Assembly (NCBI RefSeq): GCF_003426945.1
Contig: NZ_QURO01000004.1
Span: 744,001-808,000, forward strand
Direction: 5' to 3'
DNA: 64,000 nucleotides
Origin: Thermus sediminis
GTDB lineage: Bacteria; Deinococcota; Deinococci; Deinococcales; Thermaceae
In this document: positions 1-64,000 of the stretch, one piece after another
Position numbering within the stretch: position 1 is the stretch's first letter
How the letters are laid out: each line of letters begins with the position of its first letter
Made by a program: the position numbers and the translations under genes
Notes under the pieces: model-generated
What the model was told of the DNA's origin: nothing
Databases searched by the model: none
What the model saw: only the letters and a program-made list of their open reading frames with translations

Positions 1-372
1 GGCCTGGAGGACCACGGAGAGGTAGGCGTCGGGGGGGAGGATGCCCACGGGCCAAAGGTAGGCCCTCCGGTAGGGGGTGGGGTCCAGGAGGGCCTCTGGG
101 GTCCACCTCAAGGCCTCCCGCCGCCGCTCCGGGTCCTGGAGGTGGCGCCGGGCCAGGTCCAGGGTCTCCCCGTAGATGGCCAAAGCCTCCTCCCGGGGAA
201 GCCGCCGCCTCTTCCTCTCCCCTTCCCGAAAGCGGAGGTGGAGGCTCCCGTCCAGGGCCCTTTTGTAGGTGAGCCCCTGGCGAAAGTAGTGATAGGGCCG
301 CCCCTCCCGGTCCAAGGAGAGGACCCGGTCCCCTAAGGAGAGCGTGGTGGCCTCGAGGCGGAGGAGCTCCAC
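1..372 (-). CDS. Partial conserved protein, N-terminal 124 residues; possible radical SAM protein
   Basis: Reading the minus strand from a GTG at 372 gives an uninterrupted frame to the window edge, beginning VELLRLEATTLSLGDRVLSL. The codons have the G/C-rich third positions of the neighbouring genes, so I take this strand as coding and not the opposite one. The visible part is rich in Arg and Glu and ends with ILPPDAYLSVVLQA, a hydrophobic strand of the sort that precedes the cysteine motif in radical SAM enzymes. No cysteine cluster is visible, so that assignment is only a guess. It is divergent from the kinase gene that begins 18 bp away. The C-terminus is outside the window. Confidence 0.5.
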   Translation of the reverse strand, partial: MELLRLEATTLSLGDRVLSLDREGRPYHYFRQGLTYKRALDGSLHLRFREGERKRRRLPREEALAIYGETLDLARRHLQDPERRREALRWTPEALLDPTPYRRAYLWPVGILPPDAYLSVVLQA

Positions 373-378
373 AGGGCT

Positions 379-384
379 AGAATA
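379..384 (+). promoter_or_regulatory. Candidate leaderless -10 (TAGAAT) for the kinase gene
   Basis: TAGAAT lies 6 nt before the GTG at 391. This matches the -10-to-start distance of leaderless Thermus genes. No Shine-Dalgarno fits in the 18-bp divergent gap. No good -35 is visible; it would fall inside the divergent gene. Confidence 0.45.
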
Positions 385-390
385 AGCCCC

Positions 391-1233
391 GTGGCCGTGG
401 CCGCCCTCAAGGGCCTCCTCCCCGAAGAAGGCTTCGCCCGCCTCACCCCCCTGGGGGGGTTTGAGGCCCGGGTCTACACGGACGGGGAAAGGGTCTACAA
501 GGTCTACGGGCGGGAAGAGGCCCACTTGGCGGCCCTCGAGGCCAGGCGCATGGCCCGGGCGGGGCTTGGGGACCTGGTCCTGGGGGTGGTGGAAGCGGAG
601 GGGCAGGGGGTTCTGGTCACCCGGCGCTTCCCCGGGAAGCCCTTCTCCCCCGGGGCTTTCACAGAAAGGACCCTGGCCGCCCTCTCCCACCTCTTCCTCG
701 CCCTCCACCGCCTGCCCGAACCCGGGGTGGTGACGCGGGAGGAACTCCTGGAGCGGCTTGAGCGCTTCTGCGAAAGCCTCCACCCCGTCCCCGAGGCCCT
801 GGACCTTCTCCGCGCCCTGAAGCGGGAGGTGGACCTGGCCGCCGGGGTGGAAAGGCGCTTCTGCCACCGGGACGCCTGGGCGGGAAACCTCCTCCTGAAG
901 GATCCAGGGGCGGAGGGCCTCGAGGTCCTGCTGGTGGACTGGGTGCGCTCAGGCGGGGACGACCCCGCCCGGGACCTGGCCCTCCTCAAGACGGGAAGCC
1001 TGGACCTCCTAGGGGAGGCCAGGGCCCGGGCGGCCCTCTTCCGCCTGGGCCGCTTCTACCCTCTAGAGGTGCGGGAGCGCCTGGCCTTTTACGTGCCCCT
1101 CACCTACCTCCACGACCTCCACTGGTTCCGCGGCAAGCGGCCCGAGGGGTTCCCGGAGGCCCTTAGGGAAAAACTGCCCAAGGCCCTCGCCTTCTTCCAA
1201 GACTGCTTTCCCCGGAAGGGGAAGGCGTGTTAG
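391..1233 (+). CDS. APH/choline-kinase-like phosphotransferase family protein
   Basis: A 280-residue soluble protein of the aminoglycoside phosphotransferase/kinase-like fold. The catalytic loop HRDAWAGN (about residues 159-166) fits HxDxxxxN, followed by the metal-binding VDW (182-184) and DPARDLA (191-197), typical of APH/fructosamine-kinase relatives. The N-lobe holds VYKVYG, a plausible ATP-lysine strand near residue 37. The substrate cannot be deduced; many chromosomal members phosphorylate sugars or small metabolites, not drugs. The GTG start follows a -10-like hexamer closely. The gene ends 10 bp before upp, so the two are probably co-transcribed. Confidence 0.75.
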
Positions 1234-1243
1234 GCTCCTTGGG

Positions 1244-1870
1244 ATGAGGATCACCCTGGTGGACCACCCCCTGGTCCAGCACAAGCTGGCCCACCTTCGG
1301 GACAAGGGCACGGGCGCCAAGGACTTCCGGGAGCTAGCCCAGGAACTCTCCCTCCTCATGGCCTACGAGGCCATGAGGGACCTGGAGCTTACCGAGACCA
1401 CCGTGGAAACCCCCGTGGCCCCCGCGCGGGCAAAGGTCCTTTCCGGCAAGAAGCTCGCCCTGGTGGCCATCCTACGGGCAGGGCTGGTCATGGTGGAGGG
1501 CATCCTCAGGCTCATCCCCCACGCCCGGGTGGGGCACATCGGGATCTTCCGGGACCCCGGGTCCCTGAAGCCCGTGCCCTACTACGCCAAGCTCCCCGCT
1601 GACATCGCCGAAAGGCGGGTCTTCCTACTGGACCCCATGTTGGCCACAGGGGGTAGCGCCAGCCACGCCCTCTCCCTCCTGAAAGCGAAGGGGGCTGCGG
1701 GCATGAAGCTCATGTGCCTCATCGCCGCCCCGGAAGGGCTAGAGCGCATCGCCCAGGACCACCCCGACGCCGAGGTGGTGGTGGCGGCCATCGACGAGCG
1801 CCTCAACGAGCACGGCTACATCGTCCCCGGCCTGGGCGACGCCGGGGACCGCATCTACGGCACGAAATGA
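1244..1870 (+). CDS. upp: Uracil phosphoribosyltransferase
   Basis: Converts uracil and PRPP to UMP in pyrimidine salvage; cytosolic. The 208 residues match the family length. The PRPP-binding loop [12 protein letters not shown] is at about 128-139, the AILRAG segment at 75-80, and the C-terminal uracil-binding region ends in [13 protein letters not shown]. The start follows the kinase gene by 10 bp. Its TGA overlaps the ATG of the next gene (ATGA at 1867-1870), implying translational coupling with a cell-envelope gene, an arrangement with no obvious metabolic link. Confidence 0.95.
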
Positions 1871-2955
1871 CCGAGATCCTAAAGCGCATCGGGGTGGCCG
1901 AGCCCACGGGATCCGGTTGGCTCACGGTAGTCTTCGTCTTCCTCCTGGCCCTCTTCTTCACCTGGCGCTTCATCCCCCATGTGCGCCGCTTCGCCCTCAA
2001 GGTGGGCTGGGCCGACCTCCCCAACGAAAGGCGCCTCAACCAAAAGCCCTTGCCCAACGCCGGGGGGCTGGCCGTCTACGGGGGGGTGGTCCTAGCCCTG
2101 GTGGCAGCCGCCCTTCTCAGGCCCATCCTGGTGGAGGGGGTCCTGATCCAGGTCCTGGCCATCCTCCTGGGGGGAGCCTGGCTGGTCCTGGTGGGTTTCA
2201 TCGACGATCAGTTTGGCCTTCCCCCCCTTTTCCGCCTCCTGGCGCAGACCCTGGCCGCCCTTCTCCTCATGGCGGTGGGGGTCCGGTTTGAGGCCGCCTT
2301 CGGCACCCCTTTGGACCCGGCCTTGGGCCTCTTCCTCACCTGGCTCTGGGTCGTGGGGATCACCAACGCCCTGAACCTCATGGACGGGCTGGACGGCCTG
2401 GCGGGGGGCATCGCCTACATCAGCGCCATGAGCCTCCTCTTCGTCTCCGCCCAGTTTCCCTTCTGGGCGGCGGGCACCTTGGTCCTCTCCGCCCTGGCGG
2501 GGGCCGCCCTGGGCTTCCTCAGGCACAACCTCCACCCCAGCCGCATCATCCTGGGGGATGCTGGGGCCTACTTCCTGGGCTACACCCTCGCCGCCACCGC
2601 CCTCCTTGGCCAACTGAAGCTCACCACCTTCCTGGGCCTCCTCCCTCCCGCCCTCTTCCTCCTCCTCCCCATCCTGGACACCACCCAGGTGGTGGTGCGA
2701 AGGCTCCTAAGGGGACAGAACCCCCTTTCCACCCCCGGCAAGGACCACATCCACCACCGCCTCCTGGCCCGGGGGCTTTCCCAGAGGCGGGTGGCCTTCG
2801 TCCTATGGGGGTTGGCCCTCCTCTTCAACCTTCTGGCCATGGCCTACCTGGGGATGCCCTGGGAGGCCATCCTGGCGAGCCTCCTGGCCATCCTCCTCGG
2901 CCTGAGCTGGGTCACCTACCGCAGGCTCAGGGCCCTCCTAAGGGAGGTAGAATGA
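1867..2955 (+). CDS. wecA: WecA/TagO-type undecaprenyl-phosphate sugar-1-phosphate transferase
   Basis: A polytopic membrane protein of 362 residues in the MraY/WecA/TagO superfamily, which transfers HexNAc-1-phosphate from a UDP-sugar to undecaprenyl phosphate. Visible motifs are FIDDQFGL (111-118), [15 protein letters not shown] (167-181), [10 protein letters not shown] (230-239) and [10 protein letters not shown] (291-300). The HIHHR form favours the WecA/TagO branch over MraY. The frame is open further upstream, but the ATG at 1867 overlaps the upp stop (ATGA) and starts just before the first membrane segment, so I chose it. With wecB 560 bp downstream it probably starts a GlcNAc/ManNAc-containing envelope glycan. 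Confidence 0.88.
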
Positions 2956-3515
2956 GGGCCGTGGTCAGGCGGAGGCCCTTCACCGCCAAGGAGTACCACC
3001 GCCTCCTCGAGGCCGGCATCCTGCGGGAGGACGACCGGGTGGAACTCATTGAGGGGGAGATCCTGGAGATGAGCCCTATCGGTAGCCGACACCTGGCCGC
3101 AGTGAACCGGATCGCCCGGCTTTTCTTCCAGCGCTTCGGCGACCGGGCCATTGTCAGCGTGCAAAACCCCATCCACCTAGACCCCCGAAGCGAGCCCCAA
3201 CCTGACCTCACCCTCCTCAAACCCAACCCCTCCGACTACGCCGAGGCCTTACCCACGCCCCAAGAGGTCCTGCTCCTGGTGGAGGTCATGGACACCTCCC
3301 AGGCCTACGACCGGGAGGTGAAGCTCCCCCTTTACGCCAGGGCGGGGATCCCCGAGGTCTGGCTTTTGGACCTCGAGGCCCGCCGCCTAGAGGTCTACCG
3401 AAAGCCCACCCCGGAGGGCTTCGCCGAGGCCCGGGCCCTGGGCCCTGAGGAAACGGTGGCTCCCCTGTCCTTCCCCGAGGCCCGCCTCCCCGTGGCCCAC
3501 CTCCTCGTCCCATGA
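2952..3515 (+). CDS. Uma2 family (DUF820) restriction-endonuclease-like protein
   Basis: A 187-residue protein with the Uma2/DUF820 pattern: an N-terminal MxxEEY-like segment ([13 protein letters not shown]), VELIEGEI (30-37), PDLTLLK (84-90), VEVMDTS with Glu near 111, then DREVKL and the [13 protein letters not shown] stretch. These match the PD-(D/E)xK-like core of the family, so a nuclease fold is likely. No biological role is established for most members, which are abundant in cyanobacteria and Thermus. The ATG overlaps the wecA stop (2952-2955) and the gene's own TGA overlaps the wecB ATG, so it sits inside a sugar operon without an obvious functional link. Confidence 0.8.
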
Positions 3516-4630
3516 AGCGGGTGGTCCTGGCCTTCGGCACCCGGCCCGAGGCCACCAAGATGGCCCCGGTCTACCTGGCCCTGAAGGAGACTCCCTATAT
3601 AAAACCCCTGGTCTTCCTCACCGGCCAGCACCGGGAGCAGCTCCAGCAGGCCCTCTCCCTCTTCGGCATCCGGGAGGACCGCAACCTGGACGTGATGCAA
3701 GAGCGCCAGGCCCTCCCCGACCTGGCGGCCCGGATCCTGCCCCAGGCAGCCCGGGCCCTCAGGGAGATGGGGGCGGACTACGTCCTGGTCCACGGGGACA
3801 CCCTCACCACCTTCGCCGTAGCCTGGGCGGCCTTCCTCGAGGGCCTGCCCGTGGGCCACGTGGAGGCGGGCCTCCGGAGCCACAACCTCAAGGAGCCCTT
3901 CCCCGAGGAGGCCAACCGCCGCCTCACTGACGCCCTCACCGACCTGGACTTCGCCCCCACCCCCTTGGCCAAGGAGAACCTCCTCAAGGAGGGGAAGCGG
4001 GAGGAGGGCATCCTGGTCACGGGCCAGACCGGGGTGGACGCCGTCCTCCTGGCGGCCCGGCTGGGAAAGCTCCCCGAGGGCCTCCCCCCTCCCCCCTACG
4101 TCACCGTCACCATGCACCGCCGGGAAAACTGGCCCCTCCTCCCCGAGCTCGCCCGGGCCCTGAGGAGGGTGGCTGAGGCCTTCCCCCACCTCAACTTCGT
4201 CTACCCCGTGCACCTAAACCCCGTGGTGCGGGAGGCGGTTTTCCCCGTCCTCAAGGAGGTAAACAACTTCGTCCTCCTCCCCCCCCTGGAGTACGGCCCC
4301 ATGGCCGCCCTCATGCGGGAAAGCCTCCTCCTGGTCACGGACTCCGGGGGGTTGCAGGAAGAGGGGGCGGCCCTGGGCGTGCCCGTGGTGGTCTTAAGAA
4401 ACGTCACGGAGCGGCCCGAAGGGCTTCAGGCGGGCATCCTCAAGCTGGCGGGCACCGACCCCGAAAGGGTCTTCCAGGTGGTCAAGGGGCTCCTGGAGGA
4501 CCCGGAGGAGCTTGCCCGCATGCGCCAGGCCAAGAACCCCTACGGGGACGGAAAGGCGGGGGTCCGGGTGGCCCGGGGCGTGGCCTGGCGGCTGGGCCTC
4601 GGCCCTAGGCCGGAGGACTGGAGACCCTAG
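3512..4630 (+). CDS. wecB: UDP-N-acetylglucosamine 2-epimerase (non-hydrolysing)
   Basis: Interconverts UDP-GlcNAc and UDP-ManNAc. The 372 residues match the family. Motifs are FGTRPEA (8-14), the HGDTLTT loop (94-100), GHVEAGLR (115-122), PEEANR (131-136), VTMHRREN in the hinge, and DSGGLQEEG in the C-terminal nucleotide-binding domain. ATGA coupling to the upstream Uma2 gene and proximity to the WecA-type transferase suggest a ManNAc-containing glycan. The last 26 bp overlap the 3' end of the convergent MFS gene. The main polysaccharide cluster is about 46 kb away in this window. Confidence 0.92.
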
Positions 4631-5801
4631 GCCAGGGCTTAAGCTGGTAGAGCCCCAGCGCAAGGACCGCTCCCCCCAGGACCAAGGCGGCCCACCGTCC
4701 CCCTAAAAGCTCAAAGAGGAGCCCCGTGAGGTAGGCCCCTAGGGGCCCCGTGCCCAGCATCACCAGACTGTAGACGGCCATGACCCGGCCCCGGAGACGG
4801 TCGGGTACGGCAAGCTGCACCAGGGTGTTGGCGTTGATGAGGACGGAGATCATGCCAAACCCGCCGAGGGCCAGAAAGAAGGGTGCCCAGAGGGGGTAGG
4901 GCAGGAAAAGGCCCAGGTGGGCCAATGCCAGGGCGAAGACCCCGAGGAGGAGCCGGCCCGGTTTCGGCCTCCCCGTGAAGGCCATGACCAAGGCGGCCAG
5001 GAGGGCCCCCAGCCCCACGGCGGAGAGCAAGAATCCATACCCTGTGGCGGAAAGGCCCAAGACGAGCCGGGCGTAGGCGGGCACCAGGGTTTGGAAGTTC
5101 ATCCCGAGGAGGCTAGCGAAAAGGACCAAGCCCACAGCCCGGCGCACTAGGGGGTGGGCGAGGACAAACCCTATTCCCTCCTGGGCCTCCCACCACCAGC
5201 GCCCGTTCCCCCCCTCCCCTCCGGGCCCCGGAGGCAGGCGCAGGAGGACAAAGACCAGGGGCAAGAAGGAAAGGGCGTTGGCCAGGTAGGCTACCTCCAC
5301 CCCGTAGAGGGCGATGAGAAGCCCGGAGAAGGCCGGCCCCAGGAGGCGGCTTAGGTTAAAGCCAAAGGAGTTTAAGGCGATAGCCCCCGGGTAGCGGTCC
5401 CGGCTCGCCAGCTCCACGGTGAAGCTTTGGCGAACCGGCAGATCCATGGCGTTCAGGGCCCCGTAGAGGAAGGCGAAGATCAAGACGTGAGCGTAGCGCA
5501 CGAGCCCGGTGAGGATGAGGACGGCCATGAGGAGGGCCAGGAGCATCATCCCCCCTTGGGTGAGGAGGAGGAGGTTCCGCTTGGGGTAGCGATCCGCCAG
5601 GACCCCGGCGGGCAGGGAGAAGAGGAGAGCGGGCAGAAACTGGAGGGCCACCACCAGGCCGAGCCTCTCCGCACTCCCCGTGAGGAGGAGGACCAGCCAC
5701 GCCTGGGCGGCAGCCTGCATCCAGGTCCCCATCTGCGAGGTGAAAAGGGCCAGCCAGTAGGTGCGGTAAAGGGGGTCCTTGAGAAGGGCCAGGGCCAGCA
5801 C
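4605..5801 (-). CDS. MFS transporter (EntS/DHA3-like efflux family)
   Basis: A 398-residue membrane protein with about 12 hydrophobic segments. The N-terminal [16 protein letters not shown] is typical of the DHA3/EntS branch, and the motif-A-like loop [10 protein letters not shown] follows TM2 (about residues 67-76). A second related loop, [13 protein letters not shown], is in the C-terminal half. This branch exports siderophores, macrolides or other small compounds; the substrate here is unknown. The GTG start is adopted because no better initiation signal is seen. It overlaps wecB tail-to-tail by 26 bp and diverges from the protease gene across an 84-bp gap. Confidence 0.82.
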
Positions 5802-5844
5802 CTCCCTAGCTTACGACTGACCGCCCAGTCAACTCCAGCCCCGT

Positions 5845-5878
5845 GCCACGGGGACCTACACGCCACGGGGACCTATAC
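5845..5878 (+). repeat. Tandem 17-bp direct duplication overlapping the site-2-protease promoter
   Basis: The unit GCCACGGGGACCTACAC (5845-5861) is followed directly by GCCACGGGGACCTATAC (5862-5878), 16 of 17 bases identical. The second copy contributes TATACT (5874-5879), a good -10, 6 nt before the ATG at 5886. The first copy has TACACG in the same position. Confidence 0.75.
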
Positions 5879-5879
5879 T
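5874..5879 (+). promoter_or_regulatory. Leaderless -10 (TATACT) of the M50 protease gene
   Basis: TATACT ends 6 nt before ATG 5886, so transcription would begin at or beside the start codon. The only purine-rich sequence upstream of the ATG (GGGAG) ends 1 nt from it, too close to act as a normal ribosome site. Confidence 0.6.
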
Positions 5880-5885
5880 GGGAGC

Positions 5886-6998
5886 ATGCTGCAACGCGGC
5901 TTTCCCCTCTTGCGGATTCTGGGCATCCCCGTCCACTTGGACTTCACCTTCCTCCTCATCCTGCCCCTCCTGGCCTTCCTCATCGGCCGCAACCTCCCCC
6001 TTTACCTAGGGCTCTTCGGCCTGCCCCGGGACCCCAGCCTCCTCGAGGGTCAAACCCCCTACCTCCTGGGCCTTGCGGCCGCCTTGGGCCTTTTCCTCTC
6101 CGTGCTGCTGCACGAGCTGGGCCACGCCCTCACCGCCCGGCACTTTGGCATCAAAACCCAGCGCATCACCCTCTGGCTGCTGGGCGGGGTGGCCCAGATG
6201 GAAAGGATTCCCAAGGAGCCCAAAAAGGAGTTCCTCATCGCCATAGCTGGACCTCTGGTGAGCTTCGCTCTGGCCATTCTCTTCTGGCTCCTGCGCCAGG
6301 AGGCGGGGGCCTTGGGCTTCCTCACCCATTACCTGGCCCTGGTGAACTTCATCCTGGGTGTTTTCAACCTCCTCCCCGCCCTGCCCTTGGACGGGGGACG
6401 GGTCTACCGGGCCCTCCTAGCCACCCGGCAGCCCTACGTGAAAGCCACGCAAAAGGCCCTGACCCTGAGCCAGGTGGTGGCCTTCGTCCTGGGGCTCTTC
6501 GGGCTTCTGGTCCTGAACCCCTTCCTCATCCTCATAGCCTTTTTCGTGTACATGGCCTCGAGGGCCGACGCCGAGGCCACCTTCCTGGCCCAGGCCCTGG
6601 AGGGCCTGAAGGTCAAGGACCTCATGACCCAAGACCCCATCGTGGTCCCCAAGGACCTGCCGGTGGCCGAGCTGCTGCAGCTCTCCCTGGCCCACCGGGT
6701 CTCCGGCTTCCCCGTGGTGGAGGCGGGGCGGGTCCTGGGGGTGGTGGGCCTCGAGGGCCTGGAGGGGGCGGACCCCATGGCCCCTGTGGACCGCTACCTG
6801 CAGGAGCCTCTCCTCCTCTCCCCCGAGGACTCGGCCCTAAGCGCGCTGCAGCGGATGGGGGAGCGGAACTACCCCCGGGCCTTGGTGATGGAGGGGGAGG
6901 CCCTTTTGGGTATCCTCAGCAAGACCGACCTCTTGAGGGCCTTCCAGGTGCGGCTCCTAGGGCTTTCCTCCCTTGACAAGCCCAAGGGTATGGGGTAG
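5886..6998 (+). CDS. Site-2 protease (M50 family) with C-terminal CBS domains
   Basis: A 370-residue intramembrane zinc metalloprotease. HELGH (76-80) supplies the zinc histidines and catalytic Glu, and LDGGRVYRAL (168-177) supplies the third ligand Asp in a later membrane segment. After about residue 235 there is a CBS pair beginning VKDLMTQDPIVVP and ending in GILSKTDLLRAF. Such S2P-CBS proteins cleave membrane-anchored substrates, often anti-sigma or transcription factors, with the CBS part sensing a nucleotide. The frame is open far upstream, but ATG 5886 follows a -10 at leaderless spacing and begins right before TM1. No PDZ domain is seen, and the substrate is unknown. Confidence 0.9.
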   Translation: MLQRGFPLLRILGIPVHLDFTFLLILPLLAFLIGRNLPLYLGLFGLPRDPSLLEGQTPYLLGLAAALGLFLSVLLHELGHALTARHFGIKTQRITLWLLGGVAQMERIPKEPKKEFLIAIAGPLVSFALAILFWLLRQEAGALGFLTHYLALVNFILGVFNLLPALPLDGGRVYRALLATRQPYVKATQKALTLSQVVAFVLGLFGLLVLNPFLILIAFFVYMASRADAEATFLAQALEGLKVKDLMTQDPIVVPKDLPVAELLQLSLAHRVSGFPVVEAGRVLGVVGLEGLEGADPMAPVDRYLQEPLLLSPEDSALSALQRMGERNYPRALVMEGEALLGILSKTDLLRAFQVRLLGLSSLDKPKGMG

Positions 6999-7001
6999 GT
7001 T
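6973..7001 (+). promoter_or_regulatory. Promoter of the first TAXI binding-protein gene
   Basis: TTGACA (6973-6978), a 17-bp spacer, then TAGGTT (6996-7001). It overlaps the last codons of the protease gene, so the TRAP operon can be transcribed independently. GGAGGT (7021-7026) precedes the ATG at 7031. Confidence 0.65.
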
Positions 7002-7030
7002 AGAGGCGCAAAAGTATACGGGAGGTAGGC

Positions 7031-8020
7031 ATGAGGAGAGTCCTTCTTGTCATCGGTCTGCTGGCCCTGGGTCTGGCCCTGGCCCAAAAGCCCAGGGTCA
7101 TCATCGGCACCGGAAGCACCGGCGGGGTCTTCTTCTTCTACGGCACCGCCTTGGCGGACATCTACAACAGGGCTGGGGTGGCGGAGTTCCAGCCGGTGCA
7201 GACGGGGGGCTCCTACGATAACCTCCTCCTCCTCCGGGACCGCACCGACCCCAGGAACAACACCTACTACTGCGCCCTCACCACCACGGACTCGGCCTTT
7301 GTGGCCTACAACGGAGAGGAACCCCGCTTCCGGGCCCGGCCCGCCAGGGACCAGAGGGTCCTCTTCTACATGTACCCCTCCTTCATCCACCTAGTGGCCA
7401 GCGAGAAAAGCGGCATCAAGGTCATCCAGGACCTGAGGGGCAAGCGGGTCTCTACCGGCCAGCCCGGCTCCAGCACGGAGAACCTGGCCCTCTTGGTCCT
7501 CCAGGCCGCGGGGGTGAGGCCGGAGACCTTCGCCAAGCGGGAGCGCCTCCCAGTGGCCGAAGCGGCCAGAGCCCTAGGGGAGGGCACCCTAGACGCCTTC
7601 TTCTGGGTGGGGGGCGTGCCCACGGGCTCGATCGTGGAACTGGGCCAAACCCTGGCCCGAAAGGGGGACCGCATCTACCTGGTGCCCATTGACCCGAAGA
7701 GCACCACGGCCCAGGTGGCCCTGAAGCGCTTTCCGGGCCTCTTGGACCCCACGACGGTCCCCAGAGGGGTGTACAACACCCGCACGGATGTGCCCGGCCT
7801 GAACACGGGGAACATCCTGGTCTGCCCAGAAAGCCTACCCAGGGAGGTGGTCTACGGAATGATGAAGGCCACCTTTGACAACCTGGACACCCTGAGGAGC
7901 GCGGTGGCCGCTGCCCGGGACACCTCCATCCAAAACACCGCCAGGCTCTATGGCCAGCTGGCCATCCCCTTCCATCCCGGGGCCGAGCAGTACCTGAGGG
8001 AAGCGGGAGCCATAAGGTAA
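7031..8020 (+). CDS. TAXI-family TRAP transporter solute-binding protein (first copy)
   Basis: A 329-residue secreted binding protein. The signal peptide is MRRVLLVIGLLALGLALA, with cleavage before QK. The mature start KPRVIIGTGSTGGVFFFYGT is characteristic of TAXI (TRAP-associated extracytoplasmic immunogenic) proteins, as is the later YMYPSFIHLV strand. TAXI proteins bind small acids such as glutamate or other organic anions; the ligand here is not readable from sequence. It is followed by a hairpin and then by the fused permease, and is clearly paralogous to the gene at 10247, sharing QKPRV near the N-terminus and ATFDN near the C-terminus. Confidence 0.93.
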   Translation: MRRVLLVIGLLALGLALAQKPRVIIGTGSTGGVFFFYGTALADIYNRAGVAEFQPVQTGGSYDNLLLLRDRTDPRNNTYYCALTTTDSAFVAYNGEEPRFRARPARDQRVLFYMYPSFIHLVASEKSGIKVIQDLRGKRVSTGQPGSSTENLALLVLQAAGVRPETFAKRERLPVAEAARALGEGTLDAFFWVGGVPTGSIVELGQTLARKGDRIYLVPIDPKSTTAQVALKRFPGLLDPTTVPRGVYNTRTDVPGLNTGNILVCPESLPREVVYGMMKATFDNLDTLRSAVAAARDTSIQNTARLYGQLAIPFHPGAEQYLREAGAIR

Positions 8021-8038
8021 CGGAGAAAGCCCCTTTCA

Positions 8039-8061
8039 GGCCCGGGCGACCGCCCTGGGCC
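8039..8061 (+). terminator. GC-rich hairpin between binding-protein and permease genes
   Basis: GGCCCGGG and its imperfect complement CCCTGGGCC flank a short loop, followed by CCCTTTT. It lies in the 58-bp gap between a binding-protein gene and its permease. It is better read as a leaky attenuator or 3'-end stabiliser than as an operon terminator, because the permease has no obvious promoter of its own. Confidence 0.5.
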
Positions 8062-8078
8062 CCTTTTGGAGGCAAACG

Positions 8079-10223
8079 ATGGCGGAAACTTCCAGTCCCA
8101 TTCCGCAAAGCCCCCTAGGGTGGCTCGCACGGCTAGTCCTCATCCTGGGTTCCCTCTACAGCCTCTACCTGGTCCTCCACCCCTTCACCCCCCTGGCCAA
8201 GGCCCAGATTGACCTCCTGGACATCGTCCAGCTTCAGCGGAGCACCCACGTCCTCTTCCTCCTCCTGGGAGCCTACCTGGTGAGCTTCTTCGCCCCCCCC
8301 AGAAAGGCCACGCCGGGGGCCTGGGTCTTCCTGGCCTTCAGCCTGATCCCCCTCTACAGCTTCCTCTTTCCCAGGCCTCCCACCCTGGAGCTGCCCCTCG
8401 AGGTCCGCCTCTTCGGCCTCCTGGTCTGGGCGGTGGCCGTCCTCCCCGCAGTGGTCCCCAGGCTCCAGCGCCCCACGGCCCTCCTGGGGGCCCTTTTGGC
8501 CATCCTCCCCACCTGGTACCAGGCCCGGTACTTTGAGGAGCTGGTCTACCGGGCGGTGATCCCTGAGGCCTGGGACGCGGGGATGAGCCTCACCCTCATC
8601 CTCCTCCTCCTGGGGGTGGTCTACCGGCTCCTGGGGCCGGTGATGCCCGTCCTCGTCCTCTTCTTCTTCAGCTACAACCTCCACGCCCAGCTCTTCCCCG
8701 GGGCCTTCCGGGGGGCGCCCCAGCCCGTGGACCTCCTCCTGGGCAAGAGCTTCAACGAGACCGAGGCGGGGATCTACGGCCTTATCACCGGGGTCTCGGT
8801 CAAGTACCTGGTCTACTTCACCCTCCTCTCGGGGATGATCACCGCCTTGGGCCTGGGGCGGGTGGTGGCCAACATGGCCCTGGCCCTGGTGGGGAAAAGC
8901 CCCGCCACCCCCGGCCGGGTCACCGGCCTCGCCGGCACCTTCATGGGGATGTTCTCGGGCTCAGGGGCCGCGGACACCCAGTTCGTCTCCACCCTGACCA
9001 AGCCCCTTTACGAAAGGGCCGGCTACGACCGCCTCACCGCCGCCGGGATCGCCGCCACCGCCGGCACCATTGCCCTCATCATGCCCCCCATCATGGGGAG
9101 CATCGCCTTCATCATGGTGGAGATCCTGGAGATCCCCTACCTCAAGGTGATGGCCATGGCCCTCGGGCCCGCCCTCCTCTACCTTCTCGCCATCCTGGCC
9201 TTCAACGAGTTCTACGCCCGCAAGGCGGGCCTGCCCGCGGTGGCCACGGAGATCGGCATGGCCCGCCGAGCCTACGTCCTCCGCTATAGCCCCATCTTCC
9301 TCCCCATCCTCCTCATCGTGGTCCTCCTCTACCTGGGCTACGAGGTGCGCACCGCCGCCAGCCTAGCCCTTTTGGGCTTCATCCTCCTGGCCTACCTGGA
9401 CCCCACCCTGAGGCCCAAGGGGATCGCCCCCATCTTCCGGGGCCTCGAGGAGGGCTTCCGGGCCCTCCTCCCCATCGGCACCGCGGTGACCTCCGCCAAC
9501 CTCATCTTCTCCATGATGGTCATCTCCGGCCTGCCCTCCAAGTTCAGCCAGCTCCTGCAGCAGGTCTCCGGGGAAAGCCTCCTCCTCGCCACCCTGATCA
9601 CGGCCATCTTCAGCCTGATCCTGGGCATGGGGGTCCCCCCCACGGCCACCTACGTCCTCACCTCCGCCCTCACCGCCCCGGCCATCATCGCCCTGGCCAC
9701 CAAGAACTTCACCGCCTTCGGCCTGGATCCCGAGGCCGCCAGGGTGGCGGCGATCTACGCCACCCACATGTTCCTCTTCTACTACGCTGTCCTGGCGGAC
9801 GTGACCCCGCCCGTGGCCCTCTCCGGCTACGCCGCCGCCAGCGTCTTCGGCACCCACCCCCTCCCCACTGGGGTCTACGCCGCCCGGGTGGCCCTATCCA
9901 AGTACCTGATCGGCTTCTTCTTCCTCCTCTCCTACACGGGCACGGGCCTCCTCATCCTGCCGGTTTTGGAAACCCTGCCCCCTGAGAAGGCCTGGCCCAT
10001 CATCCTGGAGCGCTTCCTCTCCGTGGGCTTGGGAATCGTCTACCTCTCCGCCGCCGCCGCCGGGTTTACCCGGAGGCCCCTAGGCCGCCTCGAGGCCTGG
10101 ACCCTGGGGCTCCTGGCCCTCCTCCTCTTCATCCCCCAGACCTCGTTGAACCTCCTGGGCCTCCTCCTGGGCCTTCCCTTCTTCCTCAAAGGGGGCTTGA
10201 CGGGGCTCTGGCGGAGGGCGTAG
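8079..10223 (+). CDS. TRAP transporter fused permease (DctQ-DctM type, TAXI system)
   Basis: A 714-residue integral membrane protein uniting the small DctQ-like and large DctM-like subunits, as is normal for TAXI systems. The N-terminal quarter holds four or so segments of the DctQ-like part. The large part contains conserved stretches such as GMFSGSGAADTQFVSTLTKP, GTIALIMPPIMGS and LGMGVPPTATYVLTSALTAP, the two re-entrant hairpin regions of the DctM fold. Transport would be driven by an ion gradient with the binding protein delivering ligand. GGAGG sits 6 nt before the ATG. The gene is flanked on both sides by TAXI binding-protein genes. Confidence 0.93.
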   Translation: MAETSSPIPQSPLGWLARLVLILGSLYSLYLVLHPFTPLAKAQIDLLDIVQLQRSTHVLFLLLGAYLVSFFAPPRKATPGAWVFLAFSLIPLYSFLFPRPPTLELPLEVRLFGLLVWAVAVLPAVVPRLQRPTALLGALLAILPTWYQARYFEELVYRAVIPEAWDAGMSLTLILLLLGVVYRLLGPVMPVLVLFFFSYNLHAQLFPGAFRGAPQPVDLLLGKSFNETEAGIYGLITGVSVKYLVYFTLLSGMITALGLGRVVANMALALVGKSPATPGRVTGLAGTFMGMFSGSGAADTQFVSTLTKPLYERAGYDRLTAAGIAATAGTIALIMPPIMGSIAFIMVEILEIPYLKVMAMALGPALLYLLAILAFNEFYARKAGLPAVATEIGMARRAYVLRYSPIFLPILLIVVLLYLGYEVRTAASLALLGFILLAYLDPTLRPKGIAPIFRGLEEGFRALLPIGTAVTSANLIFSMMVISGLPSKFSQLLQQVSGESLLLATLITAIFSLILGMGVPPTATYVLTSALTAPAIIALATKNFTAFGLDPEAARVAAIYATHMFLFYYAVLADVTPPVALSGYAAASVFGTHPLPTGVYAARVALSKYLIGFFFLLSYTGTGLLILPVLETLPPEKAWPIILERFLSVGLGIVYLSAAAAGFTRRPLGRLEAWTLGLLALLLFIPQTSLNLLGLLLGLPFFLKGGLTGLWRRA

Positions 10224-10246
10224 GGTAAGCGAGAAAGGAGGCAAGG

Positions 10247-11224
10247 ATGCTACGTGCCCTGTTGGTCATCGTGGCACTTTCCGGCCTGGCCTTGGCCCAG
10301 AAGCCCCGGGTGGTCATCGCCACCGGAGGGGTGGGCGGGGTCTACTTCTTCTACGGCACGGCCCTGGCGGAGATCTGGAACCGGGCAGGGGTGGCCGAGG
10401 CCCAGGCCACCCAGACCGCCGCCTCCATAGATAACCTCCTCCTCCTGGAAAACCGCACCGGGGGCGGCACCTACTACTGCGGCACCGTTCTGCCCGACTC
10501 CGCCTACCTGGCCTACACCGGGGAGCACGAGCGCTTCCGGGGCCGGCCGGCGAGGAGCACCCGCATCCTCTTCGCCATGTACCCCAACTTCCTCCACGTG
10601 GTCACCCGGGAGGGGGCGGGAATCCAGGTGGTCCAGGACCTGAAGGGGAAACGGGTCTCCACCGGGGCCCCAGGCTCGGGCACCGAGGTGCAGGCCCTCC
10701 TGGTCCTTCAGGCGGCGGGGCTTTCCCCCAGGGATTTCGCCAAGCATGAACGGCTCGGGGCGCAAGAGAGCGCCAGCGCCCTGGCCGAGGGCACCATAGA
10801 CGCCTACTTCTGGTCCGGGGGCCTGCCCACGGGCTCCATCACCGAGGTGGGGGCGAGCCTGGCCCGCAGGGGCCAGCGGCTCCACCTGGTGCCCATAGAC
10901 CCCAGGGGCACCGTGGCCCAGAACTTCCAGAGGCGCTTCCCCGGCCTGGCGGGCACGGGGGTCATCCCCAGGGCGGTCTACGGGACCAGGGGCGACACCC
11001 CCACCCTCACCTTCTGGAACCTCTTCGTCTGCCCGGCAAGCCTGCCGGAGGAGGCTGCCTACGCCCTGACCAAGGCCACCTTTGACAACGTGGAAACCCT
11101 GAGGAACGCCGTGGCCGCTGCCCGGGACACCACTTTGGAGAACGCCGTGCGCTTCGTGGGCGGCACCATCCCCTACCATGAGGGGGCCCTGCGCTACTTC
11201 CGCGAGGTGGGGGCCCTGAGGTAG
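10247..11224 (+). CDS. TAXI-family TRAP transporter solute-binding protein (second copy)
   Basis: A 325-residue secreted protein with signal peptide MLRALLVIVALSGLALA and mature start QKPRVVIATGGVGGVYFFYG. It is a close paralogue of the product at 7031. Its differing internal segments (for example NRTGGGTYYCGTVLPDSA against the aligned region of copy 1) could give a different ligand range. GAAAGGAGG precedes the ATG. It is co-directional with the permease after 23 bp and with the DUF1850 gene after 2 bp, so the operon reads binding protein, permease, binding protein, DUF1850. Confidence 0.93.
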   Translation: MLRALLVIVALSGLALAQKPRVVIATGGVGGVYFFYGTALAEIWNRAGVAEAQATQTAASIDNLLLLENRTGGGTYYCGTVLPDSAYLAYTGEHERFRGRPARSTRILFAMYPNFLHVVTREGAGIQVVQDLKGKRVSTGAPGSGTEVQALLVLQAAGLSPRDFAKHERLGAQESASALAEGTIDAYFWSGGLPTGSITEVGASLARRGQRLHLVPIDPRGTVAQNFQRRFPGLAGTGVIPRAVYGTRGDTPTLTFWNLFVCPASLPEEAAYALTKATFDNVETLRNAVAAARDTTLENAVRFVGGTIPYHEGALRYFREVGALR

Positions 11225-11226
11225 CG

Positions 11227-11649
11227 GTGTGGGCCCTAAGGCGGGAAAGCTCCCTGGCCCGGCTCCTCCGGAGCTGGGCCTTTTGGCTCATCCTCCTGGC
11301 CGCCTCCCTCCTTCGGGTGGTGGAGGTGGAGGCCGAAGGGGAAAGGGCCTACCTGGTCCTCCTCCCCTTTGAGGAAGCCCGGGTGGAGTTCGTGAACTCG
11401 GTGACGGGAAGGCCGGTCCTCCTGGAGTTCCGCCCCCTCTTCCGCTTCCAGGACTTCCGGGCCTACACCGATCCCGAGACCGAGGCCTACTACACGGGGG
11501 GGACCTATCCCTGGAACCAGGCCCTGGCCAAGGAGAGGCGCAAGGCGCTTCGCTACTGCTCGGAGTCGGGCCTGGCCCTACGGCTTGGGGGGGAGTGGTT
11601 CCGGGTAGAGGGGGGGTGCGTGGGCCTCCGCCTCCTCTTCCCCCCCTAG
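11227..11649 (+). CDS. DUF1850 domain protein of the TRAP operon
   Basis: A 140-residue protein with one N-terminal membrane segment (about 13-31) and an exported domain containing VEFVNSVTGRPV and a central YYTGGTYPWN stretch. DUF1850 genes are found almost only beside TAXI-TRAP permeases, which fits this position 2 bp after the second binding protein. Its molecular role is not established; a periplasmic accessory subunit is likely. The start is GTG. Two cysteines (in RYCSES and GGCVGL) could form a disulfide. Its stop region overlaps the convergent protease stop by 4 bp. Confidence 0.78.
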   Translation: MWALRRESSLARLLRSWAFWLILLAASLLRVVEVEAEGERAYLVLLPFEEARVEFVNSVTGRPVLLEFRPLFRFQDFRAYTDPETEAYYTGGTYPWNQALAKERRKALRYCSESGLALRLGGEWFRVEGGCVGLRLLFPP

Positions 11650-12854
11650 CGGATCACCTGGGGGACCACCCTGACCGTGAGGGTGCGCCCCTGGCGGAAG
11701 ACCTCGAGGGCCACCGCCTCCCCTGGCCTCTTGGCGTAGAGGACCTGGCGGAGCCTTGCGATGGAGGTGAGGGGCACCCCATCGGCCCTTAAGAGCACGT
11801 CCCCGTCCACCCCCACCTGGAGGGCCTCCCCCGTGGGCAGGGCGAGGTTGGCGAAGCGGGAGGGGGCTCGGAGGCCCGCCCTTTGGGCGGGGCTGTTCCG
11901 CTCCACCTCCTGGACCATGAGGCCGGTGTCCGGGAGGCCGTGCTGCCGCCTCAGCCTCTCCGGATAGAGGGATAGGGGGACGAGGGAGACCCCGAGGCGG
12001 GGGCGGCTGCGGATGATCTCCTCCGCGGTGAGGACCCTCCCCGCCTTGAGCTCCGGCAGGTACTGCTTGACCAGGTTGATGGGCAGGGCGAAGCCCACCC
12101 CAGCGAACTGGGCGGCCCCGAACTGGCCCGTGGGGGTGAGGATGGCGGTGTTGATGCCGATGACCTCCCCCCGGGAGTTGAGGAGGGGCCCCCCGGAGTT
12201 CCCGGGGTTGATGGCGGCATCGGTCTGGATCACCTGGGGTACCAGGCCGGTCTCGTCCCCGATGGCCCCGGGGTTCTCCCGGATGGCGGAGACGATCCCC
12301 TGGGTCACGGTGAACTCCAGGCCGAAGGGGTTCCCCAGGGCGATGGCCTTCTGGCCCACGCGGATCCGGTCCGAGTCCCCGAGGACCAGGGGCACGAGCC
12401 TCTCCCTGGGGGCCTCCACCCTCAGGAGGGCCAGGTCCAGGGGCGGGGCTGCGCCCACCAGGCGGGCCTGGTACTCCTGGGGGTCGCCGTGAAACCTCAC
12501 GGTGATGCGGCCCGCCCCCTCCACCACGTGGTGGTTGGTGAGGATGTGCCCCTCCCGGTCTATGACGAAGCCCGAGCCCGTCCCCCGCTGGGGGGGCACC
12601 TGGAGGAAGGGGGCGAAGAACTCAAACCCCGGGGGCAGGGGAAGGCTCTGGGGCCGGGTGACCACGGCCACGAAGACCACGCCCCTGCCGTAGCGCTCCA
12701 CGATCTCCACGGTGTTCCGCTCGTACTCCAAAAACCCCTGGTCCCCAAGGGGGGCCTGGGGCCTCCCCTGACCGCTGGAAAGCCCCCACCAGAGCACCCC
12801 CCCCGCCAGGGCGGAGAGGGCCAGAAAGCCCACGAAGGAACGGCCAAGGTTCAT
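11646..12854 (-). CDS. HtrA/DegP-like trypsin-family serine protease with PDZ domain
   Basis: A 402-residue envelope protease. An N-terminal membrane anchor or uncleaved signal (about 8-26) is followed by a trypsin-like domain with the triad His109 in TNHHVV, Asp140 in PLDLALL and Ser220 in NPGNSGGP, then one PDZ domain from about residue 300. Such proteins degrade misfolded envelope proteins. Only one PDZ domain is present, as in DegS and many HtrA forms. The ATG at 12854 has GGGAGG upstream. It lies downstream of purU on the same strand with a 46-bp gap. Confidence 0.92.
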   Translation of the reverse strand: MNLGRSFVGFLALSALAGGVLWWGLSSGQGRPQAPLGDQGFLEYERNTVEIVERYGRGVVFVAVVTRPQSLPLPPGFEFFAPFLQVPPQRGTGSGFVIDREGHILTNHHVVEGAGRITVRFHGDPQEYQARLVGAAPPLDLALLRVEAPRERLVPLVLGDSDRIRVGQKAIALGNPFGLEFTVTQGIVSAIRENPGAIGDETGLVPQVIQTDAAINPGNSGGPLLNSRGEVIGINTAILTPTGQFGAAQFAGVGFALPINLVKQYLPELKAGRVLTAEEIIRSRPRLGVSLVPLSLYPERLRRQHGLPDTGLMVQEVERNSPAQRAGLRAPSRFANLALPTGEALQVGVDGDVLLRADGVPLTSIARLRQVLYAKRPGEAVALEVFRQGRTLTVRVVPQVIR

Positions 12855-12900
12855 GGCGTACCTCCCAGGCTCACCCTACGCCCCACGGGTTAGGGGGGGA

Positions 12901-13758
12901 TTAGACGAAGACCACGGTCTTGTTGCCGTGGACCAGGATGCGGTCCTCCAGGTGCCAGCGCACGGCCCGGGCCAGGACGGTGCGCTCCAGCTCCCGGCCT
13001 AGCCGCTTGAGCTCCTCCACGGCGTGGCGGTGGGAGACCCGGGCCACGTCCTGCTCGATGATGGGGCCCTGGTCCAGCTCCTCGGTGACGTAGTGGGCCG
13101 TGGCCCCGATGAGCTTCACCCCCCGCTCGTAGGCTTGGCGGTAGGGGTCGGCCCCCGCGAAGGCGGGGAGGAAGGAGTGGTGGATGTTGATGATGCGCAT
13201 GGGAAAACGGGTCACGAAGGCGGGGGAGAGGATCTGCATGTAACGGGCGAGGACCAGGAGCTCCACCCCCGCCTCCTCCAGGAGGGCCAGGATCATGGCC
13301 TCGGCCTCTTCCTTCCTCCCCTTCGCCACGGGGACGTGGTGGTAGGGGATGCCGAAGCGCTCCACCTCCTCCCGGTGGTGGGGGTGGTTGGAGACCACCA
13401 GGCGGAGGTCCATGGGAAGCTCCCCCACCCTGTAGCGCCAGAGGAGCTCCAAGAGGGCGTGGGCGGGCTTGGAGACCAGGATGGCCGTGCGCTTCCTTTC
13501 CGAGGCGAAGGCCAGGCGCCAGGCCATGCCGAACCGGTTGGCCACCACCTCCTGGAAGGCCCGCTCCAGGGCGGGGCGGGCCAGGTCCAGGTGGGAGGCG
13601 GTGAAGGCCACCCGCATGAAGAAGGTCCCCCCTTCGGGGTCGGTGGAGTGCTGCTGCAGGTCGGTGATGTTGGCCCCGTGGGCGTAGAGGAAGCCGCTGA
13701 CCGCAGCGACGATCCCCGGCCGGTCAGGGCAGGTGATGAGGAGGCGGGCCTCGTCCAT
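12901..13758 (-). CDS. purU: Formyltetrahydrofolate deformylase
   Basis: Hydrolyses 10-formyl-THF to THF and formate, balancing one-carbon pools. The 285 residues comprise an N-terminal ACT domain ([20 protein letters not shown], about 6-25) and a formyltransferase-fold domain with [12 protein letters not shown] (189-200) and the conserved Asp in EELDQGPII near 229. The ACT domain with the deformylase form of the loop separates it from PurN. It is transcribed divergently from the RraA-like gene, 19 bp away, and both appear to use one symmetrical -10. Confidence 0.94.
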
Positions 13759-13765
13759 CCTGGGG

Positions 13766-13772
13766 TACTATA
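13766..13772. promoter_or_regulatory. Shared symmetrical -10 serving divergent leaderless genes
   Basis: TACTATA reads TACTAT on the plus strand (13766-13771, 6 nt before ATG 13778) and TATAGT on the minus strand (13772-13767, 8 nt before ATG 13758). Only 19 bp separate the two start codons, so there is no room for separate promoters. Confidence 0.55.
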
Positions 13773-13777
13773 CCGCC

Positions 13778-14272
13778 ATGACGCTTTCCACCGCGGACCT
13801 CTGCGACCTCTACCCGGAGGCCGTCCTCCTCCGGCCCATCTTTCAGGACTTTGGGGGGAAAGGGCGTTTTGCCGGAAGGGTGCGCACCCTGAGGGTCTTT
13901 GAGGACAACGCCCTGGTGCGAAAGGCCCTCGAGGCCGAGGGCCAGGGCCAGGTCCTGGTGGTGGACGGGGGCGGCTCCCTGCGCACCGCCCTCCTGGGAG
14001 GGAACCTGGCCCGGCTGGCCCTGGAGCGGGGCTGGAGCGGGGTGGTGGTCCACGGGGCGGTGCGGGACCGGGAGGAGCTGCGAAGCCTTCCTCTGGGGGT
14101 CAAGGCCCTGGGGGCGGTGCCCAGGAGGAGCGCCAAGGCGGGCCGGGGCCTGGTGGACGTGCCCGTGGCCTTCGCCGGAGCTAGGATCCTCCCTTCGTGG
14201 TTTCTCGTGGCCGATGGGGAGGGGATCCTCCTCCTCCCCGAGCCCCCGAGCGGCGGCCAAAGCGGCGGATGA
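13778..14272 (+). CDS. RraA-like protein (RraA/HMG-aldolase family)
   Basis: A 164-residue RraA-fold protein. The segment LVVDGGGSLRTALLGGNLA (about 68-86) and GVVVHGAVRDREEL (about 96-109) match the family's ligand pocket with its conserved Arg and Asp. Members are either 4-hydroxy-4-methyl-2-oxoglutarate aldolases or inhibitors of RNase E; in a bacterium of this group the aldolase-like function is more likely, but the sequence does not decide. The start is ATG 13778 because the -10 TACTAT lies 6 nt upstream. The 3' end overlaps the convergent mutL by 92 bp. Confidence 0.88.
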   Translation: MTLSTADLCDLYPEAVLLRPIFQDFGGKGRFAGRVRTLRVFEDNALVRKALEAEGQGQVLVVDGGGSLRTALLGGNLARLALERGWSGVVVHGAVRDREELRSLPLGVKALGAVPRRSAKAGRGLVDVPVAFAGARILPSWFLVADGEGILLLPEPPSGGQSGG

Positions 14273-15795
14273 GGTCCTCCTCCTTCAGGGCCAGGAGGAC
14301 GGGCCGGCCGTGGGGGCAGACCCAGGGGGTCGCACAGGCCAGGAGGGCGTCCAGAAGGGCCTGCCCCTGGGCCTGGGCCAGGGGGTGGCCCGCCTTGAGG
14401 GCGGGGAGGCAGGCCAGGCGGGCCAGGAGCCCCTTCAGCCCCCTCCCCTCCCCCCGCAAGGCCTCCTTGAAGATCTCGGGCAGGAGGAGGGGGTAGGGGT
14501 GGAGGAAGGAGGGGGCGGAGAGGAGGCGCACCCACCCGGGGCCGAAGGCCTCCCAGGCGAAGAGGGGGTAAGGCCCCTCGGGGAGGAGGGCCGCCTCCTC
14601 CGGGGTGAGCTCCACCAGGACCGGGTAGGGTAGGGGCGCGAGGCCCTCGTTCTGGAGGCGGGCGAGGAGCTCTTCAAAGAGGACCCGCTCGTGGGCGGCG
14701 TGCTGGTCCACCACGTAGAGGGTGTCCCCGGCCTCGGCCAGGAGGAAGCTCCCCCGGAACTGGCCCAGGTAGCGCAGCCGGGGCAGGCCGGAAGGGGCGG
14801 GGGCCTCGAGGGGGAGGGGGGCCTGGGCTCGGGCAGGGCCCGGGCTAGGCCGCGCCCGCGCAGGGCCTCCCTCAGGGCCTCCTCCAAGAAGGCCTCCGCC
14901 CCCGGGCCCAGGGCCACCTCCTCCTTCCTGGCGTCCAGGCGCAGGCGGAAGGCCCCGGGGGGCAGGGTGAGGTTCAGGACCCCCACGGGGTGGTGCCCCT
15001 CGGGGAGGAGGTCGCGGTAGGCCCGGCGCACCGCCCCCAGGGCCGCCTCGGGGAGGAGCACGGGCCTGCCGTTTACCGAAAGGAAGAGCAGGTCGGGCCG
15101 GGTGCGGGAGGCCTGGGGGCCGGAGAGGAGGCCGGTGAGGGCCATGCCCCCTCCCCTGTGCTCTAGGGGGAAGAGCCTCTCGGCCAACAACCGGCCGAAG
15201 GCCAGCCTGGCCGCCTCCCCCAGCCCCGACCCGGGGAAGAGGAGCCTCGCCTCCCCCTCCAGGAAGAGGGCCAAGGAGAGGTGGGGGTGGTGGAGGAGGT
15301 AGCGCCTGAGGAGGTCCAAAACCCCTCTGGCCTCCGCCCTGGGGTCCCTGGCCTCCCCGGCGAAAAGCCCCAGGACCTCCACCCGGGTGCCCGGGGGGCG
15401 GGCGCGGGCCGCACCGCCACCGCCTCCCCCTCGGCCACGAGGAGCCCCCCGCCCACCTGCCCCCGGGGGCGGGAGCGGATCCTGAGGGAAGCCGCCTGCC
15501 TCAGGGCGTAGAGGGCCTGGCCGCGAAAGCCCAGGGTGGTGATCCCCATCGGGTCTTGGAGCTTGCTGGTGGCGAAGGGCTCCACGGAGAGGGGAAGCTC
15601 CTCCAGGGGAATCCCCTCGCCGTCGTCCTCCACCACCAGCCTCTCCAGCCCCCCGCCCCAGAGCTCCACCCTGACCCGCCTGGCCCCGGCGTCCAGGGCG
15701 TTTTCCAGAAGCTCCCGCACGGCGTCCCTCACGGAGAGGAGGACCTCGCCCCGGGCCAGGAGCCCCCGGAGGCTTTCCGGAAGGGGCCGGATCAC
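14181..15795 (-). pseudogene. mutL: DNA mismatch repair protein MutL, interrupted by two frameshifts (possibly base-call errors)
   Basis: The GHKL ATPase region is intact: ELLENALDAGA (28-38), DDGEGIP and GFRGQAL (89-95). Frame is lost at a G6 run (15393-15398), resumes one frame away with PPGTRVEVLGLF, and is lost again at G6 (14816-14821) before LRYLGQFRGSF. Adding one base at each run restores a single 538-residue MutL. The C-terminal part keeps the endonuclease motif DQHAAHERVLFEE, so this is the nicking type of MutL. GTG 15795 overlaps the mutS stop (GTGA). Because both defects are one-base losses in homopolymers, sequencing error is the leading explanation. Real inactivation, which would give a mutator, or transcriptional slippage cannot be excluded. 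Confidence 0.9.
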
Positions 15796-18227
15796 CCCTT
15801 CATGCTACCCAAGGGGGCCCCCAGGGCCAAGGCCCTGAGCTCGTGGAGGAGGCGGAGGGCCTCGAGGGGGGTAAGGCGGTCGGGGTCCAGGGCGAGGAGC
15901 CTCTCCAGGACCCCTTCCAAGGCTCCCTCCCGCCTGGCGGAGGCGGCCCGGAGGAGGGCCCGGGCCCGCTCCACCACCCCCTGGGGCAGGCCCGCCAGGG
16001 AGGCCACCTCCACCCCGTAGCTCTTGGAGGCGGGGCCGGGGAGGACCTGGTGGTAGAAGACGAGCCCCCCCGCCTCCTCCTTGGCGGCCACGTGGAGGTT
16101 CTTGAGGCGGGGGAGGGCCAGGGCGGTGAGCTCAAAGTAGTGGGTGGCGAAGAGGCCGTAGCACCGCCTCTCGTGGAGGGCCTCGGCCACCGCCGTGGCG
16201 ATGGCCACCCCGTCCAGGCTGCTGGTGCCCCGGCCCACCTCGTCCAGGAGGACGAGGCTCCTCTCCGTGGCCTCCCTTAGGATCAGGGCCACCTCCTCCA
16301 TCTCCACCATGAAGGTGCTCTTCCCCCCAGCCAGGTCGTCCGAGGCCCCGATGCGGGTGTAGATGCCGTCAAAGAGGGGAAGCTCGGCCTCCTCCGCGGG
16401 CACGAAGCTCCCCACCTGGGCCAGGAGGGCGATGAGGGCGGTCTGCCGCAGGAAGGTGGACTTCCCCGCCATGTTGGGCCCCGTGACCAGGACGAGGTCG
16501 TGGGCCATCTCCAGATCGTTGGGCACGAACTCCGTGCGCCTTTCCACCACAGGGTGGCGCCCGGCGCGGATCCGGAGGCGATCCCCGAAGCGGGGCCTCA
16601 CGTAGCCATGGCGCACGGCCACCTCGGCCAAGGCGGCGTAAACGTCTAGCTCGGCCAGGATCCTGGCCGCCTCCCTCAGGGCCTCGGCCTCCTTTTTGGC
16701 CCTTTCCCGCAGCGCCAGGAAGACCTCCTCCTCCCGGCGGCGGATCAGGGCCTCGAGGCGGTAGAGCTCCCGCTCCCGCTCCCGCATCTCCGGCAGGGCG
16801 TAGCGCTGCCGGTCCTTGAGGGTCTGGACGGGGCGGTACTCGGGGGGCACCCTCTCGTAGTAGGGCCGCGTCACCTCCAGGTAGTAGCCGAAGACGGCGT
16901 TGTACCCCACCTTGAGGGTGGGGATCCCCGTCCTCACCCTCTCCCGTTCCTCCAGCTCCGCGAAGTAGGCCACCCCCTCCCCGTGGGCCCGCCTCAGGGC
17001 GTCCAGCTCCGGGTCGTACCCCGGGCGGATGAGGTGGCCCTCGGAGAGCTTCGGGGGAGGGTCCTCCACCAGGGCCGCCCTGAGCTCCTCCAGGAGGGGC
17101 GTCAGGTCGGGAAGCCCCGCCTCCTCCCCCAGGAGGGCCCAGAGCTCGGGAAGGACCTCCAGGCTCCGCCTAAGGGCCCCGAGGTCCCTGGGGCCCGCCC
17201 GCGAAAGCTCCAGCCGCGTGGCCAGGCGCTCTAGGTCGCTCAGGCGAAAGAGGAGGCGGCGCACCCCCTCCCGCAAGCTCCCCTCCCGCACGAGGCCTTC
17301 CACCCGGGAAAGCCGGGCCTCGAGGGGGCCCGGGTCCAGAAGGGGGTGGCGGAGCCAGGCCTGGAGGAGCCGCCTCCCCGGGGCGGTTCGGGTCTCGTCC
17401 AGGATGGATAGCAGGGTGTCCTGGCCCCGCATGGGCTCAAAGACTTCCAACGCCCTTAGGGTGGCCTCGGGCAGGCGCATGAAGGCCCCGGGGTCGTAAG
17501 GGCGGAAGGGCTGGAGGCTCAAACTCCCCCCTTGGGTCCTCTGGGCGTAGGCCAGGAGGGCCCCCCGGGCCCGCCTCAGGGCCAAAGGCCCCTCCCCCTC
17601 GGGCGCAAAAGGGGCCTCGGAGAGCATGACGGGAAAGCGCTTCCTGAACTCTTCCAAAAAGGCCTGGTTCTCCAAGAGCTCCGGGGCCAGGAGGACCTCC
17701 GCGGGACGGTGGCGGAAAAGCTCGTCGTAAAGGGCGCTTTTGCTCCTGAGAAAGGTCCCCTTGAACTCCCCGGTAGAGACGTCCATGAGGGCCAGACCCC
17801 ACCCGTCCCCGGTGGCGATGGCCGCTAGGTAGTTGGCCTCCCGGGGAAGCAGGCTCTCCTGGACCAGGGTCCCAGGGGTGAGGAGCTGGGTCACCTCCCG
17901 CCTCACGAGCCCCTCCGCCTCCTCAGCAGACTCCACCTGGTCGGCGATGGCCAGGCGGAAGCCCATCTTCAAGAGCCTCCCGGCGTAGGCGTCAAAGGCC
18001 CTCAGGGGGATCCCCGCCATGGGGGTGGTGAAGTCCTTGCTGGTCTTGTGGGTGAGGACAAGGCCCAGGGCGCGGGCTAGCCTCTCGGCGTCCTCCCCGA
18101 AGCACTCGTAAAAGTCCCCCACCTGGAAGAGGAGGAGGTAGTCCGGGTAGCGGTCCCTGAGCTCCACGTACTGCTGGAGAAGGGGGGGAAGGGGGCCCGG
18201 GCCTTCGCCCTTGAGCATGCCTCCCAT
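15792..18227 (-). CDS. mutS: DNA mismatch recognition ATPase MutS
   Basis: Recognises mismatches and small loops. From the ATG at 18227 it is 811 residues. The mismatch-wedge motif GDFYECF puts Phe at 39 and Glu at 41, the same numbers as in Thermus aquaticus MutS, which supports this start over a TTG 30 bp upstream. Walker A is GPNMAGKST, Walker B SLVLLDEVGRGTSS, followed by the signature FATHYFELT. It is highly similar to Taq and T. thermophilus MutS along its length. mutL begins within its stop codon. It is divergent from the sulfite dehydrogenase gene. Confidence 0.97.
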   Translation of the reverse strand: MGGMLKGEGPGPLPPLLQQYVELRDRYPDYLLLFQVGDFYECFGEDAERLARALGLVLTHKTSKDFTTPMAGIPLRAFDAYAGRLLKMGFRLAIADQVESAEEAEGLVRREVTQLLTPGTLVQESLLPREANYLAAIATGDGWGLALMDVSTGEFKGTFLRSKSALYDELFRHRPAEVLLAPELLENQAFLEEFRKRFPVMLSEAPFAPEGEGPLALRRARGALLAYAQRTQGGSLSLQPFRPYDPGAFMRLPEATLRALEVFEPMRGQDTLLSILDETRTAPGRRLLQAWLRHPLLDPGPLEARLSRVEGLVREGSLREGVRRLLFRLSDLERLATRLELSRAGPRDLGALRRSLEVLPELWALLGEEAGLPDLTPLLEELRAALVEDPPPKLSEGHLIRPGYDPELDALRRAHGEGVAYFAELEERERVRTGIPTLKVGYNAVFGYYLEVTRPYYERVPPEYRPVQTLKDRQRYALPEMRERERELYRLEALIRRREEEVFLALRERAKKEAEALREAARILAELDVYAALAEVAVRHGYVRPRFGDRLRIRAGRHPVVERRTEFVPNDLEMAHDLVLVTGPNMAGKSTFLRQTALIALLAQVGSFVPAEEAELPLFDGIYTRIGASDDLAGGKSTFMVEMEEVALILREATERSLVLLDEVGRGTSSLDGVAIATAVAEALHERRCYGLFATHYFELTALALPRLKNLHVAAKEEAGGLVFYHQVLPGPASKSYGVEVASLAGLPQGVVERARALLRAASARREGALEGVLERLLALDPDRLTPLEALRLLHELRALALGAPLGSMKG

Positions 18228-18264
18228 CTTAACCCGCCCGGCCGGAGGGAGGCCCAAAGGGCTA

Positions 18265-18280
18265 CGAGGGCATACCCTCG
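18265..18280. promoter_or_regulatory. 16-bp palindrome upstream of the sulfite dehydrogenase promoter
   Basis: CGAGGG-CATA-CCCTCG is a perfect inverted repeat ending 10 bp before the -35 at 18291. A near copy of its half-site, CGAGGGTAT, with an inverted ATACCC 17 bp further on, lies before the cytochrome gene (19627-19658). An operator for a shared regulator is plausible. Confidence 0.45.
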
Positions 18281-18290
18281 CCCCCTACCC

Positions 18291-18319
18291 TTGACAGGAT
18301 GGGATTGCAGGGGTATAGT
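18291..18319 (+). promoter_or_regulatory. Consensus sigma-A promoter of the sulfite dehydrogenase gene
   Basis: TTGACA (18291-18296), a 17-bp spacer, then TATAGT (18314-18319). It is one of the best promoters in the window. A 5' leader of about 47 nt follows, with AAGGAGG (18362-18368) before ATG 18374. Confidence 0.85.
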
Positions 18320-18373
18320 CTTGGGTAAGTTGAATGAGGTAGGGACAAAAGTTCCCTAGAGAAGGAGGACCGT

Positions 18374-19597
18374 ATGGAGAGGCTAGATCGGCGCACGACC
18401 CTGAAGCTCATGGGTATGGGGGCTGCCCTTTTGGCAGCCGGACCCCGGGCCTTCGCCCAGCAGGCCCCCACCGCGGACCAGTTGGTGAGGGGGAAAAACC
18501 CCAGGCTGCTCGTCCTCTCCCAACGCCCCGTGGTCCTGGAAACCCCCTATGACCTCCTGGTGACCCAGCCCGAGAGGACCTCCAAGGAGATCCTCTTCAT
18601 CCGCAACAACGTGGACCTCCCCGGTTACAACACCGTGGAGGGGGCGAGCCTGGAGGGCTGGAAGATCGAGGTGGGGGGCCTCCTGGACAAGCCCTTCACC
18701 CTGGAGGCCAGGGAGCTCCTGGCCCTGCCCCAGACGGAGGTGGCCATGGTCCTCCAGTGCTCGGGGAACGGGCGCTCCCTCTACAACCCCCGCCCCTCCG
18801 GCAACCCCTGGGTCCGGGGTGGGATGGGCAACGTCACCTTCCGTGGCGTGAGGCTCAAGACCCTCTTGGAGAGCAAGGGGGTGAAGCTGGGGGAGAAGGC
18901 CCTTTTCATCACCGCCCACGCCAGCCGCCAGGGAGGCGCCCCCGAGTTCGTCAGGAGCGTCCCCATCCACGCCTTGGAGAACGCCCTCCTGGCCCTTTCC
19001 ATGAACGGGGAACCCCTGGCCGCCGTCCACGGGGGGCCGGTGCGCCTGGTCTTCCCCGGCTACTTCGGAGTGAACAACGTGAAGTGGGTGGAAAGGATCG
19101 AGTTCGCCGACGCGGAGAACACCACCCCCGAGCAGATGCCCCGCTACCGGGTTCCCGTCATCCCCAACACCCACCTCCCCTTCCTGCCCCAGGAGCCCGG
19201 GAGCCGCTACCCCTATAGCTTCACCAACTCCCGGCCCAACTGGCTGGTGAACGTGAACAGCTTCATCTTCGCCCCCCTCGAGGGCCAGACGGTGGAGGGC
19301 CCCTACGTGCGGGTGGAGGGCGTGGCCTTCAACGACGGCATTGTCCCCATCGTGAGCGTGGAGGTCTCCACCAACGGCGGGCGCACCTGGTCCCGGGCCA
19401 ACCTCGCCACCCAGGAGAGGACCTTCAGCTGGGTCGGCTGGCGGACCACCCTCCTCCTCCGCTCCGGGCAACACGAGGTCATGGTGCGGGCCTGGGACGC
19501 CGCCGGGCGCAGCCAGCCCCTGGACGGCAACCTCGCCTGGAACGAGCGGGGCTACGAGTGGAACGGCGTGATGCGGGTCAAGTTCAACGTGGCCTAA
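18374..19597 (+). CDS. Sulfite dehydrogenase molybdopterin subunit (SorA/SoxC family)
   Basis: A 407-residue periplasmic molybdoenzyme that oxidises sulfite to sulfate and passes electrons to cytochrome c. The twin-arginine signal is RR at residues 6-7 followed by a hydrophobic stretch and cleavage near AFA-QQ. The Mo-ligand cysteine is Cys129 in LQCSGNGRS. The C-terminal dimerisation domain contains VEVSTNGGRTW. No haem-binding CxxCH is present, so the partner cytochrome is separate, as encoded 81 bp downstream. SoxC and SorA cannot be separated by eye; the pairing with a free cytochrome and the absence of other sox genes favours a sulfite:cytochrome c oxidoreductase. Confidence 0.92.
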   Translation: MERLDRRTTLKLMGMGAALLAAGPRAFAQQAPTADQLVRGKNPRLLVLSQRPVVLETPYDLLVTQPERTSKEILFIRNNVDLPGYNTVEGASLEGWKIEVGGLLDKPFTLEARELLALPQTEVAMVLQCSGNGRSLYNPRPSGNPWVRGGMGNVTFRGVRLKTLLESKGVKLGEKALFITAHASRQGGAPEFVRSVPIHALENALLALSMNGEPLAAVHGGPVRLVFPGYFGVNNVKWVERIEFADAENTTPEQMPRYRVPVIPNTHLPFLPQEPGSRYPYSFTNSRPNWLVNVNSFIFAPLEGQTVEGPYVRVEGVAFNDGIVPIVSVEVSTNGGRTWSRANLATQERTFSWVGWRTTLLLRSGQHEVMVRAWDAAGRSQPLDGNLAWNERGYEWNGVMRVKFNVA

Positions 19598-19626
19598 GGC
19601 CCGCCATCCCCCGGCCTGGGGTCCAG

Positions 19627-19672
19627 CGAGGGTATAGGGGGGCACAAAGCCGATACCCCTTTGGAGTAGATT
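19627..19672 (+). promoter_or_regulatory. Regulatory region of the cytochrome c gene: operator-like repeat and leaderless -10
   Basis: CGAGGGTAT (19627-19635) resembles the left half of the palindrome at 18265, and ATACCC (19653-19658) is inverted to GGGTAT. TAGATT (19667-19672) lies 6 nt before ATG 19679, suggesting a leaderless transcript separate from the upstream gene. Confidence 0.4.
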
Positions 19673-19678
19673 AAGAAC

Positions 19679-20374
19679 ATGGATAAGCGCGCCTACTTCC
19701 TAGCCCTGCCCCTTCTCGGGCTTCTGGGCTACCTGGCCCTAGGGCAGCACACCCTGCCCGAGGGACCGGGGAAGGACCTCGTCCTGGCCAAGTGCCAGGC
19801 CTGCCACGACATCGGCCTGGTGGCCCGGGAAAGGCTTTCCCGGGACCGGTGGGACGCGGTCATAGAGGAGATGGAGCTTCAGGGCCTAAGGCTCACCAAG
19901 GAGGAGCGGGAGGCCATCCTGGACTACCTGGCCACCTACCTGGGCCTCACCCCACCCCCAGAGGCGCCCCCCGACCCTGGGGCCCAGGAGCCTAGGACAG
20001 GAGCCCAGGTCTACGCCGCCTGCTCCGGCTGCCACGGCCCCCAAGGGGAAGGCAACCCCCCGAACTTCCCCCCCCTTAGGGGCCACGTGGAGGTCCTCCT
20101 GAAGGCAGAAGGGGGGCGGGAGTACCTGGCCCTGTCCGTCCTCTTCGGCGTCATGGGGAGGATCACCGTCTTGGGCCAGACCTACGAAGGGGTCATGCCC
20201 GGCTTCACCTGGCTCAGCGACGAGGAGATCGCCCTGGTGCTGAACCACCTGGCCTCCTGGGGAGCCCCCCAGGGCTTCAAGCCCTACACCCCCGAAGAGG
20301 TAAAGGCCCTGCGGGCCAAGGCCCTCACCCCGGAGAAGGTCCTCGAGGCCCGCCGGGCCCTGAAGCTGCCATGA
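19679..20374 (+). CDS. Dihaem cytochrome c, electron acceptor of sulfite dehydrogenase
   Basis: A 231-residue exported protein. After a hydrophobic N-terminal anchor or signal (about 6-22) come two c-type haem sites, CQACH (39-43) and CSGCH (115-119). Methionines in the later part (VMPGFTWLSDEEI) are candidate distal ligands for the second haem. Two fused monohaem domains joined by a Pro-rich linker fit an electron carrier between the Mo subunit and the respiratory chain. Its stop overlaps the next ATG (20371-20374). A leaderless promoter directly upstream may allow expression apart from the Mo subunit. Confidence 0.88.
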   Translation: MDKRAYFLALPLLGLLGYLALGQHTLPEGPGKDLVLAKCQACHDIGLVARERLSRDRWDAVIEEMELQGLRLTKEEREAILDYLATYLGLTPPPEAPPDPGAQEPRTGAQVYAACSGCHGPQGEGNPPNFPPLRGHVEVLLKAEGGREYLALSVLFGVMGRITVLGQTYEGVMPGFTWLSDEEIALVLNHLASWGAPQGFKPYTPEEVKALRAKALTPEKVLEARRALKLP

Positions 20375-20814
20375 CCGGAAAAGTCCTCTCCCTCCACCTG
20401 GGCAAAGGGCCGGGCCTCCCCAAACCCCAGGTGGAGGCCTTGGAGCTGGTGGCCGGGCTTGGGGCCCTGGGGGACCGGCACGCGGGCCAGGACCCCGATC
20501 GGGCGGTCCTGGTGGCGGGCCTTCTTGCCTACGAGAAAGCCAAGGGGGCGGGCATCATCCTGCCCTATGGGGCCCTCGGGGAGAACCTCCTCCTGGACCT
20601 GGACCCCCATGGCCTTCCCCAGGGGGCCAGGCTCCAGGTGGGGGAGGCCCTTTTGGAGCTCTCTTACGCCTGCACCGTGTGCAAGAGCCTCTCCCAGTTT
20701 GACCTGAGGCTTCCCAAGCTCCTCTACGGGGGGCGGGGGCTCTATGCCCGGGTCCTCCAGGGGGGTAGGGTGCGGGTAGGGGACCCCGTGAGGGTCCTGA
20801 CCCTCGCAGGGTAG
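20371..20814 (+). CDS. MOSC domain protein
   Basis: A 147-residue MOSC (molybdenum cofactor sulfurase C-terminal) domain, probably a stand-alone Moco-handling protein. Conserved features are GDRHAG (34-39), GALGENLLLD (67-76), the family cysteine in CTVCKSL (Cys101, Cys104) and GGRGLYARVL near the C-terminus. ATGA coupling to the cytochrome gene, in an operon headed by a Mo enzyme, suggests a role in cofactor delivery or modification for the sulfite dehydrogenase; that is inference from position. Confidence 0.85.
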   Translation: MTGKVLSLHLGKGPGLPKPQVEALELVAGLGALGDRHAGQDPDRAVLVAGLLAYEKAKGAGIILPYGALGENLLLDLDPHGLPQGARLQVGEALLELSYACTVCKSLSQFDLRLPKLLYGGRGLYARVLQGGRVRVGDPVRVLTLAG

Positions 20815-20838
20815 CCCCGGCGGCCGGGGCCGCCGGGG
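20815..20838. terminator. Perfect 10-bp-stem hairpin between convergent genes
   Basis: CCCCGGCGGC, a 4-nt loop, and GCCGCCGGGG form a strong hairpin starting at the base after the MOSC stop. It lies in the 61-bp gap to the convergent nucleotidase stop. There is no T-tract, so termination may need Rho, or it may serve as a 3' barrier for both transcripts. Confidence 0.65.
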
Positions 20839-20875
20839 CGGGTCCCATCCCAGCCTGTGCCGGGACGGAGCGGCG

Positions 20876-22519
20876 TCAGACCCCCACCAGGCCCGGCACC
20901 CCGTGGGCAGGCCTTCCCCCCCGGGGCTCGTTCAAGACCTCAATCCGCCCCTCCACCTGGGCCTCCACCGCCCTCAACTCCTGGATGTAATCCATAAAGG
21001 CCTCGGCATCGGCGAAGCCGGTGTCCGCCCTGAAGCCCTGGGCCTCCCTAAGCACGGTAAAGCCGTCGCCACCTGCGGCGATGAAGCTGTTCACCACCAC
21101 CCGGTAGGTGGCCTCGAGGTCCAGAGGAACAAATCCCCCTTCGGTCCTCACCTCCACCCGCACCACCCGGCTCCCCGCGGGGCGGGAGAGGTCAAAGGCG
21201 TAGCGGAGGCCCGCCACCTGGAGGAAGCGCCCCGCCGTCCCCTCCCACTGGGAAACCCCGTTCTCCAGGGCGGCCAGGATCTCCCTCCCCTTCAGGTCCA
21301 TGACCACCAGGGTGTTGCCGAAGGGCAGGACCTCGTAGACCTTGCCCACGGTGATGGGCCCCTTGGGGATGGAGGCGCGGATGCCTCCGCCGTTCTGGAG
21401 GGCGATCTGGGTCCTGGCGCTCCGGGTCTTCCACAGCATCCCCTCGGCGATCAGGTTCCCCAGGTTGCTCTCCCGCCTGCGGACGATGGCCCTCTCCCCC
21501 ACCAGGTCCACCCTGGCCTCGGCGATGACCTGGGCCACGAGGGCCGCCACCGGCTGGGCGTAGGCCAGGAGGGCCTCCTTGGCGAAGAGGTCCTCGGGGG
21601 CCACCTCGGGGGTCATGAGGAGGGCCTCCCCCCTATAGGCCACGAGCTCCCCCCTGGGGCCAAAGGTGACCTCGAGGAGCCCCACCACCTTCCCCCACTC
21701 CCAGGCCTGGACCACCAGGACGTCCTTGCCCTCGGGGTTCTTCACCACCGTGGGGTAAGGGCCCTGGGGCCGGAGCTCCGGGTGGGGGAAGCTCCCCAGG
21801 AGGGTGTGGGAGTGGCCGCCCACGATGACCTGGGCCCCCACGAGCCTCCTCGCGAGCCTCAGGTCCTCCCCGTAGCCCAGGTGGGAGAGGACGACGATCT
21901 TGTTCACCCCCCTGGCCAAAAGCTCGTAAATGGCCTTCTGGGCGCTCTCGTAGGGGTCCAGAAAGGCCACCGTGGGGCCGGGGTTGGAGATCTCCTTGGT
22001 GTCCGGGGTGGTGAGGCCCACGACCCCCACCCTCTCCCCGCCCACCGGGACCACGGCGTAGGGGGTGAATAGGCCCTGGAGGCGGGGCTCCCGGCTCGCG
22101 TCCACGTTGGCGGAAACCACCCTAAACCTCGCCCCCCGGAGGAAGCGGGCCAGGCCCTCGGGGCCCAGGTTGAACTCGTGGTTGCCCAGGGCCATGACCC
22201 GGTAGAGCATCCGGTGCATGAAGTAGCGGTCCGCCAGGCCCCGGTACTGGTTGAAGTAAAGCGTCCCCTGGAAGACATCCCCAGCGTCCAGGAGGAGGAG
22301 GTTCCTCCGCTGGGCCCGGAGGCGGTCAAAGAAGGCCACCCGCTGGGCCACCCCTCCCACCTTGACCTTGTTGCCGGACAGGGTGAGTTCCATGGGCTCC
22401 AGGTGGGCGTGGGTGTCGTTGGTGTGGGCCAGGGTGAGGGTGAAGCCCCCCTGGGCCCGGCCCAAAGCCGACAGGCCCAGGGCACCGATACCCGCCTTTA
22501 GAAGATGGCGCCTTTCCAT
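20876..22519 (-). CDS. 5'-nucleotidase / 2',3'-cyclic phosphodiesterase, UshA family
   Basis: A 547-residue exported metallophosphoesterase that dephosphorylates extracellular nucleotides. The signal begins MERRHLLKAG, a possible Tat signal (adjacent Arg residues), with cleavage near GRA-QG. Metal-binding motifs run in order: HTNDTHAH (32-39), DAGD (78-81), GNHEF (112-116), a conserved SHLGYGED, and GGHSHT (234-239). The C-terminal substrate domain has SNLGNLIAEG and NGGGIRASIP. Phosphate and nucleoside scavenging is the likely role. It ends at a shared intergenic hairpin, and no neighbour suggests an operon. Confidence 0.92.
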   Translation of the reverse strand: MERRHLLKAGIGALGLSALGRAQGGFTLTLAHTNDTHAHLEPMELTLSGNKVKVGGVAQRVAFFDRLRAQRRNLLLLDAGDVFQGTLYFNQYRGLADRYFMHRMLYRVMALGNHEFNLGPEGLARFLRGARFRVVSANVDASREPRLQGLFTPYAVVPVGGERVGVVGLTTPDTKEISNPGPTVAFLDPYESAQKAIYELLARGVNKIVVLSHLGYGEDLRLARRLVGAQVIVGGHSHTLLGSFPHPELRPQGPYPTVVKNPEGKDVLVVQAWEWGKVVGLLEVTFGPRGELVAYRGEALLMTPEVAPEDLFAKEALLAYAQPVAALVAQVIAEARVDLVGERAIVRRRESNLGNLIAEGMLWKTRSARTQIALQNGGGIRASIPKGPITVGKVYEVLPFGNTLVVMDLKGREILAALENGVSQWEGTAGRFLQVAGLRYAFDLSRPAGSRVVRVEVRTEGGFVPLDLEATYRVVVNSFIAAGGDGFTVLREAQGFRADTGFADAEAFMDYIQELRAVEAQVEGRIEVLNEPRGGRPAHGVPGLVGV

Positions 22520-22821
22520 ACATTTCCATCGTATCAGCGCTCGGTCAGAGAGCGGTCATAGACGGACTGGGTTATCCAAGAGCTTCCCCTCCTCCCCGTC
22601 GTCCACGAGGGCCATCCCCTTGAAGGCGGGGACACCCGAGACGGAATCCAAGGGGCATCCCAGGACCTGGTTCGCCCAAACCCCCTGGGAAGGCTTCCTC
22701 TAGACGAAGGTGTCTTTGGTCTAGTTGTAAGGCGAAGTGTGGACACGGAGCACTGGGCTTTATACCGTAATCATTCTTCATAACATTCGCACAGGTTGTT
22801 TTGCACAAAAGGGCGGAAAAC

Positions 22822-22850
22822 TTGACTTAAACCCGAGGATAGGGTAGCCT
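22822..22850 (+). promoter_or_regulatory. glnA promoter
   Basis: TTGACT (22822-22827), a 17-bp spacer, then TAGCCT (22845-22850). The sequence before the -35 is A-rich (GGCGGAAAAC), which may help binding. The same -10, TAGCCT, appears in the sdrP promoter. Confidence 0.7.
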
Positions 22851-22856
22851 ATCTGT

Positions 22857-22880
22857 GACAAAGGGCTAACGACCTTTGTC
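22857..22880 (+). promoter_or_regulatory. Inverted repeat at the glnA transcription start
   Basis: GACAAAGG (22857-22864) and CCTTTGTC (22873-22880) are perfect 8-bp arms around an 8-nt loop, beginning about where transcription should start. It could be an operator or a 5' RNA hairpin. GGAGG (22905-22909) then precedes ATG 22918. Confidence 0.55.
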
Positions 22881-22917
22881 CAAAAGTCCAATAAGGTCGG
22901 TACAGGAGGTTAGGGAG

Positions 22918-24258
22918 ATGGGGCAGACTAAGGCAGAGATCCTCAAGGCGCTCAAGTCGGAGAACGTGCGTTTCCTCAGGCTGCAGATCACGGACATCCT
23001 GGGCGTGGTCAAGAACGTGGAGGTGCCCGAGTCCCAGTTTGAAAAGGCCCTGGACGGGGAGATCATGTTTGACGGCTCCTCCGTGGAAGGCTTCACCCGC
23101 ATCGAGGAGTCGGACATGCTCCTCAAGCCCGACTACGACACCTTCGTCATCCTCCCCGAGACCCTGGAGGAGCCGGGGAAGGGCCGGGTGGCCCGCCTCA
23201 TCTGCGACGTCACCTACCCCGATGGCCGCCCCTTTGAGGGGGACCCCCGGTTCGTCCTCAAGCGGCAGATCGAGCGGCTGAAGCGGCTTGGCTTTGACAA
23301 CATGTACGCCGGCCCCGAGCCCGAGTTTTTCCTCTTCCTACGCACCCCCGAGGGCCTCCCCACGGTGGAGACCCACGACAAGGCGGGCTACTTTGACCTG
23401 GCCCCCATCGACAAGGGGGAGGAGGCCAGGCGGGACATGGTGAACACCCTGGTGGCCATGGGCTTTGAGATCGAGGCCAGCCACCACGAGGTGGCCCCGG
23501 GCCAGCACGAGATCGACTTCAAGTACGCCGATGCCCTCACCACCGCGGACAACATCGCCACCTTCAAGTGGGTGGTCAAGCGCATCGCCCTCAACCACGG
23601 CCTCCACGCCACCTTCCTCCCCAAGCCCATCCGGGGGATCAACGGCAGCGGCATGCACACCCACCTTTCCCTCTTCAAGGACGGGGAGAACGCCTTCTTT
23701 GACCCCAACGCCGAGTACCAGCTTTCGGAAACCGCGCTCCACTTCATCGCCGGGCTTCTGGAGCACGCCGAGGGCATGGTGGCGGTCACCAACCCCCTGG
23801 TGAACTCCTACAAGCGCCTCACCCCAGGGTACGAGGCCCCCACCAACATCGCCTGGTCCGCCGCCAACCGCTCGGCCATGATCCGCATCCCTGCCCGCCG
23901 CGGTGTAGGCACCCGGGCGGAGCTCCGGATGCCCGACCCCTCCTGCAACCCCTACCTGGCCCTGGCGGTCATGGCCGCCGCGGCCGCGGACGGCATCGAG
24001 CGCAAACTCCTTCCCCCACCCCCCATCCAGCGCAACATCTACCAGATGAGCGTCCGGGACAAGCGCAAGCACAAGATCCGGGAGCTCCCGGGGACCCTTA
24101 GGGAAGCCCTCGAGGCCCTGAGGAAGGACCCCGTGATCCGGGAGGCCTTGGGGGAGCACGTCTACGGCCATTTCCTCCAGGCCAAGCAGATGGAGTGGGA
24201 CGACTACCGGGTCACGGTGCACGAGTGGGAGCTGGACCGGTACCTGGCCACCTACTAG
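22918..24258 (+). CDS. glnA: Glutamine synthetase type I
   Basis: Makes glutamine from glutamate, ammonia and ATP; dodecameric cytosolic enzyme. The 446 residues match the GSI-alpha class. Motifs are [10 protein letters not shown] near 49-58, the ATP/metal region NGSGMHTH (about 243-250), and the glutamate-binding segment [14 protein letters not shown]. The usual adenylylation tyrosine context NLYDLP is replaced by NIYQMS, consistent with control by feedback or regulators and not by adenylylation. The frame is open upstream to 22876, but ATG 22918 has GGAGG at good spacing. A branched-chain amino acid transporter operon follows. Confidence 0.96.
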
Positions 24259-24299
24259 GGGGGTTGGCCTAGGGTCAGGCATAAACTTGCGGCTAGGCA

Positions 24300-24328
24300 T
24301 TGACAAGTGCCCCCCCTCCCCCTATAGA
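24300..24328 (+). promoter_or_regulatory. Promoter of the liv operon
   Basis: TTGACA (24300-24305), a 17-bp spacer, then TATAGA (24323-24328). GGAGGT (24354-24359) lies 4 nt before ATG 24364. In the leader, CCGCA (24335-24339) and TGCGG (24351-24355) could pair and touch the ribosome site. Confidence 0.8.
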
Positions 24329-24363
24329 ATGGTCCCGCAACACGGACACGTGCGGAGGTACCT

Positions 24364-25536
24364 ATGAGAAAGATCGGCCTTCTGGTAGCAGGTGCAGCAG
24401 CCTTGGGGATGGCCCTAGGCCAGGCCAACGTCATCAAGATCGCCACCCAGTCCCCCCTCTCGGGGCCCCAGGCGGCTTTGGGGGAACAGATCCGCCTGGG
24501 GGCGGAGCTGGCCATCGAGGAGGCCAGGGCCCGCTTCAGGGCTTTGGGGTTTGAGCTCCAGCTGGTCCCCTACGATGACCAGGCCAACCCCGACGTGGGC
24601 GTGGCCAACGCCAACCGCATCATCAACGACCCCGACATCCTGGGCGTGGTGGGCCACCTGAACTCCGGGGTGGCCATCCCCGCCAGCGAGGTCTACGCCC
24701 GGGTGGGCCTGGTCATGGTTTCCCCGGCCAACACCGCCCCCCGGGTCACGGACCGCAGGCTGCCCAACGTGAACCGCATCTGCGGCCGCGACGACGTCCA
24801 GGGACCAGTGGGGGCGGAGTACGCCTTCAACAACCTAAGGGTTAGGAACGTCTTCGTCATCCACGACAAGACCGCCTACGGCCAGGGCCTGGCGGAGGAG
24901 TTCCGGAAGCGCCTCGAGGCCCTGGGCGGCAGGGCAGTGGGCTTCGTGGGCACCGAGGAGCAGGCCAACTTCGTACCCATCATCAACCAAATCCGCGCCG
25001 CCCGGCCCACCCCCGAGCTCATCTACTTCGGGGGCATCTACAGCCAGATCGGCCCCTTCGCCAAGCAGCTGAGGGAGCGGGGGGTCAGGACCCGGCTCAT
25101 GGGCGGGGACGGCCTGGACTCCAGCGAGTTCGTGCGCCTGGCTGGGAGGGAGAACGCCGCCGGCACCTTCTACACCACGGTGGCCGGTCCCGTTTCCGCC
25201 TTCCCCAAGGCCCGGGAGGTGGCCCAGAGGTTCCGCCAGCGCTACGGCAGGGAGATCGAGGGCTTTGGCATCTACGCCTACGACTCGGCCAACGTGATCC
25301 TCGCCGCCTTGGAGAACGCCATCCGGGCCGCAGGGGGCCGGAAGCCTACTCGGGAGCAGGTGAGCCAGGCGGTGCGCCAGCTGCGGATGGAGGGGCTCAC
25401 CGGAAGCATTGAGTTTGACGACAAGGGGGATAACCGGAAGGCCCGCTACTTCGTCATGCAGGTGGCCGAAACCGGCAACTGGGCGGAAAACCGGGTGATC
25501 CGGACCATTGAGATGGCAGCCCCCGGCTCCCGCTAG
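24364..25536 (+). CDS. livJ: Branched-chain amino acid ABC transporter binding protein
   Basis: A 390-residue secreted binding protein of the LivJ/Peripla_BP_6 family. The signal peptide (about 1-19, ending ALG-QA) precedes VIKIATQSPLSGPQAALGE, the standard mature start. GVVGHLNSGVAIPASEVY and the hinge segment VFVIHDKTAYGQGLAEEF are typical. Ligand choice among Leu, Ile, Val or other amides cannot be read directly. It has its own strong promoter and is followed by a large hairpin before the permease, which should leave it in excess over the membrane subunits. Confidence 0.94.
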   Translation: MRKIGLLVAGAAALGMALGQANVIKIATQSPLSGPQAALGEQIRLGAELAIEEARARFRALGFELQLVPYDDQANPDVGVANANRIINDPDILGVVGHLNSGVAIPASEVYARVGLVMVSPANTAPRVTDRRLPNVNRICGRDDVQGPVGAEYAFNNLRVRNVFVIHDKTAYGQGLAEEFRKRLEALGGRAVGFVGTEEQANFVPIINQIRAARPTPELIYFGGIYSQIGPFAKQLRERGVRTRLMGGDGLDSSEFVRLAGRENAAGTFYTTVAGPVSAFPKAREVAQRFRQRYGREIEGFGIYAYDSANVILAALENAIRAAGGRKPTREQVSQAVRQLRMEGLTGSIEFDDKGDNRKARYFVMQVAETGNWAENRVIRTIEMAAPGSR

Positions 25537-25547
25537 ACTTCGGGTGC

Positions 25548-25590
25548 CTGGCCCAAGGGGGGTGGCCTCCGGGCCACCCCCTTGGGCCAG
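25548..25590 (+). terminator. Large hairpin between livJ and livH
   Basis: The left arm (25548-25567, starting CTGGCCCAAG) pairs with the right arm (25572-25590, ending CTTGGGCCAG) over about 19 bp with one bulged G and a 4-nt loop. No T-tract follows. An intercistronic attenuator or 3' stabiliser of the livJ message is likely. Confidence 0.7.
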
Positions 25591-25604
25591 GGAAAGGAGG
25601 CACC

Positions 25605-26573
25605 TTGCTAGAGCAAATCCTAGCTCTCTTGCCCCAGGTCATCTTTGATGGTCTCGTCCTGGGCTTCGTCTACGCCATGGTGGCCCTGGGGTACACCATG
25701 GTGTACGGGGTCCTGGAGCTCATCAACTTCGCCCATGCGGAGATCTTCATGATTGGGGCCGTGGTGGGGGTGGAGGTCTTCCGCTACCTGGGCCCCCAAA
25801 TAGAAAACGGCCTCATTCTTCTCCTGGTGGCCCTGATCCTGGCAGGGGCCATCTCGGGGGCCACCGCCATCCTGGTAGAGCGCTTCGCCTACCGCCCCCT
25901 ACGGAAGCGGGGCACCACCAACCGCCTGGTCCCTCTGGTCACGGCCATCGGGGTCTCCTTCGTCCTCCAAGACCTGGTCCGCCTCATCGAAGGCCTTTGG
26001 CACAACGAGTTCTTCCTACGGATGCGCACCGTGGAGGACCTCGAGGGCTCCTTTGACCTCTTCGGGGGGGCCATCTTCGTCCAGAGCAAGTCCCTCATCG
26101 TCATCGTGGTCTCCATCCTCATGCTCCTGGGCCTCACCTACTTGGTGAACCGCACCAAGCTGGGGGTGGCCATCCGGGCCGTGGCCCAGGACCTGCAGAC
26201 CGCAAGCCTCATGGGCATCGACCCCGACCGGATCATCTCGCGCACCTTCCTCATCGGGGGCTCCCTGGGCGGGGTGGCCGGGGTCCTCTTCGCCCTGCAG
26301 TACACCATCATCACCCCCTATGTGGGCTTCCTGCCCGGCATCAAGGCCTTCACCGCCGCCGTCTTGGGCGGCATCGGCAACATCCCCGGGGCCATGCTGG
26401 GCGGGCTTGTCCTGGGGCAGCTGGAAAACTTTTTCGGCACCTATCTCCCCATCCTCACCAACGGCAACTTGGGCACGGAGTACAAGGACGTGGTGGCCTT
26501 CCTCCTCCTCGTCTTCATCCTTTTGGTGCGGCCCCAGGGCCTCCTGGGCCAGGTGGTGCGGGAGAAGGTATGA
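25605..26573 (+). CDS. livH: Branched-chain amino acid ABC transporter permease LivH
   Basis: A 322-residue inner-membrane permease. The LivH signature appears as GLVLGFVYAMVALGYTMVYG and NFAHAEIFMIGA near the N-terminus, and the EAA-like loop includes RAVAQDLQTASLMGIDPDRI, contacting the ATPases. The start is TTG at 25605 with AAAGGAGG 5 nt upstream (25592-25599), so the unusual codon is well supported. Its TGA overlaps livM (ATGA, 26570-26573). Confidence 0.94.
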   Translation: MLEQILALLPQVIFDGLVLGFVYAMVALGYTMVYGVLELINFAHAEIFMIGAVVGVEVFRYLGPQIENGLILLLVALILAGAISGATAILVERFAYRPLRKRGTTNRLVPLVTAIGVSFVLQDLVRLIEGLWHNEFFLRMRTVEDLEGSFDLFGGAIFVQSKSLIVIVVSILMLLGLTYLVNRTKLGVAIRAVAQDLQTASLMGIDPDRIISRTFLIGGSLGGVAGVLFALQYTIITPYVGFLPGIKAFTAAVLGGIGNIPGAMLGGLVLGQLENFFGTYLPILTNGNLGTEYKDVVAFLLLVFILLVRPQGLLGQVVREKV

Positions 26574-27894
26574 GCGGGCTTTCCTTCCTCCTCAGCCTGG
26601 CCTATCTGGGCCTGGCCCTCTGGGCCCCCGGGGCCCTGAGCAACCTCTTCGGCCTAGGGGCGCTAGGGGCGACCGCCCTCTTGCGCCTCCCCCCCCAGAC
26701 CCGCATCCTTAACCTGGCCCTCCTCACCCTGGCCTTCACCCTGGGGCTCTGGCGCTCCGGCAACACCCTGGGCCTCATCGGCCTGGTGGGCATCCTGGTG
26801 GCCCTCTCCACCCTGCCCCGCATTCCCACCTGGATCCGGGCCCTCCTGGGCCTGGCCATCCTCCTCATCTCCGTACCCCTAGCGGGCTTCGCCAACACCT
26901 TCATCTTTGAGCTAGGCATCCAGATCGGCATCTACGCGGCCATGGCCCTGGGCCTCAACGTGGTGGTGGGCATGGCGGGGCTTTTGGACCTGGGCTACGC
27001 CGCCTTCTTCGCCGTGGGGGCCTACACCTGGGCCATCTTCGGCAGCCCCCAGGCGCAGAACTTCATGCAGGGGAACTTCCCCCTCCCTGGGGAGTACATG
27101 TACCCCTTCATGCTCATCGCCATCGTCACCACCGCCATCACCGGCCTCCTCATCGGCCTCCCCGCCGTCCGCCTTCGGGGGGACTACCTGGCCATCGTCA
27201 CCCTGGGCCTGGGGGAGGTGGTGCGGATCCTGGCCAACAACCTGGACCACCCCATCAACCTCACCAACGGCCCCCAGGGGATCACCCCGGTGGAGCGCCC
27301 CCCCATCGGCTGGTTTGAAGACCTCATAGGGTCCCTGGGGATCCAGCTGGACGCCACCACGGACTACCAGCTCTTCTTCTACCTCCTGGTCCTCCTCATG
27401 ATCGGGCTCGTGGTCCTCGTCAACCTCAACCTGGCCAACTCCCGCTTCGGCCGGGCCTGGGCGGCCATCCGCGAGGACGAGATCGCTGCCCGCTCCATGG
27501 GCATCCCCCTTCTGCCCACCAAGCTCATCGCCTTCATGACCGGGGCCGCCTTCTCCGGGGCCATGGGGGTCATCTTCGCCGCCCAGCGCACCTTCGTCTC
27601 CCCCGAGTCCTTCACCCTCCTCGCCTCCATCACCATCCTGGCCATGGTGATCCTAGGGGGGATGGGCTCCATCCCCGGGGCCATCCTGGGGGCCGCGACC
27701 CTCACCATCCTGAACCTGGACATCCTCAAGACCTTTAGCGAGTTCGTGCGCACCAACCTACCCCAGATCCCCAGCCAGGTGGACCCCGCCAAGTACGAGC
27801 GCCTGGTCTTTGGGCTGATCCTGGTGCTGATGATGATCTTCCGCCCCACCGGCCTCATCCCAGAAAGGCGCCACCGGGCGGAGATGGAGGAAGA

Positions 27895-27898
<4 letters not shown>
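26570..27898 (+). CDS. livM: Branched-chain amino acid ABC transporter permease LivM
   Basis: The second permease, 442 residues, longer than the family core. About 110 N-terminal residues form extra hydrophobic segments before the conserved part, which begins near YAAMALGLNVVVGMAGLLDLG. The cytoplasmic coupling loop is AIREDEIAARSMGIPLLPTKL. This kind of N-terminal extension is also seen in E. coli LivM. ATGA overlaps join it to livH and livG. Confidence 0.93.
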
Positions 27899-29402
<1,504 letters not shown>

Positions 29403-29406
29403 GGCC

Positions 29407-29436
29407 TTGCCCAACCCCGGGGGAGGCCGGTATAGT
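29407..29436 (+). promoter_or_regulatory. Promoter of the peptide transporter operon
   Basis: TTGCCC (29407-29412), an 18-bp spacer, then TATAGT (29431-29436). AAGGAGGA (29446-29453) precedes ATG 29457. GGCCT (29403-29407) and AGGCC (29424-29428) form a small inverted repeat overlapping the -35. Confidence 0.65.
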
Positions 29437-29456
29437 GGCAGGCGTAAGGAGGAAAC

Positions 29457-30965
29457 ATGCGCAGGTTTTTGGCTATCCTAGGCGTTTTGGCCCTCCCTTG
29501 GACCCTAGCCCAAGGGAGGCTGGTGGTGGCCCAGGGCACCGACCCCATCACCCTGGATGCCCCCCTGGCCCAGGATTCCCCCTCGGCCACCGTGGTCACC
29601 CACATCAGCGAGACCCTTTTCGAGCTCACCCCGGAAGGCCGGATCGTCCCCCACCTGGCCGAGGGGCACAGCTTCGCCGACGGGGGCCGGACCCTCACGA
29701 TAAGGCTCCGCCGGGGCATCACCTTCCACGACGGAACCCCCTTCAACGCCGAGGCGGTCAAGTTCAACCTGGAAAGGTTCGTCTCCCGGGAGCTGGCCAG
29801 CCCCTTCGCCTTCCTCCTCTCCGAGCTGGAGCGGGTGGAGGTGGTGGACAGCCACACGGTGCGCCTCCGCCTCAAAAACCCCTTCGCCCCCATCCTGGCC
29901 CACCTCACCCACAGCTCCACCGCCATGCAAAGCCCCACCGCCATAGGGCGCCTGGGGGCCCAGTACCGGGACAACCCCGTGGGCACGGGACCCTACCGCT
30001 TCCAGGCCTGGCAGAAGGGGCAGTACGTGGACCTGGTGCGCAACGAGAACTACTGGGGCCAGAAACCCGCCATCCCCCAGGTGCGCTTCGTTCCCGTGCC
30101 CGAGGGCACCACCCGGGTGGCCCTGGTGGAGACGGGGCAGGCCCACGTGGCCGTGCGCATCCCGCCCCAGGACATCCCCCGCCTCCAGGCCAACCGGGCG
30201 GTCCAGGTGGTGCGCAGCCCCAGCCTTAGGACCATCTACATCTACTTCAACACCCAGCGCCCCCCCTTCAACGACGCCCGGGTGCGCCAGGCCATGAACC
30301 ACGCGGTGAACCGGGAGGAGATCCTCCAGTTCGTCCTGGGCGGGATCGGCCGTGTTTCCGATGCCCCCATCGCCCCTGGCATCTTCGGCTACGCGCCCGT
30401 GGGCCAGTACGAGTTCAACCCCGGGCGGGCCCAGGAGCTTCTGCGCCAGGCCGGGGTGAGCACCCCCTTGCGCATCACCCTGCACTGCCCCACGGGCCGG
30501 TACTTCCAGGACATCCAGGTGTGCGAGGCCATCCAGGGCCAGCTCCGCCGCGTGGGGGTGGAGGCCACCATCCGGACCCTGGAGTGGGGGGCCTACCTCC
30601 AGGAGACCCAGCGCCCCTTGCAGGAGAACCGCATCCAGATGGCCATGCTGGGCTGGGGCGCGGTGACCGGGGACGCGGACTACGGCCTCTACCCCCTCTT
30701 CCACTCCAGCCAGTGGGCCCCGGGCTTCAACCGGGCCTTCTACAGGAACCCTGAGGTGGACAGGCTCCTCGCCCAGGCCCGTATCTCCACCCTGCCCCAG
30801 GGGCGCCAGTCCCTCTACAGGGAGGCCATGACCCGCATCTGGCAGGACGCCCCCTGGCTCTTCCTCCACTCCGAGCTCCAGGTCACGGCCATCCGGCAGG
30901 AGGTCCAGGGCTTCATCGTCCACCCCACGGAGCGTTACCTGGCCTACCAGGCCAGCTTCCGCTAA
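29457..30965 (+). CDS. Peptide/opine-type ABC transporter substrate-binding protein (family 5)
   Basis: A 502-residue exported binding protein of the DppA/OppA/NikA family. The signal peptide runs to about residue 18 (WTLA-QG), followed by LVVAQGTDPITLDAP, the usual beginning. The conserved ITFHDGTPFNAEAVKFNLER appears near 95-114 and NPVGTGPYRF near 176-185. Di- or oligopeptides are the commonest ligands, but glutathione, nickel and sugars are also bound by family members. The two permease genes follow after a hairpin; ATPase genes are absent. Confidence 0.9.
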   Translation: MRRFLAILGVLALPWTLAQGRLVVAQGTDPITLDAPLAQDSPSATVVTHISETLFELTPEGRIVPHLAEGHSFADGGRTLTIRLRRGITFHDGTPFNAEAVKFNLERFVSRELASPFAFLLSELERVEVVDSHTVRLRLKNPFAPILAHLTHSSTAMQSPTAIGRLGAQYRDNPVGTGPYRFQAWQKGQYVDLVRNENYWGQKPAIPQVRFVPVPEGTTRVALVETGQAHVAVRIPPQDIPRLQANRAVQVVRSPSLRTIYIYFNTQRPPFNDARVRQAMNHAVNREEILQFVLGGIGRVSDAPIAPGIFGYAPVGQYEFNPGRAQELLRQAGVSTPLRITLHCPTGRYFQDIQVCEAIQGQLRRVGVEATIRTLEWGAYLQETQRPLQENRIQMAMLGWGAVTGDADYGLYPLFHSSQWAPGFNRAFYRNPEVDRLLAQARISTLPQGRQSLYREAMTRIWQDAPWLFLHSELQVTAIRQEVQGFIVHPTERYLAYQASFR

Positions 30966-30973
30966 GGCCATCC

Positions 30974-31003
30974 CCCCGCGGGCGGTGGGAAGCCCCCGCG
31001 GGG
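30974..31003 (+). terminator. Hairpin between binding-protein and permease genes
   Basis: CCCCGCGGG (30974-30982) pairs with CCCGCGGGG (30995-31003) and is followed by CCTTTTCC. It sits in the 51-bp gap before the permease ATG, the same place as the hairpins in the TRAP and liv operons. Confidence 0.65.
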
Positions 31004-31016
31004 CCTTTTCCTGCCC

Positions 31017-31937
31017 ATGACCGCGTACCTCCTCCGGCGAGCCCTCATCGCCCTGCCCACCCTCTTTGGGGTGGTGGTCCTGGTCTTCCTCATGGTGCGC
31101 CTGGCCCCAGGGGACCCCGCTGTCCTCCTGGCGGGGGAGTTCGCCACCCCGGAGACCCTCGAGGCCATCCGGGCCCGCTACGGCCTGGACCGAAGCCTGC
31201 CGGAGCAGTTTCTCATCTACCTAGGGGCCCTGCTCCGGGGCGACCTGGGGGAGTCCGCCCGAAGCCGCCGCCCCGTGCTGGAGGAGCTCAAGACCTACTT
31301 CCCCAACACCCTGGAGCTGGCCTCAGCCGCCATCCTGGTGGCCGTGCTCACCGGGATTCCCCTGGGCATCCTGGCCGCCCTGAGGCCGGGAAGCGGCCTG
31401 GACCTCTCGGTGATGGTCCTGGCCCTCCTCGGGGTCTCCATGCCCGTCTTCTGGTTCGGCCTTCTCGCCATCCTCATCTTCTCCGTGGAGCTGGGCTGGT
31501 TCCCTGTGGCGGGGAAGGGGACCTTGGCCCACCTGGTCCTCCCCGCCATCACCCTAGGGATCAACGCCACCGCCCTTCTTGCCCGCATGACCCGGGGGAC
31601 CCTCCTGGAGGTCCTCTCCCAGGACTACATCCGCACCGCCCGGGCCAAGGGGCTCGCCGAGCGGGTGGTCGTCTTCAAGCACGCCCTGAGAAACGCCCTG
31701 ATCCCCGTGGTCACCGTGGTGGGCCTGGAGTTCGGCACCCTCCTCGCGGGCGCGGTGATCACCGAGACCATCTTCGCCTGGCCGGGGCTGGGGCAGCTCC
31801 TCGTGGGCTCCATCCTGGCCCGGGACTACCCCGTGGTCCAGGGGGCTGTCCTCCTGGTGGCCATCACCTTCGTCCTCATCAATCTCTTGGTGGACCTCCT
31901 CTATGCCACAATAGACCCGCGGGTGCGCTATGACTAG
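31017..31937 (+). CDS. Peptide ABC transporter permease, DppB/OppB family
   Basis: A 306-residue membrane protein. The N-terminus LRRALIALPTLFGVVVLVFL is the standard DppB opening, followed by APGDPA and the coupling loop RTARAKGLAERVVVFKHALR (about 204-223). The C-terminus LLYATIDPRVRYD is also typical. No clear Shine-Dalgarno precedes ATG 31017. The stop overlaps the next start by 8 bp. Confidence 0.9.
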   Translation: MTAYLLRRALIALPTLFGVVVLVFLMVRLAPGDPAVLLAGEFATPETLEAIRARYGLDRSLPEQFLIYLGALLRGDLGESARSRRPVLEELKTYFPNTLELASAAILVAVLTGIPLGILAALRPGSGLDLSVMVLALLGVSMPVFWFGLLAILIFSVELGWFPVAGKGTLAHLVLPAITLGINATALLARMTRGTLLEVLSQDYIRTARAKGLAERVVVFKHALRNALIPVVTVVGLEFGTLLAGAVITETIFAWPGLGQLLVGSILARDYPVVQGAVLLVAITFVLINLLVDLLYATIDPRVRYD

Positions 31938-32949
31938 GCCCTGGCGCCGCTTCCGCCGCCACCGCCTGGCCCAGGCGGGCCTCCTCCTCCTCTCCCTCTA
32001 CCTCCTGGGGGCGCTCTTCGCCCCCTTCCTGGCTCCTTACGGCCCCTACACCCAAGACCTCCGCTCCGCCTACATCCCGCCCTTGGCGGGCCTCTCCTTC
32101 AGGGGGCCGGAGGGGGAGTGGGGGCTTTGGGTGAGCCCCGCCTTCCGCCACCCCCTCGAGGGGGTCCAGGTGCGCTGGGAGGAGAGGTACCCGGTGCGGT
32201 TTTTCGTCCGCGGGGAGGCCTGGACCTGGCTTGGGGTGAGGGGGGAGGTGCGGCTTTTCGGGGTGGAAGGACCCGCCCGCCTCCACCTCCTGGGCACGGA
32301 CGAGCAGGGCCGGGACCTCTTCTCCCGCATCCTCCACGGAATCCCCATCTCCCTGAGCATCGGCCTGGTGGCGGTGGGGATCGGCCTCCTCCTCGGCACC
32401 CCCCTGGGGGCCATCCCCGCCTACCTGGGGGGGAGGTGGGACCTCCTGGCCCAGAGGCTGGTGGACATCCTCCTGGCCTTCCCGGGCATCCTCCTGGCCA
32501 TCGTCCTGGTGGCCGTCCTGGGCCCGGGGCTTCTGAACGGGATGATCGCCGTGGGGATCGCCGCCGTCCCCGTCTACGCCCGCCTGGTCCGGGGGGTGGT
32601 CCTGAGCCTCAAGGCCCTGGACTACGTGGAGGCCGCCCGGGCCCTAGGGGCCTCCCACAGCCGCGTCCTCCTCCGGCACGTCCTCCCCAACGCCCTCACC
32701 CCCATCCTGATCCAAAGCAGCCTGCAGATGGCCATCGCCATTCTCTTCGCCGCCGGGCTGGGCTTCCTGGGCCTTGGGGCCAGGCCCCCAGAGCCCGAGT
32801 GGGGGCTGATGCTGGCCCGGGGGCGGGAGTACCTGGCGGTGGCCCCCCACGTGGCCACCTTCCCCGGCCTGGCCATCGTGGGCCTGGTCCTGGCCTTCAA
32901 CCTCCTAGGGGATGCCCTCCGGGACGCCCTGGACCCGCGCTCAAGGTAG
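31930..32949 (+). CDS. Peptide ABC transporter permease, DppC/OppC family
   Basis: A 339-residue permease. It has the family opening RFRRHRLAQAGLLLLSLYLL and the coupling loop EAARALGASHSRVLLRHVLP. Between TM1 and the GTDEQGRDLFSR motif (about 118-129) is a periplasmic insert of about 65 residues, longer than in minimal DppC proteins. No dppD or dppF ATPase gene follows, so ATPases must be supplied from elsewhere in the genome. Confidence 0.9.
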   Translation: MTRPWRRFRRHRLAQAGLLLLSLYLLGALFAPFLAPYGPYTQDLRSAYIPPLAGLSFRGPEGEWGLWVSPAFRHPLEGVQVRWEERYPVRFFVRGEAWTWLGVRGEVRLFGVEGPARLHLLGTDEQGRDLFSRILHGIPISLSIGLVAVGIGLLLGTPLGAIPAYLGGRWDLLAQRLVDILLAFPGILLAIVLVAVLGPGLLNGMIAVGIAAVPVYARLVRGVVLSLKALDYVEAARALGASHSRVLLRHVLPNALTPILIQSSLQMAIAILFAAGLGFLGLGARPPEPEWGLMLARGREYLAVAPHVATFPGLAIVGLVLAFNLLGDALRDALDPRSR

Positions 32950-32977
32950 GCTAAAGGAAAGGCCCTAGGGCATGGGG

Positions 32978-32983
32978 TATCAT
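32978..32983 (+). promoter_or_regulatory. Leaderless -10 (TATCAT) for the PrcB-like lipoprotein
   Basis: TATCAT ends 6 nt before the ATG at 32990. This spacing selects 32990 over the in-frame ATG at 32972 and places the lipobox at a normal distance from the N-terminus. Confidence 0.5.
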
Positions 32984-32989
32984 GGCCCC

Positions 32990-34039
32990 ATGGGTAGAGC
33001 CCTTCTCCTCCTCCCCCTTCTTCCCCTCCTCGCCGCCTGCCAGGTGCTGGAGGGCACGGGCTACCGGGTGGCCGAGGCCCAGCTCCTCTTCCCCGAGGCC
33101 ACGGAACGCTGGACCTACTTCTACGGCGAGCCCCGGGAGGTGCGGCTTGGCGGGAGGAGCCTGAGGCTGGAAAGCGCCACGGGGGAGAGCCTTTGGGCCG
33201 TCCCCGGGGCCCTTTGGGTGGACGGGAACCCTCTCCTAAGGGAGGTGGGCCCCGCCCTTAGGCTCCAGGTGGAGGCGGTGCGGGGGATCTCCGGGAGCCT
33301 TTTGGAGGTGCGCACGCAAACCCCCTTGCGCTCCAGCTGGCTTTACGACGGGGCGGGCTGGGTGCGCCTCACGGGAAACCTTAGGCAGGGGGAGAGGCGC
33401 GCCCTGGTCCAGCCCATAGGCTACCAGACCCCCGAGCTCCAGGCCTTCACCGGGAGCGAGGCCCGGGTCCTCCTGCGCGAGGTGCTGGCCCGGAGGGCCG
33501 GGCGGCAGGTGGTGGTCTTTGAGCTGGCCGAACCCCTCCTGAGGCCCCTGTCCCTGGACCCTGCCCCGGACTTCTACCGGGCAGGGGCCCTCCTGGTCCA
33601 GTACGGGCTTAGACTGGAGTTCGTGGCCCCTCCCCCTCCCCTCTTCCGCATCCTGGACCGAGGGACCAACGCCGCCTACCCGGAGACCGAGGCCCGGGCC
33701 TACCTGGCGGGGAACCCCACCCGCTTCGCCGAGGTCTGGAACCTGGTGGTGGGCAACCGCCTCCCCCGCCCCCCCGCCCCCCCCGTGGACTTCCGCACCC
33801 GGAGCGTGGCCGCCTTCTTCTGGGGGCTGAAGCCCACGGGAGGCTACGGGATAGAGGTCGTGGGGGTGACCTACGCCGGGGACACCGCCCGGGTGGTCCT
33901 GAACCTCACAAGCCCCAGGCCCGGGGCCATCGTCACCCAGGCCCTCACCAGCCCCTACGTGCTCCTGGAGCTGGAAAGGGTGCGCCGGGTGGTCTTCACC
34001 GATCCTGGAGGCAGGATCCTGGGGGAGGCCCGGGAGTGA
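32990..34039 (+). CDS. PrcB-like lipoprotein
   Basis: A 349-residue predicted lipoprotein: MGRALLLLPLLPLLAAC puts the lipobox Cys at residue 17. The C-terminal 100 residues contain AAFFWGLKPTGGYGIEV, then VVLNLTSPRPGAIVTQALTS and PYVLLEL, which match the PrcB C-terminal domain (protease complex subunit PrcB family, known beside the Treponema dentilisin protease). The long N-terminal region resembles nothing I recognise. It is convergent with folC and overlaps its 3' end by 44 bp. A role in envelope protein-protein contacts is likely, but the partner is unknown. Confidence 0.7.
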   Translation: MGRALLLLPLLPLLAACQVLEGTGYRVAEAQLLFPEATERWTYFYGEPREVRLGGRSLRLESATGESLWAVPGALWVDGNPLLREVGPALRLQVEAVRGISGSLLEVRTQTPLRSSWLYDGAGWVRLTGNLRQGERRALVQPIGYQTPELQAFTGSEARVLLREVLARRAGRQVVVFELAEPLLRPLSLDPAPDFYRAGALLVQYGLRLEFVAPPPPLFRILDRGTNAAYPETEARAYLAGNPTRFAEVWNLVVGNRLPRPPAPPVDFRTRSVAAFFWGLKPTGGYGIEVVGVTYAGDTARVVLNLTSPRPGAIVTQALTSPYVLLELERVRRVVFTDPGGRILGEARE

Positions 34040-35180
34040 GCCTTCCCAAAAGGACCCCCACCAGGTAGAGGGAGCCCGTGGCCAGAACGGGAAGCCCGTC
34101 CTCCCTCGCCCGCGCCACAGCATGGAGGAGGGCCTCCCAAGGGTCGGGGAGGAAGGGCGCCCCCAGCTTCCGCCCCAAGGCCCCCTCCCCCGCCAGGGTG
34201 TAGCGGACGCTCTTCGCCTTGGGGAGGAGGTGGGCTAGCACCCCCTTCACGTCCTTCCGGGGAAAGGCCCCGAAGAGGAGGTGGTAGGCGGCAAACTCCC
34301 GGGCCAAGGCCTGGGCGGCGGGGGGGTTGTGGGCCCCGTCCAGGTAGACCTCCACCCCCTCGAGGAGAAAGCGCTCCAGCCGCCCCGGGTGGCGGGCGGC
34401 CCTCAGCCCTTCGGCGATGGCCCCCTCGGGGAAACCGAGGAGGCGGAGGGCGGCAGAGGCCAGGCGGGCGTTGGCCTCTTGGAAGCCCCCCTTCAAGGAA
34501 GGGAGGGCGGGGAGGCTAAAGAGGGGGTCCTCGGGGTCCAGGAGGTGGAGGGGGGCCCCTCGGGAGCGGGCCACCTCCCGGATGACCCGTAGCCCCACCC
34601 CTTGGGCCCCCGTGACCACGGGGACCCCTTTTCGGATCGCCCCCGCCTTCTCCCGGGCCACGGCCTCGAGGCTCCCCCCCAGGGCCTCCAGGTGGTCCTC
34701 CCCCACGTTGGTGATCACGGTGAGGACCACCCGGGAAAGGGCGTTGGTGGCGTCCTTCTCCCCCCCCACCCCCGCCTCCACCGCCGCCAGGGCCACCCCC
34801 ACCTCCCGGAAGTGGCCGAAGGCCAGGGCGGTGGCCAGGTCAAAGAACCCTGGGGGCTCGGGGAAGGCCTCCTCCTTGGCCCAGCGGACGAAGGCCACCA
34901 CCCCCTCCTCGGGGATGAGGCCCAGGTGGGTGCGGATCCTCTCCCGGAAGTCCAGGAGGTGGGGGCTAGTGTAGGCCCCGTAGGGGAGGCCCAGGGCGCG
35001 GAAGGCGGCCTCCAGGTAGGCCACCACGCTCCCCTTGCCGTTGGTCCCCAGGACGTGGACCGCGGCAAAGGCCCCCTCGGGGTGGCCTAGGCGGGAGAGG
35101 AGGGCCCGCACCCTCCCCGTGCCCCTCGGGCCCTGCCGCCTCCTCCAGTAAAGCCAGTCCAAGGCCTCCCCGTAGGTCAT
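33996..35180 (-). CDS. folC: Folylpolyglutamate synthase / dihydrofolate synthase
   Basis: An ATP-dependent ligase adding glutamate to folates, of 394 residues. The P-loop is GTNGKGS near 46-52, followed by YTSPHLLDFRERIR, the family's second signature, and VGGEKDATN near the Mg site. The C-terminal Mur-ligase-like domain contains VYLDGAHNPPAAQ. ATG 35180 lies 3 bp after the tmrA stop, so it is co-transcribed with the ABC exporter. The last 44 bp overlap the convergent lipoprotein gene. Confidence 0.93.
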   Translation of the reverse strand: MTYGEALDWLYWRRRQGPRGTGRVRALLSRLGHPEGAFAAVHVLGTNGKGSVVAYLEAAFRALGLPYGAYTSPHLLDFRERIRTHLGLIPEEGVVAFVRWAKEEAFPEPPGFFDLATALAFGHFREVGVALAAVEAGVGGEKDATNALSRVVLTVITNVGEDHLEALGGSLEAVAREKAGAIRKGVPVVTGAQGVGLRVIREVARSRGAPLHLLDPEDPLFSLPALPSLKGGFQEANARLASAALRLLGFPEGAIAEGLRAARHPGRLERFLLEGVEVYLDGAHNPPAAQALAREFAAYHLLFGAFPRKDVKGVLAHLLPKAKSVRYTLAGEGALGRKLGAPFLPDPWEALLHAVARAREDGLPVLATGSLYLVGVLLGRLTPGPPPGSCLQDR

Positions 35181-35183
35181 GGC

Positions 35184-36986
35184 CTACTCGGCGTACTGCA
35201 AACGGTACAAGGTGGCGTAGTACCCCCCCTTCTCCAGGAGGGCCTCGTGGCTCCCCTCCTCCAGAAGCCGCCCCTTGCGGAAGACCAGGATCCGGTCCAC
35301 CTGGCGGATGGTGGAGAGGCGGTGGGCGATGAGGATGGAGGTCCGCCCCTCCATGGCCTTTTGCAGGGCCTCCTGCAGCCTCCTCTCCGTCTCCGAGTCC
35401 ACGCTGGCCGTGGCCTCGTCCAGGATGAGGAGGACATCGGGGCTATGGAGGAGGGCCCGCACCAGGGCGAGAAGCTGCTTCTCCCCCGTGGAAAGCCCCG
35501 CCCCCCGCTCCCCCAGGAGGGTGTGGTAGCCCTGGGGCAGGTGGAGGATGGCCTCGTGCACCCCCAAGAACCGGGCCACCTCCACCACCCGCTCCTCGGG
35601 GACGGCGGGGTCAAAGAGGCGGAGGTTGTCCAGGACCGTGCCCGAGAAGAGGAAGGGGTCCTGGAGGACGAGGCCGATCCTGCGCCTCAGCTCCTCCTGG
35701 CGGTAGCTCCGCACGTCCTCCCCGTCTATGAGGACCTGGCCCCTTTGGGGATCGTAGAAGCGGGCGATGAGGCTCACCACGCTGGTCTTCCCCGCCCCCG
35801 TGGCCCCCACCAGGGCCACCTTCTCCCCGGGGCGGATGCGGAAGGAAACCCCCTTCAGCACCCAGTCCCCCTCCTTGGGCTCCACCCCCTTGGGGGTGTA
35901 GGCGAAGTAGACGTCCCGGAAGGCTACCTCCCCCCGGAAGCGGGGGATGGGCCTGGGGTCCTTGGGGTCCTCGAGCTCCTCCTCGGCATCCAGGACGCCG
36001 AAGATGCGCTCGGCGCTGGCCATGGCCCCCTGGAAGAGGTTGAACTTGTCCGAGAGGTCCTGGAGGGGCTGGAAGAGCTGGCGGGTGTAGTCCACGAAGG
36101 CCACGAGGAGGCCTAGGGTCACCATCCCCTGGACCACCTGCCCCCCGCCGTAGAAGAGGAGGCCCGCCACGGCCAGCTCCCCCAGGAAGCCCACCACGGG
36201 GAAGAAGAGGGCAAACCAGCGCACGATCTCCAACCAGGCCTGGAGGAGGTCCCGGCCCAGGCGGTCAAACTTGCCCTCCCGCTCCCCCTCCCTGACGAAG
36301 AGCTGGACCGTCTCCACCCCGGAGAGGTTCTCCTGCAGGGCGGCGTTCAGCCGGGCCAGGCGGAGGCGCATCTCCCGGTAGGCGGACCGCATGCCGTTGC
36401 GCACCCAGGCGGTGACCCAGAGGAGCACGGGGACCACGAGGAGGACCACCAGGGTGAGCTCGGGGCTCAGGACGAACATGAAGGCCAGGAGGCCCAGGAT
36501 GGTGAAGAGGTCGGCGATCACCCCCACGAGCCCCCCGGTGATGAACTGGTTGATGGCGTCCACGTCGGAGGTGGTCCGGGTCATGAGGCGGCCCACGGGG
36601 TTCTTGTCGTAGAAGCCCGGGTGGAGGCGCATGAACTTGGCGAAGAGGGCGCTCCTCAGGTCAAAGAGGACCCGCTGGCCCACCCACTGGATGAGGTAGG
36701 TCTGCCCGTAGGTGGCGGCGAAGTTGAGGGCCCGCACCAGGAGGAAGCCCAGGCTGACCCAAAGGAGGAGGGAAAGCCGCTCGGCGGGGGGCTTCTCCTC
36801 CGTGGGCACCAGGGCCCCGTCGATGGCCCACTTGAAGAAGAGGGGGGTGGCGGCGGCGGTGAGGGTGGTGAGGAGGAGGAAAAGGAGGGCCAGGGCTACC
36901 TGGGAGCGGTAGGGCCTGAGGTAAGCCAGGATCCGGGCAAAGAGAACCCGGTCAAAGGCCTTGGCGTAGGCGTCCTCCCCGCTCAC
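35184..36986 (-). CDS. tmrA: Heterodimeric ABC exporter subunit TmrA
   Basis: A 600-residue half-transporter: six membrane segments (about 25-320), then a nucleotide-binding domain with Walker A GATGAGKTS and Walker B LLILDEATASVD carrying the catalytic Glu near 524. Its own signature is degenerate, LSTGEKQ instead of LSGGQ. That combination matches TmrA of T. thermophilus, the TAP-like multidrug and peptide exporter. GTG 36986 overlaps the tmrB stop (GTGA). The ATP site with full catalytic function would pair this Walker B with the signature of TmrB. Confidence 0.92.
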   Translation of the reverse strand: MSGEDAYAKAFDRVLFARILAYLRPYRSQVALALLFLLLTTLTAAATPLFFKWAIDGALVPTEEKPPAERLSLLLWVSLGFLLVRALNFAATYGQTYLIQWVGQRVLFDLRSALFAKFMRLHPGFYDKNPVGRLMTRTTSDVDAINQFITGGLVGVIADLFTILGLLAFMFVLSPELTLVVLLVVPVLLWVTAWVRNGMRSAYREMRLRLARLNAALQENLSGVETVQLFVREGEREGKFDRLGRDLLQAWLEIVRWFALFFPVVGFLGELAVAGLLFYGGGQVVQGMVTLGLLVAFVDYTRQLFQPLQDLSDKFNLFQGAMASAERIFGVLDAEEELEDPKDPRPIPRFRGEVAFRDVYFAYTPKGVEPKEGDWVLKGVSFRIRPGEKVALVGATGAGKTSVVSLIARFYDPQRGQVLIDGEDVRSYRQEELRRRIGLVLQDPFLFSGTVLDNLRLFDPAVPEERVVEVARFLGVHEAILHLPQGYHTLLGERGAGLSTGEKQLLALVRALLHSPDVLLILDEATASVDSETERRLQEALQKAMEGRTSILIAHRLSTIRQVDRILVFRKGRLLEEGSHEALLEKGGYYATLYRLQYAE

Positions 36987-38716
36987 TCCTCCACCTCCAT
37001 GCGCTGGAGACGGTCCAGCTCGGCGTAGAGGCCCCCGGCCTCGAGGAGGCTCTCATGCGTCCCCTCCTCGGCGATCCTCCCCCCGTCCAGGACGATGATC
37101 CAGTCGGCGTGGCGCAGGGTGGCCGTGCGGTGGGAGATGAGGAAGGTGGTCTGGCGGCCCAAGACCCCCTTCAGCCCCTGGAGGATCCTGGCCTCGGTCT
37201 CGGCGTCCACGGCGCTTAGGGCGTCGTCCAGGATGAGGACCTTGGGCCCCTTGGCCAGGGCCCGGGCCAGGGCCACCCGCTGCCGCTGCCCCCCGGAAAG
37301 CGTGATCCCCCTCTCCCCCAGGACCGTCCCGTAGCCCTGGGGGAAGGAGAGGATCTCCTCGTGGATCCCGGCAAGCCGGGCCGCCCACTCCACCCTTTCC
37401 CTATGGGGCTCCTCCAGGCCGAAGGCGATGTTCTCCAGGAGGGTCTCGCTGAAGAGGAAGGGCTCCTGGGGGGCCACGCCCACCGCCTGGCGGAGGACCC
37501 TTAGGGGAATCCTCTTGGCGGGGTACCCCCCCACCCAGACCTCCCCCTCCGTGGGGTCCAGGAGCCTGGGGACTAGGGCGGCGAGGAGGCTCTTCCCCGA
37601 GCCCGTGCGCCCGGTGATCCCCAGGGTCATCCCCTCGGGGACGGTGAGGGTGATGTCCTTCAGGACCCACCGCTCCCCGAGCCTCAAGCCCACCCCCAGG
37701 AGGCGCACCTCCCCCGAGAGGTCCGCCACCGAAAGGGGCAGGGGGGCCTCGTCCCTGATCCTGGGCTCCTCGTCCAAAAGCTCCAGGAGGCGCCTTAGGC
37801 TGGTGAGGCCCCGCTGGTACATGGCCATCACCCAGCCCAGGCCCAGGATGGGCCAGGTGAGCTGGGCCAGGTAGGCGTTGAACTGGACCAGCTGGCCCAG
37901 GGTGAGCTCCCCCCGCACCACCATCCCGCCCCCCACCCAAAGGACGGTGAGGAAGGCGAAGCCCATGAGAAAGCCCAGGAGGGCCTGCATGGGCCCCTCC
38001 ACCCGGGCCAGGGCCAGGCTCCTCGCCACGTAGGCCCGGTTGAGGTCCTGGAAGCGGGCGAGCATCCGGCCCTCGAGGGCGTACCCCTTCACCACCCGGA
38101 TGCCGCTGAAGGCCTCCTGGGCCAGGGTGCTGATCCGGTCAAAGGCCTCCTGGGCCTCGCGGTAGCGGCAGTCGATGAGCCGCAGCAGGTAGAACATGGC
38201 GAGGGCGATGGTGGGGAGGATCAGGGTGAGGTAGAAGGCCAGCGAGGCGTTCACCGCGTACATGGAGAGGAAGGCCAGGAGGACCAGCACGGAGAGGCGG
38301 CTTCCCATCATGACCCCGGGGCCCACCATGTCCCGCACCGCGGAGAGGTCGGTGTTGAGGCGGTTCATCAGGTCCCCCACCCGGGTCCCCTGGTAGAAGC
38401 CCCGGTCCAGGCGGAGGAGGTGGCGGAAGAGGTCCTTCCTGAGGTCGTACTCCACCCGGCGGCTGGCCGCGACCGAAAGCCGGCGCATGTAGTAGGAGAG
38501 AAGGGCGGAAGCCCCGCCGGAGAGGAGGAGGAAGAGGGCGTAGCGCCCATAGTCCCCCCCCTCGCCTATGGCGTCCACCGCCAGCCGCAGGAAGTAGGGG
38601 CTTAGGACGAAGAAGGAGATGGAAAGGAGCCCAGCCCCCACCCCCAGGAGGTAGGGCTTTCGGTAGGGGGCCAGGTAGGGGAGGAGGCGGGCCAGGGGGG
38701 CTGACCGCTCGGTCAT
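36983..38716 (-). CDS. tmrB: Heterodimeric ABC exporter subunit TmrB
   Basis: A 577-residue partner of TmrA. The membrane domain is followed by Walker A GRTGSGKSL, a canonical signature TLSGGQRQRVALARAL and Walker B VLILDDALSAVD, where Asp replaces the catalytic Glu (about residue 498). This is the complementary asymmetry expected for TmrB. The frame is open for hundreds of bases upstream, but the ATG at 38716 begins just before the first membrane segment and has TAGACT 7 nt upstream with GGAAGG between. It is co-transcribed with tmrA and folC. Confidence 0.92.
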   Translation of the reverse strand: MTERSAPLARLLPYLAPYRKPYLLGVGAGLLSISFFVLSPYFLRLAVDAIGEGGDYGRYALFLLLSGGASALLSYYMRRLSVAASRRVEYDLRKDLFRHLLRLDRGFYQGTRVGDLMNRLNTDLSAVRDMVGPGVMMGSRLSVLVLLAFLSMYAVNASLAFYLTLILPTIALAMFYLLRLIDCRYREAQEAFDRISTLAQEAFSGIRVVKGYALEGRMLARFQDLNRAYVARSLALARVEGPMQALLGFLMGFAFLTVLWVGGGMVVRGELTLGQLVQFNAYLAQLTWPILGLGWVMAMYQRGLTSLRRLLELLDEEPRIRDEAPLPLSVADLSGEVRLLGVGLRLGERWVLKDITLTVPEGMTLGITGRTGSGKSLLAALVPRLLDPTEGEVWVGGYPAKRIPLRVLRQAVGVAPQEPFLFSETLLENIAFGLEEPHRERVEWAARLAGIHEEILSFPQGYGTVLGERGITLSGGQRQRVALARALAKGPKVLILDDALSAVDAETEARILQGLKGVLGRQTTFLISHRTATLRHADWIIVLDGGRIAEEGTHESLLEAGGLYAELDRLQRMEVEE

Positions 38717-38741
38717 ACCTTCCAGTCTACCCCTTCCCCGA

Positions 38742-38759
38742 CCACCCGTAAGGGGGTGG
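38742..38759. other. Small hairpin upstream of tmrB, followed by GGGTCC repeats
   Basis: CCACCC and GGGTGG enclose a 6-nt loop. GGGTCC then recurs at 38765, 38773 and 38783. These lie between the tmrB start and the HgdB-like stop and could be a terminator or an operator region. Confidence 0.35.
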
Positions 38760-38796
38760 ACGCTGGGTCCCGGGGTCCCTAGGGGTCCACTGTGGC

Positions 38797-39627
38797 CTAG
38801 ACCCCCATCTCCCGCCTCAGGGCCCCAAGCTCCTCCCCCCAGTCCTCCCCTAGGGTGAGGAGGCGGTAGGGCTTGGAAAGCCTCCTCGCCGCCCGCCTCA
38901 GGACCCCAGGGATGGGGGGGCAGGCGTAGGAGACCACGAGGAGGAGGCCTTTCACCTGGCCCAGGCGGTGGAGGTAGTGGACCATGCCGAGGAGCTCCCG
39001 GTCCGTGGGGAGGTCCATGGGGAGGAGCCTTTCCCCCTCTTCCCTGAGGCGCTCCGGGGGCAGGTCGGGGAAGTGGGGGAGGAGGCCCACCTGGGCCAGG
39101 GCCTCCCGCACCCGCTCCCGGAAGCCCTCCTCCTCCAAGAGGTAGGGCTGGGCCACCACGCCCACGCTCCCCCCTAGGGTCTTCGGGGGGGGTGGGGGCT
39201 TGAGGAGGCTTTTGGTCTGGTCCAGGGCCCGGCCCACCCGCATGGGGTTTTGCGTGAGGATCTGCCCCACCTCCCCCGCCCGGCCCAGGACCTTCTCGGA
39301 GAGGGCCGCGGGCACCTTCAGGACCGGGGGAAGCCCGGGGTAGTAGCGCCGCAGGGTGGCCTCGAGGTCCAGAAGCCAAGGGCACTGCCCCCCGCCCCGC
39401 TGGGAGTCCACCCCGCCCTGGAGGTCGGGGAGGAGGAGGTAGTCCACCCCCTGGGCCTTCAGGGCCTCCACCTGGGCCAAAAGGGCCTGGACCGGGAGGC
39501 AGTAGGGCTGGCGGAGGTCCGGCGGGGCCTCCGCCCGGACCACCTCCACCCCCAGGGCCTTCAGGTAGGCCTCCCAGAAGCCCAGGTACCGCCGGGAGAG
39601 GAAGCCCTCCAGAACCCCTACCCGCAT
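38797..39627 (-). CDS. HgdB/DUF2229-like protein (2-hydroxyacyl-CoA dehydratase relative)
   Basis: A 276-residue protein starting MRVGVLEGFLSRRYLGFWEA. The opening strand, the LGVEVVRAE segment, PYCLPVQALLAQVEAL and GVDYLLLPDL resemble the N-terminal domain of DUF2229/HgdB proteins, where a G-x-PR-x-L motif and a Cys precede the lid helix. The later LLLVVSYACPPIPGVLRRAA matches their second domain. It is short, and I see only a few of the cluster-ligand cysteines, so dehydratase activity is doubtful. It starts 5 bp after the M20 gene and so belongs to that operon. Confidence 0.5.
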   Translation of the reverse strand: MRVGVLEGFLSRRYLGFWEAYLKALGVEVVRAEAPPDLRQPYCLPVQALLAQVEALKAQGVDYLLLPDLQGGVDSQRGGGQCPWLLDLEATLRRYYPGLPPVLKVPAALSEKVLGRAGEVGQILTQNPMRVGRALDQTKSLLKPPPPPKTLGGSVGVVAQPYLLEEEGFRERVREALAQVGLLPHFPDLPPERLREEGERLLPMDLPTDRELLGMVHYLHRLGQVKGLLLVVSYACPPIPGVLRRAARRLSKPYRLLTLGEDWGEELGALRREMGV

Positions 39628-39632
39628 ACGCC

Positions 39633-40622
39633 CTATCCTACGCCAAGGGCCTTGAGGAGGGCCAGGAGGGCCCTCCTCCCCTCCACGAGGCTTTGCGGCA
39701 GGACCCACTCCTCCTCGGTGTGGGCCCCACCCCCCCGGTAGACCCCCAGGGCCAGGGCGGGGATCCCCCGCTCCACCGCGGCGCCGGCGTCCGTGGAGCC
39801 CGCCTGGAACTGGGGCTTCTCCCCGATGCTCCTGAGGGCCTCCTCGGCCGCACGCCTCAAGGCCTCCGTGGCCGTGTTCCCGGCGGGCCTCCTGCCCAGG
39901 ACCTCCAGGACAAGCTCCACCCGGTGCCGCCTGGCCACCTCCTGGAGGAGGCCCTGAGCCTGGGCAAAGAGGCGGTCCATGTGGGGGGCCTCTAGGGCCC
40001 GGACCTCCAGGAGGGCCGAGGCCTCCTGGGGGATGGCGTTCACCGCCTCGCCCCCTTTTAGGCCGCTGGCGTTTAGGCTCGCCTCCTTTTCCCCCAGGAG
40101 GAGGGAGTGGAGGGCGGCAAGCCCCTCGGCCAGGGCGAAGACGGGGTTCGGCGTCCCCCTGTCCCCCCAGGCGTGCCCCCCAGGGCCCAGGAGGCGCACC
40201 CGAAAGCGCACCGAGCCCAGGGCCCGGTCCACCACCCCGGGGAGGTACCCGTCCACGGCCACCACCACCTCGGGTTCCAGGGCCGCCACCAGGGCCCTCG
40301 CCCCCCTCAGGTTCCCCAGGCCCTCCTCCCCCACGGTGAAGCCCCGCACCACCCCGGGGATCTCCGGCAGGGAGAGGAGGACGGCCACCCCGCTGGTGTT
40401 GTCCCCCACCCCGGGGCCGTAGAGCCGCTCCCCGGACCGCCTAGGGGAAACGGGTGGCAAGACGGTGTCCAGGTGGGCCAGGAGGAGGACCCTCCCCTCC
40501 CCGGCGAAGACGTTGCCCACCCCGTCCCTCCGGGCCCCGGGGAGGCGCCCGGCCACGAAGGCCCCCCGGGCCTCCTCCCCCGCGATGGGGGCGAGCTCCA
40601 GGAGCAGGCGGATGGGGTCCAC
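39633..40622 (-). CDS. M20-family metallopeptidase/deacylase
   Basis: A 329-residue zinc hydrolase of the M20/M28-like clan. Zinc ligands and catalytic residues are visible in LAHLDTV (His50, Asp52), GVGDNTSG (Asp74), VGEEGLGN (Glu99, Glu100) and GGAHTEEEW near the C-terminus. The inserted dimerisation domain lies between about 140 and 240. It could be a small peptidase or an acyl-lysine deacylase; the LysK branch of lysine biosynthesis is a possibility, but no lys genes are nearby. GTG 40622 overlaps the stop of the upstream response regulator by one base. Confidence 0.8.
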   Translation of the reverse strand: MDPIRLLLELAPIAGEEARGAFVAGRLPGARRDGVGNVFAGEGRVLLLAHLDTVLPPVSPRRSGERLYGPGVGDNTSGVAVLLSLPEIPGVVRGFTVGEEGLGNLRGARALVAALEPEVVVAVDGYLPGVVDRALGSVRFRVRLLGPGGHAWGDRGTPNPVFALAEGLAALHSLLLGEKEASLNASGLKGGEAVNAIPQEASALLEVRALEAPHMDRLFAQAQGLLQEVARRHRVELVLEVLGRRPAGNTATEALRRAAEEALRSIGEKPQFQAGSTDAGAAVERGIPALALGVYRGGGAHTEEEWVLPQSLVEGRRALLALLKALGVG

Positions 40623-41275
40623 TACTCTTCCGGCTCAGGCTGGGCCAGGCCCTCCCGGATGGCGTAGAGGGCGGCCTGGGTGCGGTTGTTCAGGTGGAGC
40701 TTCTGGAAGATCTCGGAAAGGCGGTTGCGCACCGTCTTCTCCGAAAGCTGGAGCTCGGCGGCGATCTCCAGGTTGGTGTACCCCTGGGCCACCAGCTTGA
40801 GGATCTGGATCTCCCGCTCGGAGAGCTCCGCGTGCAGGGGGGCGCTGGCCTCCCTCTTGGCCCGGAAGTCCCGGATGATGCGCCCGGCGAGCTCCGCGTC
40901 CAGGAGGACCTCCCCGGCGTAGACCTGGCGGATGGCCTCAATGAGCTCCTTGGCGTCCGTGTCCTTCAGGAGGTACCCCCTGGCCCCCGCCTTCACCGCC
41001 TCAAAGACGTAGGCATCCTGGCGGTACATGGTCAAGATGATGACCTTGGCCTGGGGCCACTCCTGGAGGATGGCCTGGGTGGCCTGCACCCCGTCCAGGC
41101 CCGGCATCTGGATGTCCATGAGGATCACGTCGGGCTTGGCCTCGAGGACGTGCCTTAAGGCCTCCCAGCCGTCCTTGGCCTCCCCCACCACCCGGAAGTC
41201 CCCCTCGGCCTCTAAGAGGCTCCTCAGCCCCTGCCGGAAGAGGGCGTGGTCGTCCGCTAACACGATGCGAATCAC
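40622..41275 (-). CDS. Response regulator, NarL/FixJ family, without a linked kinase
   Basis: A 217-residue regulator. The receiver domain has Asp8-Asp9, the phosphoacceptor Asp54 in ILMDIQMPG and Lys104 in LLKDTD. The LuxR-type helix-turn-helix is [19 protein letters not shown] continuing to about 205. No histidine kinase gene is adjacent, so its partner is elsewhere. GTG 41275 follows TAAGAT by 6 nt, a leaderless arrangement. It heads the minus-strand group with the M20 and HgdB-like genes. Confidence 0.9.
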
Positions 41276-41281
41276 TTCCCC

Positions 41282-41311
41282 ATCTTAGCGCCAAGGCCCT
41301 CGGGGTAGGGT
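41282..41311. promoter_or_regulatory. Back-to-back leaderless -10 hexamers
   Basis: TAAGAT on the minus strand (41287-41282) ends 6 nt before GTG 41275. TAGGGT on the plus strand (41306-41311) ends 6 nt before ATG 41318. The 42-bp gap thus holds two divergent promoters, each with no room for a 5' leader. Confidence 0.45.
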
Positions 41312-41317
41312 AAGGGG

Positions 41318-42538
41318 ATGAGGGTTCTCGTGGAGAAGCTCGTCCCCGGGGGGTACGGCCTGGCCCGCACGGCGGAGGGGGCGGTTTTGGTCAAGGGGGG
41401 GCTTCCCGGGGAGGAGGTGGAGGGAAGGCCCGTGCGCCGCAGGGGGACCCTCTTCCTAGAGGACGCCGCGGTCCTCAAGCCCCGCCCCGACCGCTACCCC
41501 CACCCTTTGCCCCCTTCGGCCGACCTCCCCCTCCGCTACGAGGCCCAGCTTCCCCTAAAGGAGGCCCTGGTGGCCGAGGCCCTGGAGCGCCTCGCCAAGC
41601 TCCCTTTCCCCCTGAGCCCCATCCGCCCCTCGCCCAGGGCCCTGGGCTACCGCACCGCCGCCCAGTACGCCCGCCACCCCTTGGGGGGGCTGGCCTACCG
41701 CCTTCCGGAAAGCCAAAGGCTCGTCCGGGTGGAGGAGGACCCCCTCCTGGCCGAGCCCTTGGCCTGGGCCCTGGGGGTCCTTAAGGCCTGGCCCCTTCCC
41801 GTGGAGGAGGTGGCCTTAAGGGGAAGCTTCCTGGAGGGCAGGGTCCTCCTCGGGCTCATCGGGGGCTCCCCGGAGGCCCTGAAAAGGCCCGCCAAGGCCC
41901 TGGTCCAGGAGGGCTTCGCCGGGGTGGTCTGGGCCGAGCCCTCCCCCAGGGGGCGCTTCCGCGGCCGGGTCCGCCCCCTCCACGGGGAGGCCGCCCTCCT
42001 CGAGGCCTTCGGCCCCCTCACGGCCACGGTGAGCGTGGCGGGCTTCGCCCAAGTGAACCCCCTGGCGGCGGGCCTCCTCCTGGATGAGGCCCGGGACCTG
42101 GCCCAAGGGGGCGGAAGGGCCCTGGAGCTCTATGCGGGCTCGGGCCTCCTCTCCCTCCTCCTCGCCCCCAAGTTCAACGAGGTGGTGGCCATTGAGATCA
42201 GCAAGGAGGCGGTGGGGCGGGGGGAACGGGACCGGGCGCGGCTTGGGGTGGAAAACGTCCGCTTCCACCGGGGGGACGCCCGGGAGGCCCCTCGCTTCGG
42301 GGCCTTTGACCTGGTGGTCCTGGATCCCCCCAGGGCCGGCCTTTCCCCCGAGGTGCGGGCCTACCTCCTCCAAAGCCGCCCCAAGGCCATCCTCTACATC
42401 GCCTGCGACCCCGCCACCTGGGCCCGGGACGTGGGGGAGCTCAGCAAGGGAGGCTACGTTCTGGCCTTCGCCCGGCCCTACGACTTCTTCCCCTTCACCC
42501 ACCACGTGGAGGTCCTCTCCCTCCTAAGGCTAGGGTAG
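41318..42538 (+). CDS. TrmA/RlmD-family RNA (uracil-5)-methyltransferase
   Basis: A 406-residue SAM-dependent methyltransferase. An N-terminal TRAM-like RNA-binding domain ([14 protein letters not shown]) is followed by a central domain and the methyltransferase core with [25 protein letters not shown], the catalytic Cys363 in [12 protein letters not shown] and a C-terminal HHVEVLSLL. In RlmD-type enzymes a CxxxCxxC iron-sulfur motif precedes the central domain. The equivalent stretch here ([16 protein letters not shown]) has no cysteines, so this is a cluster-less variant. Whether it acts on 23S rRNA or tRNA is not decided by sequence. Confidence 0.85.
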
Positions 42539-42619
42539 GGGGTCTCCCCGGGGGCCACCACGTGGGTCTGGGCCAGGGCCAAAAGGCGCATGGGCGTATC
42601 CTAGGGGAAAGGAGCCCCT

Positions 42620-43060
42620 ATGGTCCTGGTCCTAAACGGCCCCAACCTGAACCTCCTGGGCAAGCGGGAGCCGGAGCTTTACGGCAGGACGACCCTGGAG
42701 GAGCTCGAGGCCCTCTGCGAGACCTGGGGGGCGGAGCTTGGGCTTGGCGTGGTCTTCCGCCAGAGCAACTACGAGGGCCAGCTCATAGACTGGATCCAGC
42801 AGGCCCACGGGGAGGGCTTCTTGGCCATCGTCCTGAACCCGGGAGCCCTCACCCACTACTCCTACGCCCTTCTGGACGCCATCCGGGCCCAGCCCCTTCC
42901 CGTAGTGGAGGTCCACCTCACCAACCTCCACGCCCGAGAACCCTTCCGAAAGCACTCCGTCACCGCCCCCGCCTGCCGGGGAATCGTCTCCGGCTTCGGC
43001 CCCCTCTCCTACAAGCTGGCCTTGGTGTACCTGGCCGAGGTCCTGGAGGTGGGAGGTTAG
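42620..43060 (+). CDS. aroQ: 3-dehydroquinate dehydratase, type II
   Basis: Third step of the shikimate pathway, by the dodecameric type II enzyme; 146 residues. GPNLNLLGKREPELYG (about 7-22) carries the lid Arg and catalytic Tyr, NPGALTHYSYALLDA holds the conserved Asn, and EVHLTNLHAREPFRKHS supplies the catalytic His and anion-binding residues. AAAGGAG (42608-42614) precedes ATG 42620, with TATCCT upstream as a possible -10. The neighbouring cupin gene begins 2 bp after the stop. Confidence 0.95.
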   Translation: MVLVLNGPNLNLLGKREPELYGRTTLEELEALCETWGAELGLGVVFRQSNYEGQLIDWIQQAHGEGFLAIVLNPGALTHYSYALLDAIRAQPLPVVEVHLTNLHAREPFRKHSVTAPACRGIVSGFGPLSYKLALVYLAEVLEVGG

Positions 43061-43062
43061 GG

Positions 43063-43488
43063 ATGGAGATCCATCGCCTGAGGAAAACCGAAGGGGGCGC
43101 CTCAGGCTGGTTCTCGGGGCAAGTGTACCTGGAGGTGCTGGTGCCAGCGAGGCCCGAGGGGGAAAGCCTCTTCCTGGTGCGCTTCGCCCCCAGGGGCCGC
43201 ACGGCCTGGCACACCCACCCCCAGGGCCAGGTGCTCTACGTGGCGGAAGGGGTGGGTCTGGCGCAAAGCCGGGGGGCGAGGGCCCAGCTCCTCCTGCCGG
43301 GGGACATGGTGGTCTTCGCCCCCGGGGAGGAGCACTGGCACGGGGCCCTTCCGGACCGCTTCATGGCCCACCTGGCCCTGCAGAAGGCCGACGGGGAGGG
43401 CAAGACCGCCTACTGGGGGGAAGAGGTGGCGGAGGAGGCCTACCTGGAGGCGGCCCGGGAGGCCCTCGAGGCCACCCCACTTCTTTAG
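43063..43488 (+). CDS. Cupin-domain protein
   Basis: A small beta-barrel protein of 141 residues. The metal-binding motif 1 appears as TAWHTHPQGQVLYV (about 45-58) and motif 2 as LLPGDMVVFAPGEEHWHG (about 75-92), giving three or four His/Glu ligands. The pattern is typical of the carboxymuconolactone-decarboxylase-associated cupins that bind Ni, Mn or Fe. The function is not readable. The frame is open upstream, but ATG 43063 has GGAGGT at good spacing and follows aroQ directly, so I chose it. Confidence 0.8.
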   Translation: MEIHRLRKTEGGASGWFSGQVYLEVLVPARPEGESLFLVRFAPRGRTAWHTHPQGQVLYVAEGVGLAQSRGARAQLLLPGDMVVFAPGEEHWHGALPDRFMAHLALQKADGEGKTAYWGEEVAEEAYLEAAREALEATPLL

Positions 43489-43523
43489 AATCCCACCCAC
43501 TATAGCCCCGTCTCCCAGGGGTG

Positions 43524-43532
43524 TGCTATACT
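43524..43532 (+). promoter_or_regulatory. Extended -10 promoter of gyrA
   Basis: TGCTATACT combines the TGN extension with TATACT (43527-43532). No recognisable -35 lies 17 bp upstream. The leader of about 28 nt holds a hairpin (43540-43553) and AGGAGC before ATG 43567. Confidence 0.6.
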
Positions 43533-43539
43533 GAGAGGT

Positions 43540-43553
43540 GGCGTCTAAACGCC
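43540..43553 (+). promoter_or_regulatory. Small hairpin in the gyrA leader
   Basis: GGCGT-CTAA-ACGCC is a perfect 5-bp stem with a tetraloop just upstream of the ribosome-binding site. As DNA it would sit at the start of the transcribed region. Confidence 0.4.
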
Positions 43554-43566
43554 CTTTAGGAGCGCT

Positions 43567-45984
43567 ATGGCCCAGGTCTTACCTGTAGAAATCACCGAGG
43601 AACTCAAGCAGAGCTTCATCAACTACGCCATGTCCGTGATCGTGGACCGGGCCCTCCCCGATGTCCGGGACGGGCTCAAGCCGGTCCAGAGGCGCATCCT
43701 CTTCGCCGCCTACCAGGAGGGGGTCCTCCCCAACCGCAAGCACGTGAAGAGCGCCAAGGTCGTGGGCGAGGTCATGGGCAAGTACCACCCCCACGGGGAC
43801 GCCGCCATCTACGAGGCCCTGGCCCGCCTGGCCCAGCCCTGGAACCTCCGCTACCCCCTCGTGGACGGCCAGGGGAACTTCGGCTCCATCGACGGGGACC
43901 CCCCGGCCGCCCAGCGCTACACCGAGGCCAGGCTCTCCCCCCTAGGGGCGGAGATGCTCTTGGACATGGACAAGGAGACGGTGGACTTCCGCCCCAACTA
44001 CGATGGCTCCCTTAAGGAGCCCGAGGTCCTGCCCGCCGCCATCCCCAACCTCCTGGTAAACGGCGCCAGCGGCATCGCCGTGGGCATGGCCACGAGCCTC
44101 CCCCCCCACAACCTCTCCGAGGTGGTGGACGCCCTGGTGGCCATGATCGACAACCCGGGGATCACCCTCGAGGAGGTCCTGCGCCACCTCCCCGGCCCCG
44201 ACTTCCCCACCGGGGGGAAGCTCTCCAAAAGGGGCATCCGGGAGGCCTACGCCACGGGCCGGGGGAGCCTGAAGCTCAGGGCCAAGGTGCGGGTGGAGGA
44301 GAAGGGCTCTAGGCCCATGCTGGTGGTCACCGAGATCCCCTACCAGGTGAACAAGGCGGGCCTCATCGCCCAGATCGCCGCCCTGGTCAAGGCCAAGAAG
44401 ATCGAGGACATCGTGGCCCTAAGGGACGAGTCCGACCGCCAGGGCCTCCGGATCGCCATAGAGCTCAAGCGGGGGACCAACCCCCAGGTGGTCCTCAACC
44501 AGCTCTACAAGCACACCGCCCTCCAGACCTCCTTCACCGTGAACCTCCTGGCCATCGTGGACGGGGAGCCCAAGGTCCTCCCCCTCCTCGCCCTCATGCG
44601 CCACTACCTGGACCACCGCAAGGAGGTCCTAAGGCGCCGGAGCCTCTTCGACCTCAAGAAGGCGGAGGAAAGGGCCCACGTTCTGGAGGGCCTCCTCCTC
44701 GCCCTGGACCACATCGACGAGGTCATCGCCCTGATCCGGGCCTCCGAGGACGCCCCGGCCGCCAGGCGGGGCCTCATGGAGCGCTTTGGCCTATCCGAGG
44801 CCCAGGCCCAGGCCATCCTGGACATGCGCCTCCAGCGCCTGGTGGCCCTGGAAAGGGAGAAGCTCCAGGAGGAGTACCGGGAACTCATGGAGGAGATCGC
44901 CCGCCTCAGGGCCATCCTGGAGGACGAAGGGCGGCTATGGGGCGAGGTGAAGCGGGAACTCCTCCGGGTCAAGGAGCGGTACGGGGACGAAAGGCGCACC
45001 CTCCTCACCGAGTTTGAGGAGAGCTTCAGCCCCGAGGACCTCATCGAGGACGAGCCCATGGTCATCACCCTCACCGCCCAAGGGTTCCTGAAGCGCCTCC
45101 CCCTGGAGGCCTACCGGGCCCAAGGAAGGGGCGGTAAGGGCCTCCTGGCGGGCAAGACCAAGGAGGAGGACGAGGCCATAGGGGTCTTCGTGGCCGACGC
45201 CCACGACGATCTCCTCCTCTTCACCCAAAGGGGCCGGGTCTACCGCCTCAAGGTCTACGACCTCCCGGAGATGGGCCGCCAGGCCCGGGGGGTGCACGTG
45301 AAGACCCTCCTGCCCCTCTCCGAGGAGGAGGAGGTGGCCGCCCTCCTCCCCGTGCGGGGCCTCGAGGGGGAGGGGTACCTGGTCTTCGCCACGGAAAGGG
45401 GCCTCGTCAAGCGCACCGCCCTCAAGGAGTACGCCAACCTGGGCACAGGGGGCCTCATCGCCATCCGGCTCCAGGAGGGGGACCGCCTGGTGGGCGTGGC
45501 CCTCTCCGCCCCCGAGGAGGAAGCCATCTTGGCCACGCAGGAGGGCCAGGCCATCCGCTTCCCCCTGGAGGAGGTGCGGGCCACGGGCCGGGACACCCAG
45601 GGGGTGGTAGGCATCCGCTTCAAGAGGCCCCAGGACCGGGTGGTCTCCCTGGTGACCGTGAGCCCCGGGGAGCTGGTGGACCTCCTCTCGGTGAGCACCC
45701 GGGGCTACGGCAAGCGCACCCCCCTCCAGGAGTACCCCCTCCAGGGCCGGGGCGGGATGGGGGTCATCACCTACGCCCCCTCCGTCAAGGTGGGCCGCCT
45801 GGCCGCCCTCCTCAAGGTCCGGGGGGAGGAGGACCTCCTGGTCCTCTCCAAGCGGGGCCTCGCCCTCCGCACCCCGGTTTCTGAGATCCGCCAGGCTTCC
45901 CGGGCCACGGCGGGGGTTAGGATCATGAACCTCCCCGAGGAGGACGAGATTGCTAGCGCCTTCGTGGTGGAGGAGGAGAAGTGA
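43567..45984 (+). CDS. gyrA: DNA gyrase subunit A
   Basis: An 805-residue type IIA topoisomerase subunit that breaks and rejoins DNA. The catalytic Tyr is residue 118 in [10 protein letters not shown], and the GyrA box of the C-terminal wrapping domain is QGRGGKG near 520, which marks it as gyrase and not topoisomerase IV. In the quinolone-binding helix HGDAAIYEA, Ala and Glu occupy the positions of E. coli Ser83 and Asp87. gyrB is not in this window. The stop overlaps cutA. Confidence 0.97.
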
Positions 45985-46295
45985 TGGAGGAGGTGGTCCT
46001 GATCACCGCCCCCAACGAGGAGGTGGCCAAAGGCCTCGCCCGGACCCTGGTGGAGGAGCGGCTGGCGGCCTGCGTGAACCTGGTCCCCGGCCTCACCTCG
46101 GTCTACCGCTGGCAGGGGGAGGTGGTGGAGGACAAGGAGGTCCTCCTCATCGCCAAGACCACCACCTTCGCCTTCCCGAGGCTTAGGGAAAGGGTGCTCG
46201 CCCTCCACCCCTACACCGTGCCCGAGATCATCGCCCTCCCCATCGCCGAGGGGCACGGGGCCTACCTGGCCTGGCTTAGGGAGAACGTGGGATGA
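45984..46295 (+). CDS. cutA: Divalent-cation tolerance protein CutA1
   Basis: A 103-residue trimeric CutA1 protein. VVLITAPNEEVAKGLARTLV, then ERLAACVNLVPGLTSVYRWQ and the C-terminal TVPEIIALPIAEGHGAYLAW cover the full family pattern with its conserved Cys and Trp. I place the start at ATG 45984 (TGATG overlap with gyrA) by comparison with the T. thermophilus protein start; the preceding GTG at 45981 is an alternative. The family is linked to copper tolerance, with an unclear biochemical role. Confidence 0.93.
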   Translation: MEEVVLITAPNEEVAKGLARTLVEERLAACVNLVPGLTSVYRWQGEVVEDKEVLLIAKTTTFAFPRLRERVLALHPYTVPEIIALPIAEGHGAYLAWLRENVG

Positions 46296-46720
46296 CCGAG
46301 GACATGCTGGACTTTCTCCGGGCTCTCCACAGGGCGAGAGCCAGGTTTTTGGTGATCGGCGGCTACGCCCTGGCCTTCCTGGGCCGCCCCCGCTTCACCA
46401 GGGACCTGGACCTCTGGGTGGACGCCAAGGAGGCGGAAAGGCTCCTAAACGCCATCCGGGACTTCTTTGGTGGGGACGACCTTGGGCTCACCCTAGAGGA
46501 CCTCTCCACCCCGGGGGTGGTCCAGCTGGGCTACGCCCCCAACCGCATCGACCTAGTTCTCCTGGAATCCCCCTCCTTTGACGAGGCTTTCGCTCGGAGG
46601 AGGACCTACGAGGTGGCGGGAGTGGAGGTCTCCGTGGTCCACCCCGAGGACTTCAAGGCCCTGAAGCGGGCCTTCGGCCGGCCCGTGGACCTCCGGGACC
46701 TGGAGGAGCTGGAGCCATGA
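46292..46720 (+). CDS. Nucleotidyltransferase-fold protein (AbiEii/DUF6036-like)
   Basis: A 142-residue protein with a minimal nucleotidyltransferase signature: GGYALAFLGRPRFTRDLDLWVD (GG at about 23-24, the RxTxDxD metal site at 34-40), a later Asp in RIDLVLL, and VHPEDFKALKRAFGRP near the end. This layout is seen in AbiEii-type toxins and DUF6036 proteins. It overlaps cutA and the following small gene by ATGA at both ends. A toxin role with the small downstream protein as partner is possible but unproven; no HEPN protein is present. Confidence 0.7.
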   Translation: MTEDMLDFLRALHRARARFLVIGGYALAFLGRPRFTRDLDLWVDAKEAERLLNAIRDFFGGDDLGLTLEDLSTPGVVQLGYAPNRIDLVLLESPSFDEAFARRRTYEVAGVEVSVVHPEDFKALKRAFGRPVDLRDLEELEP

Positions 46721-46941
46721 GGCGAATCCGGCCCATCGCCCGCAGGTTCCCCCTGGAGGAGGCGCCAAACGATCTGGCCGAGTGGCGGACCCTCTCCGTG
46801 GAAGAAAGGCTAAAGGCGGTCTTTGAGATGGCCCTCTTCTGGGCCAGGTGGGAGATGGAGGAGGCCAGAAAGCGGGGGGAGACCCCGGAGATCGCCCTAG
46901 ACCGCCTCCTCCCCGTGGCCCGGAGGCGGCCCCTAAAGTAA
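46717..46941 (+). CDS. Small charged protein coupled to the nucleotidyltransferase
   Basis: A 74-residue protein, rich in Arg and Glu, with a central helix-forming stretch LSVEERLKAVFEMALFWARWEMEEARKRGE. No known domain is recognised. The ATGA overlap with the nucleotidyltransferase gene (46717-46720) and the size suggest a cognate partner, by analogy with two-gene toxin-antitoxin modules. It is followed by a T-tract at 46953-46958. Confidence 0.55.
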   Translation: MRRIRPIARRFPLEEAPNDLAEWRTLSVEERLKAVFEMALFWARWEMEEARKRGETPEIALDRLLPVARRRPLK

Positions 46942-46958
46942 CCCGGGCTAGATTTTTT
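46929..46958 (+). terminator. Possible intrinsic terminator after the gyrA-cutA group
   Basis: GCCC (46929-46932) can pair with GGGC (46945-46948), followed 4 nt later by six T residues (46953-46958). The stem is short, but this is one of the few T-tracts in an intergenic gap of this window. Confidence 0.4.
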
Positions 46959-46970
46959 CAACTCCTAGGT

Positions 46971-46999
46971 TTACAAAATCCCCGGGGCCGTGGTAGCCT
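46971..46999 (+). promoter_or_regulatory. sdrP promoter
   Basis: TTACAA (46971-46976), a 17-bp spacer, then TAGCCT (46994-46999). AAGGAGG (47007-47013) precedes ATG 47018. Confidence 0.65.
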
Positions 47000-47017
47000 G
47001 GGGGTAAGGAGGAAGCT

Positions 47018-47626
47018 ATGACCCAGGCCCGCGAAACGGTGAGCTTCAAGCCCGGCGAGGTTATCCTCTACCCAGGGGTCCCCGGTCCCCGGGACCGGGC
47101 CTTCAGGGTGCTCGAGGGCCTCGTCCGCCTCGAGGCCGTGGACGAGGAGGGAAACGCCCTCACCCTGCGCCTGGTCCGCCCCGGAGGCTACTTCGGGGAG
47201 GAGGCCCTTTTCGGGCACGAGCGGGGCTACTTCGCCGAGGCGGTGACCGGGGTGCTCCTGGAGGCCCTGCCCAAGGAGCCCACCCCGGAGGAGGTGGAGG
47301 CCCTGGCCCAGCACCTGTCCCAGGCCCTTTCCGAGTCCTACCGCCGCATTGAGCGCCTGGCCACCCAGCGCCTCAAGAACCGCATGGCGGCGGCCCTCTT
47401 GGAGCTTTCGGAAACGCCCTTGGCCAAGGAGGAGGAGGGGGCCATCGTCCTCCACGCCACCCACGACGAGCTGGCCGCCGCGGTGGGGAGCGTGCGGGAG
47501 ACGGTGACCAAGGTCATCGGCGAGCTTTCCCGGGAGGGCTACATCCGCTCCGGGTACGGCAAGATCCTCCTCAAGGACGTAAGGGGCCTTAAGGAGCTGG
47601 CCCAAAGCCGCGGGGACGGCCGCTAG
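47018..47626 (+). CDS. sdrP: CRP/FNR-family regulator SdrP
   Basis: A 202-residue transcription factor, the same length as T. thermophilus SdrP and very similar to it as I recall that sequence. The cupin-like N-domain contains VRPGGYFGEEALFG. The C-terminal winged helix-turn-helix is HDELAAAVGSVRETVTKVIG. SdrP activates stationary-phase, redox and nutrient-stress genes without needing cAMP. It has its own promoter and is followed closely by the DUF502 gene. Confidence 0.85.
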   Translation: MTQARETVSFKPGEVILYPGVPGPRDRAFRVLEGLVRLEAVDEEGNALTLRLVRPGGYFGEEALFGHERGYFAEAVTGVLLEALPKEPTPEEVEALAQHLSQALSESYRRIERLATQRLKNRMAAALLELSETPLAKEEEGAIVLHATHDELAAAVGSVRETVTKVIGELSREGYIRSGYGKILLKDVRGLKELAQSRGDGR

Positions 47627-47648
47627 GCGCTTTGGTAAACTGGGAGGC

Positions 47649-48296
47649 ATGCGGCTTAGGCAACGCCTCCTCACCGGCCTGGTCACCCTCCTCCCCCTCC
47701 TGGTCACCCTGTACTTCCTGGGCTGGGTCTACACCTATTCCGGAGGGTACATCCAGACCGTCCTCCGCCTGGTGGACTTCGAGGTGCCCCGGGCCTACCA
47801 GCCTGCCCTCCCCTTCGTGGGCCTCTTCCTGGCGGGGGTCCTCATCTACCTGGTGGGGACCCTGGCGGAGAACTACCTGGGAAGGCGGTTCATCCACTCT
47901 CTGGAGCGCTCGGTCCTCCTCATCCCCATCGTGCGGGACATCTACAAGGCGGTGCAGCAGATCGCCCACACCCTCTTCGGCCAGAAGGAGGTGCAGTTCA
48001 GCCGGGCGGCGGTCATCGAGTACCCCAGGCGGGGCCTCTACGTCCTCTGCTTCGTGGTCCAGAGCGTGGAGGGCCGCCTCCCCCCTCTACCCGAGGGGTA
48101 CACCGCCGTCCTGGTGCCCACCAGCCCCGTGCCCGCTAGCGGCGTGGTCATCCTGGTGCCCTCCGAGGAGGTCATTCCCCTGGAGATCAGCGTGGAGGAG
48201 GCCCTGAAGTACGTGGTCTCCGCGGGCTTCCTCCTCCCCGAGAAACCTTCAGGCCCCTTAACCCCCCTCCCACAAAACACCGCTAGGCCCTCCTAG
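47649..48296 (+). CDS. DUF502 family membrane protein
   Basis: A 215-residue protein with two N-terminal membrane segments (about 8-28 and 55-75) and a soluble C-terminal domain. The stretches PIVRDIYKAVQQI and VLVPTSPVPASGVVILVPSE are hallmark DUF502 sequences. The function is unknown across bacteria. TAAACT lies 7 nt before the ATG, so a leaderless transcript independent of sdrP is possible, although GGGAGG also lies there. Confidence 0.85.
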   Translation: MRLRQRLLTGLVTLLPLLVTLYFLGWVYTYSGGYIQTVLRLVDFEVPRAYQPALPFVGLFLAGVLIYLVGTLAENYLGRRFIHSLERSVLLIPIVRDIYKAVQQIAHTLFGQKEVQFSRAAVIEYPRRGLYVLCFVVQSVEGRLPPLPEGYTAVLVPTSPVPASGVVILVPSEEVIPLEISVEEALKYVVSAGFLLPEKPSGPLTPLPQNTARPS

Positions 48297-48308
48297 AATG
48301 GGGGAAAG

Positions 48309-48671
48309 ATGCGGCGGCTTCTCCCCTTGGCCCTCCTCCTCTCCGCGGCCCTGGCCGCCTTTCCACCCCTCTTCGGCCCGGCCCTGCCCCCGGGGACGGA
48401 GCTCAGGCTCTCCTCCCCCGACCTCCGCACCCTCCACGGGGCCTGGCGGGTGGAGGGGAAAACCTTGAGGCCCCTCTCCCCTCCCCTCCCCCCCAGGCCG
48501 GGGCAGGAGGTCCAGCTCCTCCTCTCCCTCCCTGGCGAGAGGCCCAGGGCCTTCCCTGCCCTGGCGGAGCGGGGGGATGTCCTCCTCCTCTGGGAAAGGG
48601 AGCGGGTGAGCCTCCTCAGGCTCCTCAGGGAGGTCTACGGCCTCGCTCCCCCGGATAGGCTCTGGCCATGA
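48309..48671 (+). CDS. Small secreted protein upstream of a two-component system
   Basis: A 120-residue protein with a clear signal peptide, RRLLPLALLLSAALAA. The mature part is Pro-rich and has no domain I recognise. TAGAAT (48295-48300) lies 8 nt before the ATG. Its stop overlaps the response-regulator start (ATGA, 48668-48671), so it may be a periplasmic input or accessory protein for the adjacent histidine kinase; that is inference from coupling. Confidence 0.6.
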   Translation: MRRLLPLALLLSAALAAFPPLFGPALPPGTELRLSSPDLRTLHGAWRVEGKTLRPLSPPLPPRPGQEVQLLLSLPGERPRAFPALAERGDVLLLWERERVSLLRLLREVYGLAPPDRLWP

Positions 48672-49342
48672 AGCGGATCCTCCTCATCGAGGACGACCCC
48701 GAGGTAGCCCGGCTGGTGGAGCTGGAGCTCAAGGAGGCGGGCTTCGCCGTGGACTGGGCCAAGAGCGGCATGGAGGGCCTGGTGCGCCACCGGGAAAGGC
48801 GGCCTGACCTGGTGATCCTGGACCTGGGCCTTCCCGACCTGGACGGAGGGGAGGTGGCCCGCAGGATCCGGGCCACCGACGACACCCCCATTCTGGTCCT
48901 CACCGCCCAGGACGCCGTGAGCCGCAAGGTCTCCCTCCTCTCCGAGGGGGCGGACGACTACCTGGTCAAGCCCTTCCACCCCGCAGAGCTCCTCGCCCGC
49001 ATCCAGGTGCAGCTCAGGCACCGGGAGGGGAGCGAGGTCCTGGCGGTGGGGGAGCTGGAGCTCTACCCCAAGAGGCGGCAGGCCTTCTTCCGCGGGCAGG
49101 AGGTCAGGCTCTCCCCCAAGGAGTTTGACCTCCTCATGCTCCTCATGGGCCGCCCAGGGCGGGTCTTCCCCCGGCAGGACATAGAGGAGAAGGTCTGGGG
49201 CCGCCCCCTGGGCAAGGACTCCAACGTCCTGGACGTGCACATGGCCAACCTGCGGGCCAAGCTGAGGGAGGCTGGGGCCTACGGCTACCTGCGCACGGTG
49301 CGGGGGCTGGGCTACGCCCTCCGCCCTAAGGGGGAAGGGTAG
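48668..49342 (+). CDS. Response regulator, OmpR/PhoB family
   Basis: A 224-residue regulator. Receiver residues are Glu8-Asp9-Asp10, phosphoacceptor Asp52 in LVILDLGLPDLDG and Lys in LVKPFH near 101. The winged-helix DNA-binding domain ends in YLRTVRGLGYALRP, typical of the family. It is directly followed by its cognate kinase, whose GTG touches the stop codon. Confidence 0.94.
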   Translation: MKRILLIEDDPEVARLVELELKEAGFAVDWAKSGMEGLVRHRERRPDLVILDLGLPDLDGGEVARRIRATDDTPILVLTAQDAVSRKVSLLSEGADDYLVKPFHPAELLARIQVQLRHREGSEVLAVGELELYPKRRQAFFRGQEVRLSPKEFDLLMLLMGRPGRVFPRQDIEEKVWGRPLGKDSNVLDVHMANLRAKLREAGAYGYLRTVRGLGYALRPKGEG

Positions 49343-50593
49343 GTGCTCCCCTTCCGGGCCCGGCTCTTCCTCGCCTTCAGCCTCCTCTGGCTCCTCTTCC
49401 TAGGGGGGGCCTTCTTTCTGGCGGGCCGGGGGGTGGAAGGGGCCTTGCGGGGCTACCTGGAGGCCACCCTCCTAGCGGACGCCAGGCAGGCGGCGGAGGC
49501 CTACGGGAAGGGGCAGGCGGGCACCCTCCTCGCCACCGGGGGGGTCTACCTCCACCTCTACGCCGAGGACGGGGAGCCCCTGGTCCTCACCCGGGAGGAC
49601 CACCGCCTCCCCAAGGAGGCCCTCAGGGCGCTGGGGGACACCCCCAGGGTCTTTTGGGCGGAGGGCTTCGCCTGGACCGCGGCCCGCACCCCCTTGGGCC
49701 TCCTCGCCCTCACCGCCGAGGCCAAGCCCATTGAGGGGGCCCTCTCTGCCCTGAGGCGGGCCCTCCTAGAGGCCTTCTTCCTCCTCTTCCCCTTGGGGGT
49801 GGCCCTGGTCTACCTCACCGCCCGCCTGGCCACCAGGCCCCTGGAGGAGGCCGCCAGGGAGATCGGGGGGAGGAGCCCCGAGCGCCTGGACCCCATCCCC
49901 CTCCGCCTCCCCCAGGACGAGTTCGGCCGCATGGTGGAGGCGGTGAACGCCCTCCTCCAGGCCCTGAAGGAGGCCAAGGAGCGGGAGCGGGCCTTCCTGG
50001 CCCAGGTGAGCCACGAGCTCCGCACCCCCCTCACCGTCCTCCTGGGCCACCTGGACCGCCTGGAGAGGAACCCCCTGGGCCTCGAGGGCCTGAGGACCGC
50101 CCGGGCCACGGCGGAGAGGATGCGCCGCCTGGTGGGGGACCTTCTGGACCTGGCCCAGGGGGAGGTGGGCTTCGCCCTGGACCCCCACATCCTGGACCTG
50201 AAGGCCCTGGCCCTGGAGGCCGCCCGGGAGCAGGGGGTGGCCTTCCACGGGGAGGAGGCCGAGGTCCTGGGGGACCCGGATCGCCTCCTCCAGATGCTCC
50301 GAAACCTCATCGCCAACGCCGTCCGGGCCGCGGGGCGGGAAGGGGTGCGGGTGCGGGTGAGGAAGACCCCCCCCTTCGGCCTGGTGGAGGTGGAGGACGA
50401 GGGACCAGGCATCCCCCAAGACCTCCTCCCCCACCTTTTCCAGCCCTTCCGCAAGGGCCCCGGCGGGGGCACCGGCCTCGGCCTCGCTGTGGCCCAGGCC
50501 ATCGCCAAGGCCCACGGGGGGGAGGTAGAGGCGGAAAGCGCCCCCGGCAGGACCATCTTCCGCGTGCGGCTTCCCCTTCTGGAGGAGGACTAG
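49343..50593 (+). CDS. Sensor histidine kinase
   Basis: A 416-residue HPK with a membrane segment near 10-28, a short periplasmic domain of about 100 residues, a second segment near 132-152, a HAMP-like linker and a kinase core. The H-box is FLAQVSHELRTPLTVLLGHL, the N-box NLIANAVRAAG, and the G-boxes are DEGPGIP and GTGLGLAVAQAI. GTG 49343 directly follows the regulator stop. The signal is unknown; the small secreted protein upstream is a candidate partner. Confidence 0.92.
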   Translation: MLPFRARLFLAFSLLWLLFLGGAFFLAGRGVEGALRGYLEATLLADARQAAEAYGKGQAGTLLATGGVYLHLYAEDGEPLVLTREDHRLPKEALRALGDTPRVFWAEGFAWTAARTPLGLLALTAEAKPIEGALSALRRALLEAFFLLFPLGVALVYLTARLATRPLEEAAREIGGRSPERLDPIPLRLPQDEFGRMVEAVNALLQALKEAKERERAFLAQVSHELRTPLTVLLGHLDRLERNPLGLEGLRTARATAERMRRLVGDLLDLAQGEVGFALDPHILDLKALALEAAREQGVAFHGEEAEVLGDPDRLLQMLRNLIANAVRAAGREGVRVRVRKTPPFGLVEVEDEGPGIPQDLLPHLFQPFRKGPGGGTGLGLAVAQAIAKAHGGEVEAESAPGRTIFRVRLPLLEED

Positions 50594-51726
50594 GCGGGGG
50601 CAGGCTCCCCCTTGGGCCTAAGGGCCTCGGCCACGAAGGCGGCCATCACCCCCAGCATCAGGCCCAGGCCCAGGGCCAAAGCCAGGAAGAGGCCGCGCCT
50701 GGGGGCCACCTTCTCGTAGACGGGGTAGGCGGGGGCCAGCACCGAGGCCCATTCTCCCTGCGAACGTGCGAGGCGGATCTCGCTAGCCTGTTTATTCAAA
50801 GCTAGGTAGATCTCCTTGGCACGAGCGACCGCTTCGTCTAGAGCCGCCAGTTCCTCCTCTGCCTGAGCGATACGCTCCTGGAGAACCCTTATGCGCTCTT
50901 CCAACCTTTGCAGTTGAAGTTCCAAGCGTTTTTTTTCAGCTAGAAGAGCCTGGCGTTCTCCTCCTTCTGCCAAGGTCAGGCGGTCCTCTATCTCGTAGAT
51001 TCTCCTGAGAATCCGGAGCCTCTCTCCATACGGCTCATCACCACCTGCGTTGGATAAGGTAAGCAAAATCGCCTGCTGTCCAGAGATTTGAATACCCTGT
51101 ATGAAATCCAGCTCAACCCTGTCCTGCAACAGCGTGGTCTTGCGCATGAAGGACTGCCTGCGCTCCAGGGCCTGACGATAGCCCTCCTCGGCCAAAGTGA
51201 GCTCCGTCCGGAGGCCCTCTTCCACCCGCTGCCAGTTTTTCTGGAAAAAAGCGTCCACCTCACGCTTAACGGCGTCCGCCCAAAGGTTTGCCGCTCTGGC
51301 GGCCACCTCCGGTTCGGAAGCTTTCACGGTCAGGCGTACCCATAAAGTGGTGCCTGCCCCCCTATTGCTCATGTCCTTCAAAGAGAAATCCTTGCGTAAG
51401 CGATCCGCTCCCCGGAAAACGTCCGCAGCCCGCCATCTGAGAGGGAGTTCGCCCTCTTTGTCCAAAGCCTCCCAAACTGGCCCCAAAACCCCTTGGGAAA
51501 GGGCTACATCCTTAACGGACTCAAAAGTGACGCTAGGGACCTGCTGACTGGAGGAACCTATAGCCAAGGTGGCCGTGGAGGCGTAGGTGGGCTCGGCGAT
51601 CAGGAAGCCGTAGATGAGGGCCAGGGCGGCGAGGATAAGGGGAATGGCCCAAAGGTAGGTGAGGTGCCGCTTGAGCACCTCCACGATGTCCCGTAGGGAA
51701 AGCTCCTCTTGGGGGGTCTCCACCAT
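50590..51726 (-). CDS. wzz: Polysaccharide chain-length determinant, Wzz family
   Basis: A 378-residue inner-membrane protein with one N-terminal (about 26-46) and one C-terminal (about 345-367) membrane segment flanking a large periplasmic coiled-coil domain (YASTATLAIG, then long Glu/Arg-rich helices at about 170-310). It controls glycan chain length with Wzy. No tyrosine-kinase domain is fused. The middle of the gene is much less GC-rich than its ends: 30 G/C of 60 at 51361-51420 against 43 of 60 at 50641-50700. It is the last gene of the cluster and overlaps the convergent kinase by 4 bp. Confidence 0.85.
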   Translation of the reverse strand: MVETPQEELSLRDIVEVLKRHLTYLWAIPLILAALALIYGFLIAEPTYASTATLAIGSSSQQVPSVTFESVKDVALSQGVLGPVWEALDKEGELPLRWRAADVFRGADRLRKDFSLKDMSNRGAGTTLWVRLTVKASEPEVAARAANLWADAVKREVDAFFQKNWQRVEEGLRTELTLAEEGYRQALERRQSFMRKTTLLQDRVELDFIQGIQISGQQAILLTLSNAGGDEPYGERLRILRRIYEIEDRLTLAEGGERQALLAEKKRLELQLQRLEERIRVLQERIAQAEEELAALDEAVARAKEIYLALNKQASEIRLARSQGEWASVLAPAYPVYEKVAPRRGLFLALALGLGLMLGVMAAFVAEALRPKGEPAPA

Positions 51727-51746
51727 AACTTCCCCCAGTCTAACGC

Positions 51747-53192
51747 TCAGTACGCCCCTTTGCGGGTGAGGACCACCCAGACCGTGCGGGCCAGGATGTG
51801 GAGGTCCAGCCAGATGGACCAGTTGCGGATGTAGTAGGTGTCCAGGGCCTCCTGGACCTCGAGGTCCCCCTCGCTCCGGACGGAAACCTGCCATAGCCCC
51901 GTAAGGCCAGGTAGGACGCTTCGCCTCAGCTCCCGGAACTCCGGGCTGAACTTCTCCAGGTGGTACCGGGGAAAGGGCCTTGGCCCCACCAGGCTCATCT
52001 CCCCTTTCAGGACGCTGAAGAGCTGGGGAAGCTCGTCCAGGCTGGTACGGCGGAGAAACTGCCCCACGCCGGGGAGAACCCGGGGGTCCTCCTTGAGCTT
52101 GAAGAAGCGCTCCCACTCCTCCCGGGCCTGGGGGTTTTCCTCCAGGTGGCGCTGGAGGCGCGCCTCCGCATCCGGATACATGGTGCGAAGCTTAAGGATG
52201 CGGATGGTGCGCCCCTGGTACCCCTCCCGCTCCTGGGTGAAAAAGGCGGGCCCAGGGCTTACCCGCTTGATCCAGAGGGCCGCTAAACCCATCACGGGCA
52301 GGGCGAGAAGGGTAAGGGGAAGGCCCAGAAGGTAGTCCAGAAGGCGCTTTAACACCCAATTCCTGCGAAGGAGGAGGTTCTTCTTCACCTCCAGCCCCAA
52401 GACCCCTCCCAGGTCCCGGCTGGAAACCCAAAGGCTCTGGAGGCCGAAAAGGTCTGGGATCAGGATCACGTGGGGAAAGGGCAGGCCTTGCAGGAGGGCG
52501 GCGAGCCTCTCCCGGCCCACCCCCGGCATGGCCAGGATGGCGTAGCGTATCCCCCCCTTGCGGAAGGCCTCCACCTGGTCCACCCCCCCCTCAACGGGAA
52601 TCCCTTCCACCTCCGTTCCCCACTTGGCGGGGTCGTCGTCCAGGAGGGCCACGGGGCGAAGGCCCAGAACAGGGTCTTCCCTCAGTTTCCTAACCACCAA
52701 AGCCCCCGTCTTTCCCGCCCCAAGGACAAGGACCGGAACCCCCCAAAGGCCCAGCCGGGCCAGGACCTCCCGGGCCAAAGCCCCTCCCAAGGGGACGAGA
52801 ACCAGGGAAAACCCCATGGCCAGAAGGAGCACCCCCCGGCTCCAGCCTTCCTGGATGAAGAGCCAGTTCCAAGCGATAAGGGCCAGGAAGAGGAGCAGGG
52901 TGACCTGGACCTTCCGCCGCACCCTCTCCACGGCGGGAAGCCCATAGCCGGGGTAAAGGCCCGCCAGGGCGTAGCCCAGGGGGAAGAGGAGGAGAGCCCA
53001 AGCCACGGGGAGAAGGGCCTCGAGGGGCACCTGGACGGGAAGAAGAGCCCCTCGCACCAGGTAGGCCAGAAAGAGGGAGGCCTCGAGGGCCAGGGCATCA
53101 AAGAGGAGCAACGCCATGCCGGCCCACTTCCCATCCCTCGAGGGCGGGAGAGGGAGGTTTTTACCCCGTGTTTTAACTTCAGGCTTTACCAA
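51747..53192 (-). CDS. Undecaprenyl-phosphate glycosyl-1-phosphate transferase, WbaP/ExoY family
   Basis: The initiating transferase that loads the first sugar phosphate on undecaprenyl phosphate. About 481 residues from a TTG at 53192; an ATG at 53117 is an alternative start, but begins inside the first hydrophobic segment. Four or five N-terminal membrane segments precede a Rossmann-like central region ([19 protein letters not shown]) and the C-terminal sugar-transferase domain with [20 protein letters not shown], then [11 protein letters not shown] and the catalytic-region [12 protein letters not shown]. The first sugar (Gal, Glc or other) cannot be told. It overlaps the fcl 3' end by 14 bp. 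Confidence 0.88.
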
Positions 53193-54132
53193 GGCCCCGT
53201 GCCCCCACCCAGTTGTTTCTAAACCACGCATAAGTTTGCCGCAAACCCTCCTCCAAGGAAACCTTGGGCCGCCACCCCATGGCGAAGAGGCGGGAAACGT
53301 CCAGAAGCTTTCTGGGGGTGCCGTCCGGCTTAGTGGGATCGTAAACGATCTCCCCTTCAAAACCCACCACACGGGCGATGAGCGAAGCGAGTTCCCGGAC
53401 GCTTATGTCCTCGCCCACTCCCACGTTGATGATCTCCTCCTCCTCGTAGTGGCGCATGAGAAAAACGGCGGCGTCCGCCAAGTCGTCCACATGGAGGAAC
53501 TCCCGCCTAGGAGTCCCCGTGCCCCAGACCACCACCTCCTTCTGCCCCGCCTCCTTGGCCTCATGGAATTTGCGGATAAGGGCAGGTATCACGTGGGACG
53601 TTTCCAGATCAAAGTTGTCCCCTGGCCCGTAGAGGTTGGTGGGCATTAGGCTGATGGCCCGGAAGCCGTACTGGCGGCGGTAGGCTTGAACCATCTTGAT
53701 CCCGGCGATTTTGGCCACGGCATACGCCTCATTGGTGGGCTCCAGAGGACCGGTGAGCAAGTACTCCTCCTTCATGGGCTGGGGTGCGAGCTTGGGATAA
53801 ATACAGCTAGAACCCAGGAAAAGCAGCTTCTTGACCCCATAGCGGTAAGCAGCGTCGATGACGTTGGTCTGAATGAGGAGGTTCTCCCGGATGAAGTCGG
53901 CCGGATAGGTGGCGTTAGCCAGGATACCCCCCACCTTGGCCGCGGCTAGGAAAACGTACTCCGGCCGCTCCTCCTCAAAGAAGCGGTAGACGGCCCGCTG
54001 ATCGGTGAGGTCAAGCTCTTGGCGCGTTCTCAGCACCAGGTTTTCATAACCCTCCGCCCGTAACCGGCGCAGGATGGCCCCCCCCACCAAGCCCCGGTGA
54101 CCAGCCACGTAAATCTTGGACCCCTTATCCAC
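53179..54132 (-). CDS. fcl: GDP-L-fucose synthase
   Basis: Epimerises and reduces GDP-4-keto-6-deoxymannose to GDP-L-fucose. The 317 residues belong to the SDR family, with [16 protein letters not shown] as the NADP-binding loop, the SSCIYP segment, and the catalytic Tyr-Lys pair in [10 protein letters not shown]. The start GTG at 54132 overlaps the gmd stop by 8 bp and puts the Rossmann strand at the N-terminus as in the family; the longer open frame upstream is gmd read out of frame. Together with gmd it completes GDP-fucose synthesis from GDP-mannose. Confidence 0.93.
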
Positions 54133-55174
54133 GATCCACCACCCCCAGAAGGGCGATCCGGTGCCCCGCGTCCACCAGGGTGCGCTCTTGTTTGGCGAGC
54201 TCCAGGTCATGTTCCACCATGCGGCGCACCAATTCCTTGAAGGTGACTTTAGGTTGCCAACCCAACCTTTCTCGGGCCTTAGAGGCATCGCCCAATAGGA
54301 AGTCCACCTCTGTGGGCCGGAAGTAGCGGGGGTCAATCTCCACGTGAGCGGAGGGGTCCAACCCCAGAAGCCCAAAGGCTTCCTCTAGGAACTCCCGCAC
54401 CGAGTGGGCCTCCCCGGTAGCCACCACATAGTCGTCGGGCTCGGGTTGCTGGAGCATGAGCCACATGGCCTCCACGTAGTCCGGGGCATAGCCCCAGTCC
54501 CGTTTGGCTTCCAGGTTGCCCAGGTAAAGCTTCTTTTGTAACCCCATCTTGATGCGACCCGCAGCCCGGGTAATCTTTCGGGTGACAAAGGTTTCCCCAC
54601 GCCTTTCCGACTCGTGGTTGAAAAGGATACCGTTTGCGATGAAAAGGCCGTAGGCTTCCCGGTAGTTCACAGCGTACCAGTAGGCGGCCACCTTGCTCAC
54701 CGCATAGGGGCTCCGGGGATAAAAAGGGGTCTTCTCGTTCTGGGGTGGCGGGGCAGCGCCAAACATCTCCGAAGAGCCGGCCTGATAGAAGCGCACCTGC
54801 CTGCCCCAGGTCTGGGCGTAGTCCCGCACCGCTTCCAGCAGCCTCAAGGTTCCCAAGGCCACCACATCCGCTGTGTACTCGGGTTGCTCAAAAGAAACCT
54901 TGACATGGGACTGGGCCCCCAAGTTGTAGATCTCGTCCGGCTGAACCTTTTCAAGGATGCGCCTGAGCCCGGTGCCGTCCGTCAGGTCTCCGTAGTGAAG
55001 AAAAAGTTGCGCACCCGGTTCGTGGGGATCCCGGTAAAGGTGGTCTATGCGGCTCGTGTTAAAAACGCTGGAACGCCGGATGATGCCGTGAACCTCATAC
55101 CCCTTGGCAAGGAGAAACTCGGCGAGGTAGCTGCCGTCCTGCCCCGTGATGCCAGTAATCAAAGCCCTTTTCAT
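54125..55174 (-). CDS. gmd: GDP-mannose 4,6-dehydratase
   Basis: First committed step to GDP-fucose, GDP-rhamnose or GDP-6-deoxytalose sugars. A 349-residue SDR enzyme with the NADP loop [17 protein letters not shown], the GMD-specific [21 protein letters not shown], and catalytic [11 protein letters not shown]. It is followed in the same operon by fcl, so fucose is the likely product. ATG 55174 overlaps the stop of the WecG-type gene (ATGA). Confidence 0.95.
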
Positions 55175-55917
55175 GCAAACCTCCGCATCCGCGTTAACTC
55201 CAAAAAGACCAAAAGGAGAAAACGGGGATTGTGCTTAAGGTAGCGGCGCCAAAGCCGCCCGGGCTCCTGGAAAAACCTGAAGAGCCACTCCAAACCCATC
55301 CTCTGCATCCAGGCTGGAGCCTGACGCACCCGCCCCGCATGGAAATCAAAGGCGGCCCCCACACCCAGCATCACCGCCCGGACCTTGCCCTTGTGCTCGG
55401 CCATCCACCGCTCCTGCTTGGGACAGCCCAGCCCCACGAAGAGGATCCGGGCACCCGAAGCGTTGATCTCCTCCGTCACCCTTTTGTCTTCCTCAGGGGT
55501 CAGGGCGCGGAAGGGAGGGCTATAGGAATAAACCACCTGGAGGCCAGGGAAGCGGGACTTTAGGTTGCCTACCAAGGCTTCCAGGGCCTCGGGGTGCCCC
55601 CCGTAAAAGCCCACGGGTACACCCCGCCTGGCCGCTTCCTCGCAGACCCTCAAGGTGAGCTCGGGGCCGTAAACCCGCTCCTGGTGGGGGTGGCCAAGCC
55701 TACGGAGCATCCAGACCAGGGGCATCCCGTCCGGGGTAACCAGGTCGGCGGCGTTCACCAGGGTGCGGAAACTGGGGTCATCGTAGGCCTCCATGACCAT
55801 GTGCACGTTGGCCACGCAGATGTAGCGGCTCTCCCCCGCTTCCGCCCAGGCGATTGCCTTTCCCGTGGCCTCCTCATAACTGGTGGGGTCCACCCGCATG
55901 CCCAGGATCTGAACCAT
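55171..55917 (-). CDS. WecG/TagA/CpsF family glycosyltransferase
   Basis: A 248-residue membrane-associated transferase of GT26. The motif [15 protein letters not shown] (about 69-83) contains the catalytic Asp, and [13 protein letters not shown], then [14 protein letters not shown] and [13 protein letters not shown] are all characteristic. These enzymes add a ManNAc-type residue to a lipid-linked HexNAc, so this enzyme might use the UDP-ManNAc made through wecB at the left of the window. That link is inference. Confidence 0.9.
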
Positions 55918-55929
55918 CTCCCTCCTATT

Positions 55930-57093
55930 CTATCGCCCCCCTTCCAAAACCCCTTGATAGATGGCCATCAGCCGCTCGTAGTTCCGCTCCGCCGTGTACT
56001 TGGCCTCGTACTCCGCCCGGGCCTCCTTGCGCATCTGGGCGAGCTCCACTGGGTGGGTGAGGAGCCACTCCACCTGGGCCGCCAAGTCCTCTGGATCCCC
56101 GGGGCGGAAGTGGAGACCGGTGCGGCCATGGTCCACAATGCTTCCGTGCGAGCCCAAAGCCGAAGCCAGTAGCGGAAGTCCTTTTGCGAAAGCCTCCACC
56201 AAGACCCTGGGGAAGCCCTCGTACCACTCCGAGGAAAAGACCAGGAAGCTGGCCTCCCCCATAAGGGCGTAGACCTCGTCCGGCCCCTTGCGCCCCAGCA
56301 CCTCCACCCCCGGCACCTCCTGGGCCAGGCGGGCCACCTCCGGCATGAGGGGCCCATCCCCCACAACCTTGAGGAGAACCCTCCCCCCAAGCCGCTTCCA
56401 GGCCTCCAGCAAGGTGAATACCCCCTTTTCTGGAGACAAGCGCCCCACGAAGAGGGCGTACCCTCCCCGCCCCTCTCCCGGCCCCGGATCCGGGTGGACG
56501 AAGTTGGGCTTCACCACCACCTTCTCTGGGGGAAAGCCCGCCTGGAGGAACTTTTCCCGTGCGAACGCCGTGAGGGCGATGAAGCGGTCCACCAGGTTCC
56601 AGGTGCCCAAAGCCCGGTGCAGGGTGAGCATTCCCGCCACCACGGCGCTGGCCGGGCGGCTTTCCCGGTAGCACCCGTGGAGGACCCCGCGCCAGGGGAG
56701 GCCTCCCAGGCACTCCTCACACACCCGCCCCTGGCGAAAGAAGAGGGCGTTCACGCACAGGAGGCGGAAGTTATGGAGGGTCATCACCACCGGCACCCCC
56801 TCGGCCTTGGCGGCGTGGACGACCGCCGGCGAGGCCAGGGGAAAGGTGTTGTGCACGTGCAGGAGGTCTGGCCGGTGCTCCCGGATGGCCTCCCGCACCC
56901 GCCGGTAGGCTTCCCGATTCCACAGGGTGAGCCCCGCCTGCCGCCAGGGGGGGAGGCCCTCGAGGTCCTTGTTGTGGAAGACAAGGGGACGCACAAGGTG
57001 CCCTCGCTCTTGAAGGAGAGCGACTTCGGCGGCAAAGGACGAGTCCTCACCGCCCGGTTGCTGGTAGTGGGTGTGGAGCTTGAGGATGCGCAT
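55930..57093 (-). CDS. Glycosyltransferase family 4
   Basis: A 387-residue GT-B enzyme. The N-domain starts MRILKLHTHYQQPGGEDSS, a donor-site region lies at GYALFVGRLSPEKGVFTLLE, and the C-terminal ESFxxE-like motif reads SSEWYEGFPRVLVEAFAKGL, typical of retaining GT4 enzymes. A cluster of cysteines (CVNALFFRQGRVCEECLGG) resembles a small metal site seen in some GT4 proteins. The start at ATG 57093 gives the canonical N-terminal strand; it overlaps the preceding gene by 47 bp. Donor and acceptor are unknown. Confidence 0.88.
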   Translation of the reverse strand: MRILKLHTHYQQPGGEDSSFAAEVALLQERGHLVRPLVFHNKDLEGLPPWRQAGLTLWNREAYRRVREAIREHRPDLLHVHNTFPLASPAVVHAAKAEGVPVVMTLHNFRLLCVNALFFRQGRVCEECLGGLPWRGVLHGCYRESRPASAVVAGMLTLHRALGTWNLVDRFIALTAFAREKFLQAGFPPEKVVVKPNFVHPDPGPGEGRGGYALFVGRLSPEKGVFTLLEAWKRLGGRVLLKVVGDGPLMPEVARLAQEVPGVEVLGRKGPDEVYALMGEASFLVFSSEWYEGFPRVLVEAFAKGLPLLASALGSHGSIVDHGRTGLHFRPGDPEDLAAQVEWLLTHPVELAQMRKEARAEYEAKYTAERNYERLMAIYQGVLEGGR

Positions 57094-58348
57094 CTTTACC
57101 CTGCGAGAAGGCAAGACCATAGCCTGTAAGCAGATAAAAGGGTATAGCCCCAAAGGGTGTTTCAAAAAAGTTCCCAAAAAAAGCCGAGGACGACAGGGCG
57201 GCCCAAAGGATGAAGCTCAAGGCGGGAAAGGGACTTCCCGTTTGCCTAAAGTTGCGCCATAGGAGGGCGCCTAAACCCGCGAGGAAGGAAAAAAACACAG
57301 CCACCCCCACCCAACCGCCGTACCCCAAGGCGTAAAAAAACACGTTATGGGGTGTCCTAATACCCTCCGGAATGGCATAATAGAGGCTCCAAAGAGGGAA
57401 TCCATACCCCAATCCCACAAAGGCCGATGCGTCCTGACGGTGCACTTCCTCCCATATCGCCGCCCACCAGGGGATCCGCCATCCCTGTATCGTCCCCGCC
57501 ATGCTGTAGGCTTCCTCACCAATCAGCTCCGCTGCGGCCTCGGGGTTCAGGGGGGCCAAGATGCGGGCAACCACACCCCTTACCGAGAGTTCGCCTCCGC
57601 GGCCCTCAGGCGCGGGCACCCGGACGTCCCCAACGTACAAGATGGAAAAGAGGAGAAAGGCTACCAAACCGGCGAGCGCAAGCCGCCCAACCCGCCTCAT
57701 GAGAAGGGCCCAAAGGAGCAGGCCCACACCCAAGGCCAGCCACTCTCCCCTAACCTGAACCCCTAGGAGGACCACGAGATTGAGAAAGAGAAGCACCCCC
57801 TGGCGTAGAGACATTCTTTCCAGAGTCAGAAGCGCCAGAATGGCCACCACCGAGGAAGCGGGTTGGCCAAAAAGGGGAACCTCGGGAGCCCAAGGAAGGT
57901 ACAGTCCCAACCTATTGAGGAGAAACAAATAGGAAATCCCATAGATGGCGTTCAGCCAGGCAAACCACCCAAGGGTCCTCCGGAGAAGAAGGGGATACCT
58001 TTTGGCTAACGTAAACCCAAGAAACAGGTAGAGGGGGTATAGGTTGAAAACGAAATTTTGAAGGATAAGTAGGGGGTCGTGCCCGCGAAGGAGCCCGTAA
58101 ATAATCTGAAAAGCACCATAGGAAAGAAACGCCAGAAGGCTCCAGCCCAAGAAGCCCTCCCTCCCCCCCCGTAGAAGCCAGGCCGCCCAGATCCCCAAGA
58201 CGCGCCTCGCTTGCGTGAGGAGAAAGGCCCCCAAAACGGCCTCGCCAACGAAGAGCTTCAAGGCAGGTATGCCCAAATAGGCGAAAGAGCGGCCAAAGAG
58301 GCCGTAACCCAGCACCAGGAAAACCCAGGCTCTAGCCCAAATCCCCAT
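57047..58348 (-). CDS. O-antigen ligase/polymerase (Wzy/WaaL-like) membrane protein
   Basis: A 433-residue protein with about 11 hydrophobic segments and a larger periplasmic loop in the second half containing RTPHNVFFYALGYGGWVGVA, the H-N-x(6)-G-x(2)-G pattern of the O-antigen ligase (PF04932) family. By its position in a Wzx/Wzz cluster it is more likely the polymerase Wzy than a lipid-A ligase, since Thermus lacks lipid A. ATG 58348 overlaps the upstream glycosyltransferase stop by 17 bp. Confidence 0.82.
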   Translation of the reverse strand: MGIWARAWVFLVLGYGLFGRSFAYLGIPALKLFVGEAVLGAFLLTQARRVLGIWAAWLLRGGREGFLGWSLLAFLSYGAFQIIYGLLRGHDPLLILQNFVFNLYPLYLFLGFTLAKRYPLLLRRTLGWFAWLNAIYGISYLFLLNRLGLYLPWAPEVPLFGQPASSVVAILALLTLERMSLRQGVLLFLNLVVLLGVQVRGEWLALGVGLLLWALLMRRVGRLALAGLVAFLLFSILYVGDVRVPAPEGRGGELSVRGVVARILAPLNPEAAAELIGEEAYSMAGTIQGWRIPWWAAIWEEVHRQDASAFVGLGYGFPLWSLYYAIPEGIRTPHNVFFYALGYGGWVGVAVFFSFLAGLGALLWRNFRQTGSPFPALSFILWAALSSSAFFGNFFETPFGAIPFYLLTGYGLAFSQGKDAHPQAPHPLPATGR

Positions 58349-59474
58349 AGAACCTCTTCCACGCTTCCCCAAAGGGCTCCACCCCGTAAGGGGCTACCGC
58401 CTTCTGGGCGCGCTCCCCCATACGCCTCCGCTCCTCCGGGGGAAGGGAGATAAGCCGCCTCAACCCCTGGGCCACCCCCCCCACGGAACGCTCCACCACA
58501 AAGCCCGTCTCCCCGTCCTGCATGAACTCCTCCACCCCGTAAAGGGGGGTGACTATCAAAGGGAGGCCCGCGGCGGCCGCCTCTAAGCTCACCAACGGGA
58601 AAACCTCATAAAGCGAGGGGAACACGAAAGCGTCGGCCCCCCAAAGGAAGGGGCGCACGTCCCTCTGCATGCCGAAGAAGGTTACCCTGCCCGCCAGGCT
58701 CATCCTCTCCACCCTTTTCCGCCATTCCCCCACTAGGTCCGCCTCCCCTCCCACCACCCAAAGCCTCACCGGCAAGTCCCCAAGCTCCCGTAGGGCCTCC
58801 AGAACCAGGGGCAGGCCCTTCCGCTCAAAGTGCCCCAGGGCCACAAAGACCAGAATCACCTCGCCAGGCCCCGCACCGCGCTCCCGGCGGAAACCCTCGC
58901 GGTCAAAATCCTCCGGAGGGCGCATCCGGTCTAAGTCCACGGGATTGGGGATTACCGTGACCTTGCCGCGGATAAATGGATAAGTCTCTTCTAGCTCACG
59001 CTTGAGGCCCTGGGAGGCAACCACAATGTGCCGCACGCGGCGGTATACCCAAGGCTCCAGGAGGGCATGGAGCCAGTGGTCCAACCAGCGGAGCCAGCCC
59101 CGAAGCCCCTTGGCCCCCGCCTGCTTCCAATGCCGCTCAAGGTAGGCTCGGTGACAAAACTGCGCGTAGGAAACCTGTCCAAAGCTAAGGTTGCTCTCCA
59201 CCATCTGGACTAGGTCAAACCGGTCCCCCGTCCGCAAGCGATGGAGCCAGTAGACCATGGGAGCCACCAGGTGGTAGGCCAGGAAAAGCAGGGCCAGGGG
59301 CCGGGTGGGCACCGGCACCCGCACAAACCGGATCCGCTCAGGGCATGGGTTGTCAAACTCCACTGCAAACACGGTGAACTCGTGCTCGTAGCACAGCTCC
59401 TGGAGCATATGGAGATGACAAGAGCCGATCGGATTTGTAGGTATGATTCTGTAATCAAAGATTGCTATATGCAT
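58332..59474 (-). CDS. Glycosyltransferase family 4
   Basis: A 380-residue GT-B enzyme. The C-domain has VFVALGHFERKGLPLVLEAL and the motif PSLYEVFPLVSLEAAAAGLP, where the ExFxxxxxE pair belongs to the retaining GT4 catalytic site. The N-domain lacks any signal peptide. The G/C content rises again at this gene after the AT-rich GT2 gene upstream. Sugar specificity is unknown. Confidence 0.88.
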   Translation of the reverse strand: MHIAIFDYRIIPTNPIGSCHLHMLQELCYEHEFTVFAVEFDNPCPERIRFVRVPVPTRPLALLFLAYHLVAPMVYWLHRLRTGDRFDLVQMVESNLSFGQVSYAQFCHRAYLERHWKQAGAKGLRGWLRWLDHWLHALLEPWVYRRVRHIVVASQGLKRELEETYPFIRGKVTVIPNPVDLDRMRPPEDFDREGFRRERGAGPGEVILVFVALGHFERKGLPLVLEALRELGDLPVRLWVVGGEADLVGEWRKRVERMSLAGRVTFFGMQRDVRPFLWGADAFVFPSLYEVFPLVSLEAAAAGLPLIVTPLYGVEEFMQDGETGFVVERSVGGVAQGLRRLISLPPEERRRMGERAQKAVAPYGVEPFGEAWKRFYGDLG

Positions 59475-59485
59475 ATACTCGCCTT

Positions 59486-60637
59486 TTACCTTGTTCGACC
59501 ATGGAGAATGCTTCTTGCTGTTTTAAGAATGTATTTTACAAAACTCTTAAATTTATTTGGATGGGTAAACATTCGTATGTACATGCCGCGATAGCTACAA
59601 GGAATAAGAAGGGATGTCCAAAACATAAACAGTGCGCCAAGTTTTTGTAGCGGTGTGTAAAGATCATCATTTAAGATGTCCACACTTATTCTGTGCACAT
59701 TATGTAGCAGCACCCAAGTAGCTTGGCAGGACAACAATTCCAAAAAGAGTTTTTGTTCCTTGTAGTTCAAATTATTGTTAATGCACAAAGAAGGTAAACC
59801 GAGTTCCTTTAACTTTTTATTCACACCTTCCATAACGCGCTCTATATTTTTAAGCGTCCTTTCAATGCCGTTCACAGTTATGTCGCCAGCTCCAGTAATA
59901 TTGCTCCCATGCAATCTGTATATTGTCAAAATTCTGTCTATAAAATCAACCGAAGCTAAAATCGGTCCCAAAGTAAAGACATAGGCGTCAGCTACTGAAC
60001 GAAACAACTGCTCATCAATAGGAAACAATTGCTCCGCAACTTCCCTGCGCAAGCATATCGCGCTAGCTGGCATGTAGCGCCAGCGCCCTCCACGCCTATA
60101 TAGTTTGGGGGCCAGGAAACCCTTTTCAAAAGGTGTAAATATGGGAATAGAACTTACATATCTACCATCGGCATCCCTTATTTCCATGGCATGAACAATC
60201 ATTCCACACTCTGAATTTCGTTTGAATGCAGTAACTACGGACTCTAATTTAGTTGGAAGAAATTCGTCATCAGAATCGAGAAAACAGACAACATGGCCCT
60301 GGCTCTTGGCGTAAGCCCTGTTTAGAGCTGAAGCCATGCCTCCGTTTTCCTTTGTAATCGATACGATTCGATTATCTTTTTCAGCGTAGGTACGGATAAT
60401 ATCTAAGGATTCATCCTGCGAACCGTCATCGCAAATAATCAATTCGAAATCTGGATAAGTTTGACTGAGAACGCTTTCGATGGCCTTCGCTATGTAACGT
60501 CCATAGTTATAGTTGGGCATTAAAACAGATACAAGTGGACGATCGGGCAAGGCTGGGAAATTTAAAGGCTGGAGCTGGAGGGTGTGTTTCCTCTCAAAGG
60601 GCATTTTGTCATTAAAAGAAGAGTCTCTCTCAAGCAT
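59486..60637 (-). CDS. Glycosyltransferase family 2, AT-rich and probably acquired
   Basis: A 383-residue GT-A enzyme: VSVLMPNYNYGRYIAKAIES begins the domain, ELIICDDGSQDES is the nucleotide-binding site, CFLDSDDEF carries the DxD metal motif. The C-terminal region (about 250-380) is not a domain I recognise. Base composition is very unlike the neighbours: 59761-59820 holds 17 G/C of 60. Codons are mixed, unlike the G/C-ending codons elsewhere, so recent transfer from a lower-GC donor is likely. ATG 60637 overlaps the glf stop by 8 bp and is preferred to a TTG 15 bp upstream. Confidence 0.88.
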   Translation of the reverse strand: MLERDSSFNDKMPFERKHTLQLQPLNFPALPDRPLVSVLMPNYNYGRYIAKAIESVLSQTYPDFELIICDDGSQDESLDIIRTYAEKDNRIVSITKENGGMASALNRAYAKSQGHVVCFLDSDDEFLPTKLESVVTAFKRNSECGMIVHAMEIRDADGRYVSSIPIFTPFEKGFLAPKLYRRGGRWRYMPASAICLRREVAEQLFPIDEQLFRSVADAYVFTLGPILASVDFIDRILTIYRLHGSNITGAGDITVNGIERTLKNIERVMEGVNKKLKELGLPSLCINNNLNYKEQKLFLELLSCQATWVLLHNVHRISVDILNDDLYTPLQKLGALFMFWTSLLIPCSYRGMYIRMFTHPNKFKSFVKYILKTARSILHGRTR

Positions 60638-61748
60638 GCGTGAGCTCTTCAAATAGCTTCAGGGCTCGGGCTACGGCTTGATCCATATTGTAGTAGCGGT
60701 AGTCTCCAAGCCTCCCAGCGAAGTAGACGCTTTTGAGCTTCCTTGCCTCTTCCAGGTACTTCCGATAGCGAGCCTCGTTCTCGTCTTTGGGCACCGGGTA
60801 GTAGGGTTCATTCCTCCCAGGCTCGTAGGCTTCCGAGTATTCGAAGGCCACCGTGGTGTGAGGTAGATAGTCCTGCCCCGTGAGCCTCTTGAACTCCGTA
60901 ATGCGTGTGTAGGCATGCTCATTGGGATAATTGACCTGAGCCACGGACTGGAAGAAAGGTAAACGCAAGGTTTCCATATGAAAACGCAAGGAACGGTACG
61001 GTAGAGCTCCGTGGAGGTAGCCGAAGAACTCGTCTATGGGCCCGGTGAAGATGAGGCGGTCAAAGCGCACCTCGCCCTCCACCTCCTTCCAGTCCGCTCC
61101 CAGGAGGACCTTGATGCCCGGGTGGGACAGCATCCGCCGGAAGAGGGCGGTGTACCCCTCCTTGGGCATGGCCTGGTACGTGTCCTGGAAGTACCGGGTA
61201 TCGTAGCTCACCAGGATCGGGACCCGGGCGGTCACCGTGGGGGAGAGCTCCTCGGGGCGCAGGCCCCACTGCTTGAGGGTGTAGCCCTCAAAGACGTTCC
61301 GGTAAACGTAGTCTGCCAGGAACCGGAGGTCGGGGTCTTGGGTTTCCCTCAGCTTCAGGATGGGCACCCGGGCCCCGTAGCCATACTGGGCGATGAGTTT
61401 CTCCTCCAGCCTGTCCGCGAGCCTTGGGGAGAAGAGGGCCCTTAGGGAGGCCAGGCTGAAGGGCAGGGGAATTTCCTTCCCCTCCACCACCGCCCGCACC
61501 CGGTGGTAGTAGGGGCGCCACTCGGTGAAGCGGGAGAGGTAGTCCCACACCCTCTGGCTGTTGGTGTGGAAGATGTGGGGGCCGTAGCGGTGGACCAGGA
61601 CCCCGTGGGAGTCCATCTCGTCGTAGGCGTTCCCCCCGATGTGGTCTCGGCGCTCCACCACCAAGACCCTCTTCCCCGCCGAGGCTAGGCGCTCCGCCAG
61701 GGTGGCCCCGGTGAAGCCTGCGCCAACGATGAGGTAGTCAACCTTCAT
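60630..61748 (-). CDS. glf: UDP-galactopyranose mutase
   Basis: A flavoenzyme interconverting UDP-galactopyranose and UDP-galactofuranose. The 372 residues start with the FAD-binding GAGFTGATLAERLASAG, and contain RRDHIGGNAYDE, HRYGPHIFHTN (a family signature) and the C-terminal YFAGRLGDYRYYNMDQAVAR. It implies that the surface glycan contains galactofuranose. It overlaps wzx by 11 bp and the GT2 gene by 8 bp. The 3' part is less GC-rich than the 5' part, grading into the AT-rich GT2 gene. Confidence 0.95.
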   Translation of the reverse strand: MKVDYLIVGAGFTGATLAERLASAGKRVLVVERRDHIGGNAYDEMDSHGVLVHRYGPHIFHTNSQRVWDYLSRFTEWRPYYHRVRAVVEGKEIPLPFSLASLRALFSPRLADRLEEKLIAQYGYGARVPILKLRETQDPDLRFLADYVYRNVFEGYTLKQWGLRPEELSPTVTARVPILVSYDTRYFQDTYQAMPKEGYTALFRRMLSHPGIKVLLGADWKEVEGEVRFDRLIFTGPIDEFFGYLHGALPYRSLRFHMETLRLPFFQSVAQVNYPNEHAYTRITEFKRLTGQDYLPHTTVAFEYSEAYEPGRNEPYYPVPKDENEARYRKYLEEARKLKSVYFAGRLGDYRYYNMDQAVARALKLFEELTHA

Positions 61749-63042
61749 GTACCCTCCAGGGCAATCGCCCCTTCCACCAAAGATAAACTACCACAGCCCC
61801 GGTCACCCAGGCCTCCGAAAGAACCACGACCCAGGCCATCCCTAGGGCTCCATAGCGGGGAACTATCAACAAGGCGAGAGAAACATTCAGCAATCCAGCG
61901 ATAAAAATGATGATGTTGAAGAGGCGGTCCATCCTCTGTGCCAGCATCCACTGGATGCCCAAGAAATTGGAGAGGGCGATCAGGGGAAGAAGCCAGGCTA
62001 GAACCCGCATTAGGGGTACCGCCCCTTCGTACCCGGGCCCCAAGAGCATTCGGACTAGGAAGGGCGACCCGTACATCAAAACACCCGCCGCAATAAGGCC
62101 CAGTAGGAGCATGATGCTCCCCACTCGTCGGGCGAGCCGCGATGCATCTTTCGGACTCTTCTCTAAAAGGTAAGAAAAGCGGGGAAGGAAAAGCCTACTA
62201 AAGGGGTCCCACATGGGGATCAAGGCCTTACTGAGCTTTTCCGCACCAGCGTAAAGGGCCACCTGAGCTGGGGGTAGGAAAAGCCCTACCAAAAGGACGT
62301 TCGCCGTGGTATATAGGCTCACCACCAAGCGAAACAGGAAGAGGCTAAAGCCTCGTCTGAGCCAGCCCCACGCTTCCCCAAATCTTGGCCAGCGAAGCCC
62401 CACCCAGGATGCTGCCCACGCGAGGCCCGCGAAGCCCAACACAAAGGACGCCAAGGCCTGGAGGTACAAGGGCCAAGCCACCTGCTCCGGGGAACGCACA
62501 AAGCAGAAAATCCCGACCGTCGCCAAAAGGCGGACAAAGAACTCCATCAGGGCTACGAAACCCATCCGCTCCATACCTTGGAAGAACCAGACCGGGCTCA
62601 AGCTCATTCCCAAGGCGAGAAGAAAGCTTCCCCCTATCAGGCCGAACTCTCCTCGCAGGGGCGGAAATAGGTAAAGGGCGAGCAAAGCGGTTCCCGCCCC
62701 AGGCAAGGAGAGCAACACCCGAGCCCCTAAGACCCCCCCCAAGGCCCTCTGGAGGGCCTCCGGTCGGTCCCGCCACTTGGCCACCTCCCGGGCGGCCGAA
62801 AGGGAAAAACCGTACTCCAAGACGATGTAGAGGTACTGGGAGGCTGCCTGGGCCAGAGCGAGTTTGCCAAACCCCTCGGGCCCCAGGACACGGGCAAGGT
62901 AAGGCAAGGTGATAAGAGGGAAAAGGTAGTTAGCCGCCTGAACGGCATAGAGGTAGAAGAGATTACGCAAGGTTGAGCTTCGTAGAAGCGCTCCTGCTTT
63001 GTACCAAAGATGCACTAACACATCCGAACTCCATCTGCGCAA
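61738..63042 (-). CDS. wzx: Wzx-type polysaccharide flippase
   Basis: A 434-residue MATE-fold (PST family) membrane protein with about 12-14 hydrophobic segments. The N-terminal NLFYLYAVQAANYLFPLITL, followed by PYLARVLGPEGFGKLALAQA, is the classical Wzx/RfbX opening. It would move lipid-linked repeat units across the membrane for Wzy. A TAG lies in frame at 63064-63066, so the start is between there and the first membrane segment; TTG 63042 is adopted, GTG 63021 is possible. It follows the epimerase gene after 57 bp. Confidence 0.9.
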   Translation of the reverse strand: MRRWSSDVLVHLWYKAGALLRSSTLRNLFYLYAVQAANYLFPLITLPYLARVLGPEGFGKLALAQAASQYLYIVLEYGFSLSAAREVAKWRDRPEALQRALGGVLGARVLLSLPGAGTALLALYLFPPLRGEFGLIGGSFLLALGMSLSPVWFFQGMERMGFVALMEFFVRLLATVGIFCFVRSPEQVAWPLYLQALASFVLGFAGLAWAASWVGLRWPRFGEAWGWLRRGFSLFLFRLVVSLYTTANVLLVGLFLPPAQVALYAGAEKLSKALIPMWDPFSRLFLPRFSYLLEKSPKDASRLARRVGSIMLLLGLIAAGVLMYGSPFLVRMLLGPGYEGAVPLMRVLAWLLPLIALSNFLGIQWMLAQRMDRLFNIIIFIAGLLNVSLALLIVPRYGALGMAWVVVLSEAWVTGAVVVYLWWKGRLPWRVHEG

Positions 63043-63099
63043 TCTGAAAAAATTTTCATCCCCCTAGGAGTGCAACAGGAGTGCCTGCTCGCCACCACC

Positions 63100-64000
63100 T
63101 TAATGCTCTACCAATTCCCGGAAGTAGACAATGGTGCGCTCGAGGCCTTCGCGCACCGGCACCCGGGGTTCCCAGCCGAGGAGCCTCCTGGCCAGGGTGA
63201 TGTCAGGCCGCCGTTGCTTGGGGTCGTCCTCCGGCAGGGGCTGGAAGAGGATGGGGGAGGGGCTTCCCGTGAGCTCCTTCACCAGATGGGCCAGGTCCAA
63301 AACCCGGTACTCCTCCGGGTTACCCAGGTTCACGGGGTAGGGGTAGTCCACCTCCATGAGGCGGCGGATGCCCTCAATGAGGTCGTCCACGTAGCAGAAG
63401 GAGCGGGTCTGGCTCCCGTCCCCAAACACCGTGAGGGGCTCCCCCCGCAGGGCCTGGACGATGAAGCTGGACACCACCCGGCCGTCCTCCGGGTCCATGG
63501 CGGGGCCATAGGTGTTGTGGCAGAAGACCCCATTGCCGGCCACGAAGTTCTCGGCCCCCGGCACGGAAAAGTCGTATACCGTGGCCGTGCCAAGGACAGG
63601 CTGGACCTCTAGGACCTTGCTCCACACTATGTCCCCTTGGCGCTTGGCGTTTAGGTTCTGCCGTACCTCCTTGTCCCAGTCCAGAATGTTAAAGTCGTCA
63701 AGGGAACATACCGTAAGGCGGTAAAAAGGAAACCTTCGTTGGGTAGCTTCCTTCTTGCCCACCCAGCTCTCGTACTTGCCTAGAGAGGCCACTATGCCAA
63801 ACCGTAGGAGCACGTAGGTAAGCCCATAGGCCAGCTCTTCGCTGGCTGTGTCAAAGACAAGCTCGTTGACAAGCTTCTTGCCGCTATGCGTTCCGTCTCC
63901 GCAGCGGAAACCTTCCAAGAAATATTTGAGGCGCGATAGAGGGAGCTGAAGAACCCAGGGAGGTATGCGCTTGCGCAACCCCAAAATCTTAGTGAAGAGA
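63100..64000 (-). CDS. UDP-glucuronate decarboxylase-like SDR epimerase with an intein (partial: intein C-part and C-extein)
   Basis: The C-terminal 137 codons (63513 down to 63103) match NAD-dependent epimerases of the UDP-xylose-synthase type: [17 protein letters not shown], then [20 protein letters not shown] and [16 protein letters not shown]. Immediately before T lies an intein end: [19 protein letters not shown] then FCHN. Upstream, [20 protein letters not shown] and GFRCGDG fit the LAGLIDADG endonuclease of inteins. The frame stays open to the window edge, so the N-extein and the N-terminal intein part lie outside. Expected host motif after splicing is (F)NTYGP. The product would supply a UDP-pentose to the cluster. 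Confidence 0.88.
63514..64000 (-). mobile_element. Intein, C-terminal part with LAGLIDADG endonuclease motif
   Basis: From the right edge to the Asn codon at 63516-63514. Block F/G features are [17 protein letters not shown] and the splice-site HN followed by Thr (+1 nucleophile). The endonuclease block is [11 protein letters not shown] with the preceding KRIPPWV segment. G/C content is lower than in the extein: 31 of 60 at 63661-63720 against 42 of 60 at 63421-63480. Confidence 0.87.

Follow-up and report, generated by a model that had tools for sequence, protein, structure and literature searches.

Two frame breaks in mutL of a Thermus assembly are most probably single-base undercalls at G/C runs

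The gene mutL of a Thermus genome (2.16 Mb, four contigs), which the assembly breaks in two places, is almost certainly an ordinary intact gene of a normal organism, both breaks being undercalls of the consensus. Within the window (the whole 64,000-nucleotide stretch analysed, G000:C4:744001-808000), one base would have been dropped from the consensus at each of two G/C runs of this GC-rich genome. We infer that the assembly is most likely long-read based and received too little short-read polishing; reads of another technology would then be expected to show longer runs. In the organism itself, mutL is most likely intact, with about 538 codons in a mutS–mutL operon, and mismatch repair normal. 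Homopolymer miscalls had been proposed by a sequence-only reading of this DNA, and the proposal is now supported by a genome-wide, nearly deletion-only pattern that includes essential single-copy genes.

The translation of mutL consists of three collinear pieces, each in a different frame (from 15795, 15397 and 14816), which between them carry the domains of a bacterial MutL: HATPase_c in P0001 (N-terminal GHKL ATPase domain of Pfam, 2.7e-10), the transducer domain DNA_mis_repair in P0002 (PF01119, 4.7e-15) and, in P0003, MutL_C (PF08676, 3e-20) together with the DQHAAHERVLFEE motif, the mark of the C-terminal dimerization/endonuclease region. A continuous single reading frame is lacking, one base being short in each of two places, and this was judged to be an assembly artefact. 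The pieces are mostly 70–90% identical to those of relatives and keep their motifs, which bears out the earlier remark that the rest of the gene is well conserved. The GTG start of mutL (15795) overlaps the stop codon of mutS. In domains, motif and mutS–mutL order, the gene resembles Thermus thermophilus MutL, a bacterial MutL of the DQHA(X)2E(X)4E endonuclease type; the sole difference is the two bases missing from this assembly.

Both G6 runs named in the sequence-only reading are present on the plus strand (15393–15398 and 14816–14821); because the gene lies on the minus strand, they read as C6 in its coding strand and mRNA. A codon hidden Markov model (HMM) blind to mutL placed the frame changes at 15391 and 14828. 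Alignment with relatives showed each junction to be one base short, and the one-frame length was computed as 537.3 codons, or 538 with two more bases, in agreement with the claim that one base per break restores a protein of about 538 residues. The attribution of both shifts to these runs held fully for the first only: in the proposed comparison with relatives, the aligned run was C7 in 11 and C8 in one, whereas the second break can be assigned either to the C6 run or to the neighbouring C5 (14810–14814). Positions no more than 2 nt from a G/C run of at least five make up only about 9.5% of the sequence, so the location of both breaks at such runs is not due to chance.

A match to the C-terminal part of mutL was found in 25 of 26 other Thermus genomes, 24 of which encode the gene in a single frame, indicating that mutL is normally single-frame, with no conserved frame change of the programmed type. 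The odd one out, G003, is net two bases short, and breaks only in the same proline-rich linker (L214 near 8278; L024). These data bear on the suggestion that the runs are real and that full-length MutL arises through transcriptional slippage or ribosomal frameshifting. Thermus thermophilus dnaX offers a precedent, as its transcript slips at a homopolymer within the coding sequence (PMC1088944), but there the run consists of nine A and the short product is functional, whereas mutL here has two C6 runs. The mRNA runs (C6 and C5) are short and GC-rich, making the analogy with A9 weak; one MutL protein would need two successive slippage or frameshift events; the one-frame arrangement of the relatives is not what this mechanism predicts; no in-frame X XXY YYZ slippery heptamer was seen at either mutL site when read from the sequence; and the same lesions occur in essential genes. 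Slippage is therefore extremely improbable, and it is also unneeded.

To survey frame breaks genome-wide, we trained a codon HMM tolerant of frame changes, applied it to 864 kb of the same genome and to sampled stretches from four further Thermus genomes, and afterwards checked the breaks by homology to relatives. Homology testing of approximately 398 kb of this genome's coding sequence gave about 13 one-base deletions (both in mutL counted) and one one-base insertion (Table 1), an imbalance that has a probability of 0.0009 under equal odds (at least 13 of 14 deletions). Nearly all breaks were located at G/C runs of 5–8, and this excess of deletions over insertions (about 13:1) is that of long-read homopolymer undercalling. 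PaaZ and holA are, like mutL, broken twice. The PabB/amidotransferase-like gene is a weak entry here, as its break (L113:5023) may be a natural junction of two genes (chorismate-binding and amidotransferase domains). Five other HMM calls (L110:6550, L229:13066, L231:11716, L124:2139 and 48662 of the window) were dropped as natural gene junctions. The run-length spectrum was uninformative as a sign of undercalling: G/C runs of eight are not depleted, occurring 15.3 times per 100 kb here versus 5–7 in the four sampled relatives. This counts against an artefact to the extent that undercalling is not uniform across run lengths.

Table 1 Coordinates of mutL, its frame breaks, frame breaks elsewhere in the genome and transposase copies
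Feature	Position	Strand	Details
mutL	15795 to about 14181	minus	538 codons with two bases added
mutL 5′ part: GHKL ATPase domain	15393..15795	minus	frame 1, HATPase_c, GTG start at 15795
First frame break in mutL	15393..15398	minus	C6 in mRNA, one base short
mutL middle part: transducer, DNA_mis_repair domain	14822..15397	minus	frame 2
Second frame break in mutL, proline-rich linker	14810..14821	minus	C6 14816-14821 or adjacent C5 14810-14814
mutL 3′ part: linker end, DQHAAHERVLFEE endonuclease motif, MutL_C	14181..14816	minus	frame 3
mutS, intact	15792..18257	minus	directly upstream of mutL
PBP1A-family gene	L110:3091		one-base deletion, G6
PolX	L112:2410		one-base deletion, C5
PabB/amidotransferase-like gene	L113:5023		one-base deletion, C6
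O-antigen ligase-like gene	L117:9032		one-base deletion, C6
Unnamed 135-aa gene	L119:542		one-base deletion, without long run
MrfA-like helicase	L127:9059		one-base deletion
PaaZ	L231 near 15.83-15.88 kb		deletions, net two bases short, broken twice
Menaquinone decarboxylase	L238:6123 (G000:C4 1035.86-1037.2 kb)		one-base deletion, G6
holA	L248, about 4.80 and 4.12 kb (G000:C4 about 1963.0-1963.95 kb)		two deletions, both at G runs
M3 oligopeptidase	L235:12735		one-base insertion
IS256/Mutator-type transposase with inserts	G000:C4:204.5-205.8, 211.7-213.0, 1242.9-1244.2 kb		
IS256/Mutator-type transposase with inserts	C3:35.8-36.9, 63.5-64.2 kb; L111:2513-3694, 9823-11004; L240:10896-12077		
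Second transposase family	G000:C4:427505-428558, 385487-386534, 1258845-1259892		
Second transposase family	G000:C4:1433488-1434532, 1454947-1455934; C3:64250-65291		

Two of the broken genes are essential and single-copy. For holA (DNA polymerase III delta), whose product is the clamp loader delta subunit, essential in bacteria, only one match exceeded the family cut-off. Breaks flank its middle part, one at a G5/G6 stretch and the other at a G5. Menaquinone decarboxylase (TIGR03701), an enzyme of the futalosine route to the respiratory quinone of Thermus, has one copy, split at a G6 so that two neighbouring matches are obtained, each in its own frame. Loss of either gene is incompatible with life as a respiring Thermus; a living strain needs both, and at least their lesions must therefore be errors. 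The mutL lesions share type and context with them and are read likewise as errors. The same match in type and context makes it barely conceivable that one mutL break is real and the other a miscall.

The sequence-only reading had also raised the possibility that the strain is a mutL mutant and a candidate mutator, in which the other one-base deletions would stem from a raised slippage rate. One-base homopolymer indels, which a mismatch-repair mutator is expected to gather, are found widely in this genome; mutL is also two bases short in a second species, G003; and the conservation of the remaining gene would make any loss recent. A mutator should, however, also yield insertions, and about 13 of 14 lesions are deletions; holA and the only menaquinone decarboxylase, which cannot be lost, bear the same lesions; and genomes with intact mutL have them at the same or higher density. 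Per 100 kb tested, breaks numbered 2.3 in this genome and 2.5 in G003, compared with 4.1 in G007 and 23.5 in G017 (T. parvatiensis RL; loci L149-L158, L034), both with intact mutL; nearly all were -1, and these densities are lower bounds, as the automatic count misses some HMM-found breaks (including one of the two in mutL). No frame breaks were found in 104 kb of G005 or in 44 kb from five draft assemblies. This genome thus has no excess of indels over G007 and G017, and the equal or higher density in these genomes with intact mutL indicates that the lesions do not follow from loss of mutL. We found nothing direct in the literature on Thermus mutL mutators. A mutator is accordingly very unlikely, and so is the wider scenario it would entail, a true mutL-null Thermus living with many frameshifts alongside an independent loss of mutL in G003 through the same linker lesions.

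The state of mutL in G003 also speaks against an artefact, being a low-probability coincidence under chance errors. One-base deletions occur elsewhere in the G003 assembly as well; given this same error pattern, the coincidence needs no biological cause.

Consensus undercalls of this kind have a close published precedent. In T. thermophilus NAR1, the PacBio sequence, compared with Illumina data, contained 2927 deletions but a single insertion, for the most part at G or C runs of 5–6, and the false deletions truncated gyrA and gyrB (PMC7694296). The two cases share genus, one-base deletions mainly at runs of 5–6 G or C and truncation of essential genes; they differ in frequency (about one deletion per kb in NAR1, about 3 per 100 kb in the coding sequence tested here) and in that the artefact was proved with Illumina reads in NAR1 and is inferred here. 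At such points the same false deletion was shared by more than 90% of the NAR1 PacBio reads (PMC7694296), so that inspection of raw reads from PacBio only can mislead. More generally, false deletions at short homopolymers are the common error of long-read assemblies (PMC12007338). The gene-fragmenting indels described there with Kastor resemble those reported here in being mostly short-homopolymer false deletions found through related genomes, although A/T runs dominate in the Kastor example and G/C runs here. The mutL case leaves Thermus biology unchanged. In several of the sampled Thermus assemblies, T. parvatiensis worst, false pseudogenes arise where single bases are missing at G/C runs; pseudogene calls in the T. 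parvatiensis RL assembly are not to be trusted, and where a GC-rich genome is said to have lost a repair gene, short reads are needed to confirm it.

Two mutL genes of other Thermus genomes contain copies of a 24-nt hairpin repeat (GGTCAGCCCCGAAGGGGCTAyCTT) in the region encoding the C-terminal domain: two tandem in-frame copies in T. arciformis (L033:10222-10269), adding VAPSGLTK twice, and one copy in G014 (G014:C9:31457-31480). Allowing up to 3 mismatches, the repeat was found in 22 of the 27 Thermus genomes (1–7 copies each), including a copy at L111:7560 of the present genome, and its stem is kept by compensating changes; the reversed pattern gave none. We did not find a description of this Thermus repeat in the literature.

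Frame shifts of another kind were observed in transposase genes (Table 1). Hairpin-bearing inserts of 20, 22 and about 42 nt, comprising degenerate copies of the repeat (20–22 nt) and related sequences, shift the frame of an IS256/Mutator-type transposase. All five places at which the first insert was found in the genome are copies of this transposase; three copies that were compared differ from one another by only 3–5 bases, and none was seen without the first insert. Comparison with a homologue in G003 that occupies a single frame (L224:11657-12835) shows the protein to be conserved on both sides of the inserts. The element may have spread together with its inserts and have some means of reading through them; the alternative is movement in trans. 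In a second transposase family (37% identical), all six copies are split at the same place into two frames, with an overlap of about 5 nt and open frames of 276 and 151 aa in most copies, possibly reflecting programmed frameshifting.
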